A stretch of 64,000 nt of DNA, taken from the NCBI RefSeq assembly GCF_013410775.1, contig NZ_JACCFH010000001.1, forward strand, positions 1,240,001-1,304,000, read 5' to 3'. The position numbers and the translations under genes are program-made. Below the pieces are notes generated by a model that was not told the DNA's origin, ran no database searches, and saw only the letters and a program-made list of their open reading frames with translations. This document shows, one piece after another, positions 1-64,000 of this stretch. The number at the start of each line of letters is the position of its first letter. The stretch's first letter is position 1. Origin of the DNA: Sphaerotilus montanus (lineage in GTDB: Bacteria; Pseudomonadota; Gammaproteobacteria; Burkholderiales; Burkholderiaceae_C).

Positions 1-1596
1 CTCCCGGTCCAGCAACTGCCGGCCGAGCACGCGCGAAGAGATCTCGACGACGTGGTAGCCCGAGCGCGTCAGCGGCAGGCCGAGCACCTCGGTCGCGCCG
101 GGCGTCTTGGCGGTGTCCGCACCGGGGCCGGGCAGGTCGCTGCGCTGCACCTCGGTTTCCTTGGCCAGCAGCGACAGCTCGCGGGTGCCGACGATGCGGT
201 CCCGCGTCACCTTGCGCGGCTTGCCGTCGTCGCCGGTCACGGTCTCGGTGACCTTCCAGTCCTTCTGGGGCAGACCGGCTTCCCGGGCGGTGAAGCTGCT
301 CTCGTGGTGGCGCTGCACCTTGGCGAACCACTGCAGCAAGTCCTTGTCGGACACGCCCGCGTCGAGCGTCTTGATGTTCAGCCGCGCCTTCGGTGGCGGG
401 CCGCTGCCTTCGTGGACATGGCGCACCGTGATCGGCAGCATCCCCGGCTCGGCGGCGGTGCCCAGTTCGACCACGCCGAACGGCGCCGCGGCGAACTTGG
501 CCAGCGGCGGCATCCCGCCGGTCGCCGTCTGCAGCGGAAAGGCCGACGCGTTCGCCAGCGCGCGGCCGGAGGCGTCGCGGAAGTCCTTGGGCAGCGTGAG
601 CTGGTAGCGCATGCGCTCGTCCAGCGGCGAGGGGAAATCGATGGCCTCGACCGTCGCCTCGGTCGCGTCGCGGGCGAGCTTCGGCGCGATCCCGCTGCCC
701 TGCCCGTCCGCGCGCGCCAGGCGGATCTGCGCCGCCACCTCGCGCGCGACCGGCGCAGAGAAACGCACCTGCATCGGCCGCAGCGGGATGCACGGCGCCT
801 CGGCCCGCTCGCGCTCGCAGGTGAACTCGGCGGTGAAGCGCTCGCGCACCTCCCACTCGAAGCGGCGCGGCGCGCGGGTGACGACCTTCGGGTTGTTGGC
901 CGCGGCGATGCCCGGCCCCCACACCAGCTTCACCCCCGCAGCGGGCGGCAGCGGGCGCTGACAGGTCAGCACGGCCACGCGCTCGGCGTCCCGGTCCTTG
1001 ATCTGCTGGCTCTTCAGCAGCGCGGCGCGCGGTGCCCCGTCGACCCAGACCACGGGCACCCGCTCGCCGACGCCCTGCACTTCGCACCAGGCGTTGCGGC
1101 GCACCGTGTCGGCGACGACCTGGCCGTTCAGGCGCAGCAGCCAGTGCTGGTCCTCCTCGACCTGCGCGCCTTCGTACGGCTCGACCGACAGCACCGCCGG
1201 CCCGCCCGACGAGAAGCGGAACTCGCGCGGCCCGTGGAGCGTGCCGTTCAGCGGCTTCCAGGTCGGCGCGATCGTCAGCTGGCACGCGACGCCGGGGGGC
1301 AGCGCGTCGTTCAGGTCGTAGGCCCACTCGCGGTCGCTGGTCCAGCGGCGGCTGCCGGCGGGTGCCGCCGTGGCACCCAGGCCTTCGCAGCGCAGCGTGG
1401 CCGGATCGGGCAAGGCGGGCGAACCGAACGGCACGACCGCCGTGTCGAAGCGCAGGCGGATCTGCACCGCCTCGGACACCTCGCCGCTGGGCGTCGCCGT
1501 GACCACCCGGGCCGCCTGTGCTGCACCGGCCAGCGTCCAGCCTGCCAGCATTGCCGCCATCCACCTTGCCACCGTCCTGCTGCGCGTCGAGCCCAT
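1..1596 (-). CDS. Alpha-2-macroglobulin family protein, N-terminal part
   Basis: The frame opens at ATG 1596 and stays open to base 1, giving 532 residues of a protein that continues outside the window. It starts with a signal peptide (hydrophobic AAMLAGWTLAGAAQA, cleavage near residue 27). Beta-rich Ig-like segments follow, with wording typical of the first domains of bacterial alpha-2-macroglobulins (QIRLRFDTAVVPFGSP, then WAYDLNDALPPGVACQLTI). Family members are usually 1500-2000 residues long and trap proteases in the periplasm, often beside a class-C penicillin-binding protein. Whether a thioester motif is present cannot be seen, because that part lies outside. The family call rests on recalled N-terminal resemblance. 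It may be co-transcribed with the phosphoketolase gene, which ends 27 bases upstream. Confidence 0.72.
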   Translation of the reverse strand, partial: MGSTRSRTVARWMAAMLAGWTLAGAAQAARVVTATPSGEVSEAVQIRLRFDTAVVPFGSPALPDPATLRCEGLGATAAPAGSRRWTSDREWAYDLNDALPPGVACQLTIAPTWKPLNGTLHGPREFRFSSGGPAVLSVEPYEGAQVEEDQHWLLRLNGQVVADTVRRNAWCEVQGVGERVPVVWVDGAPRAALLKSQQIKDRDAERVAVLTCQRPLPPAAGVKLVWGPGIAAANNPKVVTRAPRRFEWEVRERFTAEFTCERERAEAPCIPLRPMQVRFSAPVAREVAAQIRLARADGQGSGIAPKLARDATEATVEAIDFPSPLDERMRYQLTLPKDFRDASGRALANASAFPLQTATGGMPPLAKFAAAPFGVVELGTAAEPGMLPITVRHVHEGSGPPPKARLNIKTLDAGVSDKDLLQWFAKVQRHHESSFTAREAGLPQKDWKVTETVTGDDGKPRKVTRDRIVGTRELSLLAKETEVQRSDLPGPGADTAKTPGATEVLGLPLTRSGYHVVEISSRVLGRQLLDRE

Positions 1597-1622
1597 CACG
1601 CCCTCCTGTTCGAGCGCACAGT

Positions 1623-4010
1623 CTATGTCCGGCGTTCCCAGTGCCAGTCCCGGATTTCCGGCAGATCCTCGCCGTGCTCGGCGATGTGCTGCTGGTGGCG
1701 CTCCACCCGGGCCCCGTAGCGCGCCGTGGCCTGCGCGAGCTGCCCGGCCAGGCGCGGCACGTGGCGGACCACATCCAGCGCGAGCTGGTAGCGGTCGAGG
1801 TGGTTGCGCACCACCATGTCGAAGGGCGTCGTGGTCGAGCCGGACTCCTGGAAGCCCCGGACGTGGAAATTGCCGTGGTTGCGGCGCCGGTAGGTGAGCT
1901 TGTGGACCATCGCCGGGTAGCCGTGGAAGGCGAAGACCACGGGCCGGTCGGTGGTGAACAGGTCGTCGAAGTCGCGGTCGGGCAGTCCGTGCGGGTGCTG
2001 CGACGGGGCTTGCAGCACCATCAGGTCCACGACGTTGACGACGCGGATGCGCAGGTCCGGCACCTCCTGGCGCAGCAGCAGCACGGCGGCCAGCGTTTCG
2101 AGCGTCGGCACGTCGCCGGCGCAGGCCATCACCACATCGGGTTCCTCGTCGCCGGTGTCGCTGTCGTCGCCCTGCCCCGCCCAGTCCCAGACCCCCGCGC
2201 CGGCGCTGCAGTGGCGCACGGCGGCGTCCATGTCCAGCCACTGCCACTCGGGCTGCTTGCCAGCGACGATGGCGTTGATGGTGTGGCGGCTGCGCAGGCA
2301 GTGGTCGACCACGCAGAGCAGGCAGTTCGCGTCCGGCGGCAGGTAGATGCGCACCACGTCGGCCCGCTTGTTGGCCAGCTGGTCGATGAAGCCGGGGTCC
2401 TGGTGCGACAGGCCGTTGTGGTCCTGGCGCCAGACGTGCGAGGTGAGCAGCAGGTTGAGCGAGGCCAGCGGCGCGCGCCACGGGATCTGGCGGCTGACCT
2501 GGAGCCACTTGGCGTGCTGGCTGACCATCGAGCCGACGATCGGCAGGAAGGCTTCGTAGCACGAGAACAGCCCGTGGCGCCCGGTGAGCAGGTAGCCCTC
2601 CAGCCAGCCTTCGCAGAGGTGCTCGCTCAGCACCTCCATCACGCGGCCGTCGGCGCTGAGGTGGGTGTCGGTCGGCAGGACCTCGGCCATCCACGCCTTG
2701 CCGGTGGCCTCGAAGACGGCGTCGAGCCGGTTCGAGGCCGTCTCGTCCGGCCCGAAGAGGCGGAAGTTGCGCTGGTCGAGGTTGCGCGCCACCACATCGC
2801 GCAGCCAGGTGCCCAGCACCCGCGTGGCCTCGGCCTGCACGCCGCCCGGTGTCGGCACCGCCACCGCGTGGTCGCGGAACGGCGGCAGCGACAGCGCCTG
2901 CAGCAGCTGGCCGCCGTTGGTGTGCGGGTTGCTGCCCATGCGGCGCGGGCCGGTGGGCGCCAGGGCCGCCAGTTCCTCGTGCAGGCGACCGTCCGCGTCG
3001 AACAGCGTGCGGGGGTCGTAGCTCTGCAGCCAGTCGTCGAGGAGCTGCAGGTGGCCGGGCGCCCGGACGTTGGCGATCGGCACCTGGTGGGCGCGCCAGG
3101 TGCCTTCGACCGGCAGGCCATCGACCACCTTCGGCCCGGTCCAGCCCTTGGGGGTGCGCAGGACGATCATCGGCCAGCGCGGCCGCGCCGGATGGGCGGG
3201 CTGGTCCGGCGTGCGGGCGTCGCGCTGGATGCAGCGGATGTGGTCCAGCGCCTTGTCGAGCGTGCCGGCCAGGCACTGGTGGACCAGCGCCGGGTCATCG
3301 CCTTCGACGAAATGCGGTTCGTAGCCGTGGCCGTGCAGCAGCTCGAACAGCTCGGGACGTCCGATGCGCGCCAGCAGCGACGGGTTGGCGATCTTGTAGC
3401 CGTTGAGGTGCAGGATCGGCAGCACGGCACCGTCGTGCGCCGGATTCAGGAACTGGTTCGACTGCCAGCTCGCCGCGAGCGGGCCGGTCTCGGCCTCGCC
3501 ATCGCCGATGACGCAGGCGACGACCAGGTCCGGGTTGTCGAACGCCGCCCCGTAGGCGTGCGCCAGCGAGTAGCCCAGCTCGCCGCCTTCGTGGATCGAG
3601 CCGGGCGTTTCCGGCGCGACGTGGCTCGGGATGCCGCCCGGCCACGAGAACTGGCGGAACAGCCGGCGCAGCCCGCTGCGGTTGCGCTCGATCGCGGGGT
3701 AGTGCTCGGTGTACGAGCCTTCGAGGTAGGTGCTCGCCACGATGCCCGGCCCGCCGTGCCCGGGGCCGACGACGAGCATCAGGTTCAGGTCGTGGGCGGC
3801 GATGAGCCGGTTCAGGTGCACGTAGAGCAGGTTCAGCCCCGGCGTCGTGCCCCAGTGGCCGAGCAGCCGCGGCTTGACATGTGCCAGCGTGAGCGGCACG
3901 TCGAGCAGCGGGTTCTCCTGCAGGTAGATCTGGCCGACCGACAGGTAGTTGGCGGCCCGCCAGGCGGCGTGCATCCGGCGCAGCAAGTCAGGCGACAGGG
4001 ACTCGGACAT
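1623..4010 (-). CDS. xfp: Phosphoketolase (xylulose 5-phosphate / fructose 6-phosphate)
   Basis: A thiamine-diphosphate enzyme that splits xylulose 5-phosphate or fructose 6-phosphate with phosphate into acetyl phosphate plus glyceraldehyde 3-phosphate or erythrose 4-phosphate. The N-terminus [20 protein letters not shown], the GPGHGGPG motif, the TPP motif [19 protein letters not shown] and the [11 protein letters not shown] segment are hallmarks of the XFP family. I chose the start at 4010 ([10 protein letters not shown]) because it matches the usual family N-terminus and gives 795 residues, the normal length. An upstream ATG at 4076 would overlap the neighbouring small gene. It sits with a transketolase and a universal stress protein, which suggests a carbon-rearrangement module that yields acetyl phosphate. 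Cytoplasmic. Confidence 0.95.
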
Positions 4011-4036
4011 CCCGGCATTCGCGGCCAAGGCGGCCT

Positions 4037-4219
4037 TCACGGCGTGCCGAACTTCTGCTTGGCCGTTTCGGTGCACAGCGCCCGCGGATCACCGACCAGC
4101 GGGTCGCACTTCCGGATCGCGGCGTCGTAGTCGGCGCGGGTCATCGGGGCGGCTTGGGCCACCGGCAGCAGCACGGCGGCGACCGGCACGGCCGCGCCCA
4201 GGGTGAGAAGCTTGTTCAT
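4037..4219 (-). CDS. Small exported protein of unknown function
   Basis: This 60-residue product begins [18 protein letters not shown] and has a clear signal peptide ending near AQA. The mature part of about 37 residues contains two cysteines (KCDPL and ALCTE) that could form a disulfide. The start at 4219 has a purine-rich AAAGG about 7 bases upstream, which favours it over the longer open frame reaching 4300. The ending ([21 protein letters not shown]) resembles short periplasmic proteins of betaproteobacteria that have no known function. It lies between the phosphoketolase and transketolase genes on the same strand. Confidence 0.7.
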
Positions 4220-4319
4220 GGGGAACCTTTGTTTCACGTGACAACAACCCAGTATGGGAATCCCGCGCCGCGTCCGGCAGCAGGCAGCAGGCAGCGCCAC
4301 AGCGCCTGCAGGACAGGGC

Positions 4320-6428
4320 CTATGCCGTGCGGGCGGTCAGTCCCGGGTGCCACAGCAGCTGCTCGTGCGCCGCGGCGACCACGTGCGCGACATCGAAGCC
4401 GCAGGCCGCCTGCACCACCGCCCCTGGCGCCGAGTGCCCGAAGCCGGTCATGCCGATCACCACGCCGTCCGCGCCGACATGGCGCTCCCAGCCCAGCGGC
4501 GAGGCGGCCTCGACTGCCACCCGCGCCAGCAGTTCGGGCGGCAGCACCCGGTCGCGGTAGTCGGCGCTCTGGGCCTCGAAGAGATCCCACGAGGGCATGC
4601 TGACGACGCGTGCCGCGATGCCCTCGGCACCGAGCTGCTCGAAGGCGGCCAGGCAGAGCGCCACCTCGCTGCCTGTGCCGATCAGCAGCACCTCGGGCGC
4701 GCGGCCATCGGACGGATCGGCCAGCACGTAAGCGCCGCGGGCCACGCCGCGCGCGCTGCCGTAGCGGGTGCGGTCCAGCGTCGGCAGCGCCTGGCGCGAC
4801 AGCACGAGGCTCACCGGCCGGTCGGTGCACTGCATCGCCACCCGCCAGGCCTCGGCCACCTCGTTGGCGTCGGCCGGACGCAGCACCACCATGCCCGGCA
4901 GCGCGCGCAGTGCAGCGAGCTGTTCGACGGGCTGGTGGGTCGGGCCGTCCTCGCCCATGGCGATCGAGTCGTGGGTCCACAGATAGAGCACCGGCAGGCC
5001 CATCATCGCGCTGAGCCGGATCGCCCCGCGCCCGTAGTCGGAGAAGACCAGGAAGCTGGCCGCGAACGGGCGCAGGCCGGACAGCGCCAGCCCGTTGGAG
5101 ATGGCGCACATCGCGTGTTCGCGCACGCCGAAGTGCAGGTTGCGACCCTGGTAGTCGCCTGCGCCACCGCCACCACCGGGTGGCTCGAAGTCACCGGCGT
5201 GGTCGCCGAGGCGCGTCTTCGTGGAAGGTCCGAGGTCCGCGGCGCCGCCGATCAGCCAGGGCACGCGGGCCGCGATCGCGTTGAGCACCTGGCCGGACGC
5301 CTCGCGCGTGGCCAGCCCGCGGGCATCGGCGGCGAAGGTCGGCCAGTGGGCGTCCCAGCCAGGTGGCAAGGTGCGGTGCTGCATCTGGTCGAGCTGCAGG
5401 GCCAATGTCGGGTAACGCGCCCGGTAGGCGGCGAAGCGCTCGGTCCACGCTCCGTAGGCCTGTGCGCCACGCTGGCCGAATTTCGCCGCGAAATGCGCCC
5501 GCACGCCCTCGGGCACCACGAAGCTCGCGTCCGGATCGACGCCGTAGAAGCGCTTGGTCAGCCGCACCTCTTCGGCGCCGAGCGGCTCGCCATGGGCTTC
5601 CTTCGTGTCCGCCTTGTGCGGGGCGCCATAGCCGATGGTGCTCTGCACGATGATGAGCGTGGGCCGGTCGGTGGTCTCCACGAAGGTGTGCAGCGCGCGG
5701 GTCAGCGCGCCGAGGTCATTGGCGTCGGCGACACGCAGCACCTGCCAGCCCTGCGCAGCGAAGCGCGCGCCGACGTCCTCGGTGAAGGCGATCGTGGTCG
5801 AGCCTTCGATGCTGATGCGGTTGCAGTCGTAGAGCCAGCAGAGGTGGGCGAGCTGCAGGTGGCCGGCCAGCGAGGCGGCCTCGGCGCTCAGGCCCTCCAT
5901 CAGGTCGCCGTCGCCGCACAGGGCGTAGACGCGGTGGTCGAACAGGCGGTGGTCGGGGCGGTTGTAGGTGGCGGCCAGCCAGGCCTGGGCGATGGCCTGG
6001 CCGACGCTGGTGGCGATGCCCTGGCCGAGCGGGCCGGTGGTGGTCTCCACGCCCGCGGTCACGCCATGCTCCGGGTGGCCGGTGCAGTGGCTGCCGAGCT
6101 GACGAAACCGCTGCAGGTCGTCCATCGACACCGCCTCGGCGCCAGCCGCGTCCCGCACGCCGCAGAGGTGCAGCAGCCCGTAGAGCAAGGCCGACGCGTG
6201 GCCGCCAGACAGCACGAAGCGGTCCCGGTCCGGCCAGGTGGTGTCTTGCGGATCGAAGCGCAGGAAGCGCTGCCACAGCGTGTAGGCGATCGGCGCGGCC
6301 CCCATGGGCGTGCCGGGGTGGCCGGACTGCGCCTGCTCGACCGCATCGATCGCCAGCGTGCGCAGGGTGTCGATGCAGCGCCGGTCGAGCGGCGAGGTGT
6401 CGTTCGTGGCGGTCGGGTCAGTGGTCAT
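4320..6428 (-). CDS. tkt: Transketolase (phosphoketolase-linked copy)
   Basis: A TPP-dependent enzyme that moves two-carbon units between ketose and aldose phosphates in the pentose phosphate network. The 702 residues show the N-terminal SGHPGTPMG motif, the TPP-binding GDGDLMEGLSAEAASLAGH followed by YDCNRISI, and the pyrimidine-domain segment SDYGRGAIRLSAMMGLPV. The start at 6428 (MTTDPTATND) has GGGGAG upstream; the frame runs open to 6509 but without a better start. A second transketolase lies beside gap at 23.2-25.2 kb and is clearly different in sequence. Its position next to phosphoketolase and a stress protein suggests a condition-specific paralogue that feeds xylulose 5-phosphate to the phosphoketolase. 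Confidence 0.93.
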   Translation of the reverse strand: MTTDPTATNDTSPLDRRCIDTLRTLAIDAVEQAQSGHPGTPMGAAPIAYTLWQRFLRFDPQDTTWPDRDRFVLSGGHASALLYGLLHLCGVRDAAGAEAVSMDDLQRFRQLGSHCTGHPEHGVTAGVETTTGPLGQGIATSVGQAIAQAWLAATYNRPDHRLFDHRVYALCGDGDLMEGLSAEAASLAGHLQLAHLCWLYDCNRISIEGSTTIAFTEDVGARFAAQGWQVLRVADANDLGALTRALHTFVETTDRPTLIIVQSTIGYGAPHKADTKEAHGEPLGAEEVRLTKRFYGVDPDASFVVPEGVRAHFAAKFGQRGAQAYGAWTERFAAYRARYPTLALQLDQMQHRTLPPGWDAHWPTFAADARGLATREASGQVLNAIAARVPWLIGGAADLGPSTKTRLGDHAGDFEPPGGGGGAGDYQGRNLHFGVREHAMCAISNGLALSGLRPFAASFLVFSDYGRGAIRLSAMMGLPVLYLWTHDSIAMGEDGPTHQPVEQLAALRALPGMVVLRPADANEVAEAWRVAMQCTDRPVSLVLSRQALPTLDRTRYGSARGVARGAYVLADPSDGRAPEVLLIGTGSEVALCLAAFEQLGAEGIAARVVSMPSWDLFEAQSADYRDRVLPPELLARVAVEAASPLGWERHVGADGVVIGMTGFGHSAPGAVVQAACGFDVAHVVAAAHEQLLWHPGLTARTA

Positions 6429-6525
6429 GTGCAATCTCCCCAAGGTGCCGCCGTTTGTAGCGGCCCGCGGGCGCACATGTCTGTTCGTCAGCGCACGATC
6501 CCGGCCCACAGGCCGGAGTGGGCGC

Positions 6526-6969
6526 TCAGTGCAGCACCAGCAGCGGCACCTTGGTGCGCGACATCACGTTCTTGGTGTGCGAGCCGAACAGCAACTCGCC
6601 AAACACGCCGCGGCCGTGCGTGACCATGACGATCAGGTCGGCCTTGACGATGTCGGCCACCTCGGCGATGACGGCGTCGGTCTGGTCACTGCGGCGGTAT
6701 TCGCTCTCGAACGTGACACCGGCCGCCTTGGCACGGTCCGCAAAGGCCTGCAGCACCTTGTGGGCGTGGGCATCGGTGCGGGCCTCGTGGGCCTCGATCT
6801 GCTTGACGAAGGTGGTCGGGCTGGCACTGACGGCCGACAGCGGAATGTCGGATTCGACGACAAAACCGGTGATCGTCGCGCCCAGCGAACTGGCCAGCGC
6901 GATGCTGGACTCCATGGCGCGCAGAGACAGCTCGGAGCCATCGACGGGAACGAAGAGGTGCTTGAACAT
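6526..6969 (-). CDS. Universal stress protein, UspA family
   Basis: A 147-residue single-domain Usp protein. It starts MFKHLFVPVDGSELS, the usual first beta strand, and ends with the nucleotide-binding pattern VMVTHGRGVFGELLFGSHTKNV (a G-2x-G-9x-G-S/T type motif), which suggests ATP binding. The start at 6969 has AGGA upstream; the longer open frame to 7032 lacks a site. Such proteins support survival under starvation or low oxygen, but the exact role varies. It lies 97 bases upstream of the transketolase on the same strand and could be the first gene of that group. Confidence 0.9.
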   Translation of the reverse strand: MFKHLFVPVDGSELSLRAMESSIALASSLGATITGFVVESDIPLSAVSASPTTFVKQIEAHEARTDAHAHKVLQAFADRAKAAGVTFESEYRRSDQTDAVIAEVADIVKADLIVMVTHGRGVFGELLFGSHTKNVMSRTKVPLLVLH

Positions 6970-7012
6970 GGCGGGATCCTGGTGGGGTGCCCGGAGGGGC
7001 GATGTGCCCACT

Positions 7013-8176
7013 CTAGGCGTCCACCACGCCACCAGACTTGATCTTCGTCAGCCATGCCCGCGACTGTTTCGGATCGCGGAACACCAGCGGCCGCTCCGGC
7101 ACCACGCCCGCATCGGCCGCCGCCACCGCCGCCTGCACGAGGGCGTGCCGCTCGCTCTTCGGGCAGACCGGATCGGTCGCCGCCGGATCCCCCGCCAGCA
7201 AAAACGCCTGGCAGCGGCAGCCGCCCAGATCCTTCTCCTTGTCCGGACAGGTGACGCAAGCGCCCTTCATCCAGCCGGTGCCGCGGTAGCGGTTGAAGCC
7301 TTCGCTGTCGTGCCAGATGTGGCGCACGTCGTGTTCACGCACGTTCGGAAAGGCCAGCCCCGGCAGCATCTTCGCGGTGTGGCAGGGCAGCGCGGTGCCG
7401 TCCGGCGCAATGGTCAGGAAGATGTTGCCCCAGCCGTTCATGCACTTCTTCGGCTTGCCCTCGTGGTAATCGGGCGCCACGAAGAACAGCTTCATCCGGT
7501 CGGCCACCTTGACGCGCCAGGCGTCGGTCACGGCCTCGGCGCGGCGGATCTGCTCGCTGGTTGGCAGCAGGTGGTCGCGGTTCAGGTGCGCCCAGGAGTA
7601 GTACTGCGAGTTCGCCAGCTCCAGGTACTCGGCGCCGAGCGCGTCCGCCATCGCGATGATGCGGTCGATGTGGTCGATGTTGAGGCGGTGGATCACCACG
7701 TTCATCACCATCGGCCAGCCCAGCGCCTTGATGGTCTCGCCGACTTCCTGCTTGAGCTGGAAGGTCTTGGTGTGGCTGAGGAAGTCGTTCAGCTCGCGGG
7801 TCGAGTCCTGGAAGCTGAGCTGCACATGGTCGAGGCCGGCCGCCTTCAGCGCATGCGCCCGCTCCTTCGTCAGCCCGACGCCGGAGGTGAGCAGGTTCGT
7901 GTAGTAGCCCAGCCGGTGCGCCTCGGCAATCAGCTCTTCGAGGTCATCGCGCACCAGCGGCTCGCCGCCGGAGAAGCCGCACTGCACGGCGCCCAGTTGC
8001 CGCGCCTCGCGCAGCACGCGCAGCCAGTCGGCAGTGGAGAGTTCGTCCGCGCGTTCGGTCTTCGCGAAGTCGACCGGGTTGTAGCAGAACACGCAGTGCA
8101 GCGGGCAGCGGTAGGTCACCTCCGCCAGCAGCCACAGCGGCGGGCCGATGACCGGCGCAGTCGGCTGCGAGGTCAC
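7013..8176 (-). CDS. pqqE: PqqA peptide cyclase (radical SAM)
   Basis: This enzyme joins the glutamate and tyrosine side chains of PqqA by a carbon-carbon bond, the first step of PQQ synthesis. The 387-residue protein has the radical SAM cluster CPLHCVFC (Cys24, Cys28, Cys31), the GGEPL motif, and a C-terminal SPASM-type cysteine set (KKCMNGWGN, GACVTC, GGCRC, VCPK) for auxiliary iron-sulfur clusters. The start is a GTG at 8176 whose last bases overlap the pqqD stop (GTGA). This indicates translational coupling, and it fits the family N-terminus better than the longer open frame to 8392. Confidence 0.95.
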   Translation of the reverse strand: MTSQPTAPVIGPPLWLLAEVTYRCPLHCVFCYNPVDFAKTERADELSTADWLRVLREARQLGAVQCGFSGGEPLVRDDLEELIAEAHRLGYYTNLLTSGVGLTKERAHALKAAGLDHVQLSFQDSTRELNDFLSHTKTFQLKQEVGETIKALGWPMVMNVVIHRLNIDHIDRIIAMADALGAEYLELANSQYYSWAHLNRDHLLPTSEQIRRAEAVTDAWRVKVADRMKLFFVAPDYHEGKPKKCMNGWGNIFLTIAPDGTALPCHTAKMLPGLAFPNVREHDVRHIWHDSEGFNRYRGTGWMKGACVTCPDKEKDLGGCRCQAFLLAGDPAATDPVCPKSERHALVQAAVAAADAGVVPERPLVFRDPKQSRAWLTKIKSGGVVDA

Positions 8177-8445
8177 GCCAGCTCCACCCAGCGCTGCTGG
8201 CGCGCCATGTCGAGGAAGGCGTCGACATCCGGCCGCAGCCCGGTCGCGCCGAAGGCGGTTTCCAGGTCGGCGACGATCTCGGCGACGCTGGCCGTGCCGG
8301 TGCAGCGGGTCAGGATCTCGCCTGCGCTGCGGTTGAGTTTCACCATGCCTTCGGGGTAGAGCAGGACGTGGCAGTCCTGCGCGGCTTCCCATTGGAGCCG
8401 GAAACCGCGGGCCACGCGCGGCATCGTGCCGGCATCGCCGCTCAC
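8173..8445 (-). CDS. pqqD: PQQ biosynthesis peptide chaperone PqqD
   Basis: A 90-residue protein that binds the PqqA precursor and presents it to PqqE. Its sequence matches the family throughout: [20 protein letters not shown] at the start, then [16 protein letters not shown] and a winged-helix-like C-terminus. It overlaps pqqC by 4 bases upstream and pqqE by 4 bases downstream, so the three genes form a tightly coupled unit. Cytoplasmic. Confidence 0.94.
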
Positions 8446-9209
8446 GGATTGACTCCGTAGCGCTGCGCCATCGCGTCGTTCATCGCCCAGAGGATGTCGA
8501 GCTTGAAGCGCAGGATCTCCAGCGCCCGCTCCTGCTGCTCACGGGTGCGGAAGTGGCCGAGCGTGACCGCCAGCCCCTGCTCCACGTCGCGCCGCGCCTG
8601 GCTGACGCGGTTGCGGAAGTAGGACAGGCCCTCGGCGTCGATCCAGGCGTAGTGCTCCGGCCAGGTCGCCAGGCGCTGCTTGTGGATCTCGGGCGCGAAC
8701 AGCTCGGTCAGCGAGGAGCACACCGCCTCCTGCCACGGCGCGTGGCGCGCGAAGTTGACGTAGGCATCAACCGCGAAGCGCACCGCCGGCACGACATGGC
8801 GCAGGTCGGTGATCTCCTCGCGTGTCAGGCCGACCGCCAAGCCCAGCCGGATCCACGCCTCGATGCCGCCCTCGTCGCGCACCACCGCCCCGTCGGGCGC
8901 GCGGAACTCGAAGCCGTCGTGGTCGAGGATGCGCTGGATCCACTCGCGCCGCACCTCCCGGTCAGGGCAGTTCGACAGCACCGCGGCGTCCTTCACCGGG
9001 ATCGCGATCTGGTAATAGAACCGGTTCGCCACCCAGCCGCGGATCTGCTCCGGCGTCGCCCGGCCGGTGTTCAGCATGACGTTGAAGGGGTGGTGGATGT
9101 GGTAGCTCTTGCCCTGCTCGCGCAGGTGGGCCTCGAAGGTGGCGGCGTCCCAGGCGGGCGCGTCCGGGTCGCGCGGCCGGAAGACGGCCGGGGCATTGAA
9201 CGGGGTCAA
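8442..9209 (-). CDS. pqqC: Pyrroloquinoline-quinone synthase
   Basis: A cofactor-free oxidase that performs the final ring closure and oxidation to PQQ. The 255 residues include the family signatures [36 protein letters not shown] and RILDHDG. I place the start at a TTG at 9209 that overlaps the pqqB stop (TTGA), with GGAG 8 bases upstream. No ATG or GTG fits the family N-terminus ([10 protein letters not shown]); the longer open frame to 9797 is the shadow of pqqB. The protein is slightly longer than average but complete. Confidence 0.93.
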
Positions 9210-10120
9210 AACGAGATCTCCAGCCCGTCGAAGCTGACTTCGACACCCGCCGCCTCGACCGCCTGCCGCTCGGGCGAGGCTTCGTCGAGGATCGGGTTGG
9301 TGTTGTTGATGTGGATGAGCAGCTTGCGGGTCGTCGCCGGCAGGCGGCCGAGCCACTCCAGCATCCCGCCCGCGCCAGACTGCGGCAGGTGGCCGATGCT
9401 GCGGCCCGTCTTCTGCGAGAAACCGAGGCGGATCATCTCGTCGTCGGTCCAGAAGGTGCCGTCCACCATCACCACGTCGGCGGTGGACATCGCCTCCCAG
9501 ACAGCCGGGCTGATCTCGCCGAGGCCGGGGGCGTAGAACACGCGGCGGCCGGTGGCGACGTTCTCGAAGACGAGGCCGATGTTGTCGCCGGGCACGGGCG
9601 ACTCGCGGTGCGGCGAGTACGGCGCTGGCTTGCTGTCGAGCGGCAGCGCGGTGAGGCGCAGGTCGGCGACACCGGGGATGGTGAACGCGGTGCCGTCGAG
9701 GGGCAGCTCGTTCCACGCCACGCCGCAGTAGTGCGACAGCACGCGCAGGATCGGGTTGCCGAGGCTCAGGTCGTCGTGCGCCGGGCGCGTGGTCCACAGC
9801 GGCAGCGGCGTGCCGCGCTCGCGCAGCATGTACAGGCCGGTGCTGTGGTCGATCTGGCCGTCACACAGCAGCACGCCCGCGATGCCCGTGTCGCGCACGG
9901 CGCGGGCGGGCTGCAGCGCGGGGCTGCGCTGCAGCTGCGTCAGCATGTCAGGGGAAGCGTTGACCAGCAGCCAGTCGTCCGGGCCGCCGACGGCGACGGA
10001 CGACTGGGTGCGGGCGCGGTGGTTCGGGGATCCCGCCCGCACGGCGGTGCATTGCACGCAGTTGCAGTTCCACTGCGGAAATCCACCGCCAGCGGCCGAG
10101 CCGAGCACCCGCAGTTTCAT
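9206..10120 (-). CDS. pqqB: PqqB, metallo-beta-lactamase-fold PQQ biosynthesis protein
   Basis: A 304-residue protein that starts [19 protein letters not shown] and has the CNCVQC cysteine cluster typical of PqqB, then [11 protein letters not shown]-type and HINNTNPI segments of the metallo-beta-lactamase fold. PqqB is reported to act as a hydroxylase on the cross-linked Glu-Tyr intermediate. The gene starts 16 bases after pqqA and overlaps pqqC by 4 bases. Its ATG is clear, and the length is normal for the family. Confidence 0.94.
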
Positions 10121-10136
10121 GGTGTCGTCCCGGGGC

Positions 10137-10211
10137 TCAGCGGGCCGCGACGTACATCGTGATCTCGAAGCCGAAACGGAAGTCGCAGGCGGTGGGGGTT
10201 TGCCAGGTCAT
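10137..10211 (-). CDS. pqqA: PQQ precursor peptide
   Basis: A 24-residue open frame with a strong ribosome-binding site (GAAGGAG, 9 bases upstream of the ATG). It begins MTWQTPTACDFRFG and carries the invariant E-x3-Y pair, here Glu16 and Tyr20 (EITMY), whose side chains become PQQ. It is the first gene of pqqABCDE. The tail VAAR is a little longer than some orthologues but normal for proteobacteria. Confidence 0.95.
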   Translation of the reverse strand: MTWQTPTACDFRFGFEITMYVAAR

Positions 10212-10398
10212 CGTGAAACTCCTTCAGGGTGGGGGGGTTGGGAGTCTCCAGTGTCGTGACCTGCCTGCACGCCGTCGTCGCCACACCCATGATTCGCGCC
10301 TCATGATTTTCATGAAAGCAGCCGGCCTGGTCCCGACGGATACCGAAGATACAGCGCACCGCCTTGCACACGCGGTCAGGCCGCAGACAATCCGGGCC

Positions 10399-11796
10399 AT
10401 GTCCTCTCCAGTACCCGTTCTGCGCAGTCCGAGCCTGCGCCTGCAGATCCACCTGATGGTGGCCGCCTTGATGGGCCTGTTCGTCGTGGCCGTCATCGCG
10501 CTGCAGATCGACGCGACCCGCCGCAGCGTGCGCGAAGAGATCACCGCCGGCAACCGCGTCGCCGGCCAGTTGCTGCAGCGGGTGACCTGGATCTACGCCA
10601 ATGCGGGTCCGCAGGCCCTGGTGCAGTTCCTGGAGCAGCTCGGCCGGGTCCGCGCCAACGACATCCGTTTCGAGTCCGACGATGGCCGCGTGCTGTTCAC
10701 CTCGCCGCAGGCCACCTACAAGCAGGGCCGGAACGCCCCCGGCTGGTACAGCGCCCTGGTCTCGCCGGCACTGGAGCGCCAGGTCATCCAGATGCCGGGT
10801 GGCCGGCTGACGGTGGAGGCCGAGCCCTCGCGCGCCATCCTGGATGGCTGGGATGACTTTGTCGTGCTGGGCGGCACGGGCGCGGCGGTGCTGGTGCTGC
10901 TGAACCTGGCGGTGTTCTGGGGCGTCGGACGGGCGCTCAAGCCACTGCCGACCATCGTGGAAGGCCTGGCCCGGCTGCAGCAAGGCGATTACGCCGCACG
11001 CCTGCCCGCCCTGCCAGGGCGCGAGGCGGCGGTGATCGGGCAGGCCGTCAACCAGCTCGCCGAGGCGATCGAGGGCGAGATCGAGGCCCGCATGCGCGCC
11101 TTCGAAGCCGAGCGCACGCTGCTGGAAAGCCGCGAATTCGCGCGCCGGCTGGAGGTGCACACCGAATCCGAGCGGCGTGCCATCGCCCGCGAACTGCACG
11201 ACGAGTTCGCCCAGTCGGTCACGGCCATCCGCTCGCTGGCCCGCACGGTGCAGACCCGGCTCGGCGACCGCGACGCCACCAGCGCCCAGGCCACCGGCAT
11301 GATCGCCGACGAGGCGGCACGGCTCTACGAAGCCATGCATGGCCTGATCCCGCGGCTGGCCCCGCCCGCGCTGGACGATCTCGGACTGGCGGACGCGCTG
11401 ACCGAGCTGGTCGATGCCTCGCGCAGCCGCTACGGCGACATGACACTGGAGCTGAACCTGCACGGTCTGGAGCAGAGCCAGTCGCTGCCCGTCGAGCCGG
11501 CACGCGCCGCCTACCGCGTCGCGCAGGAGGCGCTGACCAACGCACTGCGCCACAGCGGCGGCACGCGGGTGCGGATCTGTGCAGAAGCCGACCCGACCTC
11601 GCTGCGGCTCACGGTCGAGGACGACGGCCAGGGCCTGCCCGACGACTGGGCACGCCGCGGCCACTACGGCCTGCGCGGCCTGCGCGAACGGGCCGCCACG
11701 CTGGGCGGACGCTTGAGCGTGCAACGGCGACCCGAAGGCGGCACCCGCGTGCAGACCTGGTTGCCGATGACCGGCCCCCAAGGAGAGACGACATGA
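10399..11796 (+). CDS. Sensor histidine kinase, NarX/UhpB type
   Basis: A 465-residue membrane sensor. A first transmembrane helix (about 16-37) and a second (about 155-176) enclose a periplasmic domain of about 118 residues. A HAMP-like linker, the HisKA_3 box RELHDEFAQSV with phosphoacceptor His267, and a HATPase with AQEALTNALRHSGG and VEDDGQGLP follow. The start at 10399 (MSSPVPVL) was preferred because the earlier in-frame region has no membrane or family features. It overlaps the response regulator by 4 bases (ATGA). It is divergent from pqqA across about 190 bases, so it may regulate PQQ-dependent metabolism; that link is inferred only from position. Confidence 0.9.
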   Translation: MSSPVPVLRSPSLRLQIHLMVAALMGLFVVAVIALQIDATRRSVREEITAGNRVAGQLLQRVTWIYANAGPQALVQFLEQLGRVRANDIRFESDDGRVLFTSPQATYKQGRNAPGWYSALVSPALERQVIQMPGGRLTVEAEPSRAILDGWDDFVVLGGTGAAVLVLLNLAVFWGVGRALKPLPTIVEGLARLQQGDYAARLPALPGREAAVIGQAVNQLAEAIEGEIEARMRAFEAERTLLESREFARRLEVHTESERRAIARELHDEFAQSVTAIRSLARTVQTRLGDRDATSAQATGMIADEAARLYEAMHGLIPRLAPPALDDLGLADALTELVDASRSRYGDMTLELNLHGLEQSQSLPVEPARAAYRVAQEALTNALRHSGGTRVRICAEADPTSLRLTVEDDGQGLPDDWARRGHYGLRGLRERAATLGGRLSVQRRPEGGTRVQTWLPMTGPQGETT

Positions 11797-12425
11797 TCCG
11801 CGTGATGCTGGTCGATGACCACGCGCTGGTGCGCATGGGCTTCCGGATGCTGCTGAGCGAGTGCCCCGGGCTGGTGGTGGCCGGCGAAGCCGACAGTGGC
11901 GAGCAGGCACTGCTGAACGTGGCGGCCGCGGCGCCGGACGTGGTGGTGCTCGACATCTCGATGCCCGGCATGGGCGGGCTGGAGACGCTGCGTCGGCTGC
12001 GCGCCCGCGACGGCACGCTGAAGCTGCTGATGCTGTCCGCCCACGACGACAGCGCCCACGCGCGGCGGGCGCTCGATGCCGGAGCGATGGGATTCCTCTC
12101 CAAGCGCAGCGCGCCGGAGAACCTGCCGGAAGCCATCCGCGCGGTGGCGGCGGGCCGGCGCTGGCTGGATGCGGACATCGCCCGCCAGCTCGCGCTCGCC
12201 GCGATCGATGGCAGCGAGAACCCGGCCGACCGGCTGTCCTCGCGCGAATTCGAGGTCTTCGTGCAACTCGCCCGCGGCCGCTCGGTACAGGACATCGCCG
12301 GCGATCTGAACCTCTCGGCCAGCACGGTGGGCACCCACCTCTACCACGTCAAGCAGAAGCTCGAAGCCGCCAACCAGGCGGAGCTGACGCTGCTGGCACT
12401 GCGCTGGGGACTGATCGAGGCCTGA
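11793..12425 (+). CDS. Response regulator, NarL/FixJ family
   Basis: A 210-residue two-domain regulator. The receiver has acidic residues at 8-9 (VDDH), phosphoacceptor Asp54 (VVLDISMPGM) and the conserved Lys in FLSKRSA. The C-terminal LuxR-type helix-turn-helix reads LSSREFEVFVQLARGRSVQ then LSASTVGTHLYHVKQKL. It is translationally coupled to the upstream sensor kinase. Orthologous pairs elsewhere control quinoprotein alcohol dehydrogenases or PQQ genes; here such a target is a hypothesis from the neighbouring pqq operon. Confidence 0.92.
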   Translation: MIRVMLVDDHALVRMGFRMLLSECPGLVVAGEADSGEQALLNVAAAAPDVVVLDISMPGMGGLETLRRLRARDGTLKLLMLSAHDDSAHARRALDAGAMGFLSKRSAPENLPEAIRAVAAGRRWLDADIARQLALAAIDGSENPADRLSSREFEVFVQLARGRSVQDIAGDLNLSASTVGTHLYHVKQKLEAANQAELTLLALRWGLIEA

Positions 12426-12449
12426 GCCTGTCACCGCCCCCGTGCAGGC

Positions 12450-12614
12450 TCAGTGCGAGGCAGCAGGTGCAGCCCCGCTGGCAGCACCCGGAGCCGGCTC
12501 GTGCGCATCGACGCCGTGCTTCTCGCCGCTCATGTCGATGTCACCACCGCTCTTCATCAGGATGAACATGGCGAGGGCGGCGAAGGCGATGAAGGCCAGA
12601 ACAATCTTCCACAT
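12450..12614 (-). CDS. Small single-pass membrane protein
   Basis: A 54-residue product that starts MWKIVLAFIAFAALAMFILM, a single transmembrane helix, followed by an acidic then Ala/Pro-rich tail (GGDIDMSGEKHGVDAHEP). An AAGGAG lies 10 bases upstream of the ATG at 12614, which supports real translation. It is convergent with the response regulator gene. The function is unknown; small proteins of this form occur in many betaproteobacteria. Confidence 0.65.
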   Translation of the reverse strand: MWKIVLAFIAFAALAMFILMKSGGDIDMSGEKHGVDAHEPAPGAASGAAPAASH

Positions 12615-12643
12615 GGTTGAAACTCCTTGGGGGTTGAAGCGAG

Positions 12644-12667
12644 GGGTGGGTGGGTGGGTGGGTGGGT
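12644..12667 (+). repeat. Six tandem GGGT units, G-quadruplex-capable
   Basis: Six perfect copies of GGGT lie in the gap between the small membrane protein and the transporter terminator. Four or more GGG runs with single-base loops can form a very stable parallel G-quadruplex on the plus strand. On the minus strand it lies just upstream of the small gene's ribosome-binding site, so it may sit near its promoter. The copy number may vary between strains. Confidence 0.8.
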
Positions 12668-12698
12668 AAGAACAGGGTCAGGTCGCCCCGGCGAACGA

Positions 12699-12726
12699 AC
12701 AAGGCGCCCCTCGCGGGGCGCCTTGT
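12699..12726 (-). terminator. Hairpin terminator after the MHS transporter gene
   Basis: A perfect 12-bp stem (ACAAGGCGCCCC pairing with its complement) around a 4-base loop TCGC, 34 bases past the transporter stop. On the minus strand it is followed by TCGTTCG, so the T-tract is weak, but stem strength and position fit a factor-independent terminator. Confidence 0.7.
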
Positions 12727-12759
12727 CACATCAGCGGAACGTCAGCGGATGGCAGGCGT

Positions 12760-14451
12760 TCAGTCACCGGCGTAGATGTCGGTGTCCTTGGTTTCCTTCA
12801 CGAACAGCATGCCGATCACGAAGGTGATGGCCGCGATCGTGATGGGGTACCACAGGCCGTAGTACATGTCGCCGTTCTGGGCCACCATCGCGAAGGCGAT
12901 CGTGGGCATCAGGCCACCGAACCAGCCGTTGCCGATGTGATACGGCAGCGACATCGAGGTGTAGCGGATGCGGGTCGGGAACATCTCCACCAGCATCGCG
13001 GCGATCGGGCCGTAGACCATGGTCACGTAGATCACGAGGACCGACAGGATCATGATGATCTTGACCTTGTCGATCTTGGCCGGGTCCGCCTTGGCCGGAT
13101 AGCCCGCTTCCTTCAGCGCAGCCGCCACGTCCTTCTTGAACTGGGCGATGGCCTTGCCGCTGACCTCGTCGAACTTGTGACCACCAGCTAGCAGCACGCC
13201 GGTCGGGGGCACGATTTCCTTCTCGCCGATCTTGATGGTCGTCGCCGTGCCCGTCGGCACGGCCTCGTTCACGTAGCTGGCCGAGTTCTGGGCCAGTGCG
13301 CGCTTGGCAATGTCGCAGGGGTTGGTGAAGTCGACTTCACGCGCCACCGGGCTGCCCTGGAACGAGCAGGTCGCCGGATCGGCCTTCACGAAGATCTGGG
13401 CCGAGGCCTGCGCCGCGGCCAGATCGGGGTTGGCTGCGGCGGTCAGCGCCTTGAACAGCGGGAAGAACGTCAGCATGGCGAGCAGCAGGCCGGCCATGAT
13501 GATCGGCTTGCGGCCGATCTTGTCCGACAGCGTGCCGAAGACCACGAAGAACGGCGTGCCGATGATCAGCGAGGCCGCGACCAGGATGTTGGCGGTGGGG
13601 CCGTCGACCTTGAGCACGCTGGTCAGGAAGAACAGCGCGTAGAACTGGCCCGTGTACCAGACCACCGCCTGGCCAGCGACCAGACCGAACAGCGCCAGCA
13701 GCACGATCTTCAGGTTCTTCCACTGGCCGAAGGACTCGGACAGCGGTGCCTTGGAGGTCTTGCCCTCTTCCTTCATCTTCTTGAAGGCGGGCGATTCGTT
13801 CATCGACAGGCGGATCCAGACGCTGATGGCCAGCAGCAGGATCGACACGATGAACGGCACGCGCCAGCCCCAGTCGGCGAAGGCCTCTTCACCGATGAGC
13901 GAGCGGGTGCCCAGGATCACCATCAGCGACAGGAACAGGCCCAGCGTCGCGGTGGTCTGGATCCACGCGGTGTAGGCACCGCGGCGGCCGTGCGGGGCGT
14001 GTTCGGCCACGTACGTTGCAGCACCGCCGTACTCGCCACCGAGCGCCAGGCCCTGCAGCATGCGCAGCGAGATCAGGATGACCGGCGCAGCGACACCGAT
14101 GGACGCGTAGTTGGGCAGCACGCCGACGATGAAGGTGGCCAGACCCATGATCAGGATGGTGACCAGGAAGGTGTACTTCCGGCCGATCATGTCGCCGAGG
14201 CGCCCGAACACCAGCGCGCCGAAGGGACGCACGATGAAGCCTGCGGCAAACGCCAGCAGGGCAAAGATGAACGCGGCGGACGGATCCAGACCGCTGAAGA
14301 ACTGCTTGGCGATGATCGCGGCAAGCGATCCGTACAGGTAGAAGTCGTACCACTCGAAAACAGTGCCGAGCGACGAGGCGAAGATGACCTTCCTCTCCTC
14401 TGCCGTCATCGGCGAATCGGTGGCCCGAGCGTTCGCGGGAATGCTGGACAT
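12760..14451 (-). CDS. MFS transporter, metabolite:H+ symporter (MHS) type
   Basis: A 563-residue inner-membrane transporter with 12 predicted helices. Signatures include SSLGTVFEWYDFYLYGSLA, RPFGALVFGRLGDMIGRKYT and the second half-repeat LSDKIGRKPIIMAGL, typical of the ProP/KgtP/ShiA group. Substrates in this group are organic acids or osmolytes; I cannot assign one. A hydrophilic insertion of about 110 residues between helices 8 and 9 (with the two-cysteine part TCSFQG...NPCDIAK) is longer than in ProP. The start at 14451 (MSSIPANAR) has GAGGAG upstream. Confidence 0.88.
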   Translation of the reverse strand: MSSIPANARATDSPMTAEERKVIFASSLGTVFEWYDFYLYGSLAAIIAKQFFSGLDPSAAFIFALLAFAAGFIVRPFGALVFGRLGDMIGRKYTFLVTILIMGLATFIVGVLPNYASIGVAAPVILISLRMLQGLALGGEYGGAATYVAEHAPHGRRGAYTAWIQTTATLGLFLSLMVILGTRSLIGEEAFADWGWRVPFIVSILLLAISVWIRLSMNESPAFKKMKEEGKTSKAPLSESFGQWKNLKIVLLALFGLVAGQAVVWYTGQFYALFFLTSVLKVDGPTANILVAASLIIGTPFFVVFGTLSDKIGRKPIIMAGLLLAMLTFFPLFKALTAAANPDLAAAQASAQIFVKADPATCSFQGSPVAREVDFTNPCDIAKRALAQNSASYVNEAVPTGTATTIKIGEKEIVPPTGVLLAGGHKFDEVSGKAIAQFKKDVAAALKEAGYPAKADPAKIDKVKIIMILSVLVIYVTMVYGPIAAMLVEMFPTRIRYTSMSLPYHIGNGWFGGLMPTIAFAMVAQNGDMYYGLWYPITIAAITFVIGMLFVKETKDTDIYAGD

Positions 14452-14628
14452 GTGTTTGTCTCCTCGACCAGAAAGCAGCGCCGCGACCACGGCGCATGGC
14501 TTTCACTGTCGAACCAGGCTCTGACAGTTTCCTGACTCGTTTCCAACAAAACCTTACGTTATCAAGACCAACCCGCAGCCCTTGTTTCACGATGCGGAAA
14601 AAAATCGGAATTGTTCACAGGGCTAGGG

Positions 14629-15363
14629 TTAATCCTGAGCGTGATGAATATCAATTTTGGACGCCGTTTGCCGGGCGGGCAGCGCCGCCCAGATCGGCTC
14701 GCGCTCCGCCGCCGAGAGCCGGGACCAGACCGCGATCTCGGCGATCGTGCGCAGACAGCCCTCGCACCAGCCGGTGCGCGCATCCATGCGGCAGACGTTG
14801 ATGCAGGGGCTGGCCGGGCGCTGGACCGGAGCGACCGCGGGAGCGGACACGGGAGCAGGCTGCGTGACATCTGCGACCGGCGCACCGCCGGTCAGCGCGG
14901 ACAACTCCGCCGGTGCGAGCGGAAACACCGCATTGGGATGGCCCGCAGCCGCCCAGATCTGTCCGAAGCGGAACAGCGCGCGGTCGATCAGCACGACCGG
15001 CGGCGTGGCATGGCCGACCGGCGAGACGCCCCCGATCGAAAAGCCGGTCCGTGCCTTGACGAAGTCGGCATCCGCCCGCCCGACCGGCCCGACCAGGGCC
15101 GCGACCCGGCGTTCGTCCACCCGCAGATCGCCGGAGGTCACGACCAGCACGGCCACCTCGTCGGCACGCCGGCGGAAGATGACGCTCTTGGCGATCTGCC
15201 CGAGCTGCACGCCGAGGGCGTCGGCGGCCTCCTGGGCGGTGCGGGCGGGCACGTCGAGCATCCGTGGCGCGTGGGGATGGCCGCGCTCGGCCAGTACCTC
15301 GCGCACGCGGCGGACGCCGTCCGGCAGTGCCTGGTGGCGAGGGGAGAATTCGGTGCGATCCAT
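14629..15363 (-). CDS. YbaK-type aminoacyl-tRNA deacylase fused to a DUF1289 domain
   Basis: A 244-residue two-domain protein. Residues about 15-165 are a YbaK/ProX editing domain (AADALGVQLGQIAKSVIFR; GFSIGGVSPVGHATPP, the latter the usual substrate-pocket loop). Such domains hydrolyse misacylated tRNAs such as Cys- or Ala-tRNA(Pro). After a Pro/Ala linker, residues about 185-235 carry DUF1289 with PCINVCRMDARTGWCEGCLR, whose four cysteines probably bind metal. The two domains are usually separate genes. The start at 15363 gives the usual YbaK N-terminus; the open frame reaches 15567 without support. Confidence 0.85.
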   Translation of the reverse strand: MDRTEFSPRHQALPDGVRRVREVLAERGHPHAPRMLDVPARTAQEAADALGVQLGQIAKSVIFRRRADEVAVLVVTSGDLRVDERRVAALVGPVGRADADFVKARTGFSIGGVSPVGHATPPVVLIDRALFRFGQIWAAAGHPNAVFPLAPAELSALTGGAPVADVTQPAPVSAPAVAPVQRPASPCINVCRMDARTGWCEGCLRTIAEIAVWSRLSAAEREPIWAALPARQTASKIDIHHAQD

Positions 15364-15483
15364 GCGTATGACCCTGGTCTGATCTGATGTGCAGCAATAC
15401 CGGGGCATGTTCGCACAGGCCCCCTGGCTGAAGGGACACCAGGGGTTCCGGCCCCGTCGCCACGGGGCGATCATGTGCACCGC

Positions 15484-16026
15484 ATGTCCATGGTCCCCCA
15501 CCCCCGCTCCGCCAGCACCACGCCACTGCCCGCAGGTAGCAGGACCGCGCTCGATCTGGACGGACACCCGCCCCGCGTCGTGCTCGACAACACGGTCGTG
15601 CTCTCGGCGCTCGTGTTTGGCGGGCCGATGGCCACGCGGCTGCGGCGGGCCTGGCGCAACGGATTCTGCCGGCCGATGGTCTGCCGCGACACGCTGCTGG
15701 ACCTGACCCGCCAGCTCGGCCAGGCGCCGCTGACCTTCTCGGTGGCGGAGCAGCAGCAGATGCTAGGCGAGTACCTGCCCTATGTGCTCAAGGTCCGCGT
15801 GCCGCTCGCGGCGGCGCCGGGCCAGATCGAACCGGGCGGTCTGGCCTTCGTGAAGCTGGGCATGGCCGGCAAGGCGCACGTGCTGGTGACCAGCGACCCC
15901 GCGCTGCTGGCGATGCAGGCCCGCCTGCCGTTCGAGGTGATGGCGCAGGAGCCGTTCCTGAACCTGCTGCGGGCGTCGGCCATCGATCCCGCGCCGCTGC
16001 GCCGCGCCACCCGCCACCCGCCCTGA
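15484..16026 (+). CDS. PIN-domain protein, putative toxin-like nuclease
   Basis: About 180 residues. The segment RVVLDNTVVLSALVFGGP is the first strand and helix of the COG1569 type of PIN domain, with one acidic residue (the Asp). The later segment FVKLGMAGKAHVLVTSDPALLAM matches the usual strand with a second conserved Asp. The acidic pair normally just before that helix is replaced by EPGG, so activity is uncertain. No antitoxin gene is visible next to it, which argues against a typical toxin-antitoxin pair. The start is uncertain (15475, 15484 or 15490). Confidence 0.65.
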   Translation: MSMVPHPRSASTTPLPAGSRTALDLDGHPPRVVLDNTVVLSALVFGGPMATRLRRAWRNGFCRPMVCRDTLLDLTRQLGQAPLTFSVAEQQQMLGEYLPYVLKVRVPLAAAPGQIEPGGLAFVKLGMAGKAHVLVTSDPALLAMQARLPFEVMAQEPFLNLLRASAIDPAPLRRATRHPP

Positions 16027-16055
16027 GCCGCACTGAACCGCTCAGGCCAGCCGCC

Positions 16056-17042
16056 TCACCCGCCCGCCACGCGCCACCAGGCCAGTACCATCAGCCACAG
16101 CGGCGCCGTCAGCGCGAACCCGGCGGTGGACAGCACGATCACCGCACTCGCCTCGCCTTCGAGCACGCGGTAGCGCTGCGCGAACAGCAGCGCGTTGCTG
16201 CCCACCGGCAGCGCCGCCGCCATCACCAGCACCGACAGCGGCAGGCCGTCGAGGTGGAACACCAGCACGCCCGACGCGGCCACCAGCGCCGGCAGCACCA
16301 GCAGCTTGAGCGCGGCCATGCCCGCCGGCACCGACCAGCGCGGCCCCAGCCCGTACTGGTCCAGCGCCACGCCGATCAGCACCAGACACAGCGGCACGGC
16401 GCCCTGCCCCAGCATCTTCAGCACGCTGTCGAGCCACTGCGGCAGCGCCAGCCCGGTCAGGTTCCACGCCAGGCCCAGCAGCACCGGCAGCACCACCGGG
16501 TGGACCAGCGTCTGGCGCGCGATGGTCAGCAGCGTCTCGCCGATCGCCAGCGCCCCGGTGTGGCGGGCGGCGGCGCGGGCGCGGTCAGCCTCGGCCAGCA
16601 CGGTGAAGGGGCTGAGCAGCAGCAGCGCGTGCAGGCTGACCAGCGCCACGTGCAGGCGCAGGCCCTCCTCGCCGAACAGCGCCGCCGCGAACGGCAGGCC
16701 GACCTGCACCGAATTGCCGAAGCTCAGCGTCACCGCGCGCGTGGCGGGTGCGGCCGGATCGTCGGTGCCGGGCACCATGCGCCGGCGCTGCCAGGCCCAC
16801 ACGCCCAGCGCCCACAGCAGCAGCGGCACGAAGAACGCGGCCAGCAGCCGCCACGGCAGCGCCGCCAGATTCACCGTCGCGGTGGTCCGGAACAGCAGCC
16901 CCGGCACGAACACCAGGAAGCCGATGTTCGACAGCGTGCGCAGCCCGACCACACCGCCCGTCAGGCCGGCACGCGCCGCGCCATAGCCGATGCCCACGAC
17001 CACGAACAGCGTGAACAGCTTCAGAAAGAGATCGACCGACAT
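16056..17042 (-). CDS. AEC family transporter (auxin efflux carrier type)
   Basis: A 328-residue integral membrane protein with about ten hydrophobic helices. It starts MSVDLFLKLFTLFVVVGIGYGAAR and has the family pattern NIGFLVFVPGLLFRTTA, then SFGNSVQVGLPFAAALFGEEG and PVGSNALLFAQRY. Bacterial members (for example MdcF- or MleP-like) export or import organic acids. The substrate is unknown. It is convergent with the PIN gene. Confidence 0.88.
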   Translation of the reverse strand: MSVDLFLKLFTLFVVVGIGYGAARAGLTGGVVGLRTLSNIGFLVFVPGLLFRTTATVNLAALPWRLLAAFFVPLLLWALGVWAWQRRRMVPGTDDPAAPATRAVTLSFGNSVQVGLPFAAALFGEEGLRLHVALVSLHALLLLSPFTVLAEADRARAAARHTGALAIGETLLTIARQTLVHPVVLPVLLGLAWNLTGLALPQWLDSVLKMLGQGAVPLCLVLIGVALDQYGLGPRWSVPAGMAALKLLVLPALVAASGVLVFHLDGLPLSVLVMAAALPVGSNALLFAQRYRVLEGEASAVIVLSTAGFALTAPLWLMVLAWWRVAGG

Positions 17043-17095
17043 GCCCCGAGCTTAGGCGCGGGGCAGGTCGGTCGCCGTACGCGGTTGCCGCAGGG

Positions 17096-19681
17096 TCAGG
17101 CGGGCGCCTTCTTCGCGGCGGCCTTCTTCGCCGGCACCTTGGCCGCGCGCGGCTCGAACTCGAACACCACCTTGCCTTCCTTCTTGTCGTAGACGAGGAA
17201 GGCCTTGAACTTGCGCTTGGTCTTGTTCGAGACGAAGCCGTCGAGCAGCGCGGTCTTGCCGGTCGTCAGCAGCAGCGTCACCTGCTCCGGCGTCACCGGC
17301 TGCTGCAGGATGACCTTGCCGGTCTTGAAGTCGCAGGTCGCCGCCGTGCCGACCGCGTGCTCGCAGACGTAGTTGGTGCCGTGTTCGTGCACGGCGCTGC
17401 CGCACTTCGGGCAACGGCCAAGCGAGGTCTGCTCGGAGAAATCGACCGCCTCGGACTCCTCGGCCTCCTTCTTCGCGTCGTCACCGAAGTCGAATTCGAG
17501 CTTCCAGTTGCCCGCTTCCTCGTCGCGCACCAGCTTCAGCTCGGCGGTGAACGGCCAGCCCGCCTTGGAGCGGAAGCCTTCCAGCGGCCCGATGCGGTGG
17601 TCGGTCAGGAACACCTCGGCCTCGTGCAGCTCGAAACTGCGCCCGCCGGGGATCTTGCCGATCGAGAAGCCGCAGCCGGCGCTGTGGCCGTCCGCGCCGG
17701 TGCAAGCGAAGCGGCGGTAGTTCTCCTTGACCACGCCGCCGCAGTTCGGGCAGGGGGCGGCCAGCGTCGCGTAGTCGCCGGGGATCGTGTCGCGGTCGTA
17801 TTCCTTGGCCTTGGTGACCACGCGCCGGGCCATGTCGGCGATGCCCTGCATGAAGTCGGCGCGGCTGAGCTGGCCCTTCTCCATCTGGTTGAGCTGGTGC
17901 TCCCACTGGCCGGTCAGCTCGGGCTTGGTCAGGTCTTCCACCGCCAGACCGCGCAGCAGCGTCATGAGCTGGAAGGCCTTGGCGGTGGGCACCAGATCGC
18001 GGCCGTCGCGCAGGATGTACTTCTCCAGGATCAGGCCTTCGATGATCGCCGCGCGCGTGGCCGGCGTGCCCAGGCCCTTTTCCTGCATCGCCGCCTTGAA
18101 CTCCTCGTCGTCGATGAGCTTGCCGGCGCCTTCCATCGCGCTCAGCAGCGTCGATTCGTTGTAGCGGGCCGGCGGCTTGGTGCGCAGCGCGGCGATCTTC
18201 AGCTCGTCGGCGGTGACAATCTCGCCCGGCTTCACGGCCACGAGGTTGGCGTCCTCGCCGGCGGCTTCCTTGCCGTAGACCGCCAGCCAGCCCGGGTTCA
18301 CCAGCACCTTGCCGTTGGTCTGGAACTGGTGCTCCTTCCCGGCCGCGGTCACCTGCGTGATGCGGGTCGTGACCATGAACTCGGCCGACGGGTAGAACAC
18401 CGCGATGAAGCGCTTGACCACCAGGTCGTACAGCTTGGCCTCGATCTCGGTCAGACTCTTGGGGGCCTGCAGCGTCGGGATGATGGCGAAGTGGTCCGAG
18501 ATCTTCGAGTTGTCGAAGATGCGCTTGGTCGGCTTGACGTAGCCCTCCTTCAGCGCCTTGCGGGCGTGCGTGGCCAGATCCTGCAGCGGGCCGGGCAGGT
18601 CCTCGCTGGCGATCATGTCCAGCGTCTGCTTCGCCACGGCGACATAGTCCTCGGGCAGCGCACGCGCGTCGGTCCGCGGGTAGGTCAGGACCTTGTGCTT
18701 CTCGTACAGCGCCTGCGCGATCGACAGCGTCGTCTTGGCCGAGAAGCCGAAGCGCGAGTTGGCCTCGCGCTGCAGCGTGGTCAGGTCGTACAGCAGCGGG
18801 CTGGCCTGCGTGCTCGGCTTGGCTTCCTCGCGCACGGTGCCGGACTGGCCACGCACAGCGTCGGCAATCGCCTTGGCCTCGTCGGCGTTCCACAGGCGGT
18901 CGCTGCGGCGCTCGGCGTCGTCGTCCTTCTTGAACTTCGGGTCGAACCACTTGCCTTCGTACACGCCGGCATCGGCCCCGAAATCGGCGCGAACTTCCCA
19001 GTAATCGCGTGCAACGTGCTTGCGGATCTTTTCCTCGCGCTCGACCATGATCGACAGCGTGGGCGTCTGCACCCGCCCGACCGTGGTCAGGAAGAAGCCG
19101 CCGTCGCGCGAGTTGAACGCGGTCATGGCGCGGGTGCCGTTGATGCCGATCAGCCAGTCGGCCTCGCTGCGGCTGCGGGCGGCGTCGGCCAGGCCGCGCA
19201 TGTCGGCCTCGCTGCGCAGCTTGCCGAAGCCGTCGCGGATGGCCTGCGGCGTCATGCTCTGCAGCCACAGGCGCTGCACCGGCTTCGTGCCGACCTTGCT
19301 GCCGAGCGCGTACTGCTCGATCAGCCGGAAGATCAGTTCACCCTCGCGCCCCGCGTCACAGGCGTTGACCAGATCGGTGATGTCCTTGCGCTTGATCAGC
19401 TTGACCACCGCGCTCAGGCGGCTCTTGGCCTTGTCGATCGGCGCCAGATCGAAGTGCGGCGGCACCACCGGCAGGTTGGCGAAGCTCCACTTGCCCCGCT
19501 TGACGTCGAACTCCTCCGGCGCCTTGATCTCGACGAGGTGGCCGACGGCGGAGGTGACCACGTAGCGGTCGTTCTCGAAGTGGTCGTCGTGCTTCTCGAA
19601 CTTGCCGCACATGGGCGTCAGCGCGCGGACGATGTCCTGCGCGACGGAAGGCTTCTCGGCGATGACGAGAGATTTGCTCAT
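17096..19681 (-). CDS. topB: DNA topoisomerase III
   Basis: A type IA topoisomerase that relaxes negative supercoils and decatenates DNA. The 861 residues begin MSKSLVIAEKPSVAQDIVRA (TOPRIM), followed by the metal motif ACDAGREGELIF and the catalytic tyrosine segment LTYPRTDARALPEDY. Two C-terminal zinc-ribbon-like motifs follow (CPNCGG and CPKCGSAVHEHGTNY). The tail is Lys/Ala-rich (AAKVPAKKAAAKKAPA), which probably aids DNA binding and is common in betaproteobacteria. The start at 19681 matches the family; the open frame reaches 19705. Confidence 0.95.
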   Translation of the reverse strand: MSKSLVIAEKPSVAQDIVRALTPMCGKFEKHDDHFENDRYVVTSAVGHLVEIKAPEEFDVKRGKWSFANLPVVPPHFDLAPIDKAKSRLSAVVKLIKRKDITDLVNACDAGREGELIFRLIEQYALGSKVGTKPVQRLWLQSMTPQAIRDGFGKLRSEADMRGLADAARSRSEADWLIGINGTRAMTAFNSRDGGFFLTTVGRVQTPTLSIMVEREEKIRKHVARDYWEVRADFGADAGVYEGKWFDPKFKKDDDAERRSDRLWNADEAKAIADAVRGQSGTVREEAKPSTQASPLLYDLTTLQREANSRFGFSAKTTLSIAQALYEKHKVLTYPRTDARALPEDYVAVAKQTLDMIASEDLPGPLQDLATHARKALKEGYVKPTKRIFDNSKISDHFAIIPTLQAPKSLTEIEAKLYDLVVKRFIAVFYPSAEFMVTTRITQVTAAGKEHQFQTNGKVLVNPGWLAVYGKEAAGEDANLVAVKPGEIVTADELKIAALRTKPPARYNESTLLSAMEGAGKLIDDEEFKAAMQEKGLGTPATRAAIIEGLILEKYILRDGRDLVPTAKAFQLMTLLRGLAVEDLTKPELTGQWEHQLNQMEKGQLSRADFMQGIADMARRVVTKAKEYDRDTIPGDYATLAAPCPNCGGVVKENYRRFACTGADGHSAGCGFSIGKIPGGRSFELHEAEVFLTDHRIGPLEGFRSKAGWPFTAELKLVRDEEAGNWKLEFDFGDDAKKEAEESEAVDFSEQTSLGRCPKCGSAVHEHGTNYVCEHAVGTAATCDFKTGKVILQQPVTPEQVTLLLTTGKTALLDGFVSNKTKRKFKAFLVYDKKEGKVVFEFEPRAAKVPAKKAAAKKAPA

Positions 19682-19811
19682 GATGTTCGAACTCTGCTGC
19701 TGCACCCGACCCTGCGTCAGGGTGCTCCCTACAATCCACGGCTATACGCGTACACGCACACACACGGGCACGCACACGCCCACACCCCAATCTAACCAAT
19801 CTCGCACTGCC

Positions 19812-20309
19812 ATGTCTGCACTGCCGCCAGATTCGACCGCGCCGCGCCCTCCCCGGCCCCGGGGACAGCGCCGCCTGCAGGTGCGCCGCTCCGGCGTCCA
19901 CGGCAAGGGCGTCTACGCGCAGGCCCCGCTGAAGGCGGGCGAGATCATCATCGAATACAAGGGCGAAGTCATCCCGTGGGACGAGGCCCTGCGCCGCCAC
20001 CCGCACGATCCGTCCGACCCGAACCACACCTTCTACTTCCACATCGATGACACGCAGGTGATCGACGGCGGCGTGCGCGGCAATTCGGCCCGCTGGATCA
20101 ACCACGCTTGCGCGCCCAACTGCGAGACCGAGGACGATGGCGGCCGCATCTTCATCAAGGCCCTGCGCGACATCGCCCCCGGGGAGGAGCTGTTCTTTGA
20201 CTACCGACTGGTGATCGATGAACGCTACACCGCGAAACTGAAGAAAGCTTACGCGTGTCGCTGCGGCGCACCAGACTGCCGGGGTACGATGCTCGGCCCC
20301 AAGCGCTGA
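19812..20309 (+). CDS. SET-domain protein lysine methyltransferase
   Basis: A 165-residue single SET domain. It has the GKGVYA segment near the N-terminus, the SAM-binding and pseudoknot motif RWINHACAPNCET, the catalytic GEELFFDYR, and a post-SET cysteine set CRCGAPDCRG that should bind zinc together with the NH-C motif cysteine. Such small bacterial SET proteins methylate lysines on proteins; the substrate here is unknown. It is divergent from topB and precedes birA by 49 bases. The start at 19812 (MSALPPDST) was chosen because the open frame upstream runs over a CA-rich stretch. Confidence 0.88.
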   Translation: MSALPPDSTAPRPPRPRGQRRLQVRRSGVHGKGVYAQAPLKAGEIIIEYKGEVIPWDEALRRHPHDPSDPNHTFYFHIDDTQVIDGGVRGNSARWINHACAPNCETEDDGGRIFIKALRDIAPGEELFFDYRLVIDERYTAKLKKAYACRCGAPDCRGTMLGPKR

Positions 20310-20358
20310 TCCAGCGCCCTTCGCCCTCCGCTCAGCCCCGACTACCACGACCACCACC

Positions 20359-21147
20359 ATGCTGCACTGGGACGCCGAAACGCTCTGGCAAGACCTGGAA
20401 CCACAGGCGCCGGGCCTGAGCATCGAGGTGCTGGCCGAGACGGACTCCACCAACACGCGGCTCATCGAACGCGGTCGCCAGGGTCTGGATGCCCCGTGCC
20501 TGCTGGTCGCCGAGCGCCAGCGCGCCGGCCGGGGCCGCCTGGGTCGCCCGTGGTGGTCGCAGCCGGGCCAGGCGCTGACCTTCTCGCTCGGGCTGAAGCT
20601 GGCCCCCGCCGACTGGAGCGGGCTGTCGCTGGCGGTCGGTCTCGCGCTGGCCGAAGCCCTGGGCGATCGCATCGGCCTGAAGTGGCCCAACGACCTCTGG
20701 CTGCGCGGCGACGACCGCAAGCTCGGCGGCATCCTGATCGAGGTCACGCCGCTGGCGGAGCCCGGCCTGCGCCCCGGCGAGCGCTGGGTCGTGATCGGCG
20801 CCGGCCTGAACGTGGCCCCGCTGCCCGAGACACCGCAGGACCCCGACACCTTCCGCACCGGCTACGCCTGCCTGCAGGAATTCGAGCCGGCGCTGACCGC
20901 CCCGCAGGTGCTGCACCGGGTGGCCGGGCCGCTGCTGCGCGCGGTGCTGGCCTTCGAGTCCGAGGGCCTGTCGACCCTGCACGCCCGCTATGCCGCGCGG
21001 GACGTGCTGGCCGGACGCAGCGTGCAGGCGGGCGCCCTCACCGGCGTGGCCTGCGGCCTGTCCGCGGACGGCTCGCTGCAGGTGCGCGATGCCCTCGGCG
21101 CCCTCCATGCCCTCCACAGCGGCGAAGTGAGCGTGCGTCCATGCTGA
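20359..21147 (+). CDS. birA: Biotin--[acetyl-CoA-carboxylase] ligase
   Basis: This enzyme activates biotin as biotinyl-AMP and attaches it to the carboxyl carrier protein of acetyl-CoA carboxylase. The 262 residues show ETDSTNTRL, the AERQRAGRGRLGRPWWS loop (GRGR-x-G type), GLKWPNDLWL, and a C-terminal SH3-like domain. There is no N-terminal helix-turn-helix, so this is a monofunctional ligase without the repressor domain of E. coli BirA. Its stop overlaps the start of the SPOR-like gene. Confidence 0.93.
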   Translation: MLHWDAETLWQDLEPQAPGLSIEVLAETDSTNTRLIERGRQGLDAPCLLVAERQRAGRGRLGRPWWSQPGQALTFSLGLKLAPADWSGLSLAVGLALAEALGDRIGLKWPNDLWLRGDDRKLGGILIEVTPLAEPGLRPGERWVVIGAGLNVAPLPETPQDPDTFRTGYACLQEFEPALTAPQVLHRVAGPLLRAVLAFESEGLSTLHARYAARDVLAGRSVQAGALTGVACGLSADGSLQVRDALGALHALHSGEVSVRPC

Positions 21148-21971
21148 GAGCGCTGGTCGTGATCCTGGTGCTGGCCAATCTGGCCTTCTACGGCTGGACG
21201 CAGGGCTGGCTGACCGGCGTGCTCGGCCTCTCGCCCGATGGCGACCGCGAGCCGCAGCGGCTGAGCGCCCAGATCGATGCAGCGGCGCTGCGGATCGTTC
21301 CGCCGCGCGGCATGGCCGCAAGCACACCGGCACCGGCATCGGCCGTGCCTCCTGTGGTGGCGCCCTCCGCAGCGAGCCAGATCCCCGCACCCGAGGCCTC
21401 CGAACCGCCCGCCCCGGCCAGCGCCGCTGGTGACATGGCCACCGCACCCCCGTTGCCAGCGGCCGCATCGGCGCCCACCCCCACCCCCACCCCCACGCCG
21501 GCACCGCCTCCCCCGGTCTGCCTCGAAGCAGGCCCCTTCACGCCAGCCGAATGGCGGACGGCCGAACGCGCACTGCGCAACACGCTGGGCGAAGGTCCCT
21601 GGCAGCTCATCACCCGCGAGAAGCCGGGCAACTGGATGGTCTACGTCGGCCCCTACAAGAGCCGCGTCATCATGGACAAGCGCGCCGAGCAGCTGCGCAA
21701 GATGGAGATCGCCTTCGAGGAGGCGCAGGACTTGCCCGAGGAATACCTGCCGGGCTTCCTGTTCGGACGCTACGGCGTCGAGGCCGATGCCCGTGCCCTG
21801 CAGACCCGCCTGACGGGGCAGAAGGTCAAGTACGTGCGCGTGGTGCCGCTGGTCAAGCCGACGACGCTGCACACGGTGCGCATCCAGAAGGCCGACGCCG
21901 ACATCCAGGAACGCGTCGCGGCACTCAAGCCGCGGCTGAGCGGACACCTGTTCGAGACCTGCAAACGCTGA
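21141..21971 (+). CDS. SPOR-domain-like membrane-anchored protein
   Basis: A 276-residue protein with one N-terminal transmembrane helix (MLRALVVILVLANLAFYGW). A long Pro/Ala/Thr-rich linker follows (about residues 55-130, including a PTPTPTPTPAP stretch) and then a C-terminal domain with PGNWMVYVGPYKSR and VKYVRVVPL, resembling SPOR peptidoglycan-binding repeats. The ATG at 21141 overlaps the end of birA by 7 bases, so the two are probably co-transcribed. Expected location: inner membrane with the linker and domain in the periplasm. Its role in division or wall binding is inferred. Confidence 0.75.
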   Translation: MLRALVVILVLANLAFYGWTQGWLTGVLGLSPDGDREPQRLSAQIDAAALRIVPPRGMAASTPAPASAVPPVVAPSAASQIPAPEASEPPAPASAAGDMATAPPLPAAASAPTPTPTPTPAPPPPVCLEAGPFTPAEWRTAERALRNTLGEGPWQLITREKPGNWMVYVGPYKSRVIMDKRAEQLRKMEIAFEEAQDLPEEYLPGFLFGRYGVEADARALQTRLTGQKVKYVRVVPLVKPTTLHTVRIQKADADIQERVAALKPRLSGHLFETCKR

Positions 21972-21996
21972 CGCTCGCGGCGACGTGCCCATGAAA

Positions 21997-22018
21997 AAAG
22001 GCTCCTCGCGGAGCCTTT
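21997..22018. terminator. Bidirectional hairpin between birA operon and gap
   Basis: Stem AAAGGCTCC / GGAGCCTTT with loop TCGC. Six A residues precede it on the plus strand and read as a T-tract on the minus strand. It lies between convergent genes and can serve both. Confidence 0.8.
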
Positions 22019-22049
22019 CTGCGTCAGCGGACCCGCAGGCCCTGTCTGA

Positions 22050-23129
<1,080 letters not shown>

Positions 23130-23154
23130 TCACCCGAGTTTCGCGTGTCCGGCC

Positions 23155-25206
23155 TTATTCGCCGAGGACTTTGCGCACGGTGGCCACGACGTTCTCCGTC
23201 GTGAAGCCGAAATGCTTGAACAGGACACCGGCCGGGGCCGATTCACCGTAGGTGTCGATGCCGATGACCGCCGCGCAGCCGTACTTCCACCAGAAGTCGG
23301 TCACGCCCATCTCGACGGCGATGCGCGGCACCTTGCGCGGCAGCACGTCGGACTTGTACTCGACGCTCTGGCGGTCGAACACGGTCGTGCTCGGCATGCT
23401 GACCACGCGGACCGCGATCTTGTCCTTGGCCAGTTCGGCCTGCGCGGCCAGCGCGAGCTGCACCTCGGAGCCGGTGGCGATGATCACGGCGTCCGGCTTC
23501 TTGCCCTTCTTGAAGCCGACGTCGCTCGGCTCGGACAGCACGTAGGCGCCCTTGGTGATCTCGTCGGCCGTGGACTTCGGGGCGTAGGGCAGGTTCTGGC
23601 GCGACAGCAGCAGCGCGCTCGGGCGGTTGCGGTTGGCCAGCGCCATGGTCCACGCCACGGTGGTCTCGCAGGTGTCGGCCGGACGCCAGACATCCAGGCC
23701 CGGGATCAGGCGCAGGCTGGCGGCGTGTTCGATCGACTGGTGGGTCGGGCCGTCTTCGCCCAGGCCGATGGAGTCGTGGGTGAAGACGTGGACCACGCGC
23801 AGCTTCATCAGCGCGGCCATGCGGATGGCGTTGCGGCTGTAGTCGCTGAAGGTCAGGAAGGTACCGCCGTAGGGGATGTAGCCGCCGTGCAGCGCGATGC
23901 CGTTCATGATCGCGGCCATGCCGAACTCGCGCACGCCGTAGTTGATGTGGCGGCCGAGCTGGCCTTCGGCGTTGCGCACCGGGGCGCCCGCCGCGTCGAA
24001 GCGCAGCGCGGGCGTGCTCTTCGTGTTGGTCAGGTTCGAGCCGGTCAGGTCGGCCGAGCCGCCGAGCATCTCGGGCAGCTGTGCGGTGAAGTGCTCCAGC
24101 GCGAGCTGGCTGGCCTTGCGGCTGGCGACGGTCTCGGCCTTGTCATGGGCATCGCCGACCGCATCGACGGCGATCTCGGCGAAGGCATCCGGCAGGTCAC
24201 CGATCATGCGGCGCTCGAACTCGACCGCCTGTGTCGGGCAGGCGCGCACATAGGCCTCGAAGCGCTCGTCCCACTCCGCCTGCGCGGCGGCACCGGCGGC
24301 GCGGCAATCCCACGCGGCGGCGACATCGGCGGGAATGGTGAACGGCTCGGCCGACCAGCCCAGCGCTTCGCGGGTCAGCGCGATCTCGGCGGCGCCCAGC
24401 GGCTCGCCGTGGGCCTTGGAGGTGTTGGCGCGGTTCGGCGAGCCCTTGCCGATGTGGGTCTTGCAGACGATCAGCGTCGGCTTGTCGGTGCTGAGCTTGG
24501 CCTGGGCGATGGCAGCGTCGACGGCGTCGATGTCATGGCCGTCGACCGCGTCGATGACGTTCCAGCCGTAGGCGGCGAAGCGCTGCGGCGTGTTGTCGAT
24601 GAACCAGGGGGCGACCTGGCCGTCGATCGAGATGCCGTTGTCGTCGTACAGCGCGATCAGCTTGTTGAGCTTCCAGGCGCCGGCCAGCGCGCAGGCCTCG
24701 TGGCTGATGCCCTCCATCAGACAGCCGTCGCCCAGGAAGGCGTAGGTGCGGTGGTCGACGATGGTGTGGCCGTCGATGTTGAACTCGGCGGCGAGCAGCT
24801 TCTCGGCCAGCGCCATGCCGACCGCGTTGGTGATGCCCTGGCCGAGCGGGCCGGTGGTGGTCTCGATGCCGGGGGTCACGCCGACTTCCGGGTGGCCCGG
24901 GGTCTTGCTGTGCATCTGGCGGAAGGCCTTCAGGTCGTCCAGCGACAGCTCGTAGCCCGTCAGGTGCAGCAGCGCGTAGATCAGCATCGAGCCGTGGCCG
25001 TTCGACAGCACGAAGCGGTCGCGGTCGGCCCACTGCGGATTGGCCGGGTTGTGCTTGAGGTGGCGCTTCCACAGCGCCACACCGATGTCGGCCATGCCCA
25101 TCGGGGCGCCGGGGTGACCGGAGTTGGCTTGTTGCACGGCGTCCATGGCCAGTGCGCGGATGGCGTTGGCCATCGAGGAAGAGAGGGAAACAGGTGTGGC
25201 GGCCAT
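23155..25206 (-). CDS. tkt: Transketolase (gap-linked copy)
   Basis: About 683 residues. It has [20 protein letters not shown], the TPP motif [20 protein letters not shown] with [10 protein letters not shown], and [19 protein letters not shown] in the pyrimidine domain. This is probably the housekeeping copy, given its position with gap. Three in-frame starts are possible (25212, 25206, 25173) and none has a clear ribosome-binding site; I use 25206 ([10 protein letters not shown]). It shares its domain structure with the copy at 4.3-6.4 kb but differs widely in sequence. Confidence 0.95.
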
Positions 25207-25373
25207 GGACACAAGCAGAGTAGGTGTGGTCGGGAGGGCGAATCGAGGATTTTAAACGGCAGCGCCATGGGGCCCGCTGAAACATCCCTTGACGGCCGTC
25301 AACCCGGCCGGGAGGGAAGCTGCGACGCTGCACGCACCAGCCGCCACAGCCGAGCCCAGGAGACGCCCCCACC

Positions 25374-25970
25374 ATGTCCGCGATGCCCACACCGACCGCC
25401 ATCCGCATCATCCGCGAGGAGCACCAGGCCCTCAGCGCCATGCTCAGCTCGCTGCACCTGCTGCTGCGCCAGCACCGCCAGGACGGCACGCCCGTGCGCT
25501 TCGACGTGCTGCGCGCGATGCTGTTCTACATCGACGAATTCCCCGAGCGGCTGCACCACCGCAAGGAGACCGACCTGCTGTTCCCGCTGATCCGCGCCCG
25601 CAGCGACAGCGCTGGCGAGATCCTCGAAAAACTCGACCGCGACCACGGCGTCGGCGAACGGGCGATCCGCGATCTGGAGCACACGCTGCTGTCCTGGGAG
25701 ATGCTGGGCGACAGCCGCCGCGACGGATTCGAGCAGGCGGTGGAGCGTTACCTGTCGTTCTACCTGAAGCACATGCAGCTCGAAGAGGAGGTCGTGCTGC
25801 CGCTGGCGCAGCAGGTGCTGGAACCTGCGGACTGGGCCGTGCTCGACGACGCCTTCAGCGAGAACCGCGACCCGCTGACCGGCCACCCGCCGTCGGCCGA
25901 ATACGAGCAGCTCTTCAGCCGCATCGTGCGCACCGCGCCGGCCCCCATCGGCCTGGGGGGCGCAGCCTGA
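25374..25970 (+). CDS. Hemerythrin-like (HHE) domain protein
   Basis: A 198-residue all-helical protein with the His/Glu pattern of HHE cation-binding domains: IREEHQALSAML, FPERLHHRKETDLLFPLI, DRDHGVGERAIRDLE and YLKHMQLEEEVVLPLA. These residues can bind a di-iron centre. Proteins of this kind take part in oxygen or NO sensing, iron handling or iron-sulfur repair; which applies here is unknown. It stands alone between tkt and the MurU-like gene. Confidence 0.85.
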   Translation: MSAMPTPTAIRIIREEHQALSAMLSSLHLLLRQHRQDGTPVRFDVLRAMLFYIDEFPERLHHRKETDLLFPLIRARSDSAGEILEKLDRDHGVGERAIRDLEHTLLSWEMLGDSRRDGFEQAVERYLSFYLKHMQLEEEVVLPLAQQVLEPADWAVLDDAFSENRDPLTGHPPSAEYEQLFSRIVRTAPAPIGLGGAA

Positions 25971-26037
25971 CAGGCCGCGCAGGCGACCCGCAGGCGCAGG
26001 CCCCGGACGCCACAGCGGGCTCTACACTCCGGAGCCC

Positions 26038-26751
26038 GTGAATACCTCCACCACCCCACCCTCCCTGCCGCCGCGCGCCATCGTGCTCGCCGCGGGCCGT
26101 GGCGAGCGCATGCGCCCGCTGACCGACACCACGCCGAAGCCGCTGCTGCCGGTCTTCGGACGCCCGCTGATCGAGTGGCACCTGCTCGCCCTCGCCCGCG
26201 GCGGCGTGCGCGAGGTGGTCGTCAACACCGCGTGGCTGGAAGACTGCTTCCCCGCCGTGCTCGGCGACGGAGCGCGCTTCGGTCTCGCCATCCGCTACTC
26301 GCACGAAGGCCGCGACTACGGCGGCGCGCTGGAGACGGCCGGCGGCATCGCCACCGTGCAGGACTGGCTCTGCGCCGACGGCCGCGAGGCCTTCTGGGTC
26401 GTCTCGGGCGACATCTGGGCGCCGGATTTCCGCTTTGACCAGGCGCGCGTGGACGACTTCCTCGCCAGCGGCCAGGACGCCCGGCTCTGGGTCGTGCCGA
26501 ACCCGCCCTACCACCCGCGCGGCGACTTCGACCTCGCCGGCGAACGCGTCACCTACGCCAACTTCGCGCTGATGCGACCGACGCTCTGCGCGGGGCTGCC
26601 TGCCGGGCGCCGCGCCGCCCTCGGGCCGCTGCTGATCAGTGGGGTCGCGGCCGGCCGGATCGGGCTGGAAGCGGGTGTCGGGCGCTGGGAAAACGTCGGC
26701 ACGCCGGCGCAACTCGCAGCGCTGCAAGGACAGCCCCACCCTGGCGCCTAG
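26038..26751 (+). CDS. murU: Nucleotidyltransferase, MurU-like
   Basis: A 237-residue sugar-phosphate nucleotidyltransferase. It has the LAAGRGERMRPLTDTTPKPL signature that binds the nucleotide, FGRPLIEWHL, and GALETAGGI. The best match in kind is N-acetylmuramate alpha-1-phosphate uridylyltransferase (MurU) of the peptidoglycan recycling pathway, usually paired with the kinase AmgK. AmgK is not present beside it here, so the substrate is moderately certain. The start is a GTG at 26038 with GGAG 4 bases upstream. Confidence 0.8.
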   Translation: MNTSTTPPSLPPRAIVLAAGRGERMRPLTDTTPKPLLPVFGRPLIEWHLLALARGGVREVVVNTAWLEDCFPAVLGDGARFGLAIRYSHEGRDYGGALETAGGIATVQDWLCADGREAFWVVSGDIWAPDFRFDQARVDDFLASGQDARLWVVPNPPYHPRGDFDLAGERVTYANFALMRPTLCAGLPAGRRAALGPLLISGVAAGRIGLEAGVGRWENVGTPAQLAALQGQPHPGA

Positions 26752-26814
26752 AATTCACGCCAAACAAGTCCAAGCCCCCCACGCCCTCCCTCGTCCTCCA
26801 AGCTGCCCACCACC

Positions 26815-27798
<984 letters not shown>

Positions 27799-27801
27799 AC
27801 C

Positions 27802-29943
27802 ATGAGCACGCAGAACCTCCTCGTTGAACTCTTCGTCGAAGAACTCCCGCCCAAGGCGCTGAAGAAGCTGGGCGAATCGTTCGCCGGCACGCTGGCCGCC
27901 TCGCTGAAGGCCAGCGGTCTGGCCGGTGCCGATGCGGTGGTGACGCCGTTCGCGTCGCCGCGCCGCCTCGCGGTGCATGTCACGGGCGTCGCGGCCAAGG
28001 CCGCCGACAAGTCGGTGCAGCAGAAGCTGATGCCCGTCGCCGTGGCGCTGACGGCCGATGGTCAGCCCACCCCCGCGCTGCTGAAGAAGCTCGCCGCGGT
28101 CGGCGCCGACGCCTCGGTCGTGCCGCAGCTCAAGCGCCAGCCGGACGGCAAGGCCGAAGCGCTGTTCCTCGACTCGGTCGTCGCCGGCGCCACGCTGGCC
28201 GACGGGCTGCAGAAGGCGCTGGACGAAGCACTCGCCAAGCTGCCGATCCCCAAGGTCATGACCTACCAGCTCGCCGATGGCTGGTCGAGCGTGCACTTCG
28301 TGCGCCCCGCCCACGGGCTGGTGGCGCTGCACGGCGATGACGTGGTGAACATCCAGACGCTCGGCCTGACCGCCGGCCGCACGACCACCGGCCACCGCTT
28401 CGAGGCCGCGAACCCGACCGTCACGCTGCGCCACGCCGACAGCTACGCCGAGCAGCTCGCCACCGAAGGCGCCGTGATCGCCGGCTTCGACGCCCGCCGC
28501 GCCGAGATCGTGCGCCAGCTCACCGCCGCCGCCGCGAAGGAAGGCCTGAAGCCGATCGACGACGACGCGCTGCTCGACGAGGTCACCGCGCTGGTCGAGC
28601 GGCCGAACGTGCTGACCTGCCAGTTCGAGGCCGAGTTCCTCGCCGTGCCGCAGGAGTGCCTCATCCTGACGATGAAGGCCAACCAGAAGTACTTCCCGCT
28701 GCTGGACAGCCACGGCAAGCTGACCCACAAGTTCCTGATCGTCAGCAACATCAGCCCGGCCGACCCGAGCGCGGTGATCCAGGGCAACGAGCGTGTCGTG
28801 CGCCCGCGCCTGGCCGACGCCAAGTTCTTCTTCGACCAGGACCGCAAGAAGACGCTGGCCTCGCGGGTCGAGGGCCTGTCCAAGGTCGTCTACCACGGCA
28901 AGCTGGGCACCCAGGGCGAGCGCGCCGAGCGTGTGCGCGCCATCGGCCACGCCATCGTGCAGCAGCTGAGCATGGCGACGCTGCCGTACACGGTGGACGC
29001 CGAGGACCACTTCAAGGTGCTCGACAGCAAGGTGCAGCAGGCCGCGCTGCTGGCCAAGACCGACCTGCTGACCGACATGGTCGGCGAGTTCCCGGAGCTG
29101 CAGGGGATCATGGGCGGCTACTACGCGCGCCACGAGGGCCTGCGCGACGGCGTGGCCATCGCCATCGAGGACCACTACAAGCCGCGCTTCGCCGGCGACG
29201 CGCTGCCACGCAACCACACCGGCACGGTCGTGGCGCTGGCCGACAAGCTGGAGACGCTGGTCGGCCTGTTCGGCATCGGGCAGCTGCCGACCGGCGACAA
29301 GGACCCCTTCGCGCTGCGCCGCCACGCGCTGGGCGTGATCCGCATCCTGGTCGAGAACCACCTGCCGCTGGACCTGAACGAACTGATCCAGGCCGCCCTG
29401 CCCGCCTTCGGCGAGCGCATCACCGACCCGAGCACGCCGCTGCGCGCCTTCTTCGCCGACCGCCTGTCGGTGTCGCTGCGCGAACAGGGCTACAGCGCGC
29501 AGGAAGTGGACGCCGTGCTCGCGCTGGCACCGAGCCGCCTGGGCGACATCCCGCGCCGCCTGGCCGCGGTGCGCACCTTCTCGGCGCTGCCGGAAGCCGC
29601 TTCGCTGGCCGCGGCCAACAAGCGCATCGGCAACATCCTGAAGAAGGCCGAGGGCACGGTCGAGGCAAGGATCGACGCCGCGCTGCTGCAGGACGCCGCC
29701 GAGCAGGCGCTGGCCGCCGCGCTGCAGTCGGTGCAGCCACAGGCCGACACGCTGTTCGAGCAGGGCGAATACGCCGCCAGCCTGCAGGCCCTCGCCGCGC
29801 TGAAGGCCCCGGTGGACGCCTTCTTCGACGACGTGATGGTCAACGCCGAAGACCCCGCCCTGCGCGCCAACCGCCTCGGCCTGCTGAAGACGCTGCACGG
29901 TGCGATGAACCGCGTCGCCGACCTGTCCCGGCTGGCGAGCTGA
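27802..29943 (+). CDS. glyS: Glycyl-tRNA synthetase beta subunit
   Basis: The tRNA-binding partner of GlyQ. The 713 residues begin NLLVELFVEELPPKALKKLG and contain FVRPAHGLVALHGDDVV, NQKYFPLLDSHGKL and DKLETLVGLFGIGQLPTG, typical of the family. It is co-transcribed with glyQ and gmhB. Confidence 0.97.
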   Translation: MSTQNLLVELFVEELPPKALKKLGESFAGTLAASLKASGLAGADAVVTPFASPRRLAVHVTGVAAKAADKSVQQKLMPVAVALTADGQPTPALLKKLAAVGADASVVPQLKRQPDGKAEALFLDSVVAGATLADGLQKALDEALAKLPIPKVMTYQLADGWSSVHFVRPAHGLVALHGDDVVNIQTLGLTAGRTTTGHRFEAANPTVTLRHADSYAEQLATEGAVIAGFDARRAEIVRQLTAAAAKEGLKPIDDDALLDEVTALVERPNVLTCQFEAEFLAVPQECLILTMKANQKYFPLLDSHGKLTHKFLIVSNISPADPSAVIQGNERVVRPRLADAKFFFDQDRKKTLASRVEGLSKVVYHGKLGTQGERAERVRAIGHAIVQQLSMATLPYTVDAEDHFKVLDSKVQQAALLAKTDLLTDMVGEFPELQGIMGGYYARHEGLRDGVAIAIEDHYKPRFAGDALPRNHTGTVVALADKLETLVGLFGIGQLPTGDKDPFALRRHALGVIRILVENHLPLDLNELIQAALPAFGERITDPSTPLRAFFADRLSVSLREQGYSAQEVDAVLALAPSRLGDIPRRLAAVRTFSALPEAASLAAANKRIGNILKKAEGTVEARIDAALLQDAAEQALAAALQSVQPQADTLFEQGEYAASLQALAALKAPVDAFFDDVMVNAEDPALRANRLGLLKTLHGAMNRVADLSRLAS

Positions 29944-29944
29944 C

Positions 29945-30583
29945 ATGGGCGAGCGCAGCGCCATCCGGCTGGTCGTCCTCGACCGCGACGGCACCATCAA
30001 CGAGGACCGCGACGACTACGTCAAGTCCCCGGAGGAATGGGTGCCGATCCCGGGGGCGCTGGAGGCCATCGCCCGGCTGCACCAGGCCGGCTGGCACGTC
30101 GTCATCGCGACCAACCAGTCGGGCCTCGGGCGCGGGCTGTTCGACATGTACACGCTCAACGAGATGCACCTGAAGATGAACGCCCTGCTCGCGCCGCTGG
30201 GCGGCCGGGTGGACGCGGTGTTCTTCTGCCCGCACGCCCCGGAAGACGACTGCCGCTGCCGCAAGCCGCTGCCGGGGCTGTTCGAGGACATCCGGCTGCG
30301 CTTCGGGCTGGACGACATGTCGGCAATCCCGGCCGTCGGCGACACGCTGCGCGACCTGCAGGCGGCCACCGCCGTCGGCTGCGCGCCGCACCTGGTGCGC
30401 ACCGGCAAGGCCGCCACGCTCGACGAGGCCGGTGTGCAGGCCCTGCGCGACCAGATCCCCGGGCTGACCGTGCACGCCAGCCTCGCCACCTTCGCCGAAG
30501 CCCTGCTCGGCGCCGAACGCAAGAAACACAGCGACGCCCGCGCCGAAGGCAAGCGCCTCGCGGGTGGTGGCGCTCCTGCCTGA
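29945..30583 (+). CDS. gmhB: D-glycero-beta-D-manno-heptose-1,7-bisphosphate 7-phosphatase
   Basis: A HAD-superfamily phosphatase of ADP-heptose synthesis for lipopolysaccharide. The 212 residues have motif I LDRDGTINEDRDDYVKSPEE, the ATNQSG motif, and the zinc-binding set CPHAPEDDCRCRKPLPGL. The last is diagnostic for GmhB over other HAD enzymes. It starts one base after the glyS stop. Confidence 0.93.
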   Translation: MGERSAIRLVVLDRDGTINEDRDDYVKSPEEWVPIPGALEAIARLHQAGWHVVIATNQSGLGRGLFDMYTLNEMHLKMNALLAPLGGRVDAVFFCPHAPEDDCRCRKPLPGLFEDIRLRFGLDDMSAIPAVGDTLRDLQAATAVGCAPHLVRTGKAATLDEAGVQALRDQIPGLTVHASLATFAEALLGAERKKHSDARAEGKRLAGGGAPA

Positions 30584-30597
30584 ACCGATCCCTGTCC

Positions 30598-31353
30598 ATG
30601 CTCATCTACCTGCGTTCTGCCGTCTTCCTGCTCTGGCTCATCGTCACCGTGATTCCCTGGAGCCTGGTGGCCGTGCTCGCCTCGGCGTTCACGCGCGGTG
30701 CGCCGCTGTACTGGCTGTGCGCAGGCTGGCTCAAGGTGGCGATCCTGGGCGCGCAGTGGATCTGCGGCGTGCACTGGCGCGTGCAGGGCATGGAACACGT
30801 GCCGACCGCGGCCGACGGCACCGCCTCGGTGATCCTGGTCCCGAAGCACCAGTCGACCTGGGAAACCTTCGCCTTCCCCGCGCTGATGCCGCACCCGCTG
30901 GCCTATGTGTTCAAGCGCGAGCTGCTCTACATCCCCTTCTTCGGCTGGGCCATCGGCCGGCTGGACATGGTCCACATCAACCGCGGCCGCGGCTCGGACG
31001 CCTGGCGCAAGGTCGTCGAGCAGGGCACGCGGATCATGGCCCAGGGCACCTGGATGATCATGTTCCCCGAAGGCACGCGCACGCCGCGCGGCAGCCAGGG
31101 CGAGTACAAGTCCGGCGCCTCGCGGCTGGCGGTGACGACGAAGACGCCGCTGGTGCCGATCGCCGTGACCTCGGCGCGCTGCTGGCCGCGCAAGAGCTTC
31201 CTGCTGCGCCCGGGCACGATCGACATCTCCATCGGCCGCCCGATCCATCCGCAGGGCCGCCGCCCGGACGACCTGATGCGCGAGGTCGAGGCGTGGATCG
31301 AGTCCGAGATGCGCCGCCTCGACCCCGAGGCCTACACCACACCGCAAGGCTGA
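30598..31353 (+). CDS. plsC: 1-acylglycerol-3-phosphate O-acyltransferase
   Basis: A membrane enzyme that converts lysophosphatidic acid to phosphatidic acid. The 251 residues have an N-terminal hydrophobic helix (residues 3-30), the catalytic motif KHQSTWETF (the family NHxxxxD position reads KHQSTWE, a common variant in this group), the IPFFGW segment and the FPEGTRTPRG motif. The start at 30598 follows the gmhB stop by 14 bases. Confidence 0.9.
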   Translation: MLIYLRSAVFLLWLIVTVIPWSLVAVLASAFTRGAPLYWLCAGWLKVAILGAQWICGVHWRVQGMEHVPTAADGTASVILVPKHQSTWETFAFPALMPHPLAYVFKRELLYIPFFGWAIGRLDMVHINRGRGSDAWRKVVEQGTRIMAQGTWMIMFPEGTRTPRGSQGEYKSGASRLAVTTKTPLVPIAVTSARCWPRKSFLLRPGTIDISIGRPIHPQGRRPDDLMREVEAWIESEMRRLDPEAYTTPQG

Positions 31354-31366
31354 CCGGCCGCGCATC

Positions 31367-32170
31367 GTGCCCGTGTCCCCACGCTCCACCGCCGACACCG
31401 GGCTCGCCCACTCCGAAGCGCTGCTGCGCCCAGCCGAAGCCAACCGCGAGCTGGTGCTCGGCGGCCTGCACCTGGGCTACCTGCTCAAGCGCGCCACGCG
31501 CCGCACCATCGGCTTCGTCGTCGGCCCGCGCGGGCTGGCGGTGAGCGCGCCGCGCTGGGTCAGCCAGCCGCAGATCGACGGTGCGGTGCAGCTCAAGGCG
31601 GACTGGATCCTGCGCAAGCTCGCCGAACAGGGGCAGCGTCTGGTACAGATCGATGCAGCGCGGATCGCATGGCGTGACGGTGCACGGGTCCCCTACCTCG
31701 GCGAAGACCTGCTCGTGCGCACCACGGGCACGCTGACACGCACCGTGCTGCAGGAAGCGCAGCCCCACCTCGGCCAGCCGCGCACGCTGCACCTGCGCCT
31801 GCCGGCGGGCGCCACGCCCGCACAGATCCGCGACAGCGTGCAGCGCTGGCTGCAGCAGCAGGCCCGCGCGCTGTTCGAGGCCCGCATCGCGCACTTCGCG
31901 GCGGCGATGGGCGTGCAGGTCATCCGGCTGCGGCTCAGTTCGGCGCGCACCCGCTGGGGCAGCGCGAGCAGCGACGGCAGCGTGCGGCTGAACTGGCGCC
32001 TGGTCCACTTTCCGCTGGCCACGCTCGACTACGTCGTGGTGCATGAACTGGCCCATCTGCGCGAGATGAACCACAGCCCGGCCTTCTGGGCCATCGTGCG
32101 GGCCGTGATGCCCGACTACGAGGCCCGGCGGCGCACGCTGAAGGACGGGGTGGTTCCGGTCTTCGACTGA
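31367..32170 (+). CDS. YgjP-like metallopeptidase (DUF45/M48)
   Basis: A 267-residue protein with the zinc motif HELAHLREMNHSPAFW (HExxH plus a downstream His) and SSARTRWGSASSDGSVRLNW, both features of YgjP/DUF45 proteins. Cytoplasmic, no signal peptide. The start is a GTG (31367, or 31373). It ends the glyQ-plsC gene run. Substrates of this family are unknown. Confidence 0.85.
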   Translation: MPVSPRSTADTGLAHSEALLRPAEANRELVLGGLHLGYLLKRATRRTIGFVVGPRGLAVSAPRWVSQPQIDGAVQLKADWILRKLAEQGQRLVQIDAARIAWRDGARVPYLGEDLLVRTTGTLTRTVLQEAQPHLGQPRTLHLRLPAGATPAQIRDSVQRWLQQQARALFEARIAHFAAAMGVQVIRLRLSSARTRWGSASSDGSVRLNWRLVHFPLATLDYVVVHELAHLREMNHSPAFWAIVRAVMPDYEARRRTLKDGVVPVFD

Positions 32171-32174
32171 CCGC

Positions 32175-32630
32175 TCAGCGCGGCATCACGACCGTGTCGA
32201 TGACATGGATCACGCCGTTGCTCGCCACCACGTCGGCGGCCGTGACCCGGGCACTGTCCACGGTCACGCCGCTGGTCGTGCCGAGCGTCAGCTCCTGGCC
32301 CTGCACCGTGCGGACCTTGCCGGCCTTGACGTCCGCGGCCATCACCTTGCCGGACACGACGTGGTAGGTCAGCACCTTGGTCAGCGCCGCCTTGTCCTTG
32401 AGCAGGGCATCCAGCGCTTCCTTGGGCACCTTGGCGAAGGCTGCGTCGGTGGGGGCGAACACGGTGAACGGGCCCGGGCCCTTGAGCGTGTCCACCAGGC
32501 CGGCCGCCTGCACGGCGGCGACCAGGGTCTTGAAGCTGCCGGCCTGCACGGCGGTCTCGACGATGTCGGCGGCCAGCGCGGCGGTGGCGCTGCCGAAGGT
32601 CAGGGCGAGGGCAATGAGGGTCTTCTTCAT
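32175..32630 (-). CDS. Fasciclin-domain exported protein
   Basis: A 151-residue protein with a signal peptide ([20 protein letters not shown]) and one FAS1 domain: [20 protein letters not shown] (H1 box) and [14 protein letters not shown] (H2 box). Such proteins are periplasmic or secreted and mediate adhesion. The ATG at 32630 has GGAG 7 bases upstream. It is convergent with the YgjP-like gene. Confidence 0.92.
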
Positions 32631-32962
32631 GACGTGCTCCAGTTGAGACCGCTCCGGGATGGGATCGGTCAGGACGTTTCACGGTCCGAGGCGCCATCGT
32701 AGGGAGGGATCAAGCGGTGCAAGTCCGTGCAGTCTCTGCGATTCAAACTGACGACAGCTGAGAAAATCTCTTGTGAATCAATGACTTGTATGCCGAACCT
32801 CTGCATCCGCCCGCGCCATGAGGTGGCTCACTGGATGAGCCACAGCTTAAGGTGAAGGTGGCTCCGGCCGCCCAGCCGGCTGCCGGGCAAGCGATCGCGC
32901 TGGTCCGGCAATTGCAAAGCCCTCCATTCCTTGTTCCTTCCTACCCCCAGCCGAGGTGCACA
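32631..32962. other. Intergenic region upstream of zwf, no gene seen
   Basis: About 330 bases between the divergent fasciclin and zwf genes. It is locally less GC-rich around 32730-32800. It should hold both promoters, but I cannot define either with confidence. An in-frame ATG at 32852 precedes the zwf start but codes no family sequence. Confidence 0.5.
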
Positions 32963-33771
32963 GTGGCCAAGATTCCTCCCGGTGTCGGTCCGCGGTTTCC
33001 GCAGGTCGTCGTCCTGTTCGGTGCGACCGGTGACCTGGCGAAGCGCAAGCTGCTGCCGGGCCTGTTCCATCTCTCCAGCGCGGGCTTCATCCCCGGCTGC
33101 CGGATCATCGGCGTGTCGCTCGACGACCTCGACACCGACGGTTTCCGCCAGACCGCCCGCAGCGCACTCGGCGAGTTCTTCAGCCGCAAGATCCCCGACG
33201 CGGACTGGGAAGCGTTCTCCGCCAGCCTGGAGTACGTGCCGCTGTCGGCCGGCGCGGACGCGCTGAAAGCCGCGGTGGACCGCGCCGAGCAGAGCCTGGG
33301 CAGCGAATGCCGCCGCCTGCACTACCTGAGCGTGCCGCCGAACGCGGCGCTGTCGGCGGTGCGCCTGCTGGGGGCGGCGGGGCTGGTCGAGCGCTCGCGC
33401 ATCGTGATGGAGAAGCCCTTCGGCACCGACCTGGCCAGCGCAGTGACCCTGAACGCCAAGCTGCACGAGGTCTTCGCGGAGGAACAGATCTACCGCATCG
33501 ACCACTTCCTCGGCAAGGAGCCGGCGCAGAACATCCTGGCGTTCCGCTTCGCCAACGGCCTGTTCGAGCCGATCTGGAACCGCAACTTCATCGACCACGT
33601 CCAGATCGACGTGCCCGAGACGCTCGGCCTGGGCAAGCGCAGCGGCTTCTACGAGCAGACCGGCGCCTACCGCGACATGGTGGTGACGCACCTGTTCCAG
33701 ATCCTGGCTTTCATGGCGATGGAGCCGCCGACTTCGCTGGAGCCGGTGCCGATCAGCGAGGATAAGAACAA
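32963..33771 (+). pseudogene. zwf: zwf 5' part, glucose-6-phosphate dehydrogenase, interrupted
   Basis: Codons 1-269 plus two bases of the next codon. The protein has [20 protein letters not shown] (NADP-binding, residues 20-30) and the active-site [19 protein letters not shown] (178 onward). It breaks after ISEDKN, where the family continues KVFRSM. The reading frame then runs into inserted DNA and meets a stop at 33967, which would give a 334-residue truncated product. The start is a GTG at 32963 with GAGG 7 bases upstream. Joining base 33771 to base 39725 restores one 487-codon frame of normal length, so the gene is split by insertion, not decayed. Confidence 0.93.
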
Positions 33772-33790
33772 TGGTTTTACACCCGTTGGC
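33770..33790 (+). repeat. Left attachment arm (attL) of the element
   Basis: Core AA followed by TGGTTTTACACCCGTTGG. Counted from the core, GGTTT (positions 4-8) and GTTGG (positions 16-20) recur at exactly the same spacing in the reverse complement of the right end. Together they form an imperfect inverted repeat, as expected for recombinase half-sites. The zwf target AAGAAC-AA-GGTCTT is itself a near palindrome about the same core. Confidence 0.75.
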
Positions 33791-34025
33791 AGGCTGGAAC
33801 TGGGCAAACTTCTACATCAGCCACCTGAACGGAAGATGAACCAGCAATGTGGTATTCGCGTGCGTGAGAGTGCTGGCGCTGGTTGCGAACCATCAAGGCG
33901 TAGCACTGCGAGCACACCCTTTGGGGCACTTCTAGAAACCGGCCCTGCAGCCCTGAACCTGGTCTGAGCCTGCACAAATCCAGCTCAGACGAGCAGTGGA
34001 TGACGGCTGCCAGCCGCTGTCCCCG

Positions 34026-34054
34026 CCGTCGCGGTACCCCGCGACGGGGTTTTT
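34026..34054 (+). terminator. Plus-strand terminator inside the IS left end
   Basis: Stem CCGTCGCGG / CCGCGACGG with loop TACC, followed by GG and five T residues. It lies between the IS left end and the transposase stop. It would stop transcription entering from the truncated zwf, a common way for insertion sequences to shield their transposase from opposing transcription. Confidence 0.75.
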
Positions 34055-34058
34055 CCCC

Positions 34059-35138
34059 TCACGCGGGCTGTGCGGACGCACCTGCGCTCTTGACCAGCCA
34101 CACCAGCCTGCGCGCGTTGTAGGCCGCGCACTGCAGCGTGATCGCCAGCGCATTGCGCGCCAGCGTCATCGCCCGCACGCACTTGCCGCCCTGCTGGCTC
34201 AGCGCCGCAAAGACGTGCTCGACCCGTGCCCGCGTGCGGTTGATCGTCTTGTTGCGCTGCTTGAGCCGAACCTTGGCCGTCTGCCCTGGCTTGGCGCGAC
34301 GTGCGATGCCGTCGGCCAGTCCGTGCTGCTGCAGCGTCTGACGGTTGGCCGCGCTGTCGTAGCCCCGGTCGGCCAGCAGCCGCTTGCGCGTGTTCGCCAC
34401 CTGCAGCACGTCGGGCAGTTGCTGTCCGTCGTCCGCGTTGGCCGCCGTGATCTTCATCTGGCGGATCAGCTTGTAGCGTGCGTCCACGTTGCCGTGCAGC
34501 TTGTAGCCGTAGTACGCCTTGCCGTGCTTTTGCGTCCAGCGCGCGTCCCGGTCGGTGTGCGCCAGGCGCTTCTTGCTCCAGCCCTCGGGCGCCTCCCCCT
34601 TGTTCAGCGCCTCGCGCTCCCGGGCGTTGGCCTGCGTGATCGGCGCCTGCACGATGCTGGCGTCCACGATCTGCCCGCCCCTCGGGATGAAGCCGTGCCG
34701 CTGCAACTGCTGGCTCAACGCCTCGAAAATCGCCCGGCCTCCCAGCCCGCCTTCGGCCAGCCGCTGCCGGAAGTTCCACAGCGTGCGTGCGTCCGGAATG
34801 TTCAGCGCGCCGTCCAGCCGGCAGAACCGCTGGAAGCTCATCCTGTCGAGCACCTGGTGCTCGCACTGCTCGTCCGACAGGTTGTACAGCCCTTGCAGGA
34901 ACACCATGCGCACCAGCGCCTCGGTCGGGTACGGCGGGCGTCCGCCCTTGCTGCGGTCAGCGCGAGGGCAAGCTTTGTCCACCGCCGAGGCCATCGCTGC
35001 GAAGTCGATCAGTTCGTCCATCGCCGCCAGCGTCTGCACGTAGCCCTCCAGCTTGGCCTTGCGCTGCTGCACCACGAACAGGTCGTCCGCGGCCTCCTCA
35101 GGAAAGAAGCTCGATGGCTTGGTGCGGGGTGTGATCAT
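34059..35138 (-). CDS. IS5-family transposase
   Basis: A 359-residue DDE transposase. The likely catalytic triad is Asp159 (GGQIVDASIV), Asp257 (LLADRGYDS) and Glu307 (RARVEHVFA), with the Y-(2)-R-(3)-E-(6)-K type C-terminal signature present in modified form. The N-terminal domain has RPPYPTEALVRMVFLQGLYNLSDEQ, typical of IS5/IS1182-like enzymes. The frame is intact, so the copy may still be active. The product cuts and rejoins the inverted repeats of this IS. Confidence 0.93.
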   Translation of the reverse strand: MITPRTKPSSFFPEEAADDLFVVQQRKAKLEGYVQTLAAMDELIDFAAMASAVDKACPRADRSKGGRPPYPTEALVRMVFLQGLYNLSDEQCEHQVLDRMSFQRFCRLDGALNIPDARTLWNFRQRLAEGGLGGRAIFEALSQQLQRHGFIPRGGQIVDASIVQAPITQANAREREALNKGEAPEGWSKKRLAHTDRDARWTQKHGKAYYGYKLHGNVDARYKLIRQMKITAANADDGQQLPDVLQVANTRKRLLADRGYDSAANRQTLQQHGLADGIARRAKPGQTAKVRLKQRNKTINRTRARVEHVFAALSQQGGKCVRAMTLARNALAITLQCAAYNARRLVWLVKSAGASAQPA

Positions 35139-35208
35139 GGGGCGGCATCTTGCCGCAGCGCGCGGCTCAGGTGGCGGTCAGGGTCGGTTTCTAGAAGTGC
35201 CCTTTGAC

Positions 35209-35386
35209 CTGATGTCAGCATTCATGACACCAGATTGACCACTCAAACCCCCCCTGTCGTCGGCTAGAACCGCCTACAAGGCCCGCGAACCTGCCCGGAC
35301 GCACCAGCGCACTGCCGAGGGGTTTTAGAGGCTTGTAGAGGCTTTTTGAAGGCAGAACAGACCTGATGTCGGGAAAGCCGACACCA
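35209..35386 (+). repeat. Two related hairpins (CTGATGTC units)
   Basis: Unit 1 pairs CTGATGTCA (35209-35217) with TGACACCAG (35225-35233). Unit 2 pairs TGATGTCGG (35364-35372) with CCGACACCA (35378-35386). Both start ACCTGATGTC, both have 8 of 9 pairs, and both carry the same A-C mismatch. The shared mismatch suggests that the units derive from one protein-binding or structural motif and did not arise by chance. Confidence 0.6.
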
Positions 35387-35457
35387 TCGGAAACCAGCGC
35401 CAGCAGAGTAGGAGATGCCGCCGTTTTTGGCTGTATCTCCTACCTGGACAAGCCATT

Positions 35458-35546
35458 CCAAAAAGAAAGCCCCAACAATACACAGATTTTCCTGGAAGCC
35501 GATTTCAGCCCATTTTCGACGCATCCAAAAAGAAAGCCCCAACAAT
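35458..35546 (+). repeat. 22-bp direct repeat pair
   Basis: The same 22 bases (CCAAAAAGAAAGCCCCAAC and three more) occur at 35458-35479 and 35525-35546, with starts 67 bases apart. The sequence around them differs. They could be binding sites or the trace of a small duplication. Confidence 0.85.
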
Positions 35547-35650
35547 GGCACCTAAGCCTATTTTAGGCACCAGCCACTTTCCTCAAGCATCTGCAATTCT
35601 CCAGCCCCTGCGGGGCAGAGCCTTAGCTCGGGGGAGTGTGCGTTCTTTTT

Positions 35651-36877
35651 TCAATACTCAGTTCTCGACAACTTGATGGAAAATTCTCCATTGCTCTTTG
35701 CTGCTACCCATTGAACCAGTTCTTCCACTGAGACATCTACATCTGTAGCGACACAATCATGGATTTTCAAACAACGACCACCAGCTTGATGGACGCATTC
35801 AACGAGCATTTCACGAACTACCTTTTCCAACAATTCGCAAGTCCAATACAACTTTGTAAAGCCCGCAGCGTCAGCGAAGGGCGATGTCTGTTTGAAGTTT
35901 GAAGGAACCGCGCATTGTGGCAAATACAACTTCAATGAGACGATGTTTTTCATGAAACCAACAATGAAGGGCATCGACCGCAGTTCCTCCCATTTGGCGA
36001 GGTCATAGTCCAGAGCCTCGAAGATGGTGTATTTCGACAAGACATCAACATTCCGGGTTGCATTCAACTTCGCACCAAACAACAACGACGACAAGATTAC
36101 TTTCACCTGACCGACAGAGACATCAAGTTTTTCCGCAATAGCGAGACGAAGTTCGTCGGGCTGACTAACCAAGTATTCCAGATACATCAGTTGAACATTC
36201 GGGCGGATAACTTTCATCGCTTGTAGTGCCAAAGTCGGAAAGCAACTTTTGATGTCAAACTGAAACTTGTATCCGTGCTTGGCGAGCAACTTGTTTCTAA
36301 CAAACTTCGATTCAGAGACAATCTCGTGAAACTCTCTTGAAGACATCTTCTGTTTCGGCTTCGAATAAGCAAATTCACCTGATTGAAGTTCCGACGAATA
36401 CTTGCTTTCAAAGTATTCGATGCGTGCTTTCAAGTAGTATTCAAGGCATTCTTCCGCAGACCAATTCAACTTGCGAATGAACGGATTGAACTCGGACAAC
36501 TCCAACTTGTAGCGATTGTTCTTCTTACCTTTGACATACTTGCCAACACGAAGCAGCAAACAATCTTGAAGTTCTCTGGTTGATTTACCCTCACCGAATA
36601 CCAACTCACTGCGAAGTTCCTTTGAACTAATTTCACGCACAACTTTCGAACTTGCACCTTTGAATTTCCCGAACAGGTATCCCACAACACACTTGATGCG
36701 ATGCTCAATTCTCGGGTCAGACAACTGGTGCGAATTCAACCAAGCAACAGAACGAATTCCTTCATTTCTAAAAATGTCTGTATTGTTGGGTCTTTCTTTT
36801 GAACCAACATCAATCCGACAATCATCATTTACAACTTCTTCAATTTCACTTACAATAGCGCATTCACTTAAATACAT
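35651..36877 (-). CDS. Minimal family A polymerase-like protein
   Basis: A 408-residue protein that I cannot name as a known gene. Three motifs of the Pol I / T7 RNA polymerase superfamily can be read in order. Motif A is FDIKSCFPT with Asp208. Motif B is VKVILSSLLFGAK with Lys259 and Phe-Gly at +8/+9, the same spacing as Lys758 to Tyr766-Gly in E. coli Pol I. Motif C is KIHDCV with His373-Asp374. The A-B and B-C distances (51 and 115 residues) are close to Pol I (53 and 124). The arginine four residues before the motif B lysine in Pol I is absent (Val255). The first 200 residues are unrecognised and there is no exonuclease domain. An AGGAG lies 6 bases before the ATG at 36877. Being a DNA or RNA polymerase is inferred, not shown. 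Confidence 0.6.
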   Translation of the reverse strand: MYLSECAIVSEIEEVVNDDCRIDVGSKERPNNTDIFRNEGIRSVAWLNSHQLSDPRIEHRIKCVVGYLFGKFKGASSKVVREISSKELRSELVFGEGKSTRELQDCLLLRVGKYVKGKKNNRYKLELSEFNPFIRKLNWSAEECLEYYLKARIEYFESKYSSELQSGEFAYSKPKQKMSSREFHEIVSESKFVRNKLLAKHGYKFQFDIKSCFPTLALQAMKVIRPNVQLMYLEYLVSQPDELRLAIAEKLDVSVGQVKVILSSLLFGAKLNATRNVDVLSKYTIFEALDYDLAKWEELRSMPFIVGFMKNIVSLKLYLPQCAVPSNFKQTSPFADAAGFTKLYWTCELLEKVVREMLVECVHQAGGRCLKIHDCVATDVDVSVEELVQWVAAKSNGEFSIKLSRTEY

Positions 36878-36929
36878 CACGAACTCCTAAAAGTTTCAGG
36901 TCAGCGAACAACCTGGAACAGACTAATAG

Positions 36930-36972
36930 AAGCCTTTGCGAACGATTACATTCAAATCGTTCGCAAAGGCTT
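36930..36972 (+). terminator. Strong hairpin between the two small-operon genes
   Basis: A 16-17-bp perfect stem (AGCCTTTGCGAACGAT and its complement) with a 9-base loop, followed on the plus strand by TTTTTGCTTTTT. It would terminate plus-strand transcription coming from the left. On the minus strand it lies between the 65-residue gene and the polymerase-like gene, where the following bases are only moderately T-rich. There it could weaken or protect the mRNA between the two genes. Confidence 0.7.
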
Positions 36973-36980
36973 TTTGCTTT

Positions 36981-37178
36981 TTACTTCTTAGACATTGCCA
37001 AGATTTTGGCTTTCTTTTCAAGTCGAGTGCTAATTCCTTTGAGCCACAACTTGTCAGACTTCGATAGCAGCAATTCATAGGCAACATCATCAACCAATTC
37101 CTTCATCTCGCGAACTTTCAGGCGCAGACTTAGGATGAACGCATCTTCAACAACAACATTCTTTTGAACACTACTCAT
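36981..37178 (-). CDS. Small basic protein of the element, unknown function
   Basis: A 65-residue protein that starts MSSVQKNVVVEDAF, is mainly helical in appearance, and ends with a lysine-rich tail (RLEKKAKILAMSKK). The ATG at 37178 has GAGG 8 bases upstream, and a good promoter match lies 38 bases further up. The polymerase-like gene starts about 100 bases downstream on the same strand, so the two probably form one operon. A DNA-binding accessory, regulator or recombination directionality factor are possible roles; none is supported by sequence family. Confidence 0.6.
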   Translation of the reverse strand: MSSVQKNVVVEDAFILSLRLKVREMKELVDDVAYELLLSKSDKLWLKGISTRLEKKAKILAMSKK

Positions 37179-37215
37179 ACCAGACCTCTTTCGATAAAAA
37201 TACAACTTCACTGGT

Positions 37216-37244
37216 ATTTAAGCACTTTGTATCAAAACTATCAA
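37216..37244 (-). promoter_or_regulatory. Putative sigma-70 promoter for the small operon
   Basis: On the minus strand TTGATA (5 of 6 to the -35 consensus) and TTAAAT (4 of 6 to the -10) are separated by 17 bases. A start about 7 bases on would give a leader of some 30 bases before the 65-residue gene. Confidence 0.5.
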
Positions 37245-37314
37245 GGTATGAACCGATTTCAATTAAACCGCCATACTCGGATGAATTCAAATTCAGGAAT
37301 TACCAACTCGCTAC

Positions 37315-37472
37315 ATCAGTGGCGGCGCTACGGGCTATAAAAGTATCCATTTTCAACTTCGCTCATTCATTCAGCGCGGCCATACAAGTCCGCTACTTTA
37401 AGCAAAAATCCTTATGAATCAACAACTTACGCGAACTTCTTTCAACTTCGCTCTATCAGTCGCGGCGCTACG
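37315..37472 (+). repeat. Paired direct repeats in the structured region
   Basis: ATCAGTGGCGGCGCTACG (37315-37332) recurs as ATCAGTCGCGGCGCTACG (37455-37472), 17 of 18 identical. TTTCAACTTCGCTC occurs at 37351-37364 and 37440-37453, identical. The order differs between the copies, so this is not one simple duplication. The GC-rich core in AT-rich surroundings stands out. Confidence 0.8.
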
Positions 37473-37587
37473 CACCAACTAATTCAAACTTCGCAGCAAT
37501 AGAACTTCATTCCGGCTAATCAACTCGCCTCGCATCTTTCCGGGAACTTTCCGTTGATACATTTTTCAATCGTTGTGAATAGTTCGG

Positions 37588-37600
37588 ACAATGGTTTTAC
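37588..37600 (+). repeat. Internal 13-bp copy of the left element junction
   Basis: ACAATGGTTTTAC is identical to bases 33768-33780, which span the zwf-element boundary and include the AA core. It is followed directly by ACTAAACTTTTAG (37599-37611), which recurs at 38050-38062 near the recombinase stop. The site therefore looks like a junction of two sequences found at the element's functional ends. Confidence 0.7.
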
Positions 37601-37632
37601 TAAACTTTTAGTAGAAGTTTCAAGAGCCATGA

Positions 37633-37656
37633 ATGCTCCCGACTTTTCGGGAGCAT
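37633..37656 (+). repeat. Perfect hairpin ATGCTCCCGA
   Basis: A 10-bp stem (ATGCTCCCGA and complement) closed by the loop CTTT. No T-tract follows on either strand, so a structural RNA or protein-binding role is likelier than termination. Confidence 0.7.
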
Positions 37657-37756
37657 GGTCAGCACTACCGGGAACACGATTTACCACTTTCGGATCTGGC
37701 GAACTCACCCACTGCTGATAATTTCATTTCCGCCAATCAGTAGTGATAACGCACAA

Positions 37757-37793
37757 CTTCAGTAGCGATATGTCAAAGTTATCGCTACTGAAG
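37757..37793 (+). repeat. Perfect 13-bp inverted repeat
   Basis: CTTCAGTAGCGAT and its complement are separated by 11 bases. One arm overlaps the second of two CAGTAGYGATA repeats (37738 and 37759). Together they look like operator or iteron-type sites. Confidence 0.7.
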
Positions 37794-38008
37794 TCATTTA
37801 TCACCACCAATCGACCAACAGCAGCACATCCAGCGCCAGCAGCACACCCCCCATTCAGGGGTATGCCAAAATACCCGGTTCGGGACCGTTCCAGCCAACA
37901 GATTTTTAATTCTGACGGGTGGCGGTAGGTGGCGGGGGGTCTTCAAAACCAGCACTTCAAGTTTGAATAGATGTCCAACAAACAAACTTCCAAATTTTAT
38001 TTTTGAAC

Positions 38009-38047
38009 AAAAAAATGGGGGGTCTGCCCAGATTTGGGGACACCCCC
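38009..38047 (-). terminator. Terminator downstream of the recombinase gene
   Basis: On the minus strand a GGGGGTGTCCCC arm pairs with GGGCAGACCCCCC and is followed by A and seven T residues. It lies 23 bases past the recombinase stop, a typical factor-independent terminator. Confidence 0.75.
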
Positions 38048-38069
38048 TCACTAAACTTTTAGAACTCGA

Positions 38070-39641
38070 TTACTTCATCAACTTATGAACAACAATCCGA
38101 CAAGGCGAACTTGGAATCTTAATCAACTCACTCCAGCCATCCGCAACAACTTCAACACATCGCAAATCTTCTTCCTGATTACGAACAACAAGTTCTTTAA
38201 CCACAAGTTTCAGGTATTGAGCCAATCTCATGCGGATGGACAACAAATCTTCATCTTTGCCTTTATTCAACATTTCGACGAACTTCCAATAGCCTGACGA
38301 AGCATTCACCCAGTGATTAGGTTTTTCAATCATTGATGAGGCATTTACAAGTTCTGCTTCCAACTGGGCAACTTCAAGTTCTATCTGCGACAACCTAGAA
38401 CCGACAACTTTGGGGACAACTTTTCCGCTTGTAAAGTAGGCCATCAAACTGGTTTCCTCGACCTGAAGTTTGCCAATCCGAAACTTTAACAACTTGATTT
38501 CATCCGCTGGTTCTTTGGTTTCTGTTCCAACTACAATTTTATTCAAGTCAAACTTGCTGAACAGGAAGTCCAGAACTCCATCTTCAAAGTCTGAATACCG
38601 AACTTTGGGCAATTTACAAGTCGAACTTTTAGTCAGCCTACAACCAAGCCGATTGTATTTCGGGTCCAAGTCAGTGAAGATTCTAAACTGCGAACCGCAA
38701 TCACCGCAGCGAAGCAGCCCAGAGAACAAGTTGAAGCACTTCACGGACTTTGGTTTGCGACCACCACCAGAACCCGCCTTCCCGCTCTTGGAATCGAGAA
38801 TAACGAGAACTTGCTCGAAAACCGCATAGTCAATCACAACTGGATAGTAGTCCGCCAGAACTCCACCAATCCGGTCATAGTGCTCCAGTATTCCGCAGAC
38901 ATTCGGTGATTTGATTAAATGCGACACCATCCAGTCAGTCCAAGGTCTTCCATTGAACCGCAACAGACCTTCACTATTCAAGATTTTGGCAATCCGCGTT
39001 GAACCATACCCATCAAGGTATAAGTCGAAGACCCGTCGAACAATCATCACCTGTTCCGCAACTTCAATGAACGAACCATCTTTGGCAACTTCTAACCAGA
39101 ATGGTGTTCGACTACCAACATGGAAAGTTTCACCAGCAGCAATCTTCAACTTTGCTTCGGCTCTTTTCGCAGCATAGGCCGCCAAAATCCGTTCTTGCGT
39201 CCGTTGCGATGCGGTGAATGAAATTCTTATTTCTTGTGAGATTTGCTCAATTGACGATAGACCACTATTGATTGTCTCCGCAGACCACAGTTTCAACAAG
39301 TTCGCGACATAGATGGAACCACCAGCATTGATGATTTCTAAAAACAGCGAGACACCTTCAACCACTGGAAGTCGCGTCAGTCGGTCAAGGTATTCGACCA
39401 CCAGCACAGATCCCCGAGGAACAGCGCCAGCATGAAGCGCATCAATCCACTTTCGCAGTGCTGAACCATCGGCCACATTTGCGCCCGTATAGGCACTCAA
39501 ACCCGCATCAAGCAGGGCATCCCCTTCCGTCCAGTTGTGGAGCAAACAAGCCTGCTCAAAAGCCCTCTCTTGTCGTCGCTCACTGTCGCCAGCAGCCTGT
39601 TTTTTAGTGCTGAAGCGGATGTAGGAATACGCGGTTGTCAT
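38070..39641 (-). CDS. Large serine recombinase
   Basis: A 523-residue site-specific recombinase. The N-terminal catalytic domain has YSYIRFSTKKQ with nucleophile Ser11 and YLDRLTRLP with Arg87 and Arg90. A recombinase domain follows (PFWLEVAKDGSF to about residue 280, including GYGSTRIAKILNSEGL). A zinc ribbon (LRCGDCGSQFRI with later Cys residues) and a C-terminal coiled-coil/leucine-rich region come after. This is the layout of phage and transposon integrases that join attP and attB through a 2-base overlap. The ATG at 39641 has AAGGTGA upstream; a TTG at 39647 is the alternative. It should insert and excise the surrounding element. Confidence 0.93.
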   Translation of the reverse strand: MTTAYSYIRFSTKKQAAGDSERRQERAFEQACLLHNWTEGDALLDAGLSAYTGANVADGSALRKWIDALHAGAVPRGSVLVVEYLDRLTRLPVVEGVSLFLEIINAGGSIYVANLLKLWSAETINSGLSSIEQISQEIRISFTASQRTQERILAAYAAKRAEAKLKIAAGETFHVGSRTPFWLEVAKDGSFIEVAEQVMIVRRVFDLYLDGYGSTRIAKILNSEGLLRFNGRPWTDWMVSHLIKSPNVCGILEHYDRIGGVLADYYPVVIDYAVFEQVLVILDSKSGKAGSGGGRKPKSVKCFNLFSGLLRCGDCGSQFRIFTDLDPKYNRLGCRLTKSSTCKLPKVRYSDFEDGVLDFLFSKFDLNKIVVGTETKEPADEIKLLKFRIGKLQVEETSLMAYFTSGKVVPKVVGSRLSQIELEVAQLEAELVNASSMIEKPNHWVNASSGYWKFVEMLNKGKDEDLLSIRMRLAQYLKLVVKELVVRNQEEDLRCVEVVADGWSELIKIPSSPCRIVVHKLMK

Positions 39642-39703
39642 CGTCAATCACCTTCTGCCAGGAACAAGTAAATCGACCAAATTTCAGTCGAATGAAGTTC
39701 CAT

Positions 39704-39724
39704 ACCAACCACCGAGAAACCTAA
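39704..39724 (-). repeat. Right attachment arm (attR) of the element
   Basis: Ends ACCGAGAAACCT followed by the core AA. Its reverse complement has GGTTT and GTTGG at the same distances from the core as the left arm. In a circular form the two arms would meet around a single AA as an imperfect palindrome, the expected attP. Confidence 0.75.
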
Positions 39725-40379
39725 GGTCTTCCGCAGCATGCTGCCGATCCAGCCGGCCGACGTGGTGCGCGGGCAGTACAGCGGCTACCGCAACGAGGAA
39801 GGCGTCGACCCCGACTCGGACACCGAGACCTTCATCGCGCTGAAATGCCACATCGACAACTGGCGCTGGGCGGGCGTGCCCTTCTACCTGCGCACCGGCA
39901 AGCGGCTGGCGGAGGGGCAGCGCATCATCTCGATCGCCTTCCGCGAGCCGCCGAAGAGCATGTTCCCGCCGGGCTCGGGCGTGGGCTCGCAGGGGCCGGA
40001 CCACCTGACCTTCGACCTCGCCGATGCGTCGAAGATGTCGCTGTCCTTCTACGGCAAGCGGCCCGGGCCGGGGATGCGGCTGGACAAGCTGAGCCTGCAG
40101 TTCGCGATGACCGACACGGGGCTGGCGGGCGAGGTGCTGGAGGCCTACGAGCGGCTGATCCTGGACGCGATGCGCGGCGACCGCACGCTGTTCACCACCG
40201 CCGAGGGCATCGAGCGGCTGTGGGAGGTGTCGCAGCCGCTGCTGGAGGCGCCGCCGCCGGTGCGCCTGTACGAGCAGGGTTCGTGGGGACCGAAGCCGGT
40301 GCACCAGCTCATCGCGCCGCATGCGTGGCGGCTGCCGTTCGAGCGGGCGTGGCGCAAGCAGAACGTGCAGGGCGGCTGA
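39723..40379 (+). pseudogene. zwf: zwf 3' part, glucose-6-phosphate dehydrogenase
   Basis: Continues exactly where the 5' part stops: KVFRSMLPIQPADVVRGQYSGYR, then RTGKRLAEGQRIISI and YGKRPGPGMRLDKLSLQF, to the normal C-terminus AWRKQNVQGG. It lacks its own start signal; an internal ATG at 39738 has no good site. The encoded part is the C-terminal beta-sheet and dimer domain and cannot work alone. There is no decay inside it, which points to recent insertion or occasional precise excision. Confidence 0.93.
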
Positions 40380-40418
40380 CGACCGTTCGTTCCGCGCCAA
40401 GCCGGATCGGTCACGGGC

Positions 40419-40934
40419 TCAACGCACCGCGTGGCCCTGCTGCCCCAGCGTGTCGACAAGACCGCGCCGCACGGCACCGACATCCGCCGGCCGCTGTGCC
40501 CGGTGGCGTGCCACCTCGTCCGCCCGGTACGGCACCCAGCCCGGCGGCGCGGTGTCGGCAGAGAACTGCGGCACCATCCAGTTCGTCAGGTCGGCGATCT
40601 GCGCGTCGCTCAGGCCGGCGTTGTTGACCCCGGGCACCTGCACCAGGAAGGCGCGCCCCTCCGGCAGCCGCAGGAAGTGCCCGAGCGCGCCGCGCATGCT
40701 CGGCACGCCCTGCGCAGGATGCCCGCTGCCGTCCATCAAATGACAGCCTGCGCAATGCACCACGTACAGGCTGCGCACGCTGCTGGCGGGGGCCGTCGCC
40801 GGCCCGTCGAAGCGGATCGCGCTGGCCATCGCCAGCGGACGGGGTGACACGCTGCGCTCGGCCATGACACCGACCGATGCAGTCAGCCACAGCAGCCCCA
40901 TCCACCCCTGTTTCCCGACAAGCCTCCAGCGCAT
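40419..40934 (-). CDS. Monohaem cytochrome c, periplasmic
   Basis: A 171-residue c-type cytochrome with an N-terminal signal or anchor helix (about residues 8-25), haem motif CAGCH (Cys61, Cys64, His65) and a probable Met120 ligand (NWMVPQFS). The start at 40934 has AAGGAGG 8 bases upstream. It is the last gene of the aau group, 20 bases after another cytochrome. It probably takes electrons from the amine dehydrogenase or helps mature its cofactor. Confidence 0.85.
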   Translation of the reverse strand: MRWRLVGKQGWMGLLWLTASVGVMAERSVSPRPLAMASAIRFDGPATAPASSVRSLYVVHCAGCHLMDGSGHPAQGVPSMRGALGHFLRLPEGRAFLVQVPGVNNAGLSDAQIADLTNWMVPQFSADTAPPGWVPYRADEVARHRAQRPADVGAVRRGLVDTLGQQGHAVR

Positions 40935-40954
40935 CACGCGGCCCTCCTTCGTGC

Positions 40955-41434
40955 TCACTCGCCCAGGATCTGCTGGCGCCGCAGCCGGGTGCGCGCCGGA
41001 TCACCCGGCCCCTGCCGCAACGAGGCGACCTCGGCCGCGGTGTAGGCCACCCGGTCGGGAACACCCTGGAGCGTCGCCAGGTGGGTGGCCACCAGCGCCA
41101 GCGCCTCGTCGTCCAGAGGTGCGGCAAACGCCGGCATGCTGCCCACGAAGACCTGTCCACCCACCTGGATCCGCCCGGACAGGCCCTTGAGCAGCACGGT
41201 GGGCAGGTAGTCGCGCTGCCCGCCCAGCGCCGCCCAGTGCGCGCCCTTGAGCGCCGGGGCGAGGCCGACGGTGCCGCTGCCATCGGCCTGGTGGCAGGCG
41301 GCGCAGTGCTGCGCGAACAGCGCCGCGCCGTCGCGGGCCGGCTCGGCGAGCGCGCCGGTGCTGCCCAGCGCGCCCATCAACAGCAGCGACCACCCAAGCC
41401 GGTGCGTCGTCATGCAACCCATGGTGCGTTTCAT
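40955..41434 (-). CDS. Monohaem cytochrome c, periplasmic
   Basis: A 159-residue class I cytochrome with a signal peptide (residues 12-30, ending ALAEP), haem motif CAACH (Cys44, Cys47, His48) and axial Met100 (VGSMPAF). The ATG at 41434 overlaps the stop of aauA (ATGA), so the two are translationally coupled. Later in-frame ATGs at 41422 and 41413 are possible. The close coupling suggests it is the direct electron acceptor or a maturation partner of the dehydrogenase. Confidence 0.85.
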   Translation of the reverse strand: MKRTMGCMTTHRLGWSLLLMGALGSTGALAEPARDGAALFAQHCAACHQADGSGTVGLAPALKGAHWAALGGQRDYLPTVLLKGLSGRIQVGGQVFVGSMPAFAAPLDDEALALVATHLATLQGVPDRVAYTAAEVASLRQGPGDPARTRLRRQQILGE

Positions 41435-41976
41435 GCCAGCCCGACGATGACCGAGGTGGTGCAGTGGAACATCGGGCTGGTGTTGGCCATGCACCAGTTG
41501 ATGTCGTTGTGGACCCCCAGCCGGTAGCCCGGGCGCTCGCGCTCGTTGTTGTTGCACAGGCACTGGCCGCACGAACTCTTGCCGCAGCAGTCGTTGTAGG
41601 ACACGAGGTAGTGCCGGTTGTCGTTCGGGTTCAGGCAGGTGCCGACCCACGACACCTTGGACGCCTCGGTGCCGGGCGGGCACTGCGTCAGCGAGCCGCC
41701 GCAGCAGGTGCAGAGGTAGCCGTCGAACGCGCAGTAGCGCCAGTACTCGCACTTGGCGGGGTCGTTGGGGTCGGGTTTCGGCGCGGCGCCACCTGCACCG
41801 GCAGCGTGGGCAGTGCCGAACTGGCCGCTGCGGTCGAAGGGCAGCATCGGCAGCACGGCGCTGCCCACCATCGCCGCGCCCAGCTTGCCGATCAGGCTGC
41901 GGCGGCCGTGGCTCTGCGCGGTGCGGCGCAGACGGCGCTGCGCGAAGCGGTCGATCCAGTCGTGGAAGGAAGCCAT
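41431..41976 (-). CDS. aauA: TTQ amine dehydrogenase small subunit, aromatic-amine type
   Basis: The 181-residue catalytic small subunit carries tryptophan tryptophylquinone, made from two of its own tryptophans. The candidates are Trp110 (KVSWVGTC) and Trp161 (DINWCMAN). The many cysteines (CEYWRYC, CTCCGG, CCGKSSCGQCLC) form the dense disulfide network of this family. The run ERERPGYRLGVHNDINWCMA and the end FHCTTSVIVGLA resemble recalled aromatic amine dehydrogenase more than methylamine dehydrogenase. A long leader with twin arginine (GRRSLIGKLGAA) predicts Tat export. The substrate assignment (phenylethylamine, tyramine or tryptamine) is inferred. Confidence 0.85.
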   Translation of the reverse strand: MASFHDWIDRFAQRRLRRTAQSHGRRSLIGKLGAAMVGSAVLPMLPFDRSGQFGTAHAAGAGGAAPKPDPNDPAKCEYWRYCAFDGYLCTCCGGSLTQCPPGTEASKVSWVGTCLNPNDNRHYLVSYNDCCGKSSCGQCLCNNNERERPGYRLGVHNDINWCMANTSPMFHCTTSVIVGLA

Positions 41977-42002
41977 GTGGAAAGTCCTTTCAGTCCGGCG
42001 GT

Positions 42003-42620
42003 TCAGGCCGCAGAAGACGAGGAGGCGGCGAGTTCGCGGTCACCGCCGAGGTAGTGCTGGATCGAGTGCTGGCCCATGTCGTGGGCGTTGAGCAGGCTGT
42101 CGAGCTGCTCGCGCGAGTTCACCAGGCCCTTGGCAACGACGGTGCCGCGCCGGTCGAGCATGACGCCATACGGCAGGCGCGAGACGCGGTAGGTCATGCC
42201 CAGCTCCTGCGACAGCACGTAGGGGAAGTCCTCCAGCTGGTGCTCGCGGACGAACTTCAGGTGGGTGGCCGCCTCGCCGTCGCTGGCCAGCACGATGCGC
42301 ACGGTGCGCGACTCGGCCCGCTGCAACGCCTTGAGGATGGGCAGCAGCTTCTTGCACACCGGACAGGTCGGCGACAGGAAAAACACCAGCGTCGGCAGCG
42401 CGTTCGGCGTGCCGATCTCGACCCGCTCGGACTGGATGCCGCTCAGCTCGAACATCGGCGACAGGCTGCCGATGGCCGGGCCGGAATCGGTCACCAGCGC
42501 GCCCATCGGCGCCACGCGCTCGAACAGCACGCCCACTTGCCGGGACAGCGCCCACAGCATCACGGCCAGCGCCAGCACGGCCAGCCACAGCAGGATCACG
42601 GAAAAGGTCAGTGCGCTCAT
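42003..42620 (-). CDS. aauD: Amine dehydrogenase maturation protein, MauD type
   Basis: A 205-residue thioredoxin-fold protein with an N-terminal membrane anchor (residues 4-26) and a CPVC active site (Cys86, Cys89) in FFLSPTCPVCKKLLPILKAL. It is needed for correct disulfide formation in the cysteine-rich small subunit. Its ATG overlaps the aauE stop by 4 bases. Expected location: periplasmic side of the inner membrane. Confidence 0.9.
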   Translation of the reverse strand: MSALTFSVILLWLAVLALAVMLWALSRQVGVLFERVAPMGALVTDSGPAIGSLSPMFELSGIQSERVEIGTPNALPTLVFFLSPTCPVCKKLLPILKALQRAESRTVRIVLASDGEAATHLKFVREHQLEDFPYVLSQELGMTYRVSRLPYGVMLDRRGTVVAKGLVNSREQLDSLLNAHDMGQHSIQHYLGGDRELAASSSSAA

Positions 42621-43219
42621 GTGGAACTCCGGGAAGACAGGGTTTGGTGAGATTGGTGAGATTGGTGAGATTGGCGGTGGAGGTGGTCCAGGTGCGCGGC
42701 CTGGCGCAGCACCTGGTTGAAGGCGGCGTACAGCAGCGTCAGCAGCAGCCAGCCCGCGACGACCGCGGCGATGTCGCCGGCCGTGATGGCGCGGTCACCG
42801 GACGGCAGCGCCGCCAGCCCGGCCAGCCCCAGCAGCACGACGTTGCGCGCCACCAAAGCCCACGACAGCGGCAGCGGCCCGCCGCCACAGCCGCAGTCCG
42901 GGCGCCGACCGTGCGCGAGCTGCCAGGCCATCGCCGCCGCGTAGGTCGCCAGCAGCACGGCGCACAGCCCCGCCGCCAGCGCCCGCCACGGCGTCATCAG
43001 CCCGAGCGCTGCGACCAGTTCCGCCAGCGGCAGCGCCCAGGTCATCGCGCCCAGCGCTGCGTCCGGCACGCCGTAGGCCGCCAGGTGCTGCATGAACAGG
43101 TCGCGGTCGCCGAGCTTGGCTGCGCTGGCGTGCAGCATCAGGATCACCAGCGCGCCGGTGGCCAGCATCAGCACCAGCGGATCAAGGGCCGCGACAAAAG
43201 AGACGAAGGAGGTGTCCAT
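42617..43219 (-). CDS. aauE: Amine dehydrogenase maturation membrane protein, MauE type
   Basis: A 200-residue integral membrane protein with about five hydrophobic helices, of the MauE/DoxX-like class, which works with MauD in exporting or folding the small subunit. It has a short Cys motif (RRPDCGCGGGPL). The C-terminal tail contains HQSHQSHQ, encoded by a 9-bp tandem repeat (about 3.5 copies, 42643-42676), which may vary in copy number. It follows aauB after 11 bases. Confidence 0.87.
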   Translation of the reverse strand: MDTSFVSFVAALDPLVLMLATGALVILMLHASAAKLGDRDLFMQHLAAYGVPDAALGAMTWALPLAELVAALGLMTPWRALAAGLCAVLLATYAAAMAWQLAHGRRPDCGCGGGPLPLSWALVARNVVLLGLAGLAALPSGDRAITAGDIAAVVAGWLLLTLLYAAFNQVLRQAAHLDHLHRQSHQSHQSHQTLSSRSST

Positions 43220-43230
43220 CGCTGGCGCCC

Positions 43231-44457
43231 TCAGTCGTGCGACTCAAGCTGCGTGATGGTCTCGCCCACCGCGGCGTGCTTGGCCATCGGGCGGGCGCGG
43301 CCGTCCTTCCAGGACATCACGTGCAGCGTGTTGGTCGCGCCATCAAGCACGTGCAGCCGCTCGCCGCTGGCCGAGAAGGTCAGCGCGATCGCCATGTTCC
43401 CCGGCAGCGACGGCAGGCGCTTGCCGCTGCGCAGGTCCATCACCCACAGCTTGTCAGCGGGCAGCTTGTGCGAGCCCTCGCCGCCCTTCGGATGCATCGC
43501 CGCGACCAGGTAGCGTCCGGACGGGTCGACCGCGGCGTTCTGGTAGCCGCCCGGCCGCCAGCCCTGCGCCCGCTCGGCCTTGGTGGCGATCAGGTCGTGC
43601 GTGCTGGTGACCTGCGCCACCGCGCCGCCCAGGTTCAGCTCGGTCACCTTGCCCTGGAAGGACACGTACCAGTAGCGGTCGCCGACCCGCTCGGCGTTGT
43701 GGAACCAGGCGTCCTGGTCGGCGTCGAACAGCTTGCCGCTGGACTGGCGCTCGGCCGGCTGGCCCTGCTCGTCGAGCGTGACGGTGAGCATCGTGCCGTC
43801 GCCGCACAGCGACGAGAAACGCGTCGGATGCCCCGCCGCCGGCAGCGCACCCCAGCAACCCGGGTTCGGCACCTCGGCCGCCACCTTGCGCTCCTTCAGG
43901 TCGACGACGGTGACCGAGGTCGCGGGCGTGGCGTTCTGCACCAGCACGTAGCGGCCGTTGGCCGTGGTGGCCACGAGGTGCCGGTAGTTGAGGGCCTGTG
44001 CCCGCTTCGGCGGCAGCAGCACCTCGTACTTGAACGCCAGATCGTCGGCGCCGTAGACCTCCAGCACATCCGCCCGCTCGCCGCGGGTGGAGCGACTGAG
44101 GTGGGTGGTGGCGACATAGACCTCGTCCCGCTTCGGGCTGAGGGCCATGTTGCCGACGTAGGCCGTGCTGATCATGCCAAGGAACTTGCCGCTGGCCGCG
44201 TCGAGCACGCGGATGCGGCCGTCGGTGATGTGGCTGATGGCGAGGTCGGGAACGTAAACGCGGCGGCCGTGCTTGGCGTCGATCACCGGCGTGGTCGTCA
44301 GCGGGGGGTCGGGCGGCAGCGGCTCGGGAACAGGTTTGGCCGAAGCCTTGTTGGCCGCCCAGGTGGCCGAACTGCAGGCCAGCAGGACAGCGCCCAGCGC
44401 TGCAACGCGCCAGACACGCCGCGCGGGGCGTGAACCGGGAGAACTCAGGGTGTGCAT
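43231..44457 (-). CDS. aauB: TTQ amine dehydrogenase large subunit
   Basis: A 408-residue exported beta-propeller protein with a signal peptide ending near SSATWA. Repeated blades include SHITDGRIRVLDAASGKFLG, GNMALSPKRDEVYVATTHLS and LWVMDLRSGKRLPSL, as in MauB/AauB heavy chains. It forms the alpha2-beta2 enzyme with the small subunit. The start at 44457 (MHTLSSPG) has GGAG 7 bases upstream. It is the first gene of the aauBEDA operon, about 220 bases from the AraC regulator stop. Confidence 0.9.
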   Translation of the reverse strand: MHTLSSPGSRPARRVWRVAALGAVLLACSSATWAANKASAKPVPEPLPPDPPLTTTPVIDAKHGRRVYVPDLAISHITDGRIRVLDAASGKFLGMISTAYVGNMALSPKRDEVYVATTHLSRSTRGERADVLEVYGADDLAFKYEVLLPPKRAQALNYRHLVATTANGRYVLVQNATPATSVTVVDLKERKVAAEVPNPGCWGALPAAGHPTRFSSLCGDGTMLTVTLDEQGQPAERQSSGKLFDADQDAWFHNAERVGDRYWYVSFQGKVTELNLGGAVAQVTSTHDLIATKAERAQGWRPGGYQNAAVDPSGRYLVAAMHPKGGEGSHKLPADKLWVMDLRSGKRLPSLPGNMAIALTFSASGERLHVLDGATNTLHVMSWKDGRARPMAKHAAVGETITQLESHD

Positions 44458-44678
44458 GGTCACTCCGTTCAGGGGGATGAACCCCACTGTCGGGGCAGTG
44501 GCGACACGGGCGTGAGCCAGATTCGGCAACCGCGCGGCCAACACTGGCCGAGGTGGGCCTCAAGATCCGCTCCACCCCCATCCGGAAAGGCCCCGCACAG
44601 GTCCACGCAGGCACCGCGTTGGCGGCCCGACCCCGTGCATTCCCTAGGCGGAACGGGGTGGCTTGCCGAATACGGATA

Positions 44679-45662
44679 TCAGTGGGCGGCGCCGACCCTG
44701 TCGCGCACCCGCTGCAGCGTCTGCGACGGCAGCTCGCCGAACAGCGCGCGGTACTCGGCCGCCAGACGCGGCAGGTGCCAGAAACCCCAGTGCGCCGCGC
44801 AGTCGGCTACGCTCGCGTGCCGGTCACCCCGCAGCAGTTCGCGCCGCAGCCCGTTCAGCCGCAGCACGCGCAGGCAGGTCACCGGACTGAGGTGCAGCAC
44901 GTCCTGGAAGCTGTACTGCAACGTGCGCCGCGACACCTGCAGCGCCTCGCACAGCTCGGGCACGCCGATCGGGGCGTCGATGTGCTGGTGCATGTAGTCG
45001 CGCGCCGCCTGAACCACCTGCCGCCGGGCCGAGCTGGTCGGGCGAAACTGCGCCGACGCCGACTCGTCTGCCTCCGACACGCCGGCCAGCAGTACATCGC
45101 ACGCGGCATGCACCAGCGCACGCCGCATCGGCGCATGGGCCAGCAGGGACGGCATCTCGCGCGCCGTCTTCAACGCGGTCAGCAGCATCTCGCGCAAGGC
45201 CACCTGCCGCGTATCCACGCCCTCCTTCTCGGCCGAGGGCTTCCAGTCGGCGGGCAAGGTCACCCCTTCGACCCGGCGGGCATAGTCCAGCAGGAAACGC
45301 TGTTCGACGTCCAGCGCAACCACATCGAACAGGCCATGCGTGACCAGCTCGAACTCGGTGTCCGCCTGGACCGCGAAACTCTCGCCGGGGGCCAGCCGCC
45401 GCCCGCAGTACCAGCTGTCCGAGGCCGCCACGAGCGGCATCGCCAGCGCCACCGTACCGGGGCGGGACAGCCCGTGCTGCCAGACAGCCTGCTGCGTCTG
45501 CTCGCGAAAGAGCTGGGCCGGGCCGATGCGCAGCTCCTCGACACGCCCCTGGAACGGGCCGGCCGACAGCTGCTCGTATTGCTGGTCCCACATCGACAGG
45601 CTCGCCGCGTGTTCGTTGACATCGCAGGTGTCGTGGATGACGTGGGTGTATTGACGCCACAT
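44679..45662 (-). CDS. AraC-family transcriptional regulator
   Basis: A 327-residue regulator. The N-terminal part has a cupin-like effector domain (GTVALAMPLV and LAPGESFAVQADTEFELVT). The C-terminal AraC DNA-binding domain reads GVPELCEALQVSRRTLQYSF and a degenerate second helix-turn-helix (ADCAAHWGFWHLPRLAAEYR). The layout resembles EutR-like regulators. It lies directly upstream of aauB on the same strand, so control of the amine dehydrogenase operon is likely. The start at 45662 (MWRQYTHV) was chosen by family likeness. Confidence 0.88.
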   Translation of the reverse strand: MWRQYTHVIHDTCDVNEHAASLSMWDQQYEQLSAGPFQGRVEELRIGPAQLFREQTQQAVWQHGLSRPGTVALAMPLVAASDSWYCGRRLAPGESFAVQADTEFELVTHGLFDVVALDVEQRFLLDYARRVEGVTLPADWKPSAEKEGVDTRQVALREMLLTALKTAREMPSLLAHAPMRRALVHAACDVLLAGVSEADESASAQFRPTSSARRQVVQAARDYMHQHIDAPIGVPELCEALQVSRRTLQYSFQDVLHLSPVTCLRVLRLNGLRRELLRGDRHASVADCAAHWGFWHLPRLAAEYRALFGELPSQTLQRVRDRVGAAH

Positions 45663-45825
45663 GGTCACTCTCCTCCGGGGCCGCCGGTGCCCGGGAACCG
45701 TCAGCAACCGGCGTGCCACCCGGCGGCAAGCTTGGCACACACGGCCGCGGCAGGTGACCCGTGGCCCCTCAGTGTTTGCCCTGATCGTCGAACCTGATGC
45801 CGGTCTGGACGGGGTCAGGCCGTGT

Positions 45826-46554
45826 TCACCAGCCCAGCGGCGCCGCCCACCCGTCATAGACCTTGGGCAGCGGCCGGGCGTAGTCCCCATGCGCGCTGGT
45901 GCGCAGGCCCAGCGCCACCAGCCCCTCGGCGAACTTGACCGCCGCCGCCACCCCGTCGATCACCGGCACGCCCAGCCGCGCGCTCAGCGTCGCGCACAGC
46001 GCCGCCATGCCCGCGCAGCCGAGCACGATCGCGCCGCTGCGGTCGCGCGCCAGCGCCTCGCGTGCGGCGGCTTCGATCTGGTCCACGCAGCCAGCGCCAC
46101 CGTCCTCCAGCGCCAGCACCGGGATGTCGGTCCCGTGGATGCCGCGACACCGGCGCTCGAAGCCGTAGCGATGCACCAGGTGCTCGGCGATCACGCAGGT
46201 GCGCGTCATCGTCGTCACCACCGAGAAGCCGGTGGCCAGGAAACTCGCCGCATGGAAGGCCGCTTCGGCGATGCCGATCACCGGCGCCGAGGTGGCTTCA
46301 CGCGCCGCGTCCAGCCCCGGGTCGCCGAAACAGGCGATGACCACCGCATCCGCCCCAGCGCCGTGCAGCCGCACCTGTTCGGCCACACCGGCCGCGGCGA
46401 TCGCCTCGTCGTAGTGCCCTTCGATCGAGCGCGGGCCGAAGGTGGGCTGCGTGGCGTGGACGGTCGTTCCGGGAAAAGCGACGGCGCGCGCGGCGGCGGC
46501 AATGCCCGCGGTCATGACCTCGGACGTGTTCGGGTTGATGAGCAGCAGGTTCAT
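45826..46554 (-). CDS. Asp/Glu/hydantoin racemase family protein
   Basis: A 242-residue cofactor-independent racemase. It starts MNLLLINPNTSEVM and has two catalytic cysteine segments, VIACFGDPGLDAAR and AIVLGCAGMAAL, in the usual positions. Hydantoin and allantoin racemases share this start. It is divergent from an ABC importer with two shared palindromic sites between them, so the imported compound may be its substrate or precursor (hydantoin, ureide or amino acid). Confidence 0.88.
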   Translation of the reverse strand: MNLLLINPNTSEVMTAGIAAAARAVAFPGTTVHATQPTFGPRSIEGHYDEAIAAAGVAEQVRLHGAGADAVVIACFGDPGLDAAREATSAPVIGIAEAAFHAASFLATGFSVVTTMTRTCVIAEHLVHRYGFERRCRGIHGTDIPVLALEDGGAGCVDQIEAAAREALARDRSGAIVLGCAGMAALCATLSARLGVPVIDGVAAAVKFAEGLVALGLRTSAHGDYARPLPKVYDGWAAPLGW

Positions 46555-46611
46555 GGTGGTGCGGCGTGGTGCGTGGTTGGTGCGGGATTGGTGCAGGGCA
46601 GGCCAGCGGTT

Positions 46612-46621
46612 TTGCATACAA
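46612..46621. promoter_or_regulatory. Putative GntR operator, copy 1
   Basis: TTGCATACAA, 9 of 10 like the near-palindromic FadR/GntR consensus TTGTATACAA. An identical copy lies at 46701-46710, 89 bases away, in the divergent region between the racemase and the transporter. The GntR gene at the end of the transporter operon is the likely binding protein. Confidence 0.55.
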
Positions 46622-46700
46622 AGCAAGAGCCACGCCGCACGGCGGTGCATGAACCGGGCGCCGTGCCACCGTGAGGACTGCACACGGCTTGGCACACCGA

Positions 46701-46710
46701 TTGCATACAA
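46701..46710. promoter_or_regulatory. Putative GntR operator, copy 2
   Basis: The second identical TTGCATACAA, 9 bases before the start of the ABC ATPase gene, where binding could block transcription or translation initiation directly. Confidence 0.55.
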
Positions 46711-46718
46711 AACCCGGC

Positions 46719-47750
46719 ATGCACGACGACACCGCCCCCCGCACCGATCTGGAGCTGATCCGCCTGGTCAAGGACTACGGCGCCTCGCTGGCGGTGGCCG
46801 GGATCGACCTGAAGATCGCCGCCGGCAGCTACTGTTGCCTGCTCGGCCCGTCGGGCTGCGGCAAGACCTCGACGCTGCGCATGATCGCCGGCCACGAGGA
46901 GCCGACCGAGGGTTCCATCGTGCTCGGCGGTCGCGAGATCACGCACCTGTCGCCCGCCGAACGCGGCACGGCGATGATGTTCCAGAGCTACGCGCTGTTC
47001 CCGCACCTGAGCGTGCTCGACAACGTGGCCTTCAGCGCCCGCATGAAGGGCGCCGCGAAGGCTGAACGCCATGCCCGCGCGATGGAGTTGCTCAAGCTGG
47101 TCCACATGGAGCCTTTTGCGGAGCGCCTGCCCGCCGCGCTGTCCGGCGGTCAGCAGCAACGCGTGGCGCTGGCACGGGCGCTGATGCTGCGGCCGAAGGT
47201 GCTGCTGCTGGACGAGCCGCTGTCGGCGCTGGACCCGTTCCTGCGCGTGAAGATGCGGGCGGAGCTGAAGCGCTGGCACCGCGCGCTCGGCATGAGCTTC
47301 ATCCACGTCACGCACTCGCAGGAAGAGGCGATGGCGCTGGCCGACCTCGTCGTCGTGATGAACCAGGGCCGCATCGAGCAGGCCGGCAGCGCCCGCGACG
47401 TGTTCGAGCGCCCGCGCACCGAGTTCGTCGCCCGCTTCATCGGCGCGCACAACGTCATCGAGACGCCCGCCGGCAAGGTCGCCGTGCGCTGCGACCGGCT
47501 GCGGCTGGACGCGGTCGGCGCGGGCAGCGGCGCCGGCAGCGACTACGCGATGCAGGTCGCCGCCATCGAATACCAGGGCGCGCAGGTACAGATCCACCTG
47601 AGCGCAGACACCAGCAGCGCGGACGCCAGCGCCGAACCGATCTGGATGGCCGCCCTGCCCGACGCCGACTTCCATGCCGCACCGCTCGAACCCGGTCAGC
47701 GCGTCGCCCTGCACTGGCGCCCCGAAGACGCCCACGCGCTGGCTGCCTGA
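46719..47750 (+). CDS. ABC transporter ATP-binding protein, PotA type
   Basis: A 343-residue ATPase with Walker A GPSGCGKTST, Q-loop MFQSYALFPHL, signature LSGGQQQRVALARAL, Walker B LLLDEPLSALD and the switch His in VTHSQEEAMAL. A C-terminal TOBE-like domain follows (about residues 250-343). This is typical of spermidine/putrescine-type importers, which also serve other small cations and organic solutes. First gene of a five-gene run. The ATG at 46719 was chosen over an upstream in-frame start at 46671, which would include one operator. Confidence 0.93.
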   Translation: MHDDTAPRTDLELIRLVKDYGASLAVAGIDLKIAAGSYCCLLGPSGCGKTSTLRMIAGHEEPTEGSIVLGGREITHLSPAERGTAMMFQSYALFPHLSVLDNVAFSARMKGAAKAERHARAMELLKLVHMEPFAERLPAALSGGQQQRVALARALMLRPKVLLLDEPLSALDPFLRVKMRAELKRWHRALGMSFIHVTHSQEEAMALADLVVVMNQGRIEQAGSARDVFERPRTEFVARFIGAHNVIETPAGKVAVRCDRLRLDAVGAGSGAGSDYAMQVAAIEYQGAQVQIHLSADTSSADASAEPIWMAALPDADFHAAPLEPGQRVALHWRPEDAHALAA

Positions 47751-47802
47751 ATCCGAACCCTGTTTCCCTCCCCGTCCGTCAACCTCCCCAGGAGTGCTCG
47801 CC

Positions 47803-49119
47803 ATGTCCGCTGATCTCGAACCGCAGAACACCGCCCCGGCCGCTGCACCCGGCGCCGACACCCCCGAACTGCAGCGCCGCGGCTTCCTGCGCACCGCTGC
47901 GGGCGTCGGCGTGGCCGCCACCGGCATCACCGGCTTCCCGTTTGTCCACGCCCAGGAAAAGATCGTCCTGCGCTACCTCGGCACCGCGGTGAACCAGGAC
48001 AAGGCCATCGCCGAGAAGTTCGAGGCCGACACCGGCATCAAGATCCAGTACATCCCGGTCACCACCGACGACGTGACCAAGCGCGCCGTCACCGCCCCGA
48101 ACAGCTTCGACCTGATCGACACCGAATACTTTTCGCTCAAGAAGATCGTGCCGACCGGCAACCTGCTGGGCATTGATGTGAAGCGCATCAAGAACGCCGA
48201 CAAGATCACCTCGCTGTTCACCAAGGGCGAAGTCGCCGGCAAGAAGGTCGGCGACCAAGGCACCGCGCCCAAGAAGGTCATGTACCTCGAAGGCGGCAAG
48301 AGCACCAAGTTCTCCGCCACGCCCACCGGCTTCATGACGCTGATCCCCACCGTCTACAACGCCGACACGCTGGGCATCCGCCCCGATCTCATCAAGCGCC
48401 CGATCAACTCCTGGGCCGAACTGCTCAACCCCGAGTTCAAGGGCAAGGCCGCGATCCTGAACATCCCGTCGATCGGCATCATGGACGCGGCGATGGTCGT
48501 GGAGGCCATGGGGATCTACAAGTACCCCGACAAGGGGAACATGACCAAGAAGGAAATCGACCTGACGATCAAGACGCTGATCGAGGCGAAGAAGGCCGGC
48601 CAGTTCCGCTCGCTGTGGAAGGACTTCAACGAGTCGGTGAACCTGATGGCCTCGGGCGAGGTGGTGATCCAGTCGATGTGGTCGCCGGCCGTGACCGCCG
48701 TGCGCACCAAGGGCATCGCCTGCACCTTCCAGCCGCTGAAGGAAGGGTATCGCGCGTGGGCCGCTGGTTTCGGCGTGCCGAAGACGGTCACGGGTCGCAA
48801 GGCCGATGGCGTCTACGAGTTCATCAACTGGTTCCTCGACGGCTGGGCGGGCGCCTACCTGAACCGCCAGGGCTACTACAGCGCCGTGCTGGAGACCGCC
48901 AAGGCCAAGATGGAGCCCTACGAGTGGGCCTACTGGATGGAAGGCAAGCCGGCCACGCAGGACATCAAGAGCCCCAACGGCGACGTGCTGGCCAAGGCGG
49001 GTTCCGTGCGCGACGGCGGCAGCTACGAAGCACGCATGGGCGGCATCGCCTGCTGGAACGCCGTGATGGACGAAAACGCCTACATGGTCCAGAAGTGGAA
49101 CGAGTTCGTCGCCGCCTGA
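47803..49119 (+). CDS. ABC transporter substrate-binding protein, PotD type
   Basis: A 438-residue periplasmic binding protein with a twin-arginine leader (LQRRGFLRTAAGVGVAATG), cleavage near FVHAQ. The mature protein starts IVLRYLGTAVNQDKAIAEKF and has the usual type II fold. The ATG at 47803 has CAGGAG upstream. It captures the substrate for the adjoining permeases; the ligand cannot be told from sequence. Confidence 0.9.
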   Translation: MSADLEPQNTAPAAAPGADTPELQRRGFLRTAAGVGVAATGITGFPFVHAQEKIVLRYLGTAVNQDKAIAEKFEADTGIKIQYIPVTTDDVTKRAVTAPNSFDLIDTEYFSLKKIVPTGNLLGIDVKRIKNADKITSLFTKGEVAGKKVGDQGTAPKKVMYLEGGKSTKFSATPTGFMTLIPTVYNADTLGIRPDLIKRPINSWAELLNPEFKGKAAILNIPSIGIMDAAMVVEAMGIYKYPDKGNMTKKEIDLTIKTLIEAKKAGQFRSLWKDFNESVNLMASGEVVIQSMWSPAVTAVRTKGIACTFQPLKEGYRAWAAGFGVPKTVTGRKADGVYEFINWFLDGWAGAYLNRQGYYSAVLETAKAKMEPYEWAYWMEGKPATQDIKSPNGDVLAKAGSVRDGGSYEARMGGIACWNAVMDENAYMVQKWNEFVAA

Positions 49120-49135
49120 GTCCGGACCTGAAGCC

Positions 49136-50023
49136 ATGAACCGCGCGCGCACCGCTCACCTCACCGCCTGGCTGCAAGCCTCGCCGCTCGCGGCGGTGTT
49201 CGCGCTGTTCTTCGTCCTCCCGCTCGGGCTGGTGCTGATGGTCAGCTTCTGGCAGGCCAGCGAGTACGAGCTGATCCCGGCCTTCACCGGGCAGAACTAC
49301 CTCGACGTCTTCACCGGCTGCCCCGTCACGCCCGACGGCGACCTGTGCGTGACGTTCAAGACCTACCTCTCCACCCTGAAGTTCAGCGTGCTGACGTGGC
49401 TCATCACCGCGCTGCTGGGCTTCTCGATCGCCTACTTCCTGGCCTTCCACATCGAGGGCACGCTGACGCAGACGGTGCTGTTCATCGTCTGCACGGTGCC
49501 GTTCTGGACCAGCAACGTGATCCGGATGATCTCGTGGGTGCCGCTGCTGGGACGCAATGGCCTGGTGAACCAGACGCTGCAGGGCATGGGGCTGATCGAC
49601 ACGCCGATCGAGTGGCTGCTGTTCTCGGACTTCTCGGTGGTGCTGGCGTTTGTCCACCTCTACACGATGTTCATGATCGTGCCGATCTTCAACTCGATGA
49701 TGCGCATCGACCGCAACCTGCTGGAGGCCGCCCGCGACAACGGCGCCAGCCCCTGGCAGACGGTGTGGCACGTCGTGCTGCCGCTGAGCCGCACCGGGCT
49801 GATCATCGGCTCGATCTTCGTCGTGGCCCTCGTGATGGGCGACTTCGTGACCGTCGGCGTCATGGGCGGCCAGCAGATCGCCTCGGTCGGCAAGATCATC
49901 CAGGTCCAGACCAGCTACCTGCAGTTCCCGATCGCGGCGGCCAACGCCGTCATCCTGCTGGCGGTGGTGCTGCTGATGATCGTCGCGCTGATGCGGCTGG
50001 TGAACCTGCGCAAGGAGCTGTGA
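49136..50023 (+). CDS. ABC transporter permease, PotB type
   Basis: A 295-residue membrane subunit with about six helices and the EAARDNGASPWQTVWHVVLPL coupling motif that contacts the ATPase. A periplasmic loop after helix 1 holds two cysteines (GCPVTPDGDLCV). It follows the binding-protein gene by 16 bases. Confidence 0.92.
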   Translation: MNRARTAHLTAWLQASPLAAVFALFFVLPLGLVLMVSFWQASEYELIPAFTGQNYLDVFTGCPVTPDGDLCVTFKTYLSTLKFSVLTWLITALLGFSIAYFLAFHIEGTLTQTVLFIVCTVPFWTSNVIRMISWVPLLGRNGLVNQTLQGMGLIDTPIEWLLFSDFSVVLAFVHLYTMFMIVPIFNSMMRIDRNLLEAARDNGASPWQTVWHVVLPLSRTGLIIGSIFVVALVMGDFVTVGVMGGQQIASVGKIIQVQTSYLQFPIAAANAVILLAVVLLMIVALMRLVNLRKEL

Positions 50024-50024
50024 G

Positions 50025-50900
50025 ATGAGGGTCATCCGCAAGAAGCGCCCGCTGAGCTTCTGGCTGCTGGGCGCCGTGTTCGCCGCGTTCGTGCTGTTCC
50101 TGTACGGGCCGATGTTCGCCATCTTCGTGCTCAGCTTCCAGGGGCCGGAGGGCGGGCTGACCTTCCCGATGCGCGGCGTGTCGCTGCACTGGTTCCGCGT
50201 GCTGTGGGAAGGCATCGGCGTGATCGACATCGGTGCGGCGTTCCGGCGCTCGCTGGTGCTGGGCACGGTGGTGATGGTGCTGACGGTCGGGCTGTCGCTG
50301 CTGGCGGGGCTGGCCTACCGCAAGAAGCTGCCGGGTGGGACGGCGCTGTTCTACGTCGTCGTGGCCAGCCTGATCATGCCGTCGATCATCGTGTCGCTGG
50401 GCATCGGGCTGAGCTTCCGGCTGCTCGACACCGGGGTGAAGACGCTGCTGGAGGCGCAGTGGCCCGAAGCGCTCGACACCTTCACGAGCACGCTCGGCAT
50501 GTTCACCTCGGGCCTGGGCGCGCAGCTCACCTGGACGCTGCCGTTCGGCCTCCTGATCATGTTCGCGGTGTTCAACCGCTTCAACCCGGCCTTTGAAGAA
50601 GCCGCGCGCGACCTCGGCGCGACCCCGTGGCAGAGCTTCCGCCATGTCGTGCTGCCGCTGATCGGGCCGAGCCTGGTGGGCGTGGGCATGTTCGGCTTCA
50701 CGCTGAGCTGGGACGAGATCGCGCGCAGCTCGCAGGCGATGGGCGACCTCAACACGCTGCCGCTGGAGCTGCAGGGCCTGACGACGACGGTGACGACCCC
50801 GGTGATCTACGCGCTGGGCACGGTGACGACGGTGGTGTCGTTCCTGGTGATGGGACTCACCCTGGCCACCGTCGGACTCTGGCAAAGTCGCCGCCGATGA
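50025..50900 (+). CDS. ABC transporter permease, PotC type
   Basis: A 291-residue second permease with six helices and the coupling motif EAARDLGATPWQSFRHVVLPL. It starts one base after the previous stop and overlaps the GntR gene by 4 bases (ATGA). It completes a heterodimeric import channel. Confidence 0.92.
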   Translation: MRVIRKKRPLSFWLLGAVFAAFVLFLYGPMFAIFVLSFQGPEGGLTFPMRGVSLHWFRVLWEGIGVIDIGAAFRRSLVLGTVVMVLTVGLSLLAGLAYRKKLPGGTALFYVVVASLIMPSIIVSLGIGLSFRLLDTGVKTLLEAQWPEALDTFTSTLGMFTSGLGAQLTWTLPFGLLIMFAVFNRFNPAFEEAARDLGATPWQSFRHVVLPLIGPSLVGVGMFGFTLSWDEIARSSQAMGDLNTLPLELQGLTTTVTTPVIYALGTVTTVVSFLVMGLTLATVGLWQSRRR

Positions 50901-51607
50901 CACCGGACGATCCCGCACACCCTGACACCGCCCCAGGCACCGCCACCGAGCGGGTCTACGACAGCCTCTACACCGACATCCTGGAGCGCCGCCTGGCCCC
51001 CGGCACGCGGCTGCGCGAGGAGGAACTGGCGGCGCGCTTCGCCGTCTCGCGCACGGTGATCCGGCAGGCGCTGCACCGGCTGGCGCAGGACCAGGTGATC
51101 GCGCTGAACCACAACCGCGGCGCGCAGGTGCCGGCGCCGACGCGGGCGGATGCGGCACACGTCTTCGATGCACGGCGGGTGGTGGAATGCGAGATCGCGC
51201 GGCGACTGGCCGGGCAGCTGACCGCGGCGCAGCTCGGCCAGCTGCAGGCGCTGGTCGACGCCGAAGCCCGCGCCGACACGCTCGGCGACCGCTCGGCGGC
51301 GATCCGGCTGTCGGGCGAGTTCCACCGGGCGCTGGCGCAGATGTGCGGCAACCCGGTGTTCCTGCGGCTGCTGGAAGGACTGCTGCCGACGACCTCGCTG
51401 CTGATGGCGCTCTACCAGCCCGACGGCACGCCGGCCTGCGTGCTGCACCGCCATGTGGAGCTGATCAGTGCGCTGGGGCGGCCGGGCGCGGCGGCGGCCA
51501 CCGAGATGCGGCGGCATCTGCAGGAGATCGAGCGCTCGCTGAACCCGCTGCCCCCGGTACGCCCGGTGCGCGACGCGTTCAAGGCCTACCGCGAGCCCGC
51601 CACCTGA
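50897..51607 (+). CDS. GntR-family regulator, FadR/FCD type
   Basis: A 236-residue repressor-like protein. The N-terminal winged helix reads LAPGTRLREEELAARFAVSR and VIRQALHRLAQDQVIAL. The C-terminal FCD ligand domain has the metal-binding pattern with SGEFHRALAQMCGNPVFLRLL and HVELISAL. It is coupled to the permease gene and probably controls the transporter and racemase through the two TTGCATACAA sites. Confidence 0.9.
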   Translation: MTPDDPAHPDTAPGTATERVYDSLYTDILERRLAPGTRLREEELAARFAVSRTVIRQALHRLAQDQVIALNHNRGAQVPAPTRADAAHVFDARRVVECEIARRLAGQLTAAQLGQLQALVDAEARADTLGDRSAAIRLSGEFHRALAQMCGNPVFLRLLEGLLPTTSLLMALYQPDGTPACVLHRHVELISALGRPGAAAATEMRRHLQEIERSLNPLPPVRPVRDAFKAYREPAT

Positions 51608-51626
51608 ACCGCCAACCGAACCGCCC

Positions 51627-52220
51627 TCAGAAGGAGGCCGACAGCCCCAGCGCCCACAGCGCCGGCCGCACCGTGGGCAGTCCGTCGAAGCGGTGCTGGC
51701 CCACATCGACGGACGCCGTCAGCGCAAAGACCCGGGACCACTGCCACGACAGTCCGGCGCCGAGCAGCGGCCCGACATGGCGCTCGCTCGCCTGGTAGGC
51801 CTCGGCGCCGTTGACCGTCGTGCGCAGCGCCGTCTGCCACGCACCAAGGCCGACGCGTACCCGCGCCCGCCACCCCTCCAGCGCCGGCAGCGCGACCTGC
51901 AGCGCGACCAGAGGACCGCGGGTGTGGCGGTGGTTGCGCTGCACGAACGGCCCGTCGGCGGTGTCACCGAAGTCCGCGAACCCGAGCACCGGTCCGACCG
52001 CCCAGGCGCTGTTCCCCAGCGGAATTTCAGCCCCGACGGACACCCGCCAGCCCGTCGAACGGCCGGCCCCGCGGTCCGTCAGCAGCCCGACCGCCCCCTC
52101 GATGCGCCAGGTGGCCTGGGCTGAAGCGATGCTGCAGCCAAGCAGACAGGCCGCCGACAGCAGGAGAGGCAGCGGCCGCAGGACACGACAGGAAGCAGAC
52201 GCAGACACACAAGCAGGCAT
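51627..52220 (-). CDS. Exported beta-barrel-like protein, unknown function
   Basis: A 197-residue product with a signal peptide (LLLSAACLLGCSIASAQA, where LLGC could also act as a lipoprotein box). It then has alternating hydrophobic strands such as GWRVSVGAEIPLGNSAWAVG and RARVRVGLGAWQTAL, and ends in phenylalanine (LSASF), as outer-membrane barrels do. An OmpW-like or similar small barrel is plausible, but no family was recognised. Confidence 0.6.
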   Translation of the reverse strand: MPACVSASASCRVLRPLPLLLSAACLLGCSIASAQATWRIEGAVGLLTDRGAGRSTGWRVSVGAEIPLGNSAWAVGPVLGFADFGDTADGPFVQRNHRHTRGPLVALQVALPALEGWRARVRVGLGAWQTALRTTVNGAEAYQASERHVGPLLGAGLSWQWSRVFALTASVDVGQHRFDGLPTVRPALWALGLSASF

Positions 52221-52333
52221 GGGCAGACGACCAGTTCATGGCGGCGGGAGCCCTCGGTACCGCACCGGATCGCCCCTGCTGCCGGCGCAGGATTCTGCCT
52301 GCAGCGCCCGCGCGCGCCGGGTCCGGCCGTCCT

Positions 52334-52528
52334 CTATTTCTGCGACATCGGGCACGTGTTCATGCCGAGCACCGTGTACAGCGGACACATCCGGAACAGC
52401 CCGGTGGCCAGCGGCACCACGCCGATCCAGCCCCAGGCTCCGATCTGACCGGTCAGCACCAACAGGATCAGGGCCAGCCCGACCACGATGCGCAGGATGC
52501 GGTCTGCACCGCCAACATTGATTTTCAT
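52334..52528 (-). CDS. DUF2892 small membrane protein
   Basis: A 64-residue protein that starts MKINVGGADRILRIVVGLAL and has two helices and a CPLYTVLGMNTCP motif, the pattern of DUF2892 (also the C-terminal part of YgaP). CAGGAG lies 6 bases upstream of the ATG at 52528. The function is unknown, often linked with sulfur or rhodanese metabolism. It lies downstream of the Crp/Fnr gene on the same strand. Confidence 0.85.
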   Translation of the reverse strand: MKINVGGADRILRIVVGLALILLVLTGQIGAWGWIGVVPLATGLFRMCPLYTVLGMNTCPMSQK

Positions 52529-52637
52529 GCGACTCTCCTGAAGCAAAACCGCCGGCGCCGTCGCCGGTTGAAACGGAGTGTGTTCCTGCGGACCCCTGCA
52601 ATCTGTGACCCAAGTCACACAACAGACCAGACCTCCC

Positions 52638-53318
52638 CTACTGGGCTCCACCGGCGGCCAGCTGACGCAGGGCAGCCGCATCCAGCACCTGCACCCGCTC
52701 CCGCCCCAGCGCCACCCAGCCCGCCTGCTCGAAGCGCTTGAGCAGCCGGGTCACCATCTCGCGCACGGTGCCGAGTTCGTCGGCGAGCTGCTGGTGGGTG
52801 AGGTGCAGCACCGGGCCGCGGCCGAGCAGCGCCGCCGCCAGCCGCTGGTCGAGACGCTGGAAGGCCACCGCCTCGGTCAGCGCGATCAGGTCGGCCATGC
52901 GCGCGGCGAACAGCGCGAAGACGTGGCGGCGGAAGGGTTCGTGGTCGCTCCAGCGCATGAAGACCGGCGCGGGCAGCAGCAGCAGGCGGCTCGGCTGCAC
53001 CGCCACGCCATGCGCGGACAACACGGCCTGCCCGAACAGGCAGGCGGCCGAGACGACGCAGAGTTCGCCCGGCTGCACGCGGTACAGCTCGATCGCCCGG
53101 CCGTGCGGCGTGCCCCGCGCGACCCGCACCTCGCCGGCCAGCACCAGCGGGAAGCCGCGGCACGGTGCGCCCTCGTCGAACAGCACCGTGCCCGCAGGCA
53201 CCTCGACCGCGTTGCCGAGCGCGGCCAGATCCTGCTCCCAGCCGGGCGGCGGACTGTCGGCCAGCGCCGGATAGAGACCGGACACGAGGGAAACCAGCGC
53301 GGGTGCAGGCATCATCAT
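52638..53318 (-). CDS. Crp/Fnr-family transcriptional regulator
   Basis: A 226-residue regulator. It has a cyclic-nucleotide-like beta-roll (VPAGTVLFDEGAPCRGFPLV) and a C-terminal helix-turn-helix LTHQQLADELGTVREMVTRL followed by KRFEQAGWVALGRERVQVLD. The N-terminal cysteine cluster of FNR is not present, so it is not an oxygen-sensing iron-sulfur type. Three ATG codons in a row (53318, 53315, 53312) leave the start slightly uncertain. It is divergent from the flavoprotein gene. Confidence 0.9.
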   Translation of the reverse strand: MMMPAPALVSLVSGLYPALADSPPPGWEQDLAALGNAVEVPAGTVLFDEGAPCRGFPLVLAGEVRVARGTPHGRAIELYRVQPGELCVVSAACLFGQAVLSAHGVAVQPSRLLLLPAPVFMRWSDHEPFRRHVFALFAARMADLIALTEAVAFQRLDQRLAAALLGRGPVLHLTHQQLADELGTVREMVTRLLKRFEQAGWVALGRERVQVLDAAALRQLAAGGAQ

Positions 53319-53352
53319 CGCCTCAGTGTAGACAAGCCCGGAGACATCGCCC

Positions 53353-54774
53353 ATGAACGCCCCGCTCCACGCCGACTGGCGCCCCGTGATCACCCCCCGC
53401 CCGATGCCGGTCGAGATGCTGCAGGCGCTGCAGGCCCGCTTCGGCGCGCGCTGCTCGACCGCGCAGGCGGTGCGCGAACAGCACGGCCGCGACGAGTCCA
53501 CCTATGACGCGCCGCCGCCGGACGCGGTCGTCTACTGCGAGTCGAACGAGGACGTGATGGCCGCGGTGAAGCTGGCGGACCAGTACGCGGTGCCGGTGAT
53601 CCCGTTCGGCGTCGGCTCCTCGCTGGAGGGGCACCTGCTGGCCGTGCAGGGCGGGCTGAGCCTGGACCTGTCGCGCATGAACCGCATCCTGCGGCTGAAC
53701 CCGGAAGACCTCACCGTCACCGTGCAGGCCGGCGTCACCCGGATGCAGCTCAACAACGAGATCCGCCACACCGGCCTGTTCTTCCCGATCGACCCGGGCG
53801 CGGACGCCTCGCTCGGCGGCATGGCGGCCACGCGGGCCTCGGGCACCAACGCGGTGCGCTACGGCACCATGCGCGAGAACGTGCTCGGTCTTGGGGTGGT
53901 CAACGCGCAGGGCGAGTGGGTGCGCACCGGCACGCGGGCGCGCAAGTCCAGCGCCGGCTACGACCTGACGCGGCTCTTCGTCGGCAGCGAGGGCACGCTC
54001 GGCGTGATGACCGAGATCACGCTCAAGCTCTACCCGCTGCCCGAGGCGGTGTCGGCGGCGATCTGCCACTTCCCGAGCATCGACGCGGCGGTGCAGACGA
54101 CGATCGCGGTCATCCAGATGGGCGTGCCGATCGCGCGCTGCGAGCTGATCGACGGCAACACGGTCGGCATGGTCAACCGCCACAGCAAGCTCACGCTGCG
54201 CGAGCAGCCGATGCTGCTGATGGAGTTCCACGGGACGGCCGCCAGCGTGGCCGAGCAGGCGCAGACCGTGCAGGAGATCGCGGCCGACCACGGCGGCGAG
54301 TCCTTCGAATGGGCCTCGACCCCGGAGGAGCGCACCCGGCTGTGGACCGCCCGCCACCACGCCTACTTCGCCGCGATCCAGAGCCGCCCGGGCTGCCGCG
54401 CGATGTCCACGGACGCGTGCGTGCCGATCTCGCGGCTGGCGGAGCTGATCGCCGAGTCGGTGGCGGATGTGGATGCCTCCGGCCTGCCCTACTTCCTCGT
54501 CGGCCACGTCGGCGACGGCAACTTCCACTTCGGCTACCTGATCGATCCCGCGCAGCCCGCTGAACGTGAACTGGCCGAGGCGCTCAACCACCGGCTGGTG
54601 GAACGCACGCTGCGCATGGAAGGCACCTGCAGCGGCGAGCACGGCGTCGGGCTGCACAAGATGGGCTTCCTGCTCGACGAGGCCGGGCCGGCAGCGGTCG
54701 GGCTGATGCGGGAGATCAAGCGGGCGCTGGATCCGAAGAACATCCTGAATCCAGGAAAAGTGTTCGCGAACTGA
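53353..54774 (+). CDS. FAD-linked oxidase, D-lactate dehydrogenase (cytochrome) type
   Basis: A 473-residue flavoprotein of the vanillyl-alcohol-oxidase/GlcD family. The FAD part has PVIPFGVGSSLEGHLLAVQG and DPGADASLGGMAATRASGTN. The C-terminal half has HVGDGNFHFGYL and the ending CSGEHGVGLHKMGFLLDE then DPKNILNPGKVF. Members oxidise D-lactate or glycolate and pass electrons to cytochrome c or quinone. I favour D-lactate because of the stand-alone form without glcE/glcF, but glycolate is possible. Confidence 0.87.
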   Translation: MNAPLHADWRPVITPRPMPVEMLQALQARFGARCSTAQAVREQHGRDESTYDAPPPDAVVYCESNEDVMAAVKLADQYAVPVIPFGVGSSLEGHLLAVQGGLSLDLSRMNRILRLNPEDLTVTVQAGVTRMQLNNEIRHTGLFFPIDPGADASLGGMAATRASGTNAVRYGTMRENVLGLGVVNAQGEWVRTGTRARKSSAGYDLTRLFVGSEGTLGVMTEITLKLYPLPEAVSAAICHFPSIDAAVQTTIAVIQMGVPIARCELIDGNTVGMVNRHSKLTLREQPMLLMEFHGTAASVAEQAQTVQEIAADHGGESFEWASTPEERTRLWTARHHAYFAAIQSRPGCRAMSTDACVPISRLAELIAESVADVDASGLPYFLVGHVGDGNFHFGYLIDPAQPAERELAEALNHRLVERTLRMEGTCSGEHGVGLHKMGFLLDEAGPAAVGLMREIKRALDPKNILNPGKVFAN

Positions 54775-54870
54775 AACCCGCAAAAACGAAATCTGCAAAG
54801 GCGGATATGGCATCGGAACTGCCCGTGATATCGACTCAAGATCCACGGACAGCCTTCCTAGAATTCTTCC

Positions 54871-55800
54871 ATGTCCGAAATCATCAGTCAGATCGCGCAA
54901 ATCAACGTGCCGCAGGATGTCCTGCAGAACGCGGATTTCGATGGCATCGTCAACGACTTCCGGCGCCACTTCCGGCGTCTGGATGATTTCCAGCGCATCC
55001 ACGGGCCGGTCGGGATGCACGATTCGCTGCAGCCGCTGTGGCAGGCGATCGCCGCGGGCGACCACCGGCCGGACACCTCGGATCTGGAGGTGTCGGCGCT
55101 GTCCAAGACGCTCGGACAGCTGATCGTGCTGTCGGTGGTGCAATCGCAACAGATCCAGCGCCAGCAAGAAGCCCTGTCCTCGCAGCAGACGGCCACCCGG
55201 ACGCTGCAGCAGAAGGTCAAGCAGGCACACACCGTGCTCGCCGAACACCAGCAGGCCCAGGGCGTGCACAGCGGCGAGATGCAGCAGGTGATGAACCAGT
55301 TGCTGGAGGTGCGCAACGGCCTGGTCGCCACCACCCAGCGCGTGACCGAAGCCACCCAGGACGGCCGCAAGACCCGAGAGGAACTGCAGGCCCAGATCAA
55401 GAAGGCACTGACGGAGGCCACGGCCCGCGTCGACACCGCCTGCGAGTGGGTGCAGACCATTGCCGACGCGCAGAACGTCAAGGTGGAGACGCTGCGCAAT
55501 GCCGTGCACGCCGACACCGATGCCCGCGACCACTCCGAGAAGCTGCTGGCCGATGACTTGGCCCTGCTGCAGCGCCAGCTCGACCAGGAACACAACCGGG
55601 TCGAGGACCTGAGCGACCTGCTCTCCCAGCACCGCATGGCCCAGGACACGCTGCAGAACCGCGTCACCACGCTGACCCAGGAGCGCGCCGCCGAGCAGGC
55701 CCAGATGCAGGACCGGCTGAAGAAGCTCACGCTGGGCATCGCAGGCGTGTCCGGGCTGGCGCTGATCGGGCTGATGCTGGCGGTGACCCGCTTCCTCTGA
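54871..55800 (+). CDS. Tail-anchored coiled-coil protein, unknown function
   Basis: A 309-residue protein. The first 60 residues are a soluble segment (DFDGIVNDFRRHFRRLDDFQ). Residues about 95-280 are rich in Gln/Glu/Leu heptads (LQQKVKQAHTVLAEHQQAQ and similar), predicting a long coiled coil. The last 20 residues form one hydrophobic helix (LGIAGVSGLALIGLMLAVTRFL). The C-terminal anchor would leave the coil in the cytoplasm. No family is recognised. It has its own upstream gap and a downstream bidirectional terminator, so it may be a single-gene unit. Confidence 0.75.
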   Translation: MSEIISQIAQINVPQDVLQNADFDGIVNDFRRHFRRLDDFQRIHGPVGMHDSLQPLWQAIAAGDHRPDTSDLEVSALSKTLGQLIVLSVVQSQQIQRQQEALSSQQTATRTLQQKVKQAHTVLAEHQQAQGVHSGEMQQVMNQLLEVRNGLVATTQRVTEATQDGRKTREELQAQIKKALTEATARVDTACEWVQTIADAQNVKVETLRNAVHADTDARDHSEKLLADDLALLQRQLDQEHNRVEDLSDLLSQHRMAQDTLQNRVTTLTQERAAEQAQMQDRLKKLTLGIAGVSGLALIGLMLAVTRFL

Positions 55801-55817
55801 CCGGCTGCGCCCGAACG

Positions 55818-55851
55818 CAAGAGGCCGACCCGTCACCGGGTCGGCCTCTTG
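55818..55851. terminator. Bidirectional hairpin between convergent genes
   Basis: A 15-bp perfect stem CAAGAGGCCGACCCG with loop TCAC, between the coiled-coil gene and spoVR. T-tracts are short on both sides but the stem is very stable. Confidence 0.75.
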
Positions 55852-55867
55852 CATTGGTGGATGGAGT

Positions 55868-57442
55868 TCAGGTGGACGAAGCAGGCGCCGGCACACCCCA
55901 GCGCTTGGTCACGTCGCCCTTGGCGTTGACGCTCTCCAGATGGACCGCGAAGCCCCACAGCCGCGCGACGTGCTTGAGCACCTCGATGGCGCTGTCGGCC
56001 AACGGGCGGTCCTGGTGCTGGAAGTGGCGCAGCGTCAGCGAGCGGTCGCCGCGCAGGTTGACGTTCCAGACCTGGATGTTCGGCTCGCGCGAACCCAGGT
56101 CGTACTGCCTCGACAGCGCATCGCGCACCCGCCGGTAGCCGCTGTCGTCGTGGATGGCGCTGACCTCGATCTCGGGCTTCTTGTCGTCGTCGTGCAGCGC
56201 GAACAGGCGCAGGTCGCGCATCAGCTTGGGGCTGAGGTACTGGCCGATGAAGCTCTCGTCCTTGAAGTTGCGCATCGCCTGGTCGAACGCCGGCAGCCAC
56301 GGCGTGCCAGCCAGCTCGGGAAACCACTGGCGGTCCTCCTCGGTCGGCTCCTCGCAGATGCGCTTGATGTCGGTGTACATCGCGAAGCCGAGCGCGTAGG
56401 GATTGATGCCGCTGTAGCTGCGGTCGCCCACGCGCGGCTGGTAGACCACGTTGGTGTGCGACTTGAGCCACTCGATCATCACGCCGTCGGTCAGGTGGCC
56501 ATCGTCGTACATGGTGTTGAGCAGCTTGTGGTGCCAGAAGGTGGCCCAGCCCTCGTTCATCACCTGCGACTGGCGCTGCGGGTAGAAGTACTGCGCCACC
56601 TTGCGCACGATGCGCACCACCTCGCGCTGCCAGGGCTCCAGCAGCGGCGCGTTCTTCTCGACGAAGTACAGCAGGTTCTCCTGCGGCTCCTCGGGGAAGC
56701 GGCGGCTGCCGTGGGTTTCCTCGGCCTTCTCGGCGCGGCGCGGCAGCGTGCGCCAGAGGTCGTTGACCTGCTGCTGCGCGTAGGCCTCGCGGTCCTTGCG
56801 CTCGCTGAGTTCCTGCGCGAGCGTCTTCTTGCTCGGGCGGCGGTAGCGGTCGACGCCGTGGTTCATCAGCGCGTGGCAGCTGTCGAGGAAGGCCTCCACC
56901 GTGTCGATGCCGTGGCGTTCCTCGCAGTCGGCGATGTAGTTCTTGGCGTAGACGAGGTAGTCGATGATCGAGGCTGCATCCGTCCACATGCGGAACAGGT
57001 AGTTGCCCTTGAAGAAGCTGTTGTGGCCGTAGGCGGCGTGGGCGATGACCAGCGCCTGCATGGCCATCGAGTTCTCCTCCATCAGGTAGCTGATGCAGGG
57101 GTTGGAGTTGATGACGATCTCGTACGCCAGCCCCATGTGGCCGCGCTTGTAGTTCTTCTCGGTCGAGATGAACTCCTTGCCGTAGCTCCAGTGGCGGTAG
57201 TTCACCGGCATGCCGACGCTGGCGTAAGCGTCCATCATCTGCTCGGCGGTGATGATCTCCAGCTGGTTGGGATAGGTGTCGAGGCCGAAGCGGGCCGCGG
57301 TGCCACGGATCACGTCGTGGTACTGCTCGACCAGCTCGAAGTTCCAGTCGCTCGGGCCGGGCAGCGGCTCGGCGGCCCGTTCGGGCGCCGGCAGCGGGCC
57401 GCCGTGCAGGTCCTTCATGGCGACAGCGGGCATGGGTTTCAT
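55868..57442 (-). CDS. SpoVR family protein (YcgB-like)
   Basis: A 524-residue protein with conserved segments such as PVNYRHWSYGKEF, NSNPCISYLMEENSMAMQAL, NEGWATFWHHKLLNTMYDDG and NPYALGFAMYTDIKR, found in SpoVR/YcgB across non-sporulating proteobacteria. Its biochemical role is unknown. It is the last gene of the prkA-yeaH-spoVR group and overlaps the yeaH stop by 4 bases (ATGA). In enterobacteria this set responds to stationary phase and nitrogen stress. Confidence 0.93.
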   Translation of the reverse strand: MKPMPAVAMKDLHGGPLPAPERAAEPLPGPSDWNFELVEQYHDVIRGTAARFGLDTYPNQLEIITAEQMMDAYASVGMPVNYRHWSYGKEFISTEKNYKRGHMGLAYEIVINSNPCISYLMEENSMAMQALVIAHAAYGHNSFFKGNYLFRMWTDAASIIDYLVYAKNYIADCEERHGIDTVEAFLDSCHALMNHGVDRYRRPSKKTLAQELSERKDREAYAQQQVNDLWRTLPRRAEKAEETHGSRRFPEEPQENLLYFVEKNAPLLEPWQREVVRIVRKVAQYFYPQRQSQVMNEGWATFWHHKLLNTMYDDGHLTDGVMIEWLKSHTNVVYQPRVGDRSYSGINPYALGFAMYTDIKRICEEPTEEDRQWFPELAGTPWLPAFDQAMRNFKDESFIGQYLSPKLMRDLRLFALHDDDKKPEIEVSAIHDDSGYRRVRDALSRQYDLGSREPNIQVWNVNLRGDRSLTLRHFQHQDRPLADSAIEVLKHVARLWGFAVHLESVNAKGDVTKRWGVPAPASST

Positions 57443-58737
57443 GCGGTGGCTCCTTCCTTCTTGAACAAGTCGCGGAACACCGGGTAGATCTGGTCGGCGC
57501 TCGTCACCTTGCGCATCGCGAAATGCGGTCCGGACACTTCACCCAGGCGGGTGTACTCGTCCCACAGGTTCTGCTCCGGCTCCGCCACCTGCACATAGGC
57601 GTAGTAGCGGCACAGCGGCAGGATCTTGTTCTGCAGGATCTCGCGGCAGCGGCCCGAGTCGTGGTGCCAGTTGTCGCCGTCGCTGGCCTGCGCGCCGTAG
57701 ATGTTCCACTGGTCCGACGGGTAGCGGGCGCGGATGATCTCCTCCATCAGCACCAGCGCGCTGGACACCACCGTGCCGCCAGTCTCGGTCGAGTGGAAGA
57801 AGCCCTGCTCGTCCACCTCCTGCGCCTGCGTGTGGTGGCGGATGAAGACGATGTCGATCTTCTCGTAGTGCCGCGTCAGGAACAGGTAGAGCAGGATGAA
57901 GAAGCGCTTGGACAGCTCCTTGCGCGATTCGTCCATCGAGCCCGACACGTCCATCACGCAGAACATCACCGCCTTGGACGTCGGCACCGGCACCTTCACG
58001 CGGCTGCGGAAGCGCAGGTCGATCGGGTCGAGGAAGGGGATGTGGCCGATGCGCGCCCGCAGCTCGGCGATGCGGGTCTGCAGGTCCAGCAGTTCCTGCT
58101 CGGCGAGCAGGTCGGTCGGACGCGGCTGCGGCTGTGCCTGCAGCTCCGCCAGCTGTTGTTCGAGGCGGCGCAGTTCGCGCCGGCTGTCATTGCCCAGCGC
58201 GATGCGCCGGCCGAGCGCGCCGCGCATCGAGCGCACGATGTGCAGGTTGCTGGGCGTGCCGTCGTTGGTGAAGCCCGCGCGGTGGCTCTTCCACTCGGGC
58301 GTCTCGGCGAGCTGGGTGCGGATCAGGTGGGGCAGCGCGAGGTCCTCGAAGAAGACCTGCATGAACTCCTCCTTGCTCAGCGAGAAGACGAAGTCGTCCT
58401 CGCCTTCGCCGGAGTCGCTCGCCTGGCCCTGGCCGGAACCACCGCCGGCACCACCGCCCTTGGGCCGCTTGATGCGGTCGCCGGCCACGTAGTCCTGGTT
58501 GCCGGGGTGGACCATGTCACGCTGGCCGCCCTGCCCGTGGTGGAAGACCGGCTCGCTGATGTCCTTCTTCGGGATGCGGATGTCCTCGCCACGCTCCAGG
58601 TCGCGGATGCCGCGCCCGTCGATGGCGCGGCGCACGGCGCCCTTGATCTGGTCCTTGTAACGCCGCAGGAAGCGCTCGCGGTTGCCGATCGACTTGTTCT
58701 TGCCGGAGAGCCTGCGGTCGATGATCTGCTGGAACAT
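57439..58737 (-). CDS. YeaH/YhbH family protein (DUF444)
   Basis: A 432-residue protein that starts MFQQIIDRRLSGKNKSIGNR and has a glycine-rich linker (GGGAGGGSGQG). A VWA-like domain follows with a MIDAS-type motif FCVMDVSGSMDESRKELSKR. It partners the PrkA kinase in the yeaGH pair. It lies 59 bases downstream of prkA and is coupled to spoVR. Confidence 0.94.
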   Translation of the reverse strand: MFQQIIDRRLSGKNKSIGNRERFLRRYKDQIKGAVRRAIDGRGIRDLERGEDIRIPKKDISEPVFHHGQGGQRDMVHPGNQDYVAGDRIKRPKGGGAGGGSGQGQASDSGEGEDDFVFSLSKEEFMQVFFEDLALPHLIRTQLAETPEWKSHRAGFTNDGTPSNLHIVRSMRGALGRRIALGNDSRRELRRLEQQLAELQAQPQPRPTDLLAEQELLDLQTRIAELRARIGHIPFLDPIDLRFRSRVKVPVPTSKAVMFCVMDVSGSMDESRKELSKRFFILLYLFLTRHYEKIDIVFIRHHTQAQEVDEQGFFHSTETGGTVVSSALVLMEEIIRARYPSDQWNIYGAQASDGDNWHHDSGRCREILQNKILPLCRYYAYVQVAEPEQNLWDEYTRLGEVSGPHFAMRKVTSADQIYPVFRDLFKKEGATA

Positions 58738-58796
58738 GGTTCACCTTGCAATGGTTGGCTGCCCCGGGGCCTCCCGGAGCCGGGGCGGCCGGGGCC

Positions 58797-60719
58797 TCAG
58801 CTCGACTTGCGCACGCGCAGGTACCACTCGCACAGCAGGCGGACCTGCTTGGGCGTGTAGCCCTTGAGCACCATGCGGTTGACGAAGTCCTCGTGCTTCT
58901 TGGCCTCGTCGTTGCTCGCCTTGGCGTTGAAGCTGATGACCGGCAGCAGCTCCTCGGTGTTCGAGAACATCTTCTTCTCGATCACCGCGCGCAGCTTCTC
59001 GTAGCTGGTCCAGACCGGGTTCTTGCCACCGTTGTTGGCACGCGCCCGCAGCACGAAGTTGACGATCTCGTTGCGGAAATCCTTCGGGTTGGCGATGCCG
59101 GCCGGCTTCTCGATCTTCTCCAGTTCACCGTTCAGCGAGCCACGGTCGAACACCTCGCCCGTGTCGGTGTCGCGGTACTCCTGGTCCTGGATCCAGTAGT
59201 CGGCGTAGGTCACGTAGCGGTCGAAGATGTTCTGGCCGTACTCGGAGTAGCTCTCCAGGTAGGCGGTCTGGATCTCCTTGCCAATGAACTCGGCGTAGCG
59301 CGGGGCCAGCAGCTCCTTGATGAAGCCGATGTACTTCGATTCGGTCTCGGCGGGGAACTGCTCGCGCTCGATCTGCTTCTCCAGCACATACATCAGGTGG
59401 ACCGGGTTGGCCGCCAGCTCGGTGTTGTCGAAGTTGAAGACCTTGGACAGGATCTTGTAGGCGAAGCGCGTCGAGATGCCGCTCATGCCCTCGTCCACGC
59501 CGGCGTAGTCGCGGTACTCCTGATAACTCTTGGCGCGCGGGTCGGTGTCCTTCAGGTTCTCGCCGTCGTAGATCATCATCTTGCTGTAGAGGCTGGAGTT
59601 CTCCGGCTCCTTCAGGCGGGTGAGCATGGCGAACTGGCTCATCATCTTCAGCGTACCCGGCGCGCAGGTCGCCCCGGCCAGCGAGGAGCCGCGCAGCAGC
59701 TTCTCGTAGATCTTCACCTCTTCCGACACCCGCAGGCAGTACGGCACCTTGACGATGTAGATCCGGTCGAGGAAGGCCTCGTTGTTCTTGTTGTTGCGGA
59801 AGGTCTTCCACTCGCTCTCGTTCGAGTGGGCCAGCACGATGCCGTCAAAGGGAATCGCACCAAAGCCTTCGGTGCCCTTGAAGTTGGCTTCCTGCGTGGC
59901 GGTCAGCAGCGGGTGCAGCACCTTGATCGGCGCCTTGAACATTTCCACGAACTCCAGCATCCCCTGGTTCGCCAGGCACAGGCCGCCGGAGTAGCTGTAG
60001 GCGTCCGGATCGTCCTGGGCGAAGGTCTCCAGCTTGCGGATGTCGACCTTGCCGACCAGCGCGCTGATGTCCTGGTTGTTCTCGTCGCCCGGCTCGGTCT
60101 TGGCGATGCCGACCTGCTTCAGGATCGACGGGAAGCGCTTGACCACCTTGAAGCGGCGGATGTCGCCCCCGTACTCTTCGAGCCGCTTGACCGCCCACGG
60201 GCTCATCACGCGGTTCAGGTAACGGGCCGGGATGCCGTATTCCTTCTCCAGCACGGCGCCGTCCTCGGCCGGGTCGAACAGGCCCAGCGGCGACTCGTTC
60301 ACCGGCGAGCCCTTGATCGCGTAGAAGGGCACCTCCTGCATCAGCTGCTTCAGGCGCTCGGCGATCGAGCTCTTGCCGCCGCCGACGGGGCCGAGCAAGT
60401 ACAGGATCTGCTTCTTCTCTTCCAGCCCCTGCGCGGCGTGGCGGAAGTAGGAAACGACCTGCTCGATCGCGTCCTCCATGCCGTAGAACTCGGCGAAGGC
60501 GGGGTAGATCTTGATGATCTTGTTGGCGAACAGCCGCGACAGACGGGGGTCGTTGCGGGTGTCGATCGACTTGGGCTCGCCGATGGCCTTGAGCATCCGC
60601 TCAGCGGCCGAGGCATACGCCAAGGGGTTGCGCTTGCACTCTGCGAGGTAGTCTTCCAGCGAGATTTCTTCCTCGCGGGTGCGCTCGTAGCGGGCGGCGA
60701 AATTGCTGATCACGTCCAT
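58797..60719 (-). CDS. PrkA-family serine protein kinase / AAA+ protein (YeaG-like)
   Basis: A 640-residue protein with an AAA-type P-loop GPVGGGKSS (110-118), the preceding YLL strand, and a C-terminal kinase-like domain typical of PrkA/YeaG (YLRVRKSS end). It begins MDVISNFAARYERTREEEIS. In E. coli the homologue is an active kinase, and Bacillus PrkA has been described as a kinase or Lon-like protease. It is the first gene of the three-gene stress operon. Confidence 0.94.
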   Translation of the reverse strand: MDVISNFAARYERTREEEISLEDYLAECKRNPLAYASAAERMLKAIGEPKSIDTRNDPRLSRLFANKIIKIYPAFAEFYGMEDAIEQVVSYFRHAAQGLEEKKQILYLLGPVGGGKSSIAERLKQLMQEVPFYAIKGSPVNESPLGLFDPAEDGAVLEKEYGIPARYLNRVMSPWAVKRLEEYGGDIRRFKVVKRFPSILKQVGIAKTEPGDENNQDISALVGKVDIRKLETFAQDDPDAYSYSGGLCLANQGMLEFVEMFKAPIKVLHPLLTATQEANFKGTEGFGAIPFDGIVLAHSNESEWKTFRNNKNNEAFLDRIYIVKVPYCLRVSEEVKIYEKLLRGSSLAGATCAPGTLKMMSQFAMLTRLKEPENSSLYSKMMIYDGENLKDTDPRAKSYQEYRDYAGVDEGMSGISTRFAYKILSKVFNFDNTELAANPVHLMYVLEKQIEREQFPAETESKYIGFIKELLAPRYAEFIGKEIQTAYLESYSEYGQNIFDRYVTYADYWIQDQEYRDTDTGEVFDRGSLNGELEKIEKPAGIANPKDFRNEIVNFVLRARANNGGKNPVWTSYEKLRAVIEKKMFSNTEELLPVISFNAKASNDEAKKHEDFVNRMVLKGYTPKQVRLLCEWYLRVRKSS

Positions 60720-61152
60720 TGCAGGCCTCCTGTATGAAGTCAGGCGATGGGCGACAGGATCAGTGTCGCGCCACCAGGGAAGATCTGATGGAGTCCCGCC
60801 GCGGTACTGCCGGGGCAGGTGGCGTGCGAGGCGCCATCAGAACTTTCCGTTGGTCTGCAAGCGCGGTAGATCCGCGTTTGTGTGACTCGGCGGTGTCAGC
60901 TTCGTTCAACTTGAGCCCATCGGTCCCGTGAAGAAACCCGGTTGGATGGGCCATTTTCAATTTGCAGCGGCGTGGTGCGACATCGTTCACTGCTCCACCG
61001 GATCTGCACCATTCCACTACGTCAGGCCTGCGCCTTGCGTTGACACCAGCAAGGGATGTGCCTGCGATATCCCATCATGCGCGAAACCTGACCCGATCGT
61101 GACGGAAGGGACGAAGCAGGACAACACCGCGACCGCGGATGCTCAGCACAGC
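60720..61152. other. Intergenic region upstream of prkA, no gene seen
   Basis: About 430 bases. The prkA promoter must lie near 60720-60900 on the minus strand. A partial sigma-54-like site (CGCACG-N4-CTGC, about 60815-60830) has a mismatch in the conserved GG and is not convincing. No open frame here has a plausible start site or family match. Confidence 0.5.
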
Positions 61153-61176
61153 AAAAGCCACCCGGAAGCGGGTGGC
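61153..61176 (-). terminator. Terminator after parB
   Basis: On the minus strand GCCACCCG pairs with CGGGTGGC across a 4-base loop, followed by TTTTGC, 20 bases past the parB stop. Confidence 0.8.
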
Positions 61177-61195
61177 GGGACGCGGCCGGACGTGC

Positions 61196-62110
61196 TCAGC
61201 GCTCGGTCGCGCCGAGGCGGTCGAGCAGGCCGCTCAACTCGTCGAGCGAGCCGAAGGCGATGGCGACCTCGCCCTGCTCGCCGCGGCGGGTGCGCTTTTT
61301 CACGCGGATCTCGACCTGGGCGGTCAGCAGATCCGACAGCAGCGCTTCGAGACGCTGCACGTCGCGCGACTTGGCCGGGCGGGCACGGTCGGCCGCGCCA
61401 GGCTGGGCCAGATCGTGCTGGCGGGTGACGAGCTTCTCGGCTTCACGCACCGAGAGCTTGCGGCCGACGATCTCGTTGGCGCAGGTGATCTGGTGCGCCT
61501 TGTCCAGCGACAGCAATGCACGGGCGTGGCCCATGTCGATGTCGCCCGCGGTGAGCATCTGCTGCACCGGCTCGGCCAGCTGCAGCAGGCGCAGCAGGTT
61601 CGACGTGGCGCTGCGCGAGCGGCCGATAGCCTGCGCAGCGCTGTCGTGGGTCAGCCCGAAGTCGCGGATCAGGCGTTGCACGCCGTGGGCCTCTTCGAGC
61701 GGGTTGAGGTCTTCACGCTGGATGTTCTCGATCAGCGCCATCACGGCGGCGGCCTGGTCCGGCACGTCGCGCACCAGCACCGGCACTTCGCCCAAACCCG
61801 CCAGCCGCGCGGCCCGGGTGCGGCGCTCGCCGGCGATGATCTCGTACATCGGCAGCCCGTCGCGCGAGGCCACGGGGCGCACCAGCACCGGCTGCATCAC
61901 GCCCTGGGTCTTGATGCTCTCGGCCAGCTCGAACAGCGAGCCTTCGTCCATGCGGGTGCGCGGCTGGTACTTGCCGGGCAGGAGCTGGTCGAGCTGGACG
62001 GCACCGGGATGGCGCTCCTTGCCGCCGGACTGTGGCGTGGCGTCGCTGACCTGCGGCCCGAGCAGGGCTTCCAGACCGCGACCGAGACCTTTGGGCTTCT
62101 TGGTGACCAT
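61196..62110 (-). CDS. parB: Chromosome-partitioning protein ParB
   Basis: A 304-residue CTP-dependent DNA clamp that loads at parS sites. It has the N-terminal LGRGLEALLG, the CTP-binding motifs YEIIAGERRTRAARLAG (GERRxRA box) and MALIENIQREDLNPLEEA, and the helix-turn-helix RSRSATSNLLRLLQLAEPVQ. A C-terminal dimer domain follows. parA is normally just upstream but is absent here; a hydrolase gene takes that place. No copy of the parS consensus was noticed in the window, though I cannot search exhaustively. Confidence 0.94.
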   Translation of the reverse strand: MVTKKPKGLGRGLEALLGPQVSDATPQSGGKERHPGAVQLDQLLPGKYQPRTRMDEGSLFELAESIKTQGVMQPVLVRPVASRDGLPMYEIIAGERRTRAARLAGLGEVPVLVRDVPDQAAAVMALIENIQREDLNPLEEAHGVQRLIRDFGLTHDSAAQAIGRSRSATSNLLRLLQLAEPVQQMLTAGDIDMGHARALLSLDKAHQITCANEIVGRKLSVREAEKLVTRQHDLAQPGAADRARPAKSRDVQRLEALLSDLLTAQVEIRVKKRTRRGEQGEVAIAFGSLDELSGLLDRLGATER

Positions 62111-62140
62111 CCGGCGATTGTCCGCGATATTGGCGTGGTT

Positions 62141-62743
62141 TCAGGGCTGAACGCCGGGGGCATTCACCAGTACCGCCACCAGCGCCAGGCCGGCCGGCCA
62201 GTCCCCGAGACCGGACTCGGCATTGAGGTGCCCGCGCGGACCCGCGTCCACCACCCGTGCACCCCAGTCGGCGCACAGGGTGGCGGCCCGGTCCGGCGCG
62301 CAGTAGGGATCGTCCGACGACACCACCGCCGTCGCCGCAAACGGCAGGCGGCCGCGGCGGATCGGCCGCCAGTTGTGCAGCTGCGGCGGCATGTCGGCGC
62401 GCTCGGTGTCGGGCGGTGCCACCAGCAGCGCACCCTGCACGAGGCCCGTGTGGCGGCTGTGTTCGGCCCACGCGGCGACGAGCTGGCAGCCGAGACTGTG
62501 CGCGACGAGCACGGCCGGACGCCGGTCCGGCCCGGACAGCAGCACATCGTCGAGCCGCGCCATCCAGTCGCCACGGCGCGGCCAGGTCCAGTCGTCCTGC
62601 TCGACCTGCGTGAAGCCGTGCAGCGCCGCCCAGCGGGTCTGCCAGTGGCCTTCGCCGGAGCCGAGCCAGCCGGGCAGCAGCAGCACGCGGCAGGCCTGCC
62701 AGGCCGCAGCCGTGTCGATCGAGGTGTTCATCGTCATGTCCAT
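62141..62743 (-). CDS. Small alpha/beta hydrolase (RBBP9/YdeN type)
   Basis: A 200-residue serine hydrolase with [18 protein letters not shown] at the start, nucleophile motif AHSLGCQL (G-x-S-x-G variant HSLGC), a late Asp segment VVSSDDPYC and [18 protein letters not shown] with the likely catalytic His. The RBBP9 family removes unknown esters or amides. It lies 30 bases upstream of parB on the same strand and may be co-transcribed with it. Starts at 62743, 62737 or 62731 are possible. Confidence 0.87.
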
Positions 62744-62783
62744 GCCGTATTCTTTCGCGTTCCACCGATCACGAGGTTCCCCC

Positions 62784-63725
62784 ATGAAGCATGCAGTGTT
62801 TGTCGACGGCCAGGAGGGCACGACGGGCTTGCGCATCCACGAGTATCTGGCCAGCCGCGCCGACATCGAGGTCCTGCGCATCGACCCCGACAAGCGCAAG
62901 GACGCCGCCGAGCGCGCACGGTTGCTCAACGCGGCCGACGTGGCCTTCCTGTGCCTGCCGGATGCCGCCGCGGTCGAAGCCGCCGCGCTGATCACGAACC
63001 CGAACACCTGCCTGATCGACGCCAGCACCGCACACCGGACCGTGCCGGGCTGGGCCTTCGGCCTGCCGGAACTCGCTGCGGGCCAGCGCGAACAGCTGCG
63101 CGCCTCCAAGCGGATCGCCAATCCGGGCTGCCACGCCAGCGCCTTCATCCTGCTGATGCGTCCGTTGGTGGACGCCGGGCTGGTGCCGGCCGCGCTGCCG
63201 GTGAGCGCCACCTCGCTGACCGGCTACTCGGGCGGCGGCAAGAAGATGATCGAGCAGTACCAGGCCGGTGGCGACGTGAAGCTGGAGTCGCCGCGCCCCT
63301 ACGCGCTGGGGCTGGCGCACAAGCACATCCCGGAAATGATGACCCACACGGGGCTGACGACCAAGCCGGTCTTCGTGCCGGTGGTCGGCAACTTCTACAA
63401 GGGGCTGTCGGTCACGATCCCGCTGCACCGCGCGCAACTGGCCCCCGGCGCCACGGCCGAGCGGCTGCACGCGGCCTTCGCCGAGCACTACGCGGGCGAG
63501 CCCTTCGTGCGCGTGATGCCGCTCAATGACCCGGCGACGATGGAAGGCGGCTTCTTCGACGTGCAGGGCTGCAACGACACCAACCGGGTCGATCTGTTCG
63601 TGTTCGCCAATGGCGAGCAGGTGCTGCTGATGGCGCGCCTGGACAACCTCGGCAAGGGGGCGAGCGGCGCGGCGGTGCAGTCGATGAACGTGCACCTCGG
63701 GGTCGAGGAAAACCTCGGTCTCTGA
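62784..63725 (+). CDS. argC: N-acetyl-gamma-glutamyl-phosphate reductase
   Basis: An NADPH enzyme of arginine synthesis that reduces N-acetylglutamyl phosphate to the semialdehyde. The 313 residues have [18 protein letters not shown] at the start and active-site Cys116 in [33 protein letters not shown] follows near the end. The shorter length marks the type 2 ArgC group, common in betaproteobacteria. It is divergent from the hydrolase gene across about 40 bases. Confidence 0.94.
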
Positions 63726-63726
63726 C

Positions 63727-63753
63727 GCAAAAAAGCCCGGCGGTGCCGGGCTT
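63727..63753 (-). terminator. Terminator shared by argC and the SWIB gene
   Basis: Stem AAGCCCGGC / GCCGGGCTT with loop GGT. On the minus strand it is followed by TTTTTTGCG, a good T-tract for the SWIB gene; on the plus strand it follows argC after a few bases. Confidence 0.8.
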
Positions 63754-63773
63754 GGTCAGGCAGGAAGCGCGAC

Positions 63774-64000
63774 TCAGGACAGCTGGTTGCTGATCAGCTT
63801 GGTCATCTCGAACATCGAGACCTGGTCCTTGCCGAAGATCGCCTTGAGCTTCTTGTCGGCGTTGATCATGCGCTTGTTGGCGGGATCCTGCAGGTCGTGC
63901 TGCTTGATGTATTCCCAGACCTTCTTGGTCACTTCGGTGCGGGGCAGCGGATTCTTGCCGACCACTGCAGCGAGCAGCTTCGAGGGGGTCATGGGCTTCA
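63774..64000 (-). CDS. SWIB/MDM2-domain protein, 5' end outside window
   Basis: A SWIB domain (PSKLLAAVVGKNPLPRTEVT, then VWEYIKQHDLQDPANKRMIN and KAIFGKDQVSMFEMTKLIS), a small helical domain found in bacterial nucleoid-like proteins and next to topoisomerases. An ATG at 63992 is visible, but the frame continues as KP upstream into the window edge without a stop (TGAAGCCC at the border fits ATG-AAG-CCC-ATG). Relatives often have a Lys/Ala-rich N-terminal arm that would lie outside, so the entry is probably partial. Confidence 0.82.
   Translation of the reverse strand, partial: KPMTPSKLLAAVVGKNPLPRTEVTKKVWEYIKQHDLQDPANKRMINADKKLKAIFGKDQVSMFEMTKLISNQLS

Follow-up and report, generated by a model that had tools for sequence, protein, structure and literature searches.

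A candidate family A-like polymerase, highly diverged, encoded together with a large serine recombinase in an integrative element of Sphaerotilus montanus

Several mobile elements are known to combine a recombinase with a polymerase related to the Pol I superfamily. In the available part of Iyer et al. 2008 (PMC2579912), TV-Pol genes are reported to be linked to recombinases of the gamma-delta resolvase family in mobile elements, including ccrC of SCCmec. It was proposed there that these elements are replicative and that TV-Pol carries out priming as well as synthesis. For CcPol-MP of SCCmec, experimental evidence of both priming and polymerization is reported (Bebel et al. 2020, PMC7581432, as excerpted). 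From Bacillota, 17 PolA-SSB pairs have been modelled, most of them accompanied by large serine recombinases; according to the text at hand, a helicase is closely associated in 17/17 cases and an OB-fold SSB in 16/17 (Rice 2023, PMC10061031). The pairing of a polymerase with a serine recombinase is thus not new, being known from the TV-Pol/resolvase elements (2008) and from CcPol of SCCmec (2020, 2023). A preliminary description of the locus reported here, made from the letters of the sequence, had named no described system with this pair of genes; the papers just cited, as far as available, do not support the view that the pair is undescribed.

The window, which is the whole analyzed stretch of 64,000 nucleotides, contains an integrative element that carries such a pair. 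The features are listed with their window coordinates.

32852-33771, + strand: 5' part of the interrupted zwf gene (G6PDH), based on the ORF list and on intact homologues (L024-L028); start codon not fixed.
33770-33771 and 39723-39724: 2-bp core AA flanking the element, based on comparison with the unbroken sites of genus mates.
33772-39722, no strand assigned: integrative element inserted in zwf, 5.95 kb including a later IS insertion.
33924-35202, - strand: IS5-family insertion inside the element; transposase at 34059-35138 (NCBIfam transpos_IS5_4, 241 bits).
35651-36880, - strand: polymerase-like gene, 409 aa with GTG as start and 408 aa with ATG (the next codon, 36877).
35756-35761, - strand: motif C, H373-D374 (LKIHDCV).
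36074-36103, - strand: motif B, K259 to F267-G268 (KVILSSLLFG).
36254-36256, - strand: motif A, D208 (FDIKSCFPTL).
36981-37211, - strand: 76-aa ORF between the recombinase and the polymerase-like gene.
37520-37708, - strand: 62-aa ORF, a possible small gene, from the ORF list.
38070-39647, - strand: large serine recombinase, 525 aa; PF00239, PF07508 and PF13408 above cut-off.
39723-40379, + strand: 3' part of the interrupted zwf gene, 90-96% protein identity to five genus mates.

The recombinase element, as announced in the preliminary description, is real. It splits zwf, while the uninterrupted sequence GAACAAGGTC is present in all five zwf loci fetched from genus mates (at the threshold used, 7 of the 13 genomes searched gave no match). 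In the window, the left side of the insertion reads GAACAA and the right side AAGGTC. The bounds 33772-39722 and the AA core follow from the unbroken GAACAAGGTC of the mates together with these sequences. A 2-bp core is typical of serine integrases, and the insertion in zwf, with its clean AA core, fits their manner. The recombinase has all three expected domains (resolvase, recombinase and zinc ribbon), and NCBIfam additionally reports weak matches below cut-off to CcrA, XisF, CcrC and CcrB. The polymerase-like gene has a GC content of 0.43 and the recombinase gene one of 0.46, compared to 0.70 for the host. Elsewhere in the genome, DNA similarity and a reading of the frame start point to another open frame (495 aa) that is G6PDH-like.

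Leaving aside the IS and the frames that enter from the host on either side, the element has only two ORFs of at least 150 aa, the polymerase-like gene and the recombinase, and therefore there is no room for a helicase. The 76-aa ORF has zero matches to Pfam, PHROG, NCBIfam and PADLOC. The IS5-family insertion has terminal inverted repeats (33924-33947 and 35179-35202) and is flanked by CACCCTTTG and TTTGACCTG, with TTTG as the likely target duplication. No match was obtained when the element was searched by blastn against the plasmid and phage collections, and the flanks of related recombinases (n=45) contain no homologue of the polymerase-like protein. An Rfam scan gave sub-threshold matches only.

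The noncoding parts of the element and its base composition show several peculiarities. AACTT/AAGTT is enriched in 35651-39700 (63 copies in 4.05 kb, both strands, where uniform composition would give about 8); per strand, there are 7.8 copies per kb in the element versus 0.22 in one host stretch. This excess, for which the expectation takes uniform composition only, could mark an earlier host of the element. Downstream of the polymerase-like gene, a 23-nt direct repeat (35457-35479 and 35524-35546) has the core AAAGAAAGCCCCAACAAT; a 30-nt inverted copy (90%) lies within the gene itself, in its 5' part (36771-36800). When 35203-35650 was used to search the own genome, nothing beyond these three places was returned at E 0.01. 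At 36928-36974, the + strand has a perfect 18-bp hairpin with a T-run behind it, which resembles a terminator and faces transcription from zwf, antisense to the element genes; terminator-like sites are not in excess over shuffles in the scan (6 versus 6.7). A 15-bp perfect palindrome (ACTTCAGTAGCGATA, 37756-37794) between the recombinase and the 62-aa ORF is perhaps an operator. The noncoding region 37303-37475 contains degenerate repeats of the form CAACTTCGCTC..ATCAGT.GCGGCGCTACG (families D6 and D11), which are possible origin or binding sites.

The 409-codon open frame, with its 43% GC inside a 70% GC host, is most likely a real coding sequence. As initially described, it contains D208, K259 with F267-G268 at +8/+9 (the K259 codon being 36103-36101) and H373-D374 within 408 residues. 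Searches of the family libraries revealed neither an exonuclease or other nuclease nor any other domain, and position K-4 is V255, so that there is no RxxxK of the Pol I type; the absence of both an exonuclease and the Pol I finger arginine had been stated beforehand. The form VK-x7-FG-x-K is like that of motif B in T7 RNA polymerase, and K-x7-[FY]G also fits K758...Y766-G767 of Pol I. A loose version of the triad occurs by chance in 1/461 real unrelated ORF segments and in 8/5000 shuffles of the query. If the shorter Pol I spacing of motif B is also allowed, these counts are 2/461 and 33/5000, and they drop to 0/461 and 0/5000 when a hydrophobic residue is demanded before D and HD. By itself, the triad is weak evidence, suggestive rather than decisive. 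A stricter gapped DNA pattern for the three motifs had 30 matches in the GTDB collection and five in IMG/VR. Only five of the 30 GTDB stretches are open-framed; four of these were read as thiolase (2), UspA and a glycosyltransferase, and one could not be named; the frames of all five IMG/VR stretches are closed, as are those of the two viral matches to a second DNA pattern.

In direct searches, the window protein behaves as an orphan. Nothing credible was found in Pfam, PHROGs, NCBIfam, PADLOC and PDB sequences; it has no match to PF00476 (DNA polymerase I) at the curated cut-off and is missed by the Pol I and gp5 profiles. The DNA_pol_A family search of its own genome has a single match, the host Pol I. 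Among 100 relatives and 398 genomes of the phylum (overlapping sets), it is found only in its own genome. Among 399 genomes of the order, a set that overlaps with these, it finds itself and one chance match (E 0.04), which lies in a protein read as a dipeptide-binding type. None was found in IMG/VR and GTDB by peptide scans, a method that requires 8-mers to match almost exactly, and the plasmid collection yielded nothing usable. When profiles of known families were applied to the window protein among decoys, it ranked 10th for RT and 19th for RNAP. The reading as a reverse transcriptase (RVT_1) was dropped, as only motif A aligns, with 0.9 bits, and not [YF]xDD, besides the rank of 10 among decoys.

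Relatives became accessible via the phage collection. With the window protein as tblastn query, five weak matches were obtained (E 0.07-0.7). That to a Vibrio phage is the weakest (E 0.7) and has the widest coverage (38% of the query); it was picked because it covers most of the query among the five and includes both motifs A and B. The other matches, with E-values better than this one, are a phage membrane protein (H2) and microvirus pilot proteins (H3-H5). The alignment to the Vibrio phage protein, a hypothetical protein of 617 aa, spans residues 129-282 and places both the motif A Asp and K-x7-FG in register; EHDG is found further on, beyond the aligned stretch. When used as a query, the phage protein retrieves Vibrio phage GR7B and 30 further records of Erwinia/Dickeya phages, and five records from the plasmid collection (Polaromonas, Synechocystis, Calothrix and two from Proteus). 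The Polaromonas protein, in turn, retrieves the pW9NP1 protein (32.6% identity) and, weakly (E 0.5), a protein from an E. coli plasmid in which the family motifs can be read. IMG/VR contributes 11 clade loci, several of them probably from the same phages. The clade is thus distributed over Vibrio phages, Erwinia/Dickeya jumbo phages and plasmids from Polaromonas, cyanobacteria and E. coli.

A PHROGs scan assigns five of nine clade members to phrog_30690 or phrog_34692, both of unknown function. In the record annotations, in PHROGs and in the open-access literature searched, no polymerase assignment of the clade was found. The available text on the Polaromonas plasmids (PMC6015842), in which pW9NP1 and pH8NP1 are classed as RepA_C replicons, makes no mention of a polymerase of this kind. 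For the jumbo phages, no such assignment is given in the accessible parts of PMC11348598, PMC7412058 and PMC6143709, where polymerase homologues are mentioned among Y3-type phages with the protein not named.

Two of the plasmid records have noteworthy gene neighborhoods. The 13.7-kb Calothrix plasmid6 (L379) codes for a resolvase domain-containing protein (539-aa frame) and a clade polymerase-like protein (9934-11553, 12455-13693), a pairing similar to that in the window; the window recombinase has no phmmer match to the plasmid6 resolvase. In a chromosome-sized Proteus record that is filed as a plasmid, a frame-broken clade member (L376:9112-9639) is found beside a gene read as mutS.

Because the Vibrio sequences had been chosen for their similarity to the window protein, a fair test of membership has to do without them. 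The Polaromonas proteins came to light with the Vibrio phage protein as query and not with the window protein. When a profile is built from this pair, the window protein comes 1st of 662 (E 1.1e-4, the next best sequence having 0.15). It is also 1st with a profile of five plasmid sequences (E 1.9e-4), with each Polaromonas protein alone (E 0.0017 and 0.0026) and, at an E-value of only 0.049, with all 13 non-Vibrio sequences. Other member sets perform less well: it is 2nd behind a shuffle with Polaromonas plus E. coli (E 0.031), 40th with Erwinia-type sequences only, and 142nd with the E. coli protein alone. When single cores are used, it ranks 1st with both Vibrio sequences and with the pH8NP1 sequence, 25th with Synechocystis, 33rd with Calothrix and 149th with one Erwinia-type sequence, and is not reported with two others of that type. 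Taken as a whole, these rankings make it likely, not proven, that the window protein belongs to the clade.

Conservation was analyzed in an alignment of 16 rows (A7), consisting of the window protein and 15 relatives. The Calothrix row (cut by the record start) and the Synechocystis row (frame-shifted) lack the C-terminus. The alignment leaves out L372-L374 (same or similar phages among L384-L394), L375 (a partial frame), the broken Proteus copy and the near-duplicates L389, L390 and L392. D208 and K259 are invariant in 16/16 rows, and HD is found in each of the 14 rows extending that far, so that this check does not refute the polymerase reading. The aromatic residue at K+8 is kept in 15/16 rows, Gly at K+9 in 7/16, and Q176 is common to 15/16. 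The family motifs (GR..G.FQ, D-x-x-SSQ, K-x7-[FY], G-x-E and HDG, with D-x-x-x-C in place of D-x-x-SSQ in Polaromonas, E. coli and the window) read like those of Pol I (TGRLSS..NLQN, DYSQIE, K...YG, QGTAAD and HDE, in part also taken from the printed hhalign alignments).

The window protein itself shares only 15-24% identity in the alignments and deviates at several positions. The hairpin Arg, an R in 15/15 relatives, is absent; in its column the window protein has Phe in A7 and Glu (SGEF) in alignment A3. The G-x-E motif before motif C, with its Gly in 13/13 relatives having a C-terminus, is also absent. At K-4, the position of the RxxxK Arg, R is found in 3/16 rows and Lys in 5/16, with Val in the window protein. 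At K+4, Tyr is found in 12/16 rows and Ser in the window protein. The residue at D+5 is Gln in 12 rows, His in two, Asn in one and Phe in one, the last being the window protein in an ungapped reading. In Pol I, D+5 is the steric-gate Glu, and in the printed hhalign alignments the family Gln or His falls on this position. Given the residues at D+5 and K+4, the choice of nucleotide may differ from that of Pol I. With the hairpin and finger arginines missing, activity is uncertain; it may be weak, altered or gone, though the metal-binding aspartates are kept.

Profile comparisons relate the clade to family A. A profile of the 15 relatives, built without the window protein, ranks that protein 1st of 651 (E 5.5e-4), and ranks 2-25 are taken by 20 Pol I and four gp5 sequences (E 0.007-1.3); none of the 72 RNAPs, 26 RTs and 461 decoys offered is among them. 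For an 8-sequence core without the window protein, hhalign gives P-values of 6e-5 for Pol I, 5e-4 for gp5, 0.12 for RNAP, 0.34 for RT and 0.47 for recombinases. The corresponding values for the 15-sequence core are 2.8e-4, 1.4e-3, 0.37, 0.81 and 0.46. With full-length sets of six and four sequences, Pol I becomes weaker (0.034 and 0.2) and gp5 stays at 0.004. In the printed alignments of the 6- and 15-sequence sets, GR..Q, the motif A Asp and motif B are in register with Pol I.

Structure prediction gave no usable fold for the window protein (pLDDT 35.4). An Erwinia-type phage relative was modelled by AlphaFold2 from an alignment of 10 sequences (10 of the 11 IMG/VR loci, the eleventh duplicating one), with a pLDDT of 76.6 and ten-residue blocks of 64-96 over residues 221-530. 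Foldseek reports 89 PDB matches to this model at E <=0.001. Judged by their titles, the best 50 of these are family A DNA polymerases without exception (best E 8.7e-6, probability 1.00); they include apPol and SFM4-3, which we take to be family A polymerases. The PDB matches listed have query-normalized TM-scores of 0.29-0.38 and an rmsd of 6-26, so that the resemblance concerns the polymerase core and does not extend to a superposition of the whole. In the viral fold library, uncharacterized phage proteins are on top, followed by matches that include the replication proteins of Zamilon virus and Qinghai Lake virophage and phage DNA polymerases. The fold of the relative, like the conserved D, K and HD, does not refute but speaks for the family A-like polymerase that had been proposed at the outset, which is still the best reading.

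We think the odds are slightly in favor of the window protein being a strongly diverged representative of a family A (Pol I superfamily) clade that has attracted little attention. It would work like TV-Pol and CcPol, as a stand-alone, exonuclease-free and element-borne polymerase. The recombinase would excise the element as a circle and reintegrate it later. On the excised or single-stranded form, the polymerase may make primers or a stretch of DNA, which would allow the element to keep pace with the host or to amplify. Replication of the circular form, primer synthesis and the priming of repair had been put forward as possible roles in the preliminary description. Since there is no room for a helicase, the element would have to borrow the helicase and replicase of the host. 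A more far-reaching proposal, which we consider unlikely, is that family A includes a separate, unrecognized and helicase-free clade whose members occur in large phages, on small plasmids and in serine-recombinase elements and have Gln, His, Asn or Phe at D+5 instead of the steric-gate Glu. The window form, which lacks the hairpin and finger arginines as well, would then be a minimal primase-polymerase and prime the excised element for replication by the host. The main rival to the preferred reading arises from the loss of the two arginines and of G-x-E: the protein could be a decayed or repurposed clade polymerase that no longer performs synthesis. Its present role would be to bind DNA or a partner protein, or it would be a mere relic in an element broken up by the IS. 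The lost hairpin Arg and G-x-E are conserved in the relatives, and 12/15 of these have Tyr at K+4 and Gln at D+5, where the window protein has Ser and Phe. The IS5-like insertion sits in the element, and for five RRM-only Pol proteins activity was thought unlikely (Rice 2023, PMC10061031, in the part available). We hold decay to be less likely than the preferred reading; all 409 codons are open, and both catalytic Asp residues, the Lys and the aromatic-Gly pair are retained.

It is improbable, in our judgment, that the triad arose by chance in an unrelated protein and that the phage and plasmid similarity is fortuitous. The first rank among 662 was obtained with Polaromonas sequences whose selection did not depend on any similarity to the window protein, and HD lies outside the first aligned stretch, yet is present in the relative. 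These points stand against the low identities, the initial match at E 0.7, the five open frames among 30 strict pattern matches in genomes, and the several member sets that fail to pick out the window protein. As to the product, the preliminary description had left both DNA and RNA synthesis open. The form on which this was based, K-x7-FG-x-K, is present and similar to T7 RNA polymerase motif B; in addition, a single T7-type RNA polymerase turns up when the model of the relative is compared with the viral folds (E 1.8e-3). A T7-type transcriptase of the element is, however, very improbable: a profile of 72 RNAPs has no motif-registered match, hhalign of the family versus RNAP gives P-values of 0.083-0.51, and no RNAP is in the top 25 of the family-profile ranking, which places Pol I and T7 gp5 above the RNAPs. 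Judged from these sequence comparisons, DNA rather than RNA synthesis is favored for the polymerase-like protein.

If the preferred reading is true, proteins annotated as hypothetical (or, for pH8NP1, as Clp protease N-terminal), including those in phrog_30690 and phrog_34692, would be polymerases. The PolA-like replication module of mobile elements would extend past the cataloged TV-Pol and could lack a linked helicase. One could then also test which parts of the Pol I active site can be dispensed with, and by what means a small integrative element may copy itself. The surprise is limited because this kind of system is already known.

Compared with the TV-Pols, as far as the available part of the 2008 description goes (PMC2579912), the window protein is alike in being a stand-alone family A-like polymerase of 400-600 aa, free of a nuclease and encoded in a mobile element with a recombinase. 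It shares the two catalytic palm aspartates (D208 in 16/16 rows, D374 in 14/14 with a C-terminus). Part of the TV-Pol family has a linked recombinase, and the window element has the large serine recombinase at 38070-39647. Unlike the TV-Pols, the window protein lacks the "absolutely conserved" Arg of the beta-hairpin and the Arg of RxxxK, and the D5-like helicase that accompanies part of the TV-Pol family is absent from the element. A helical thumb module is a further TV-Pol trait; the model of the window protein (pLDDT 35.4) is of too low confidence to show one. Two ORFs found in two genomes in addition to their Pol I (L366 and L367, 655- and 1005-aa frames) are perhaps TV-Pols, a label taken from the DNA_pol_A family search only; the Pol I profile recognizes them (E 4e-18 and 5e-8), and the clade profile recognizes neither. 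Because of the two missing features, and because the clade profile misses these ORFs, we file the window protein as a divergent family A relative and not as a TV-Pol. With CcPol-MP and the PolA-SSB proteins, as described in the accessible text of PMC7581432 and PMC10061031, it has in common that a truncated family A polymerase is part of an element mobilized by one or more large serine recombinases. Those elements are from Bacillota and have a helicase and an SSB, whereas the window element has no helicase and no recognized SSB.

Closest by ranking, together with the Vibrio phage proteins, are the Polaromonas proteins from pW9NP1 (WP_181377809.1, 538 aa, hypothetical) and pH8NP1 (WP_181374945.1, 501 aa, annotated as Clp protease N-terminal domain-containing). 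They share motif A as D-[IL]-x-N-C, K-x7-YGA and HD, and both plasmids carry a serine recombinase gene. In contrast to the window protein, they have kept the hairpin Arg and QG, and their plasmids have a RepA of their own. The hypothetical proteins of Vibrio phages GR11A and GR7B and of the Erwinia/Dickeya jumbo phages (Alexandravirus type, phrog_30690) fall into the same clade by alignment, and the Erwinia-type member models as a family A polymerase. The phage proteins differ in being longer (525-618 aa), with an extended N-terminus, and in the eight Erwinia-type rows the residue that follows the motif B aromatic is T or S, not Gly. What is new here is the clade, the missing helicase and the loss of two conserved arginines.
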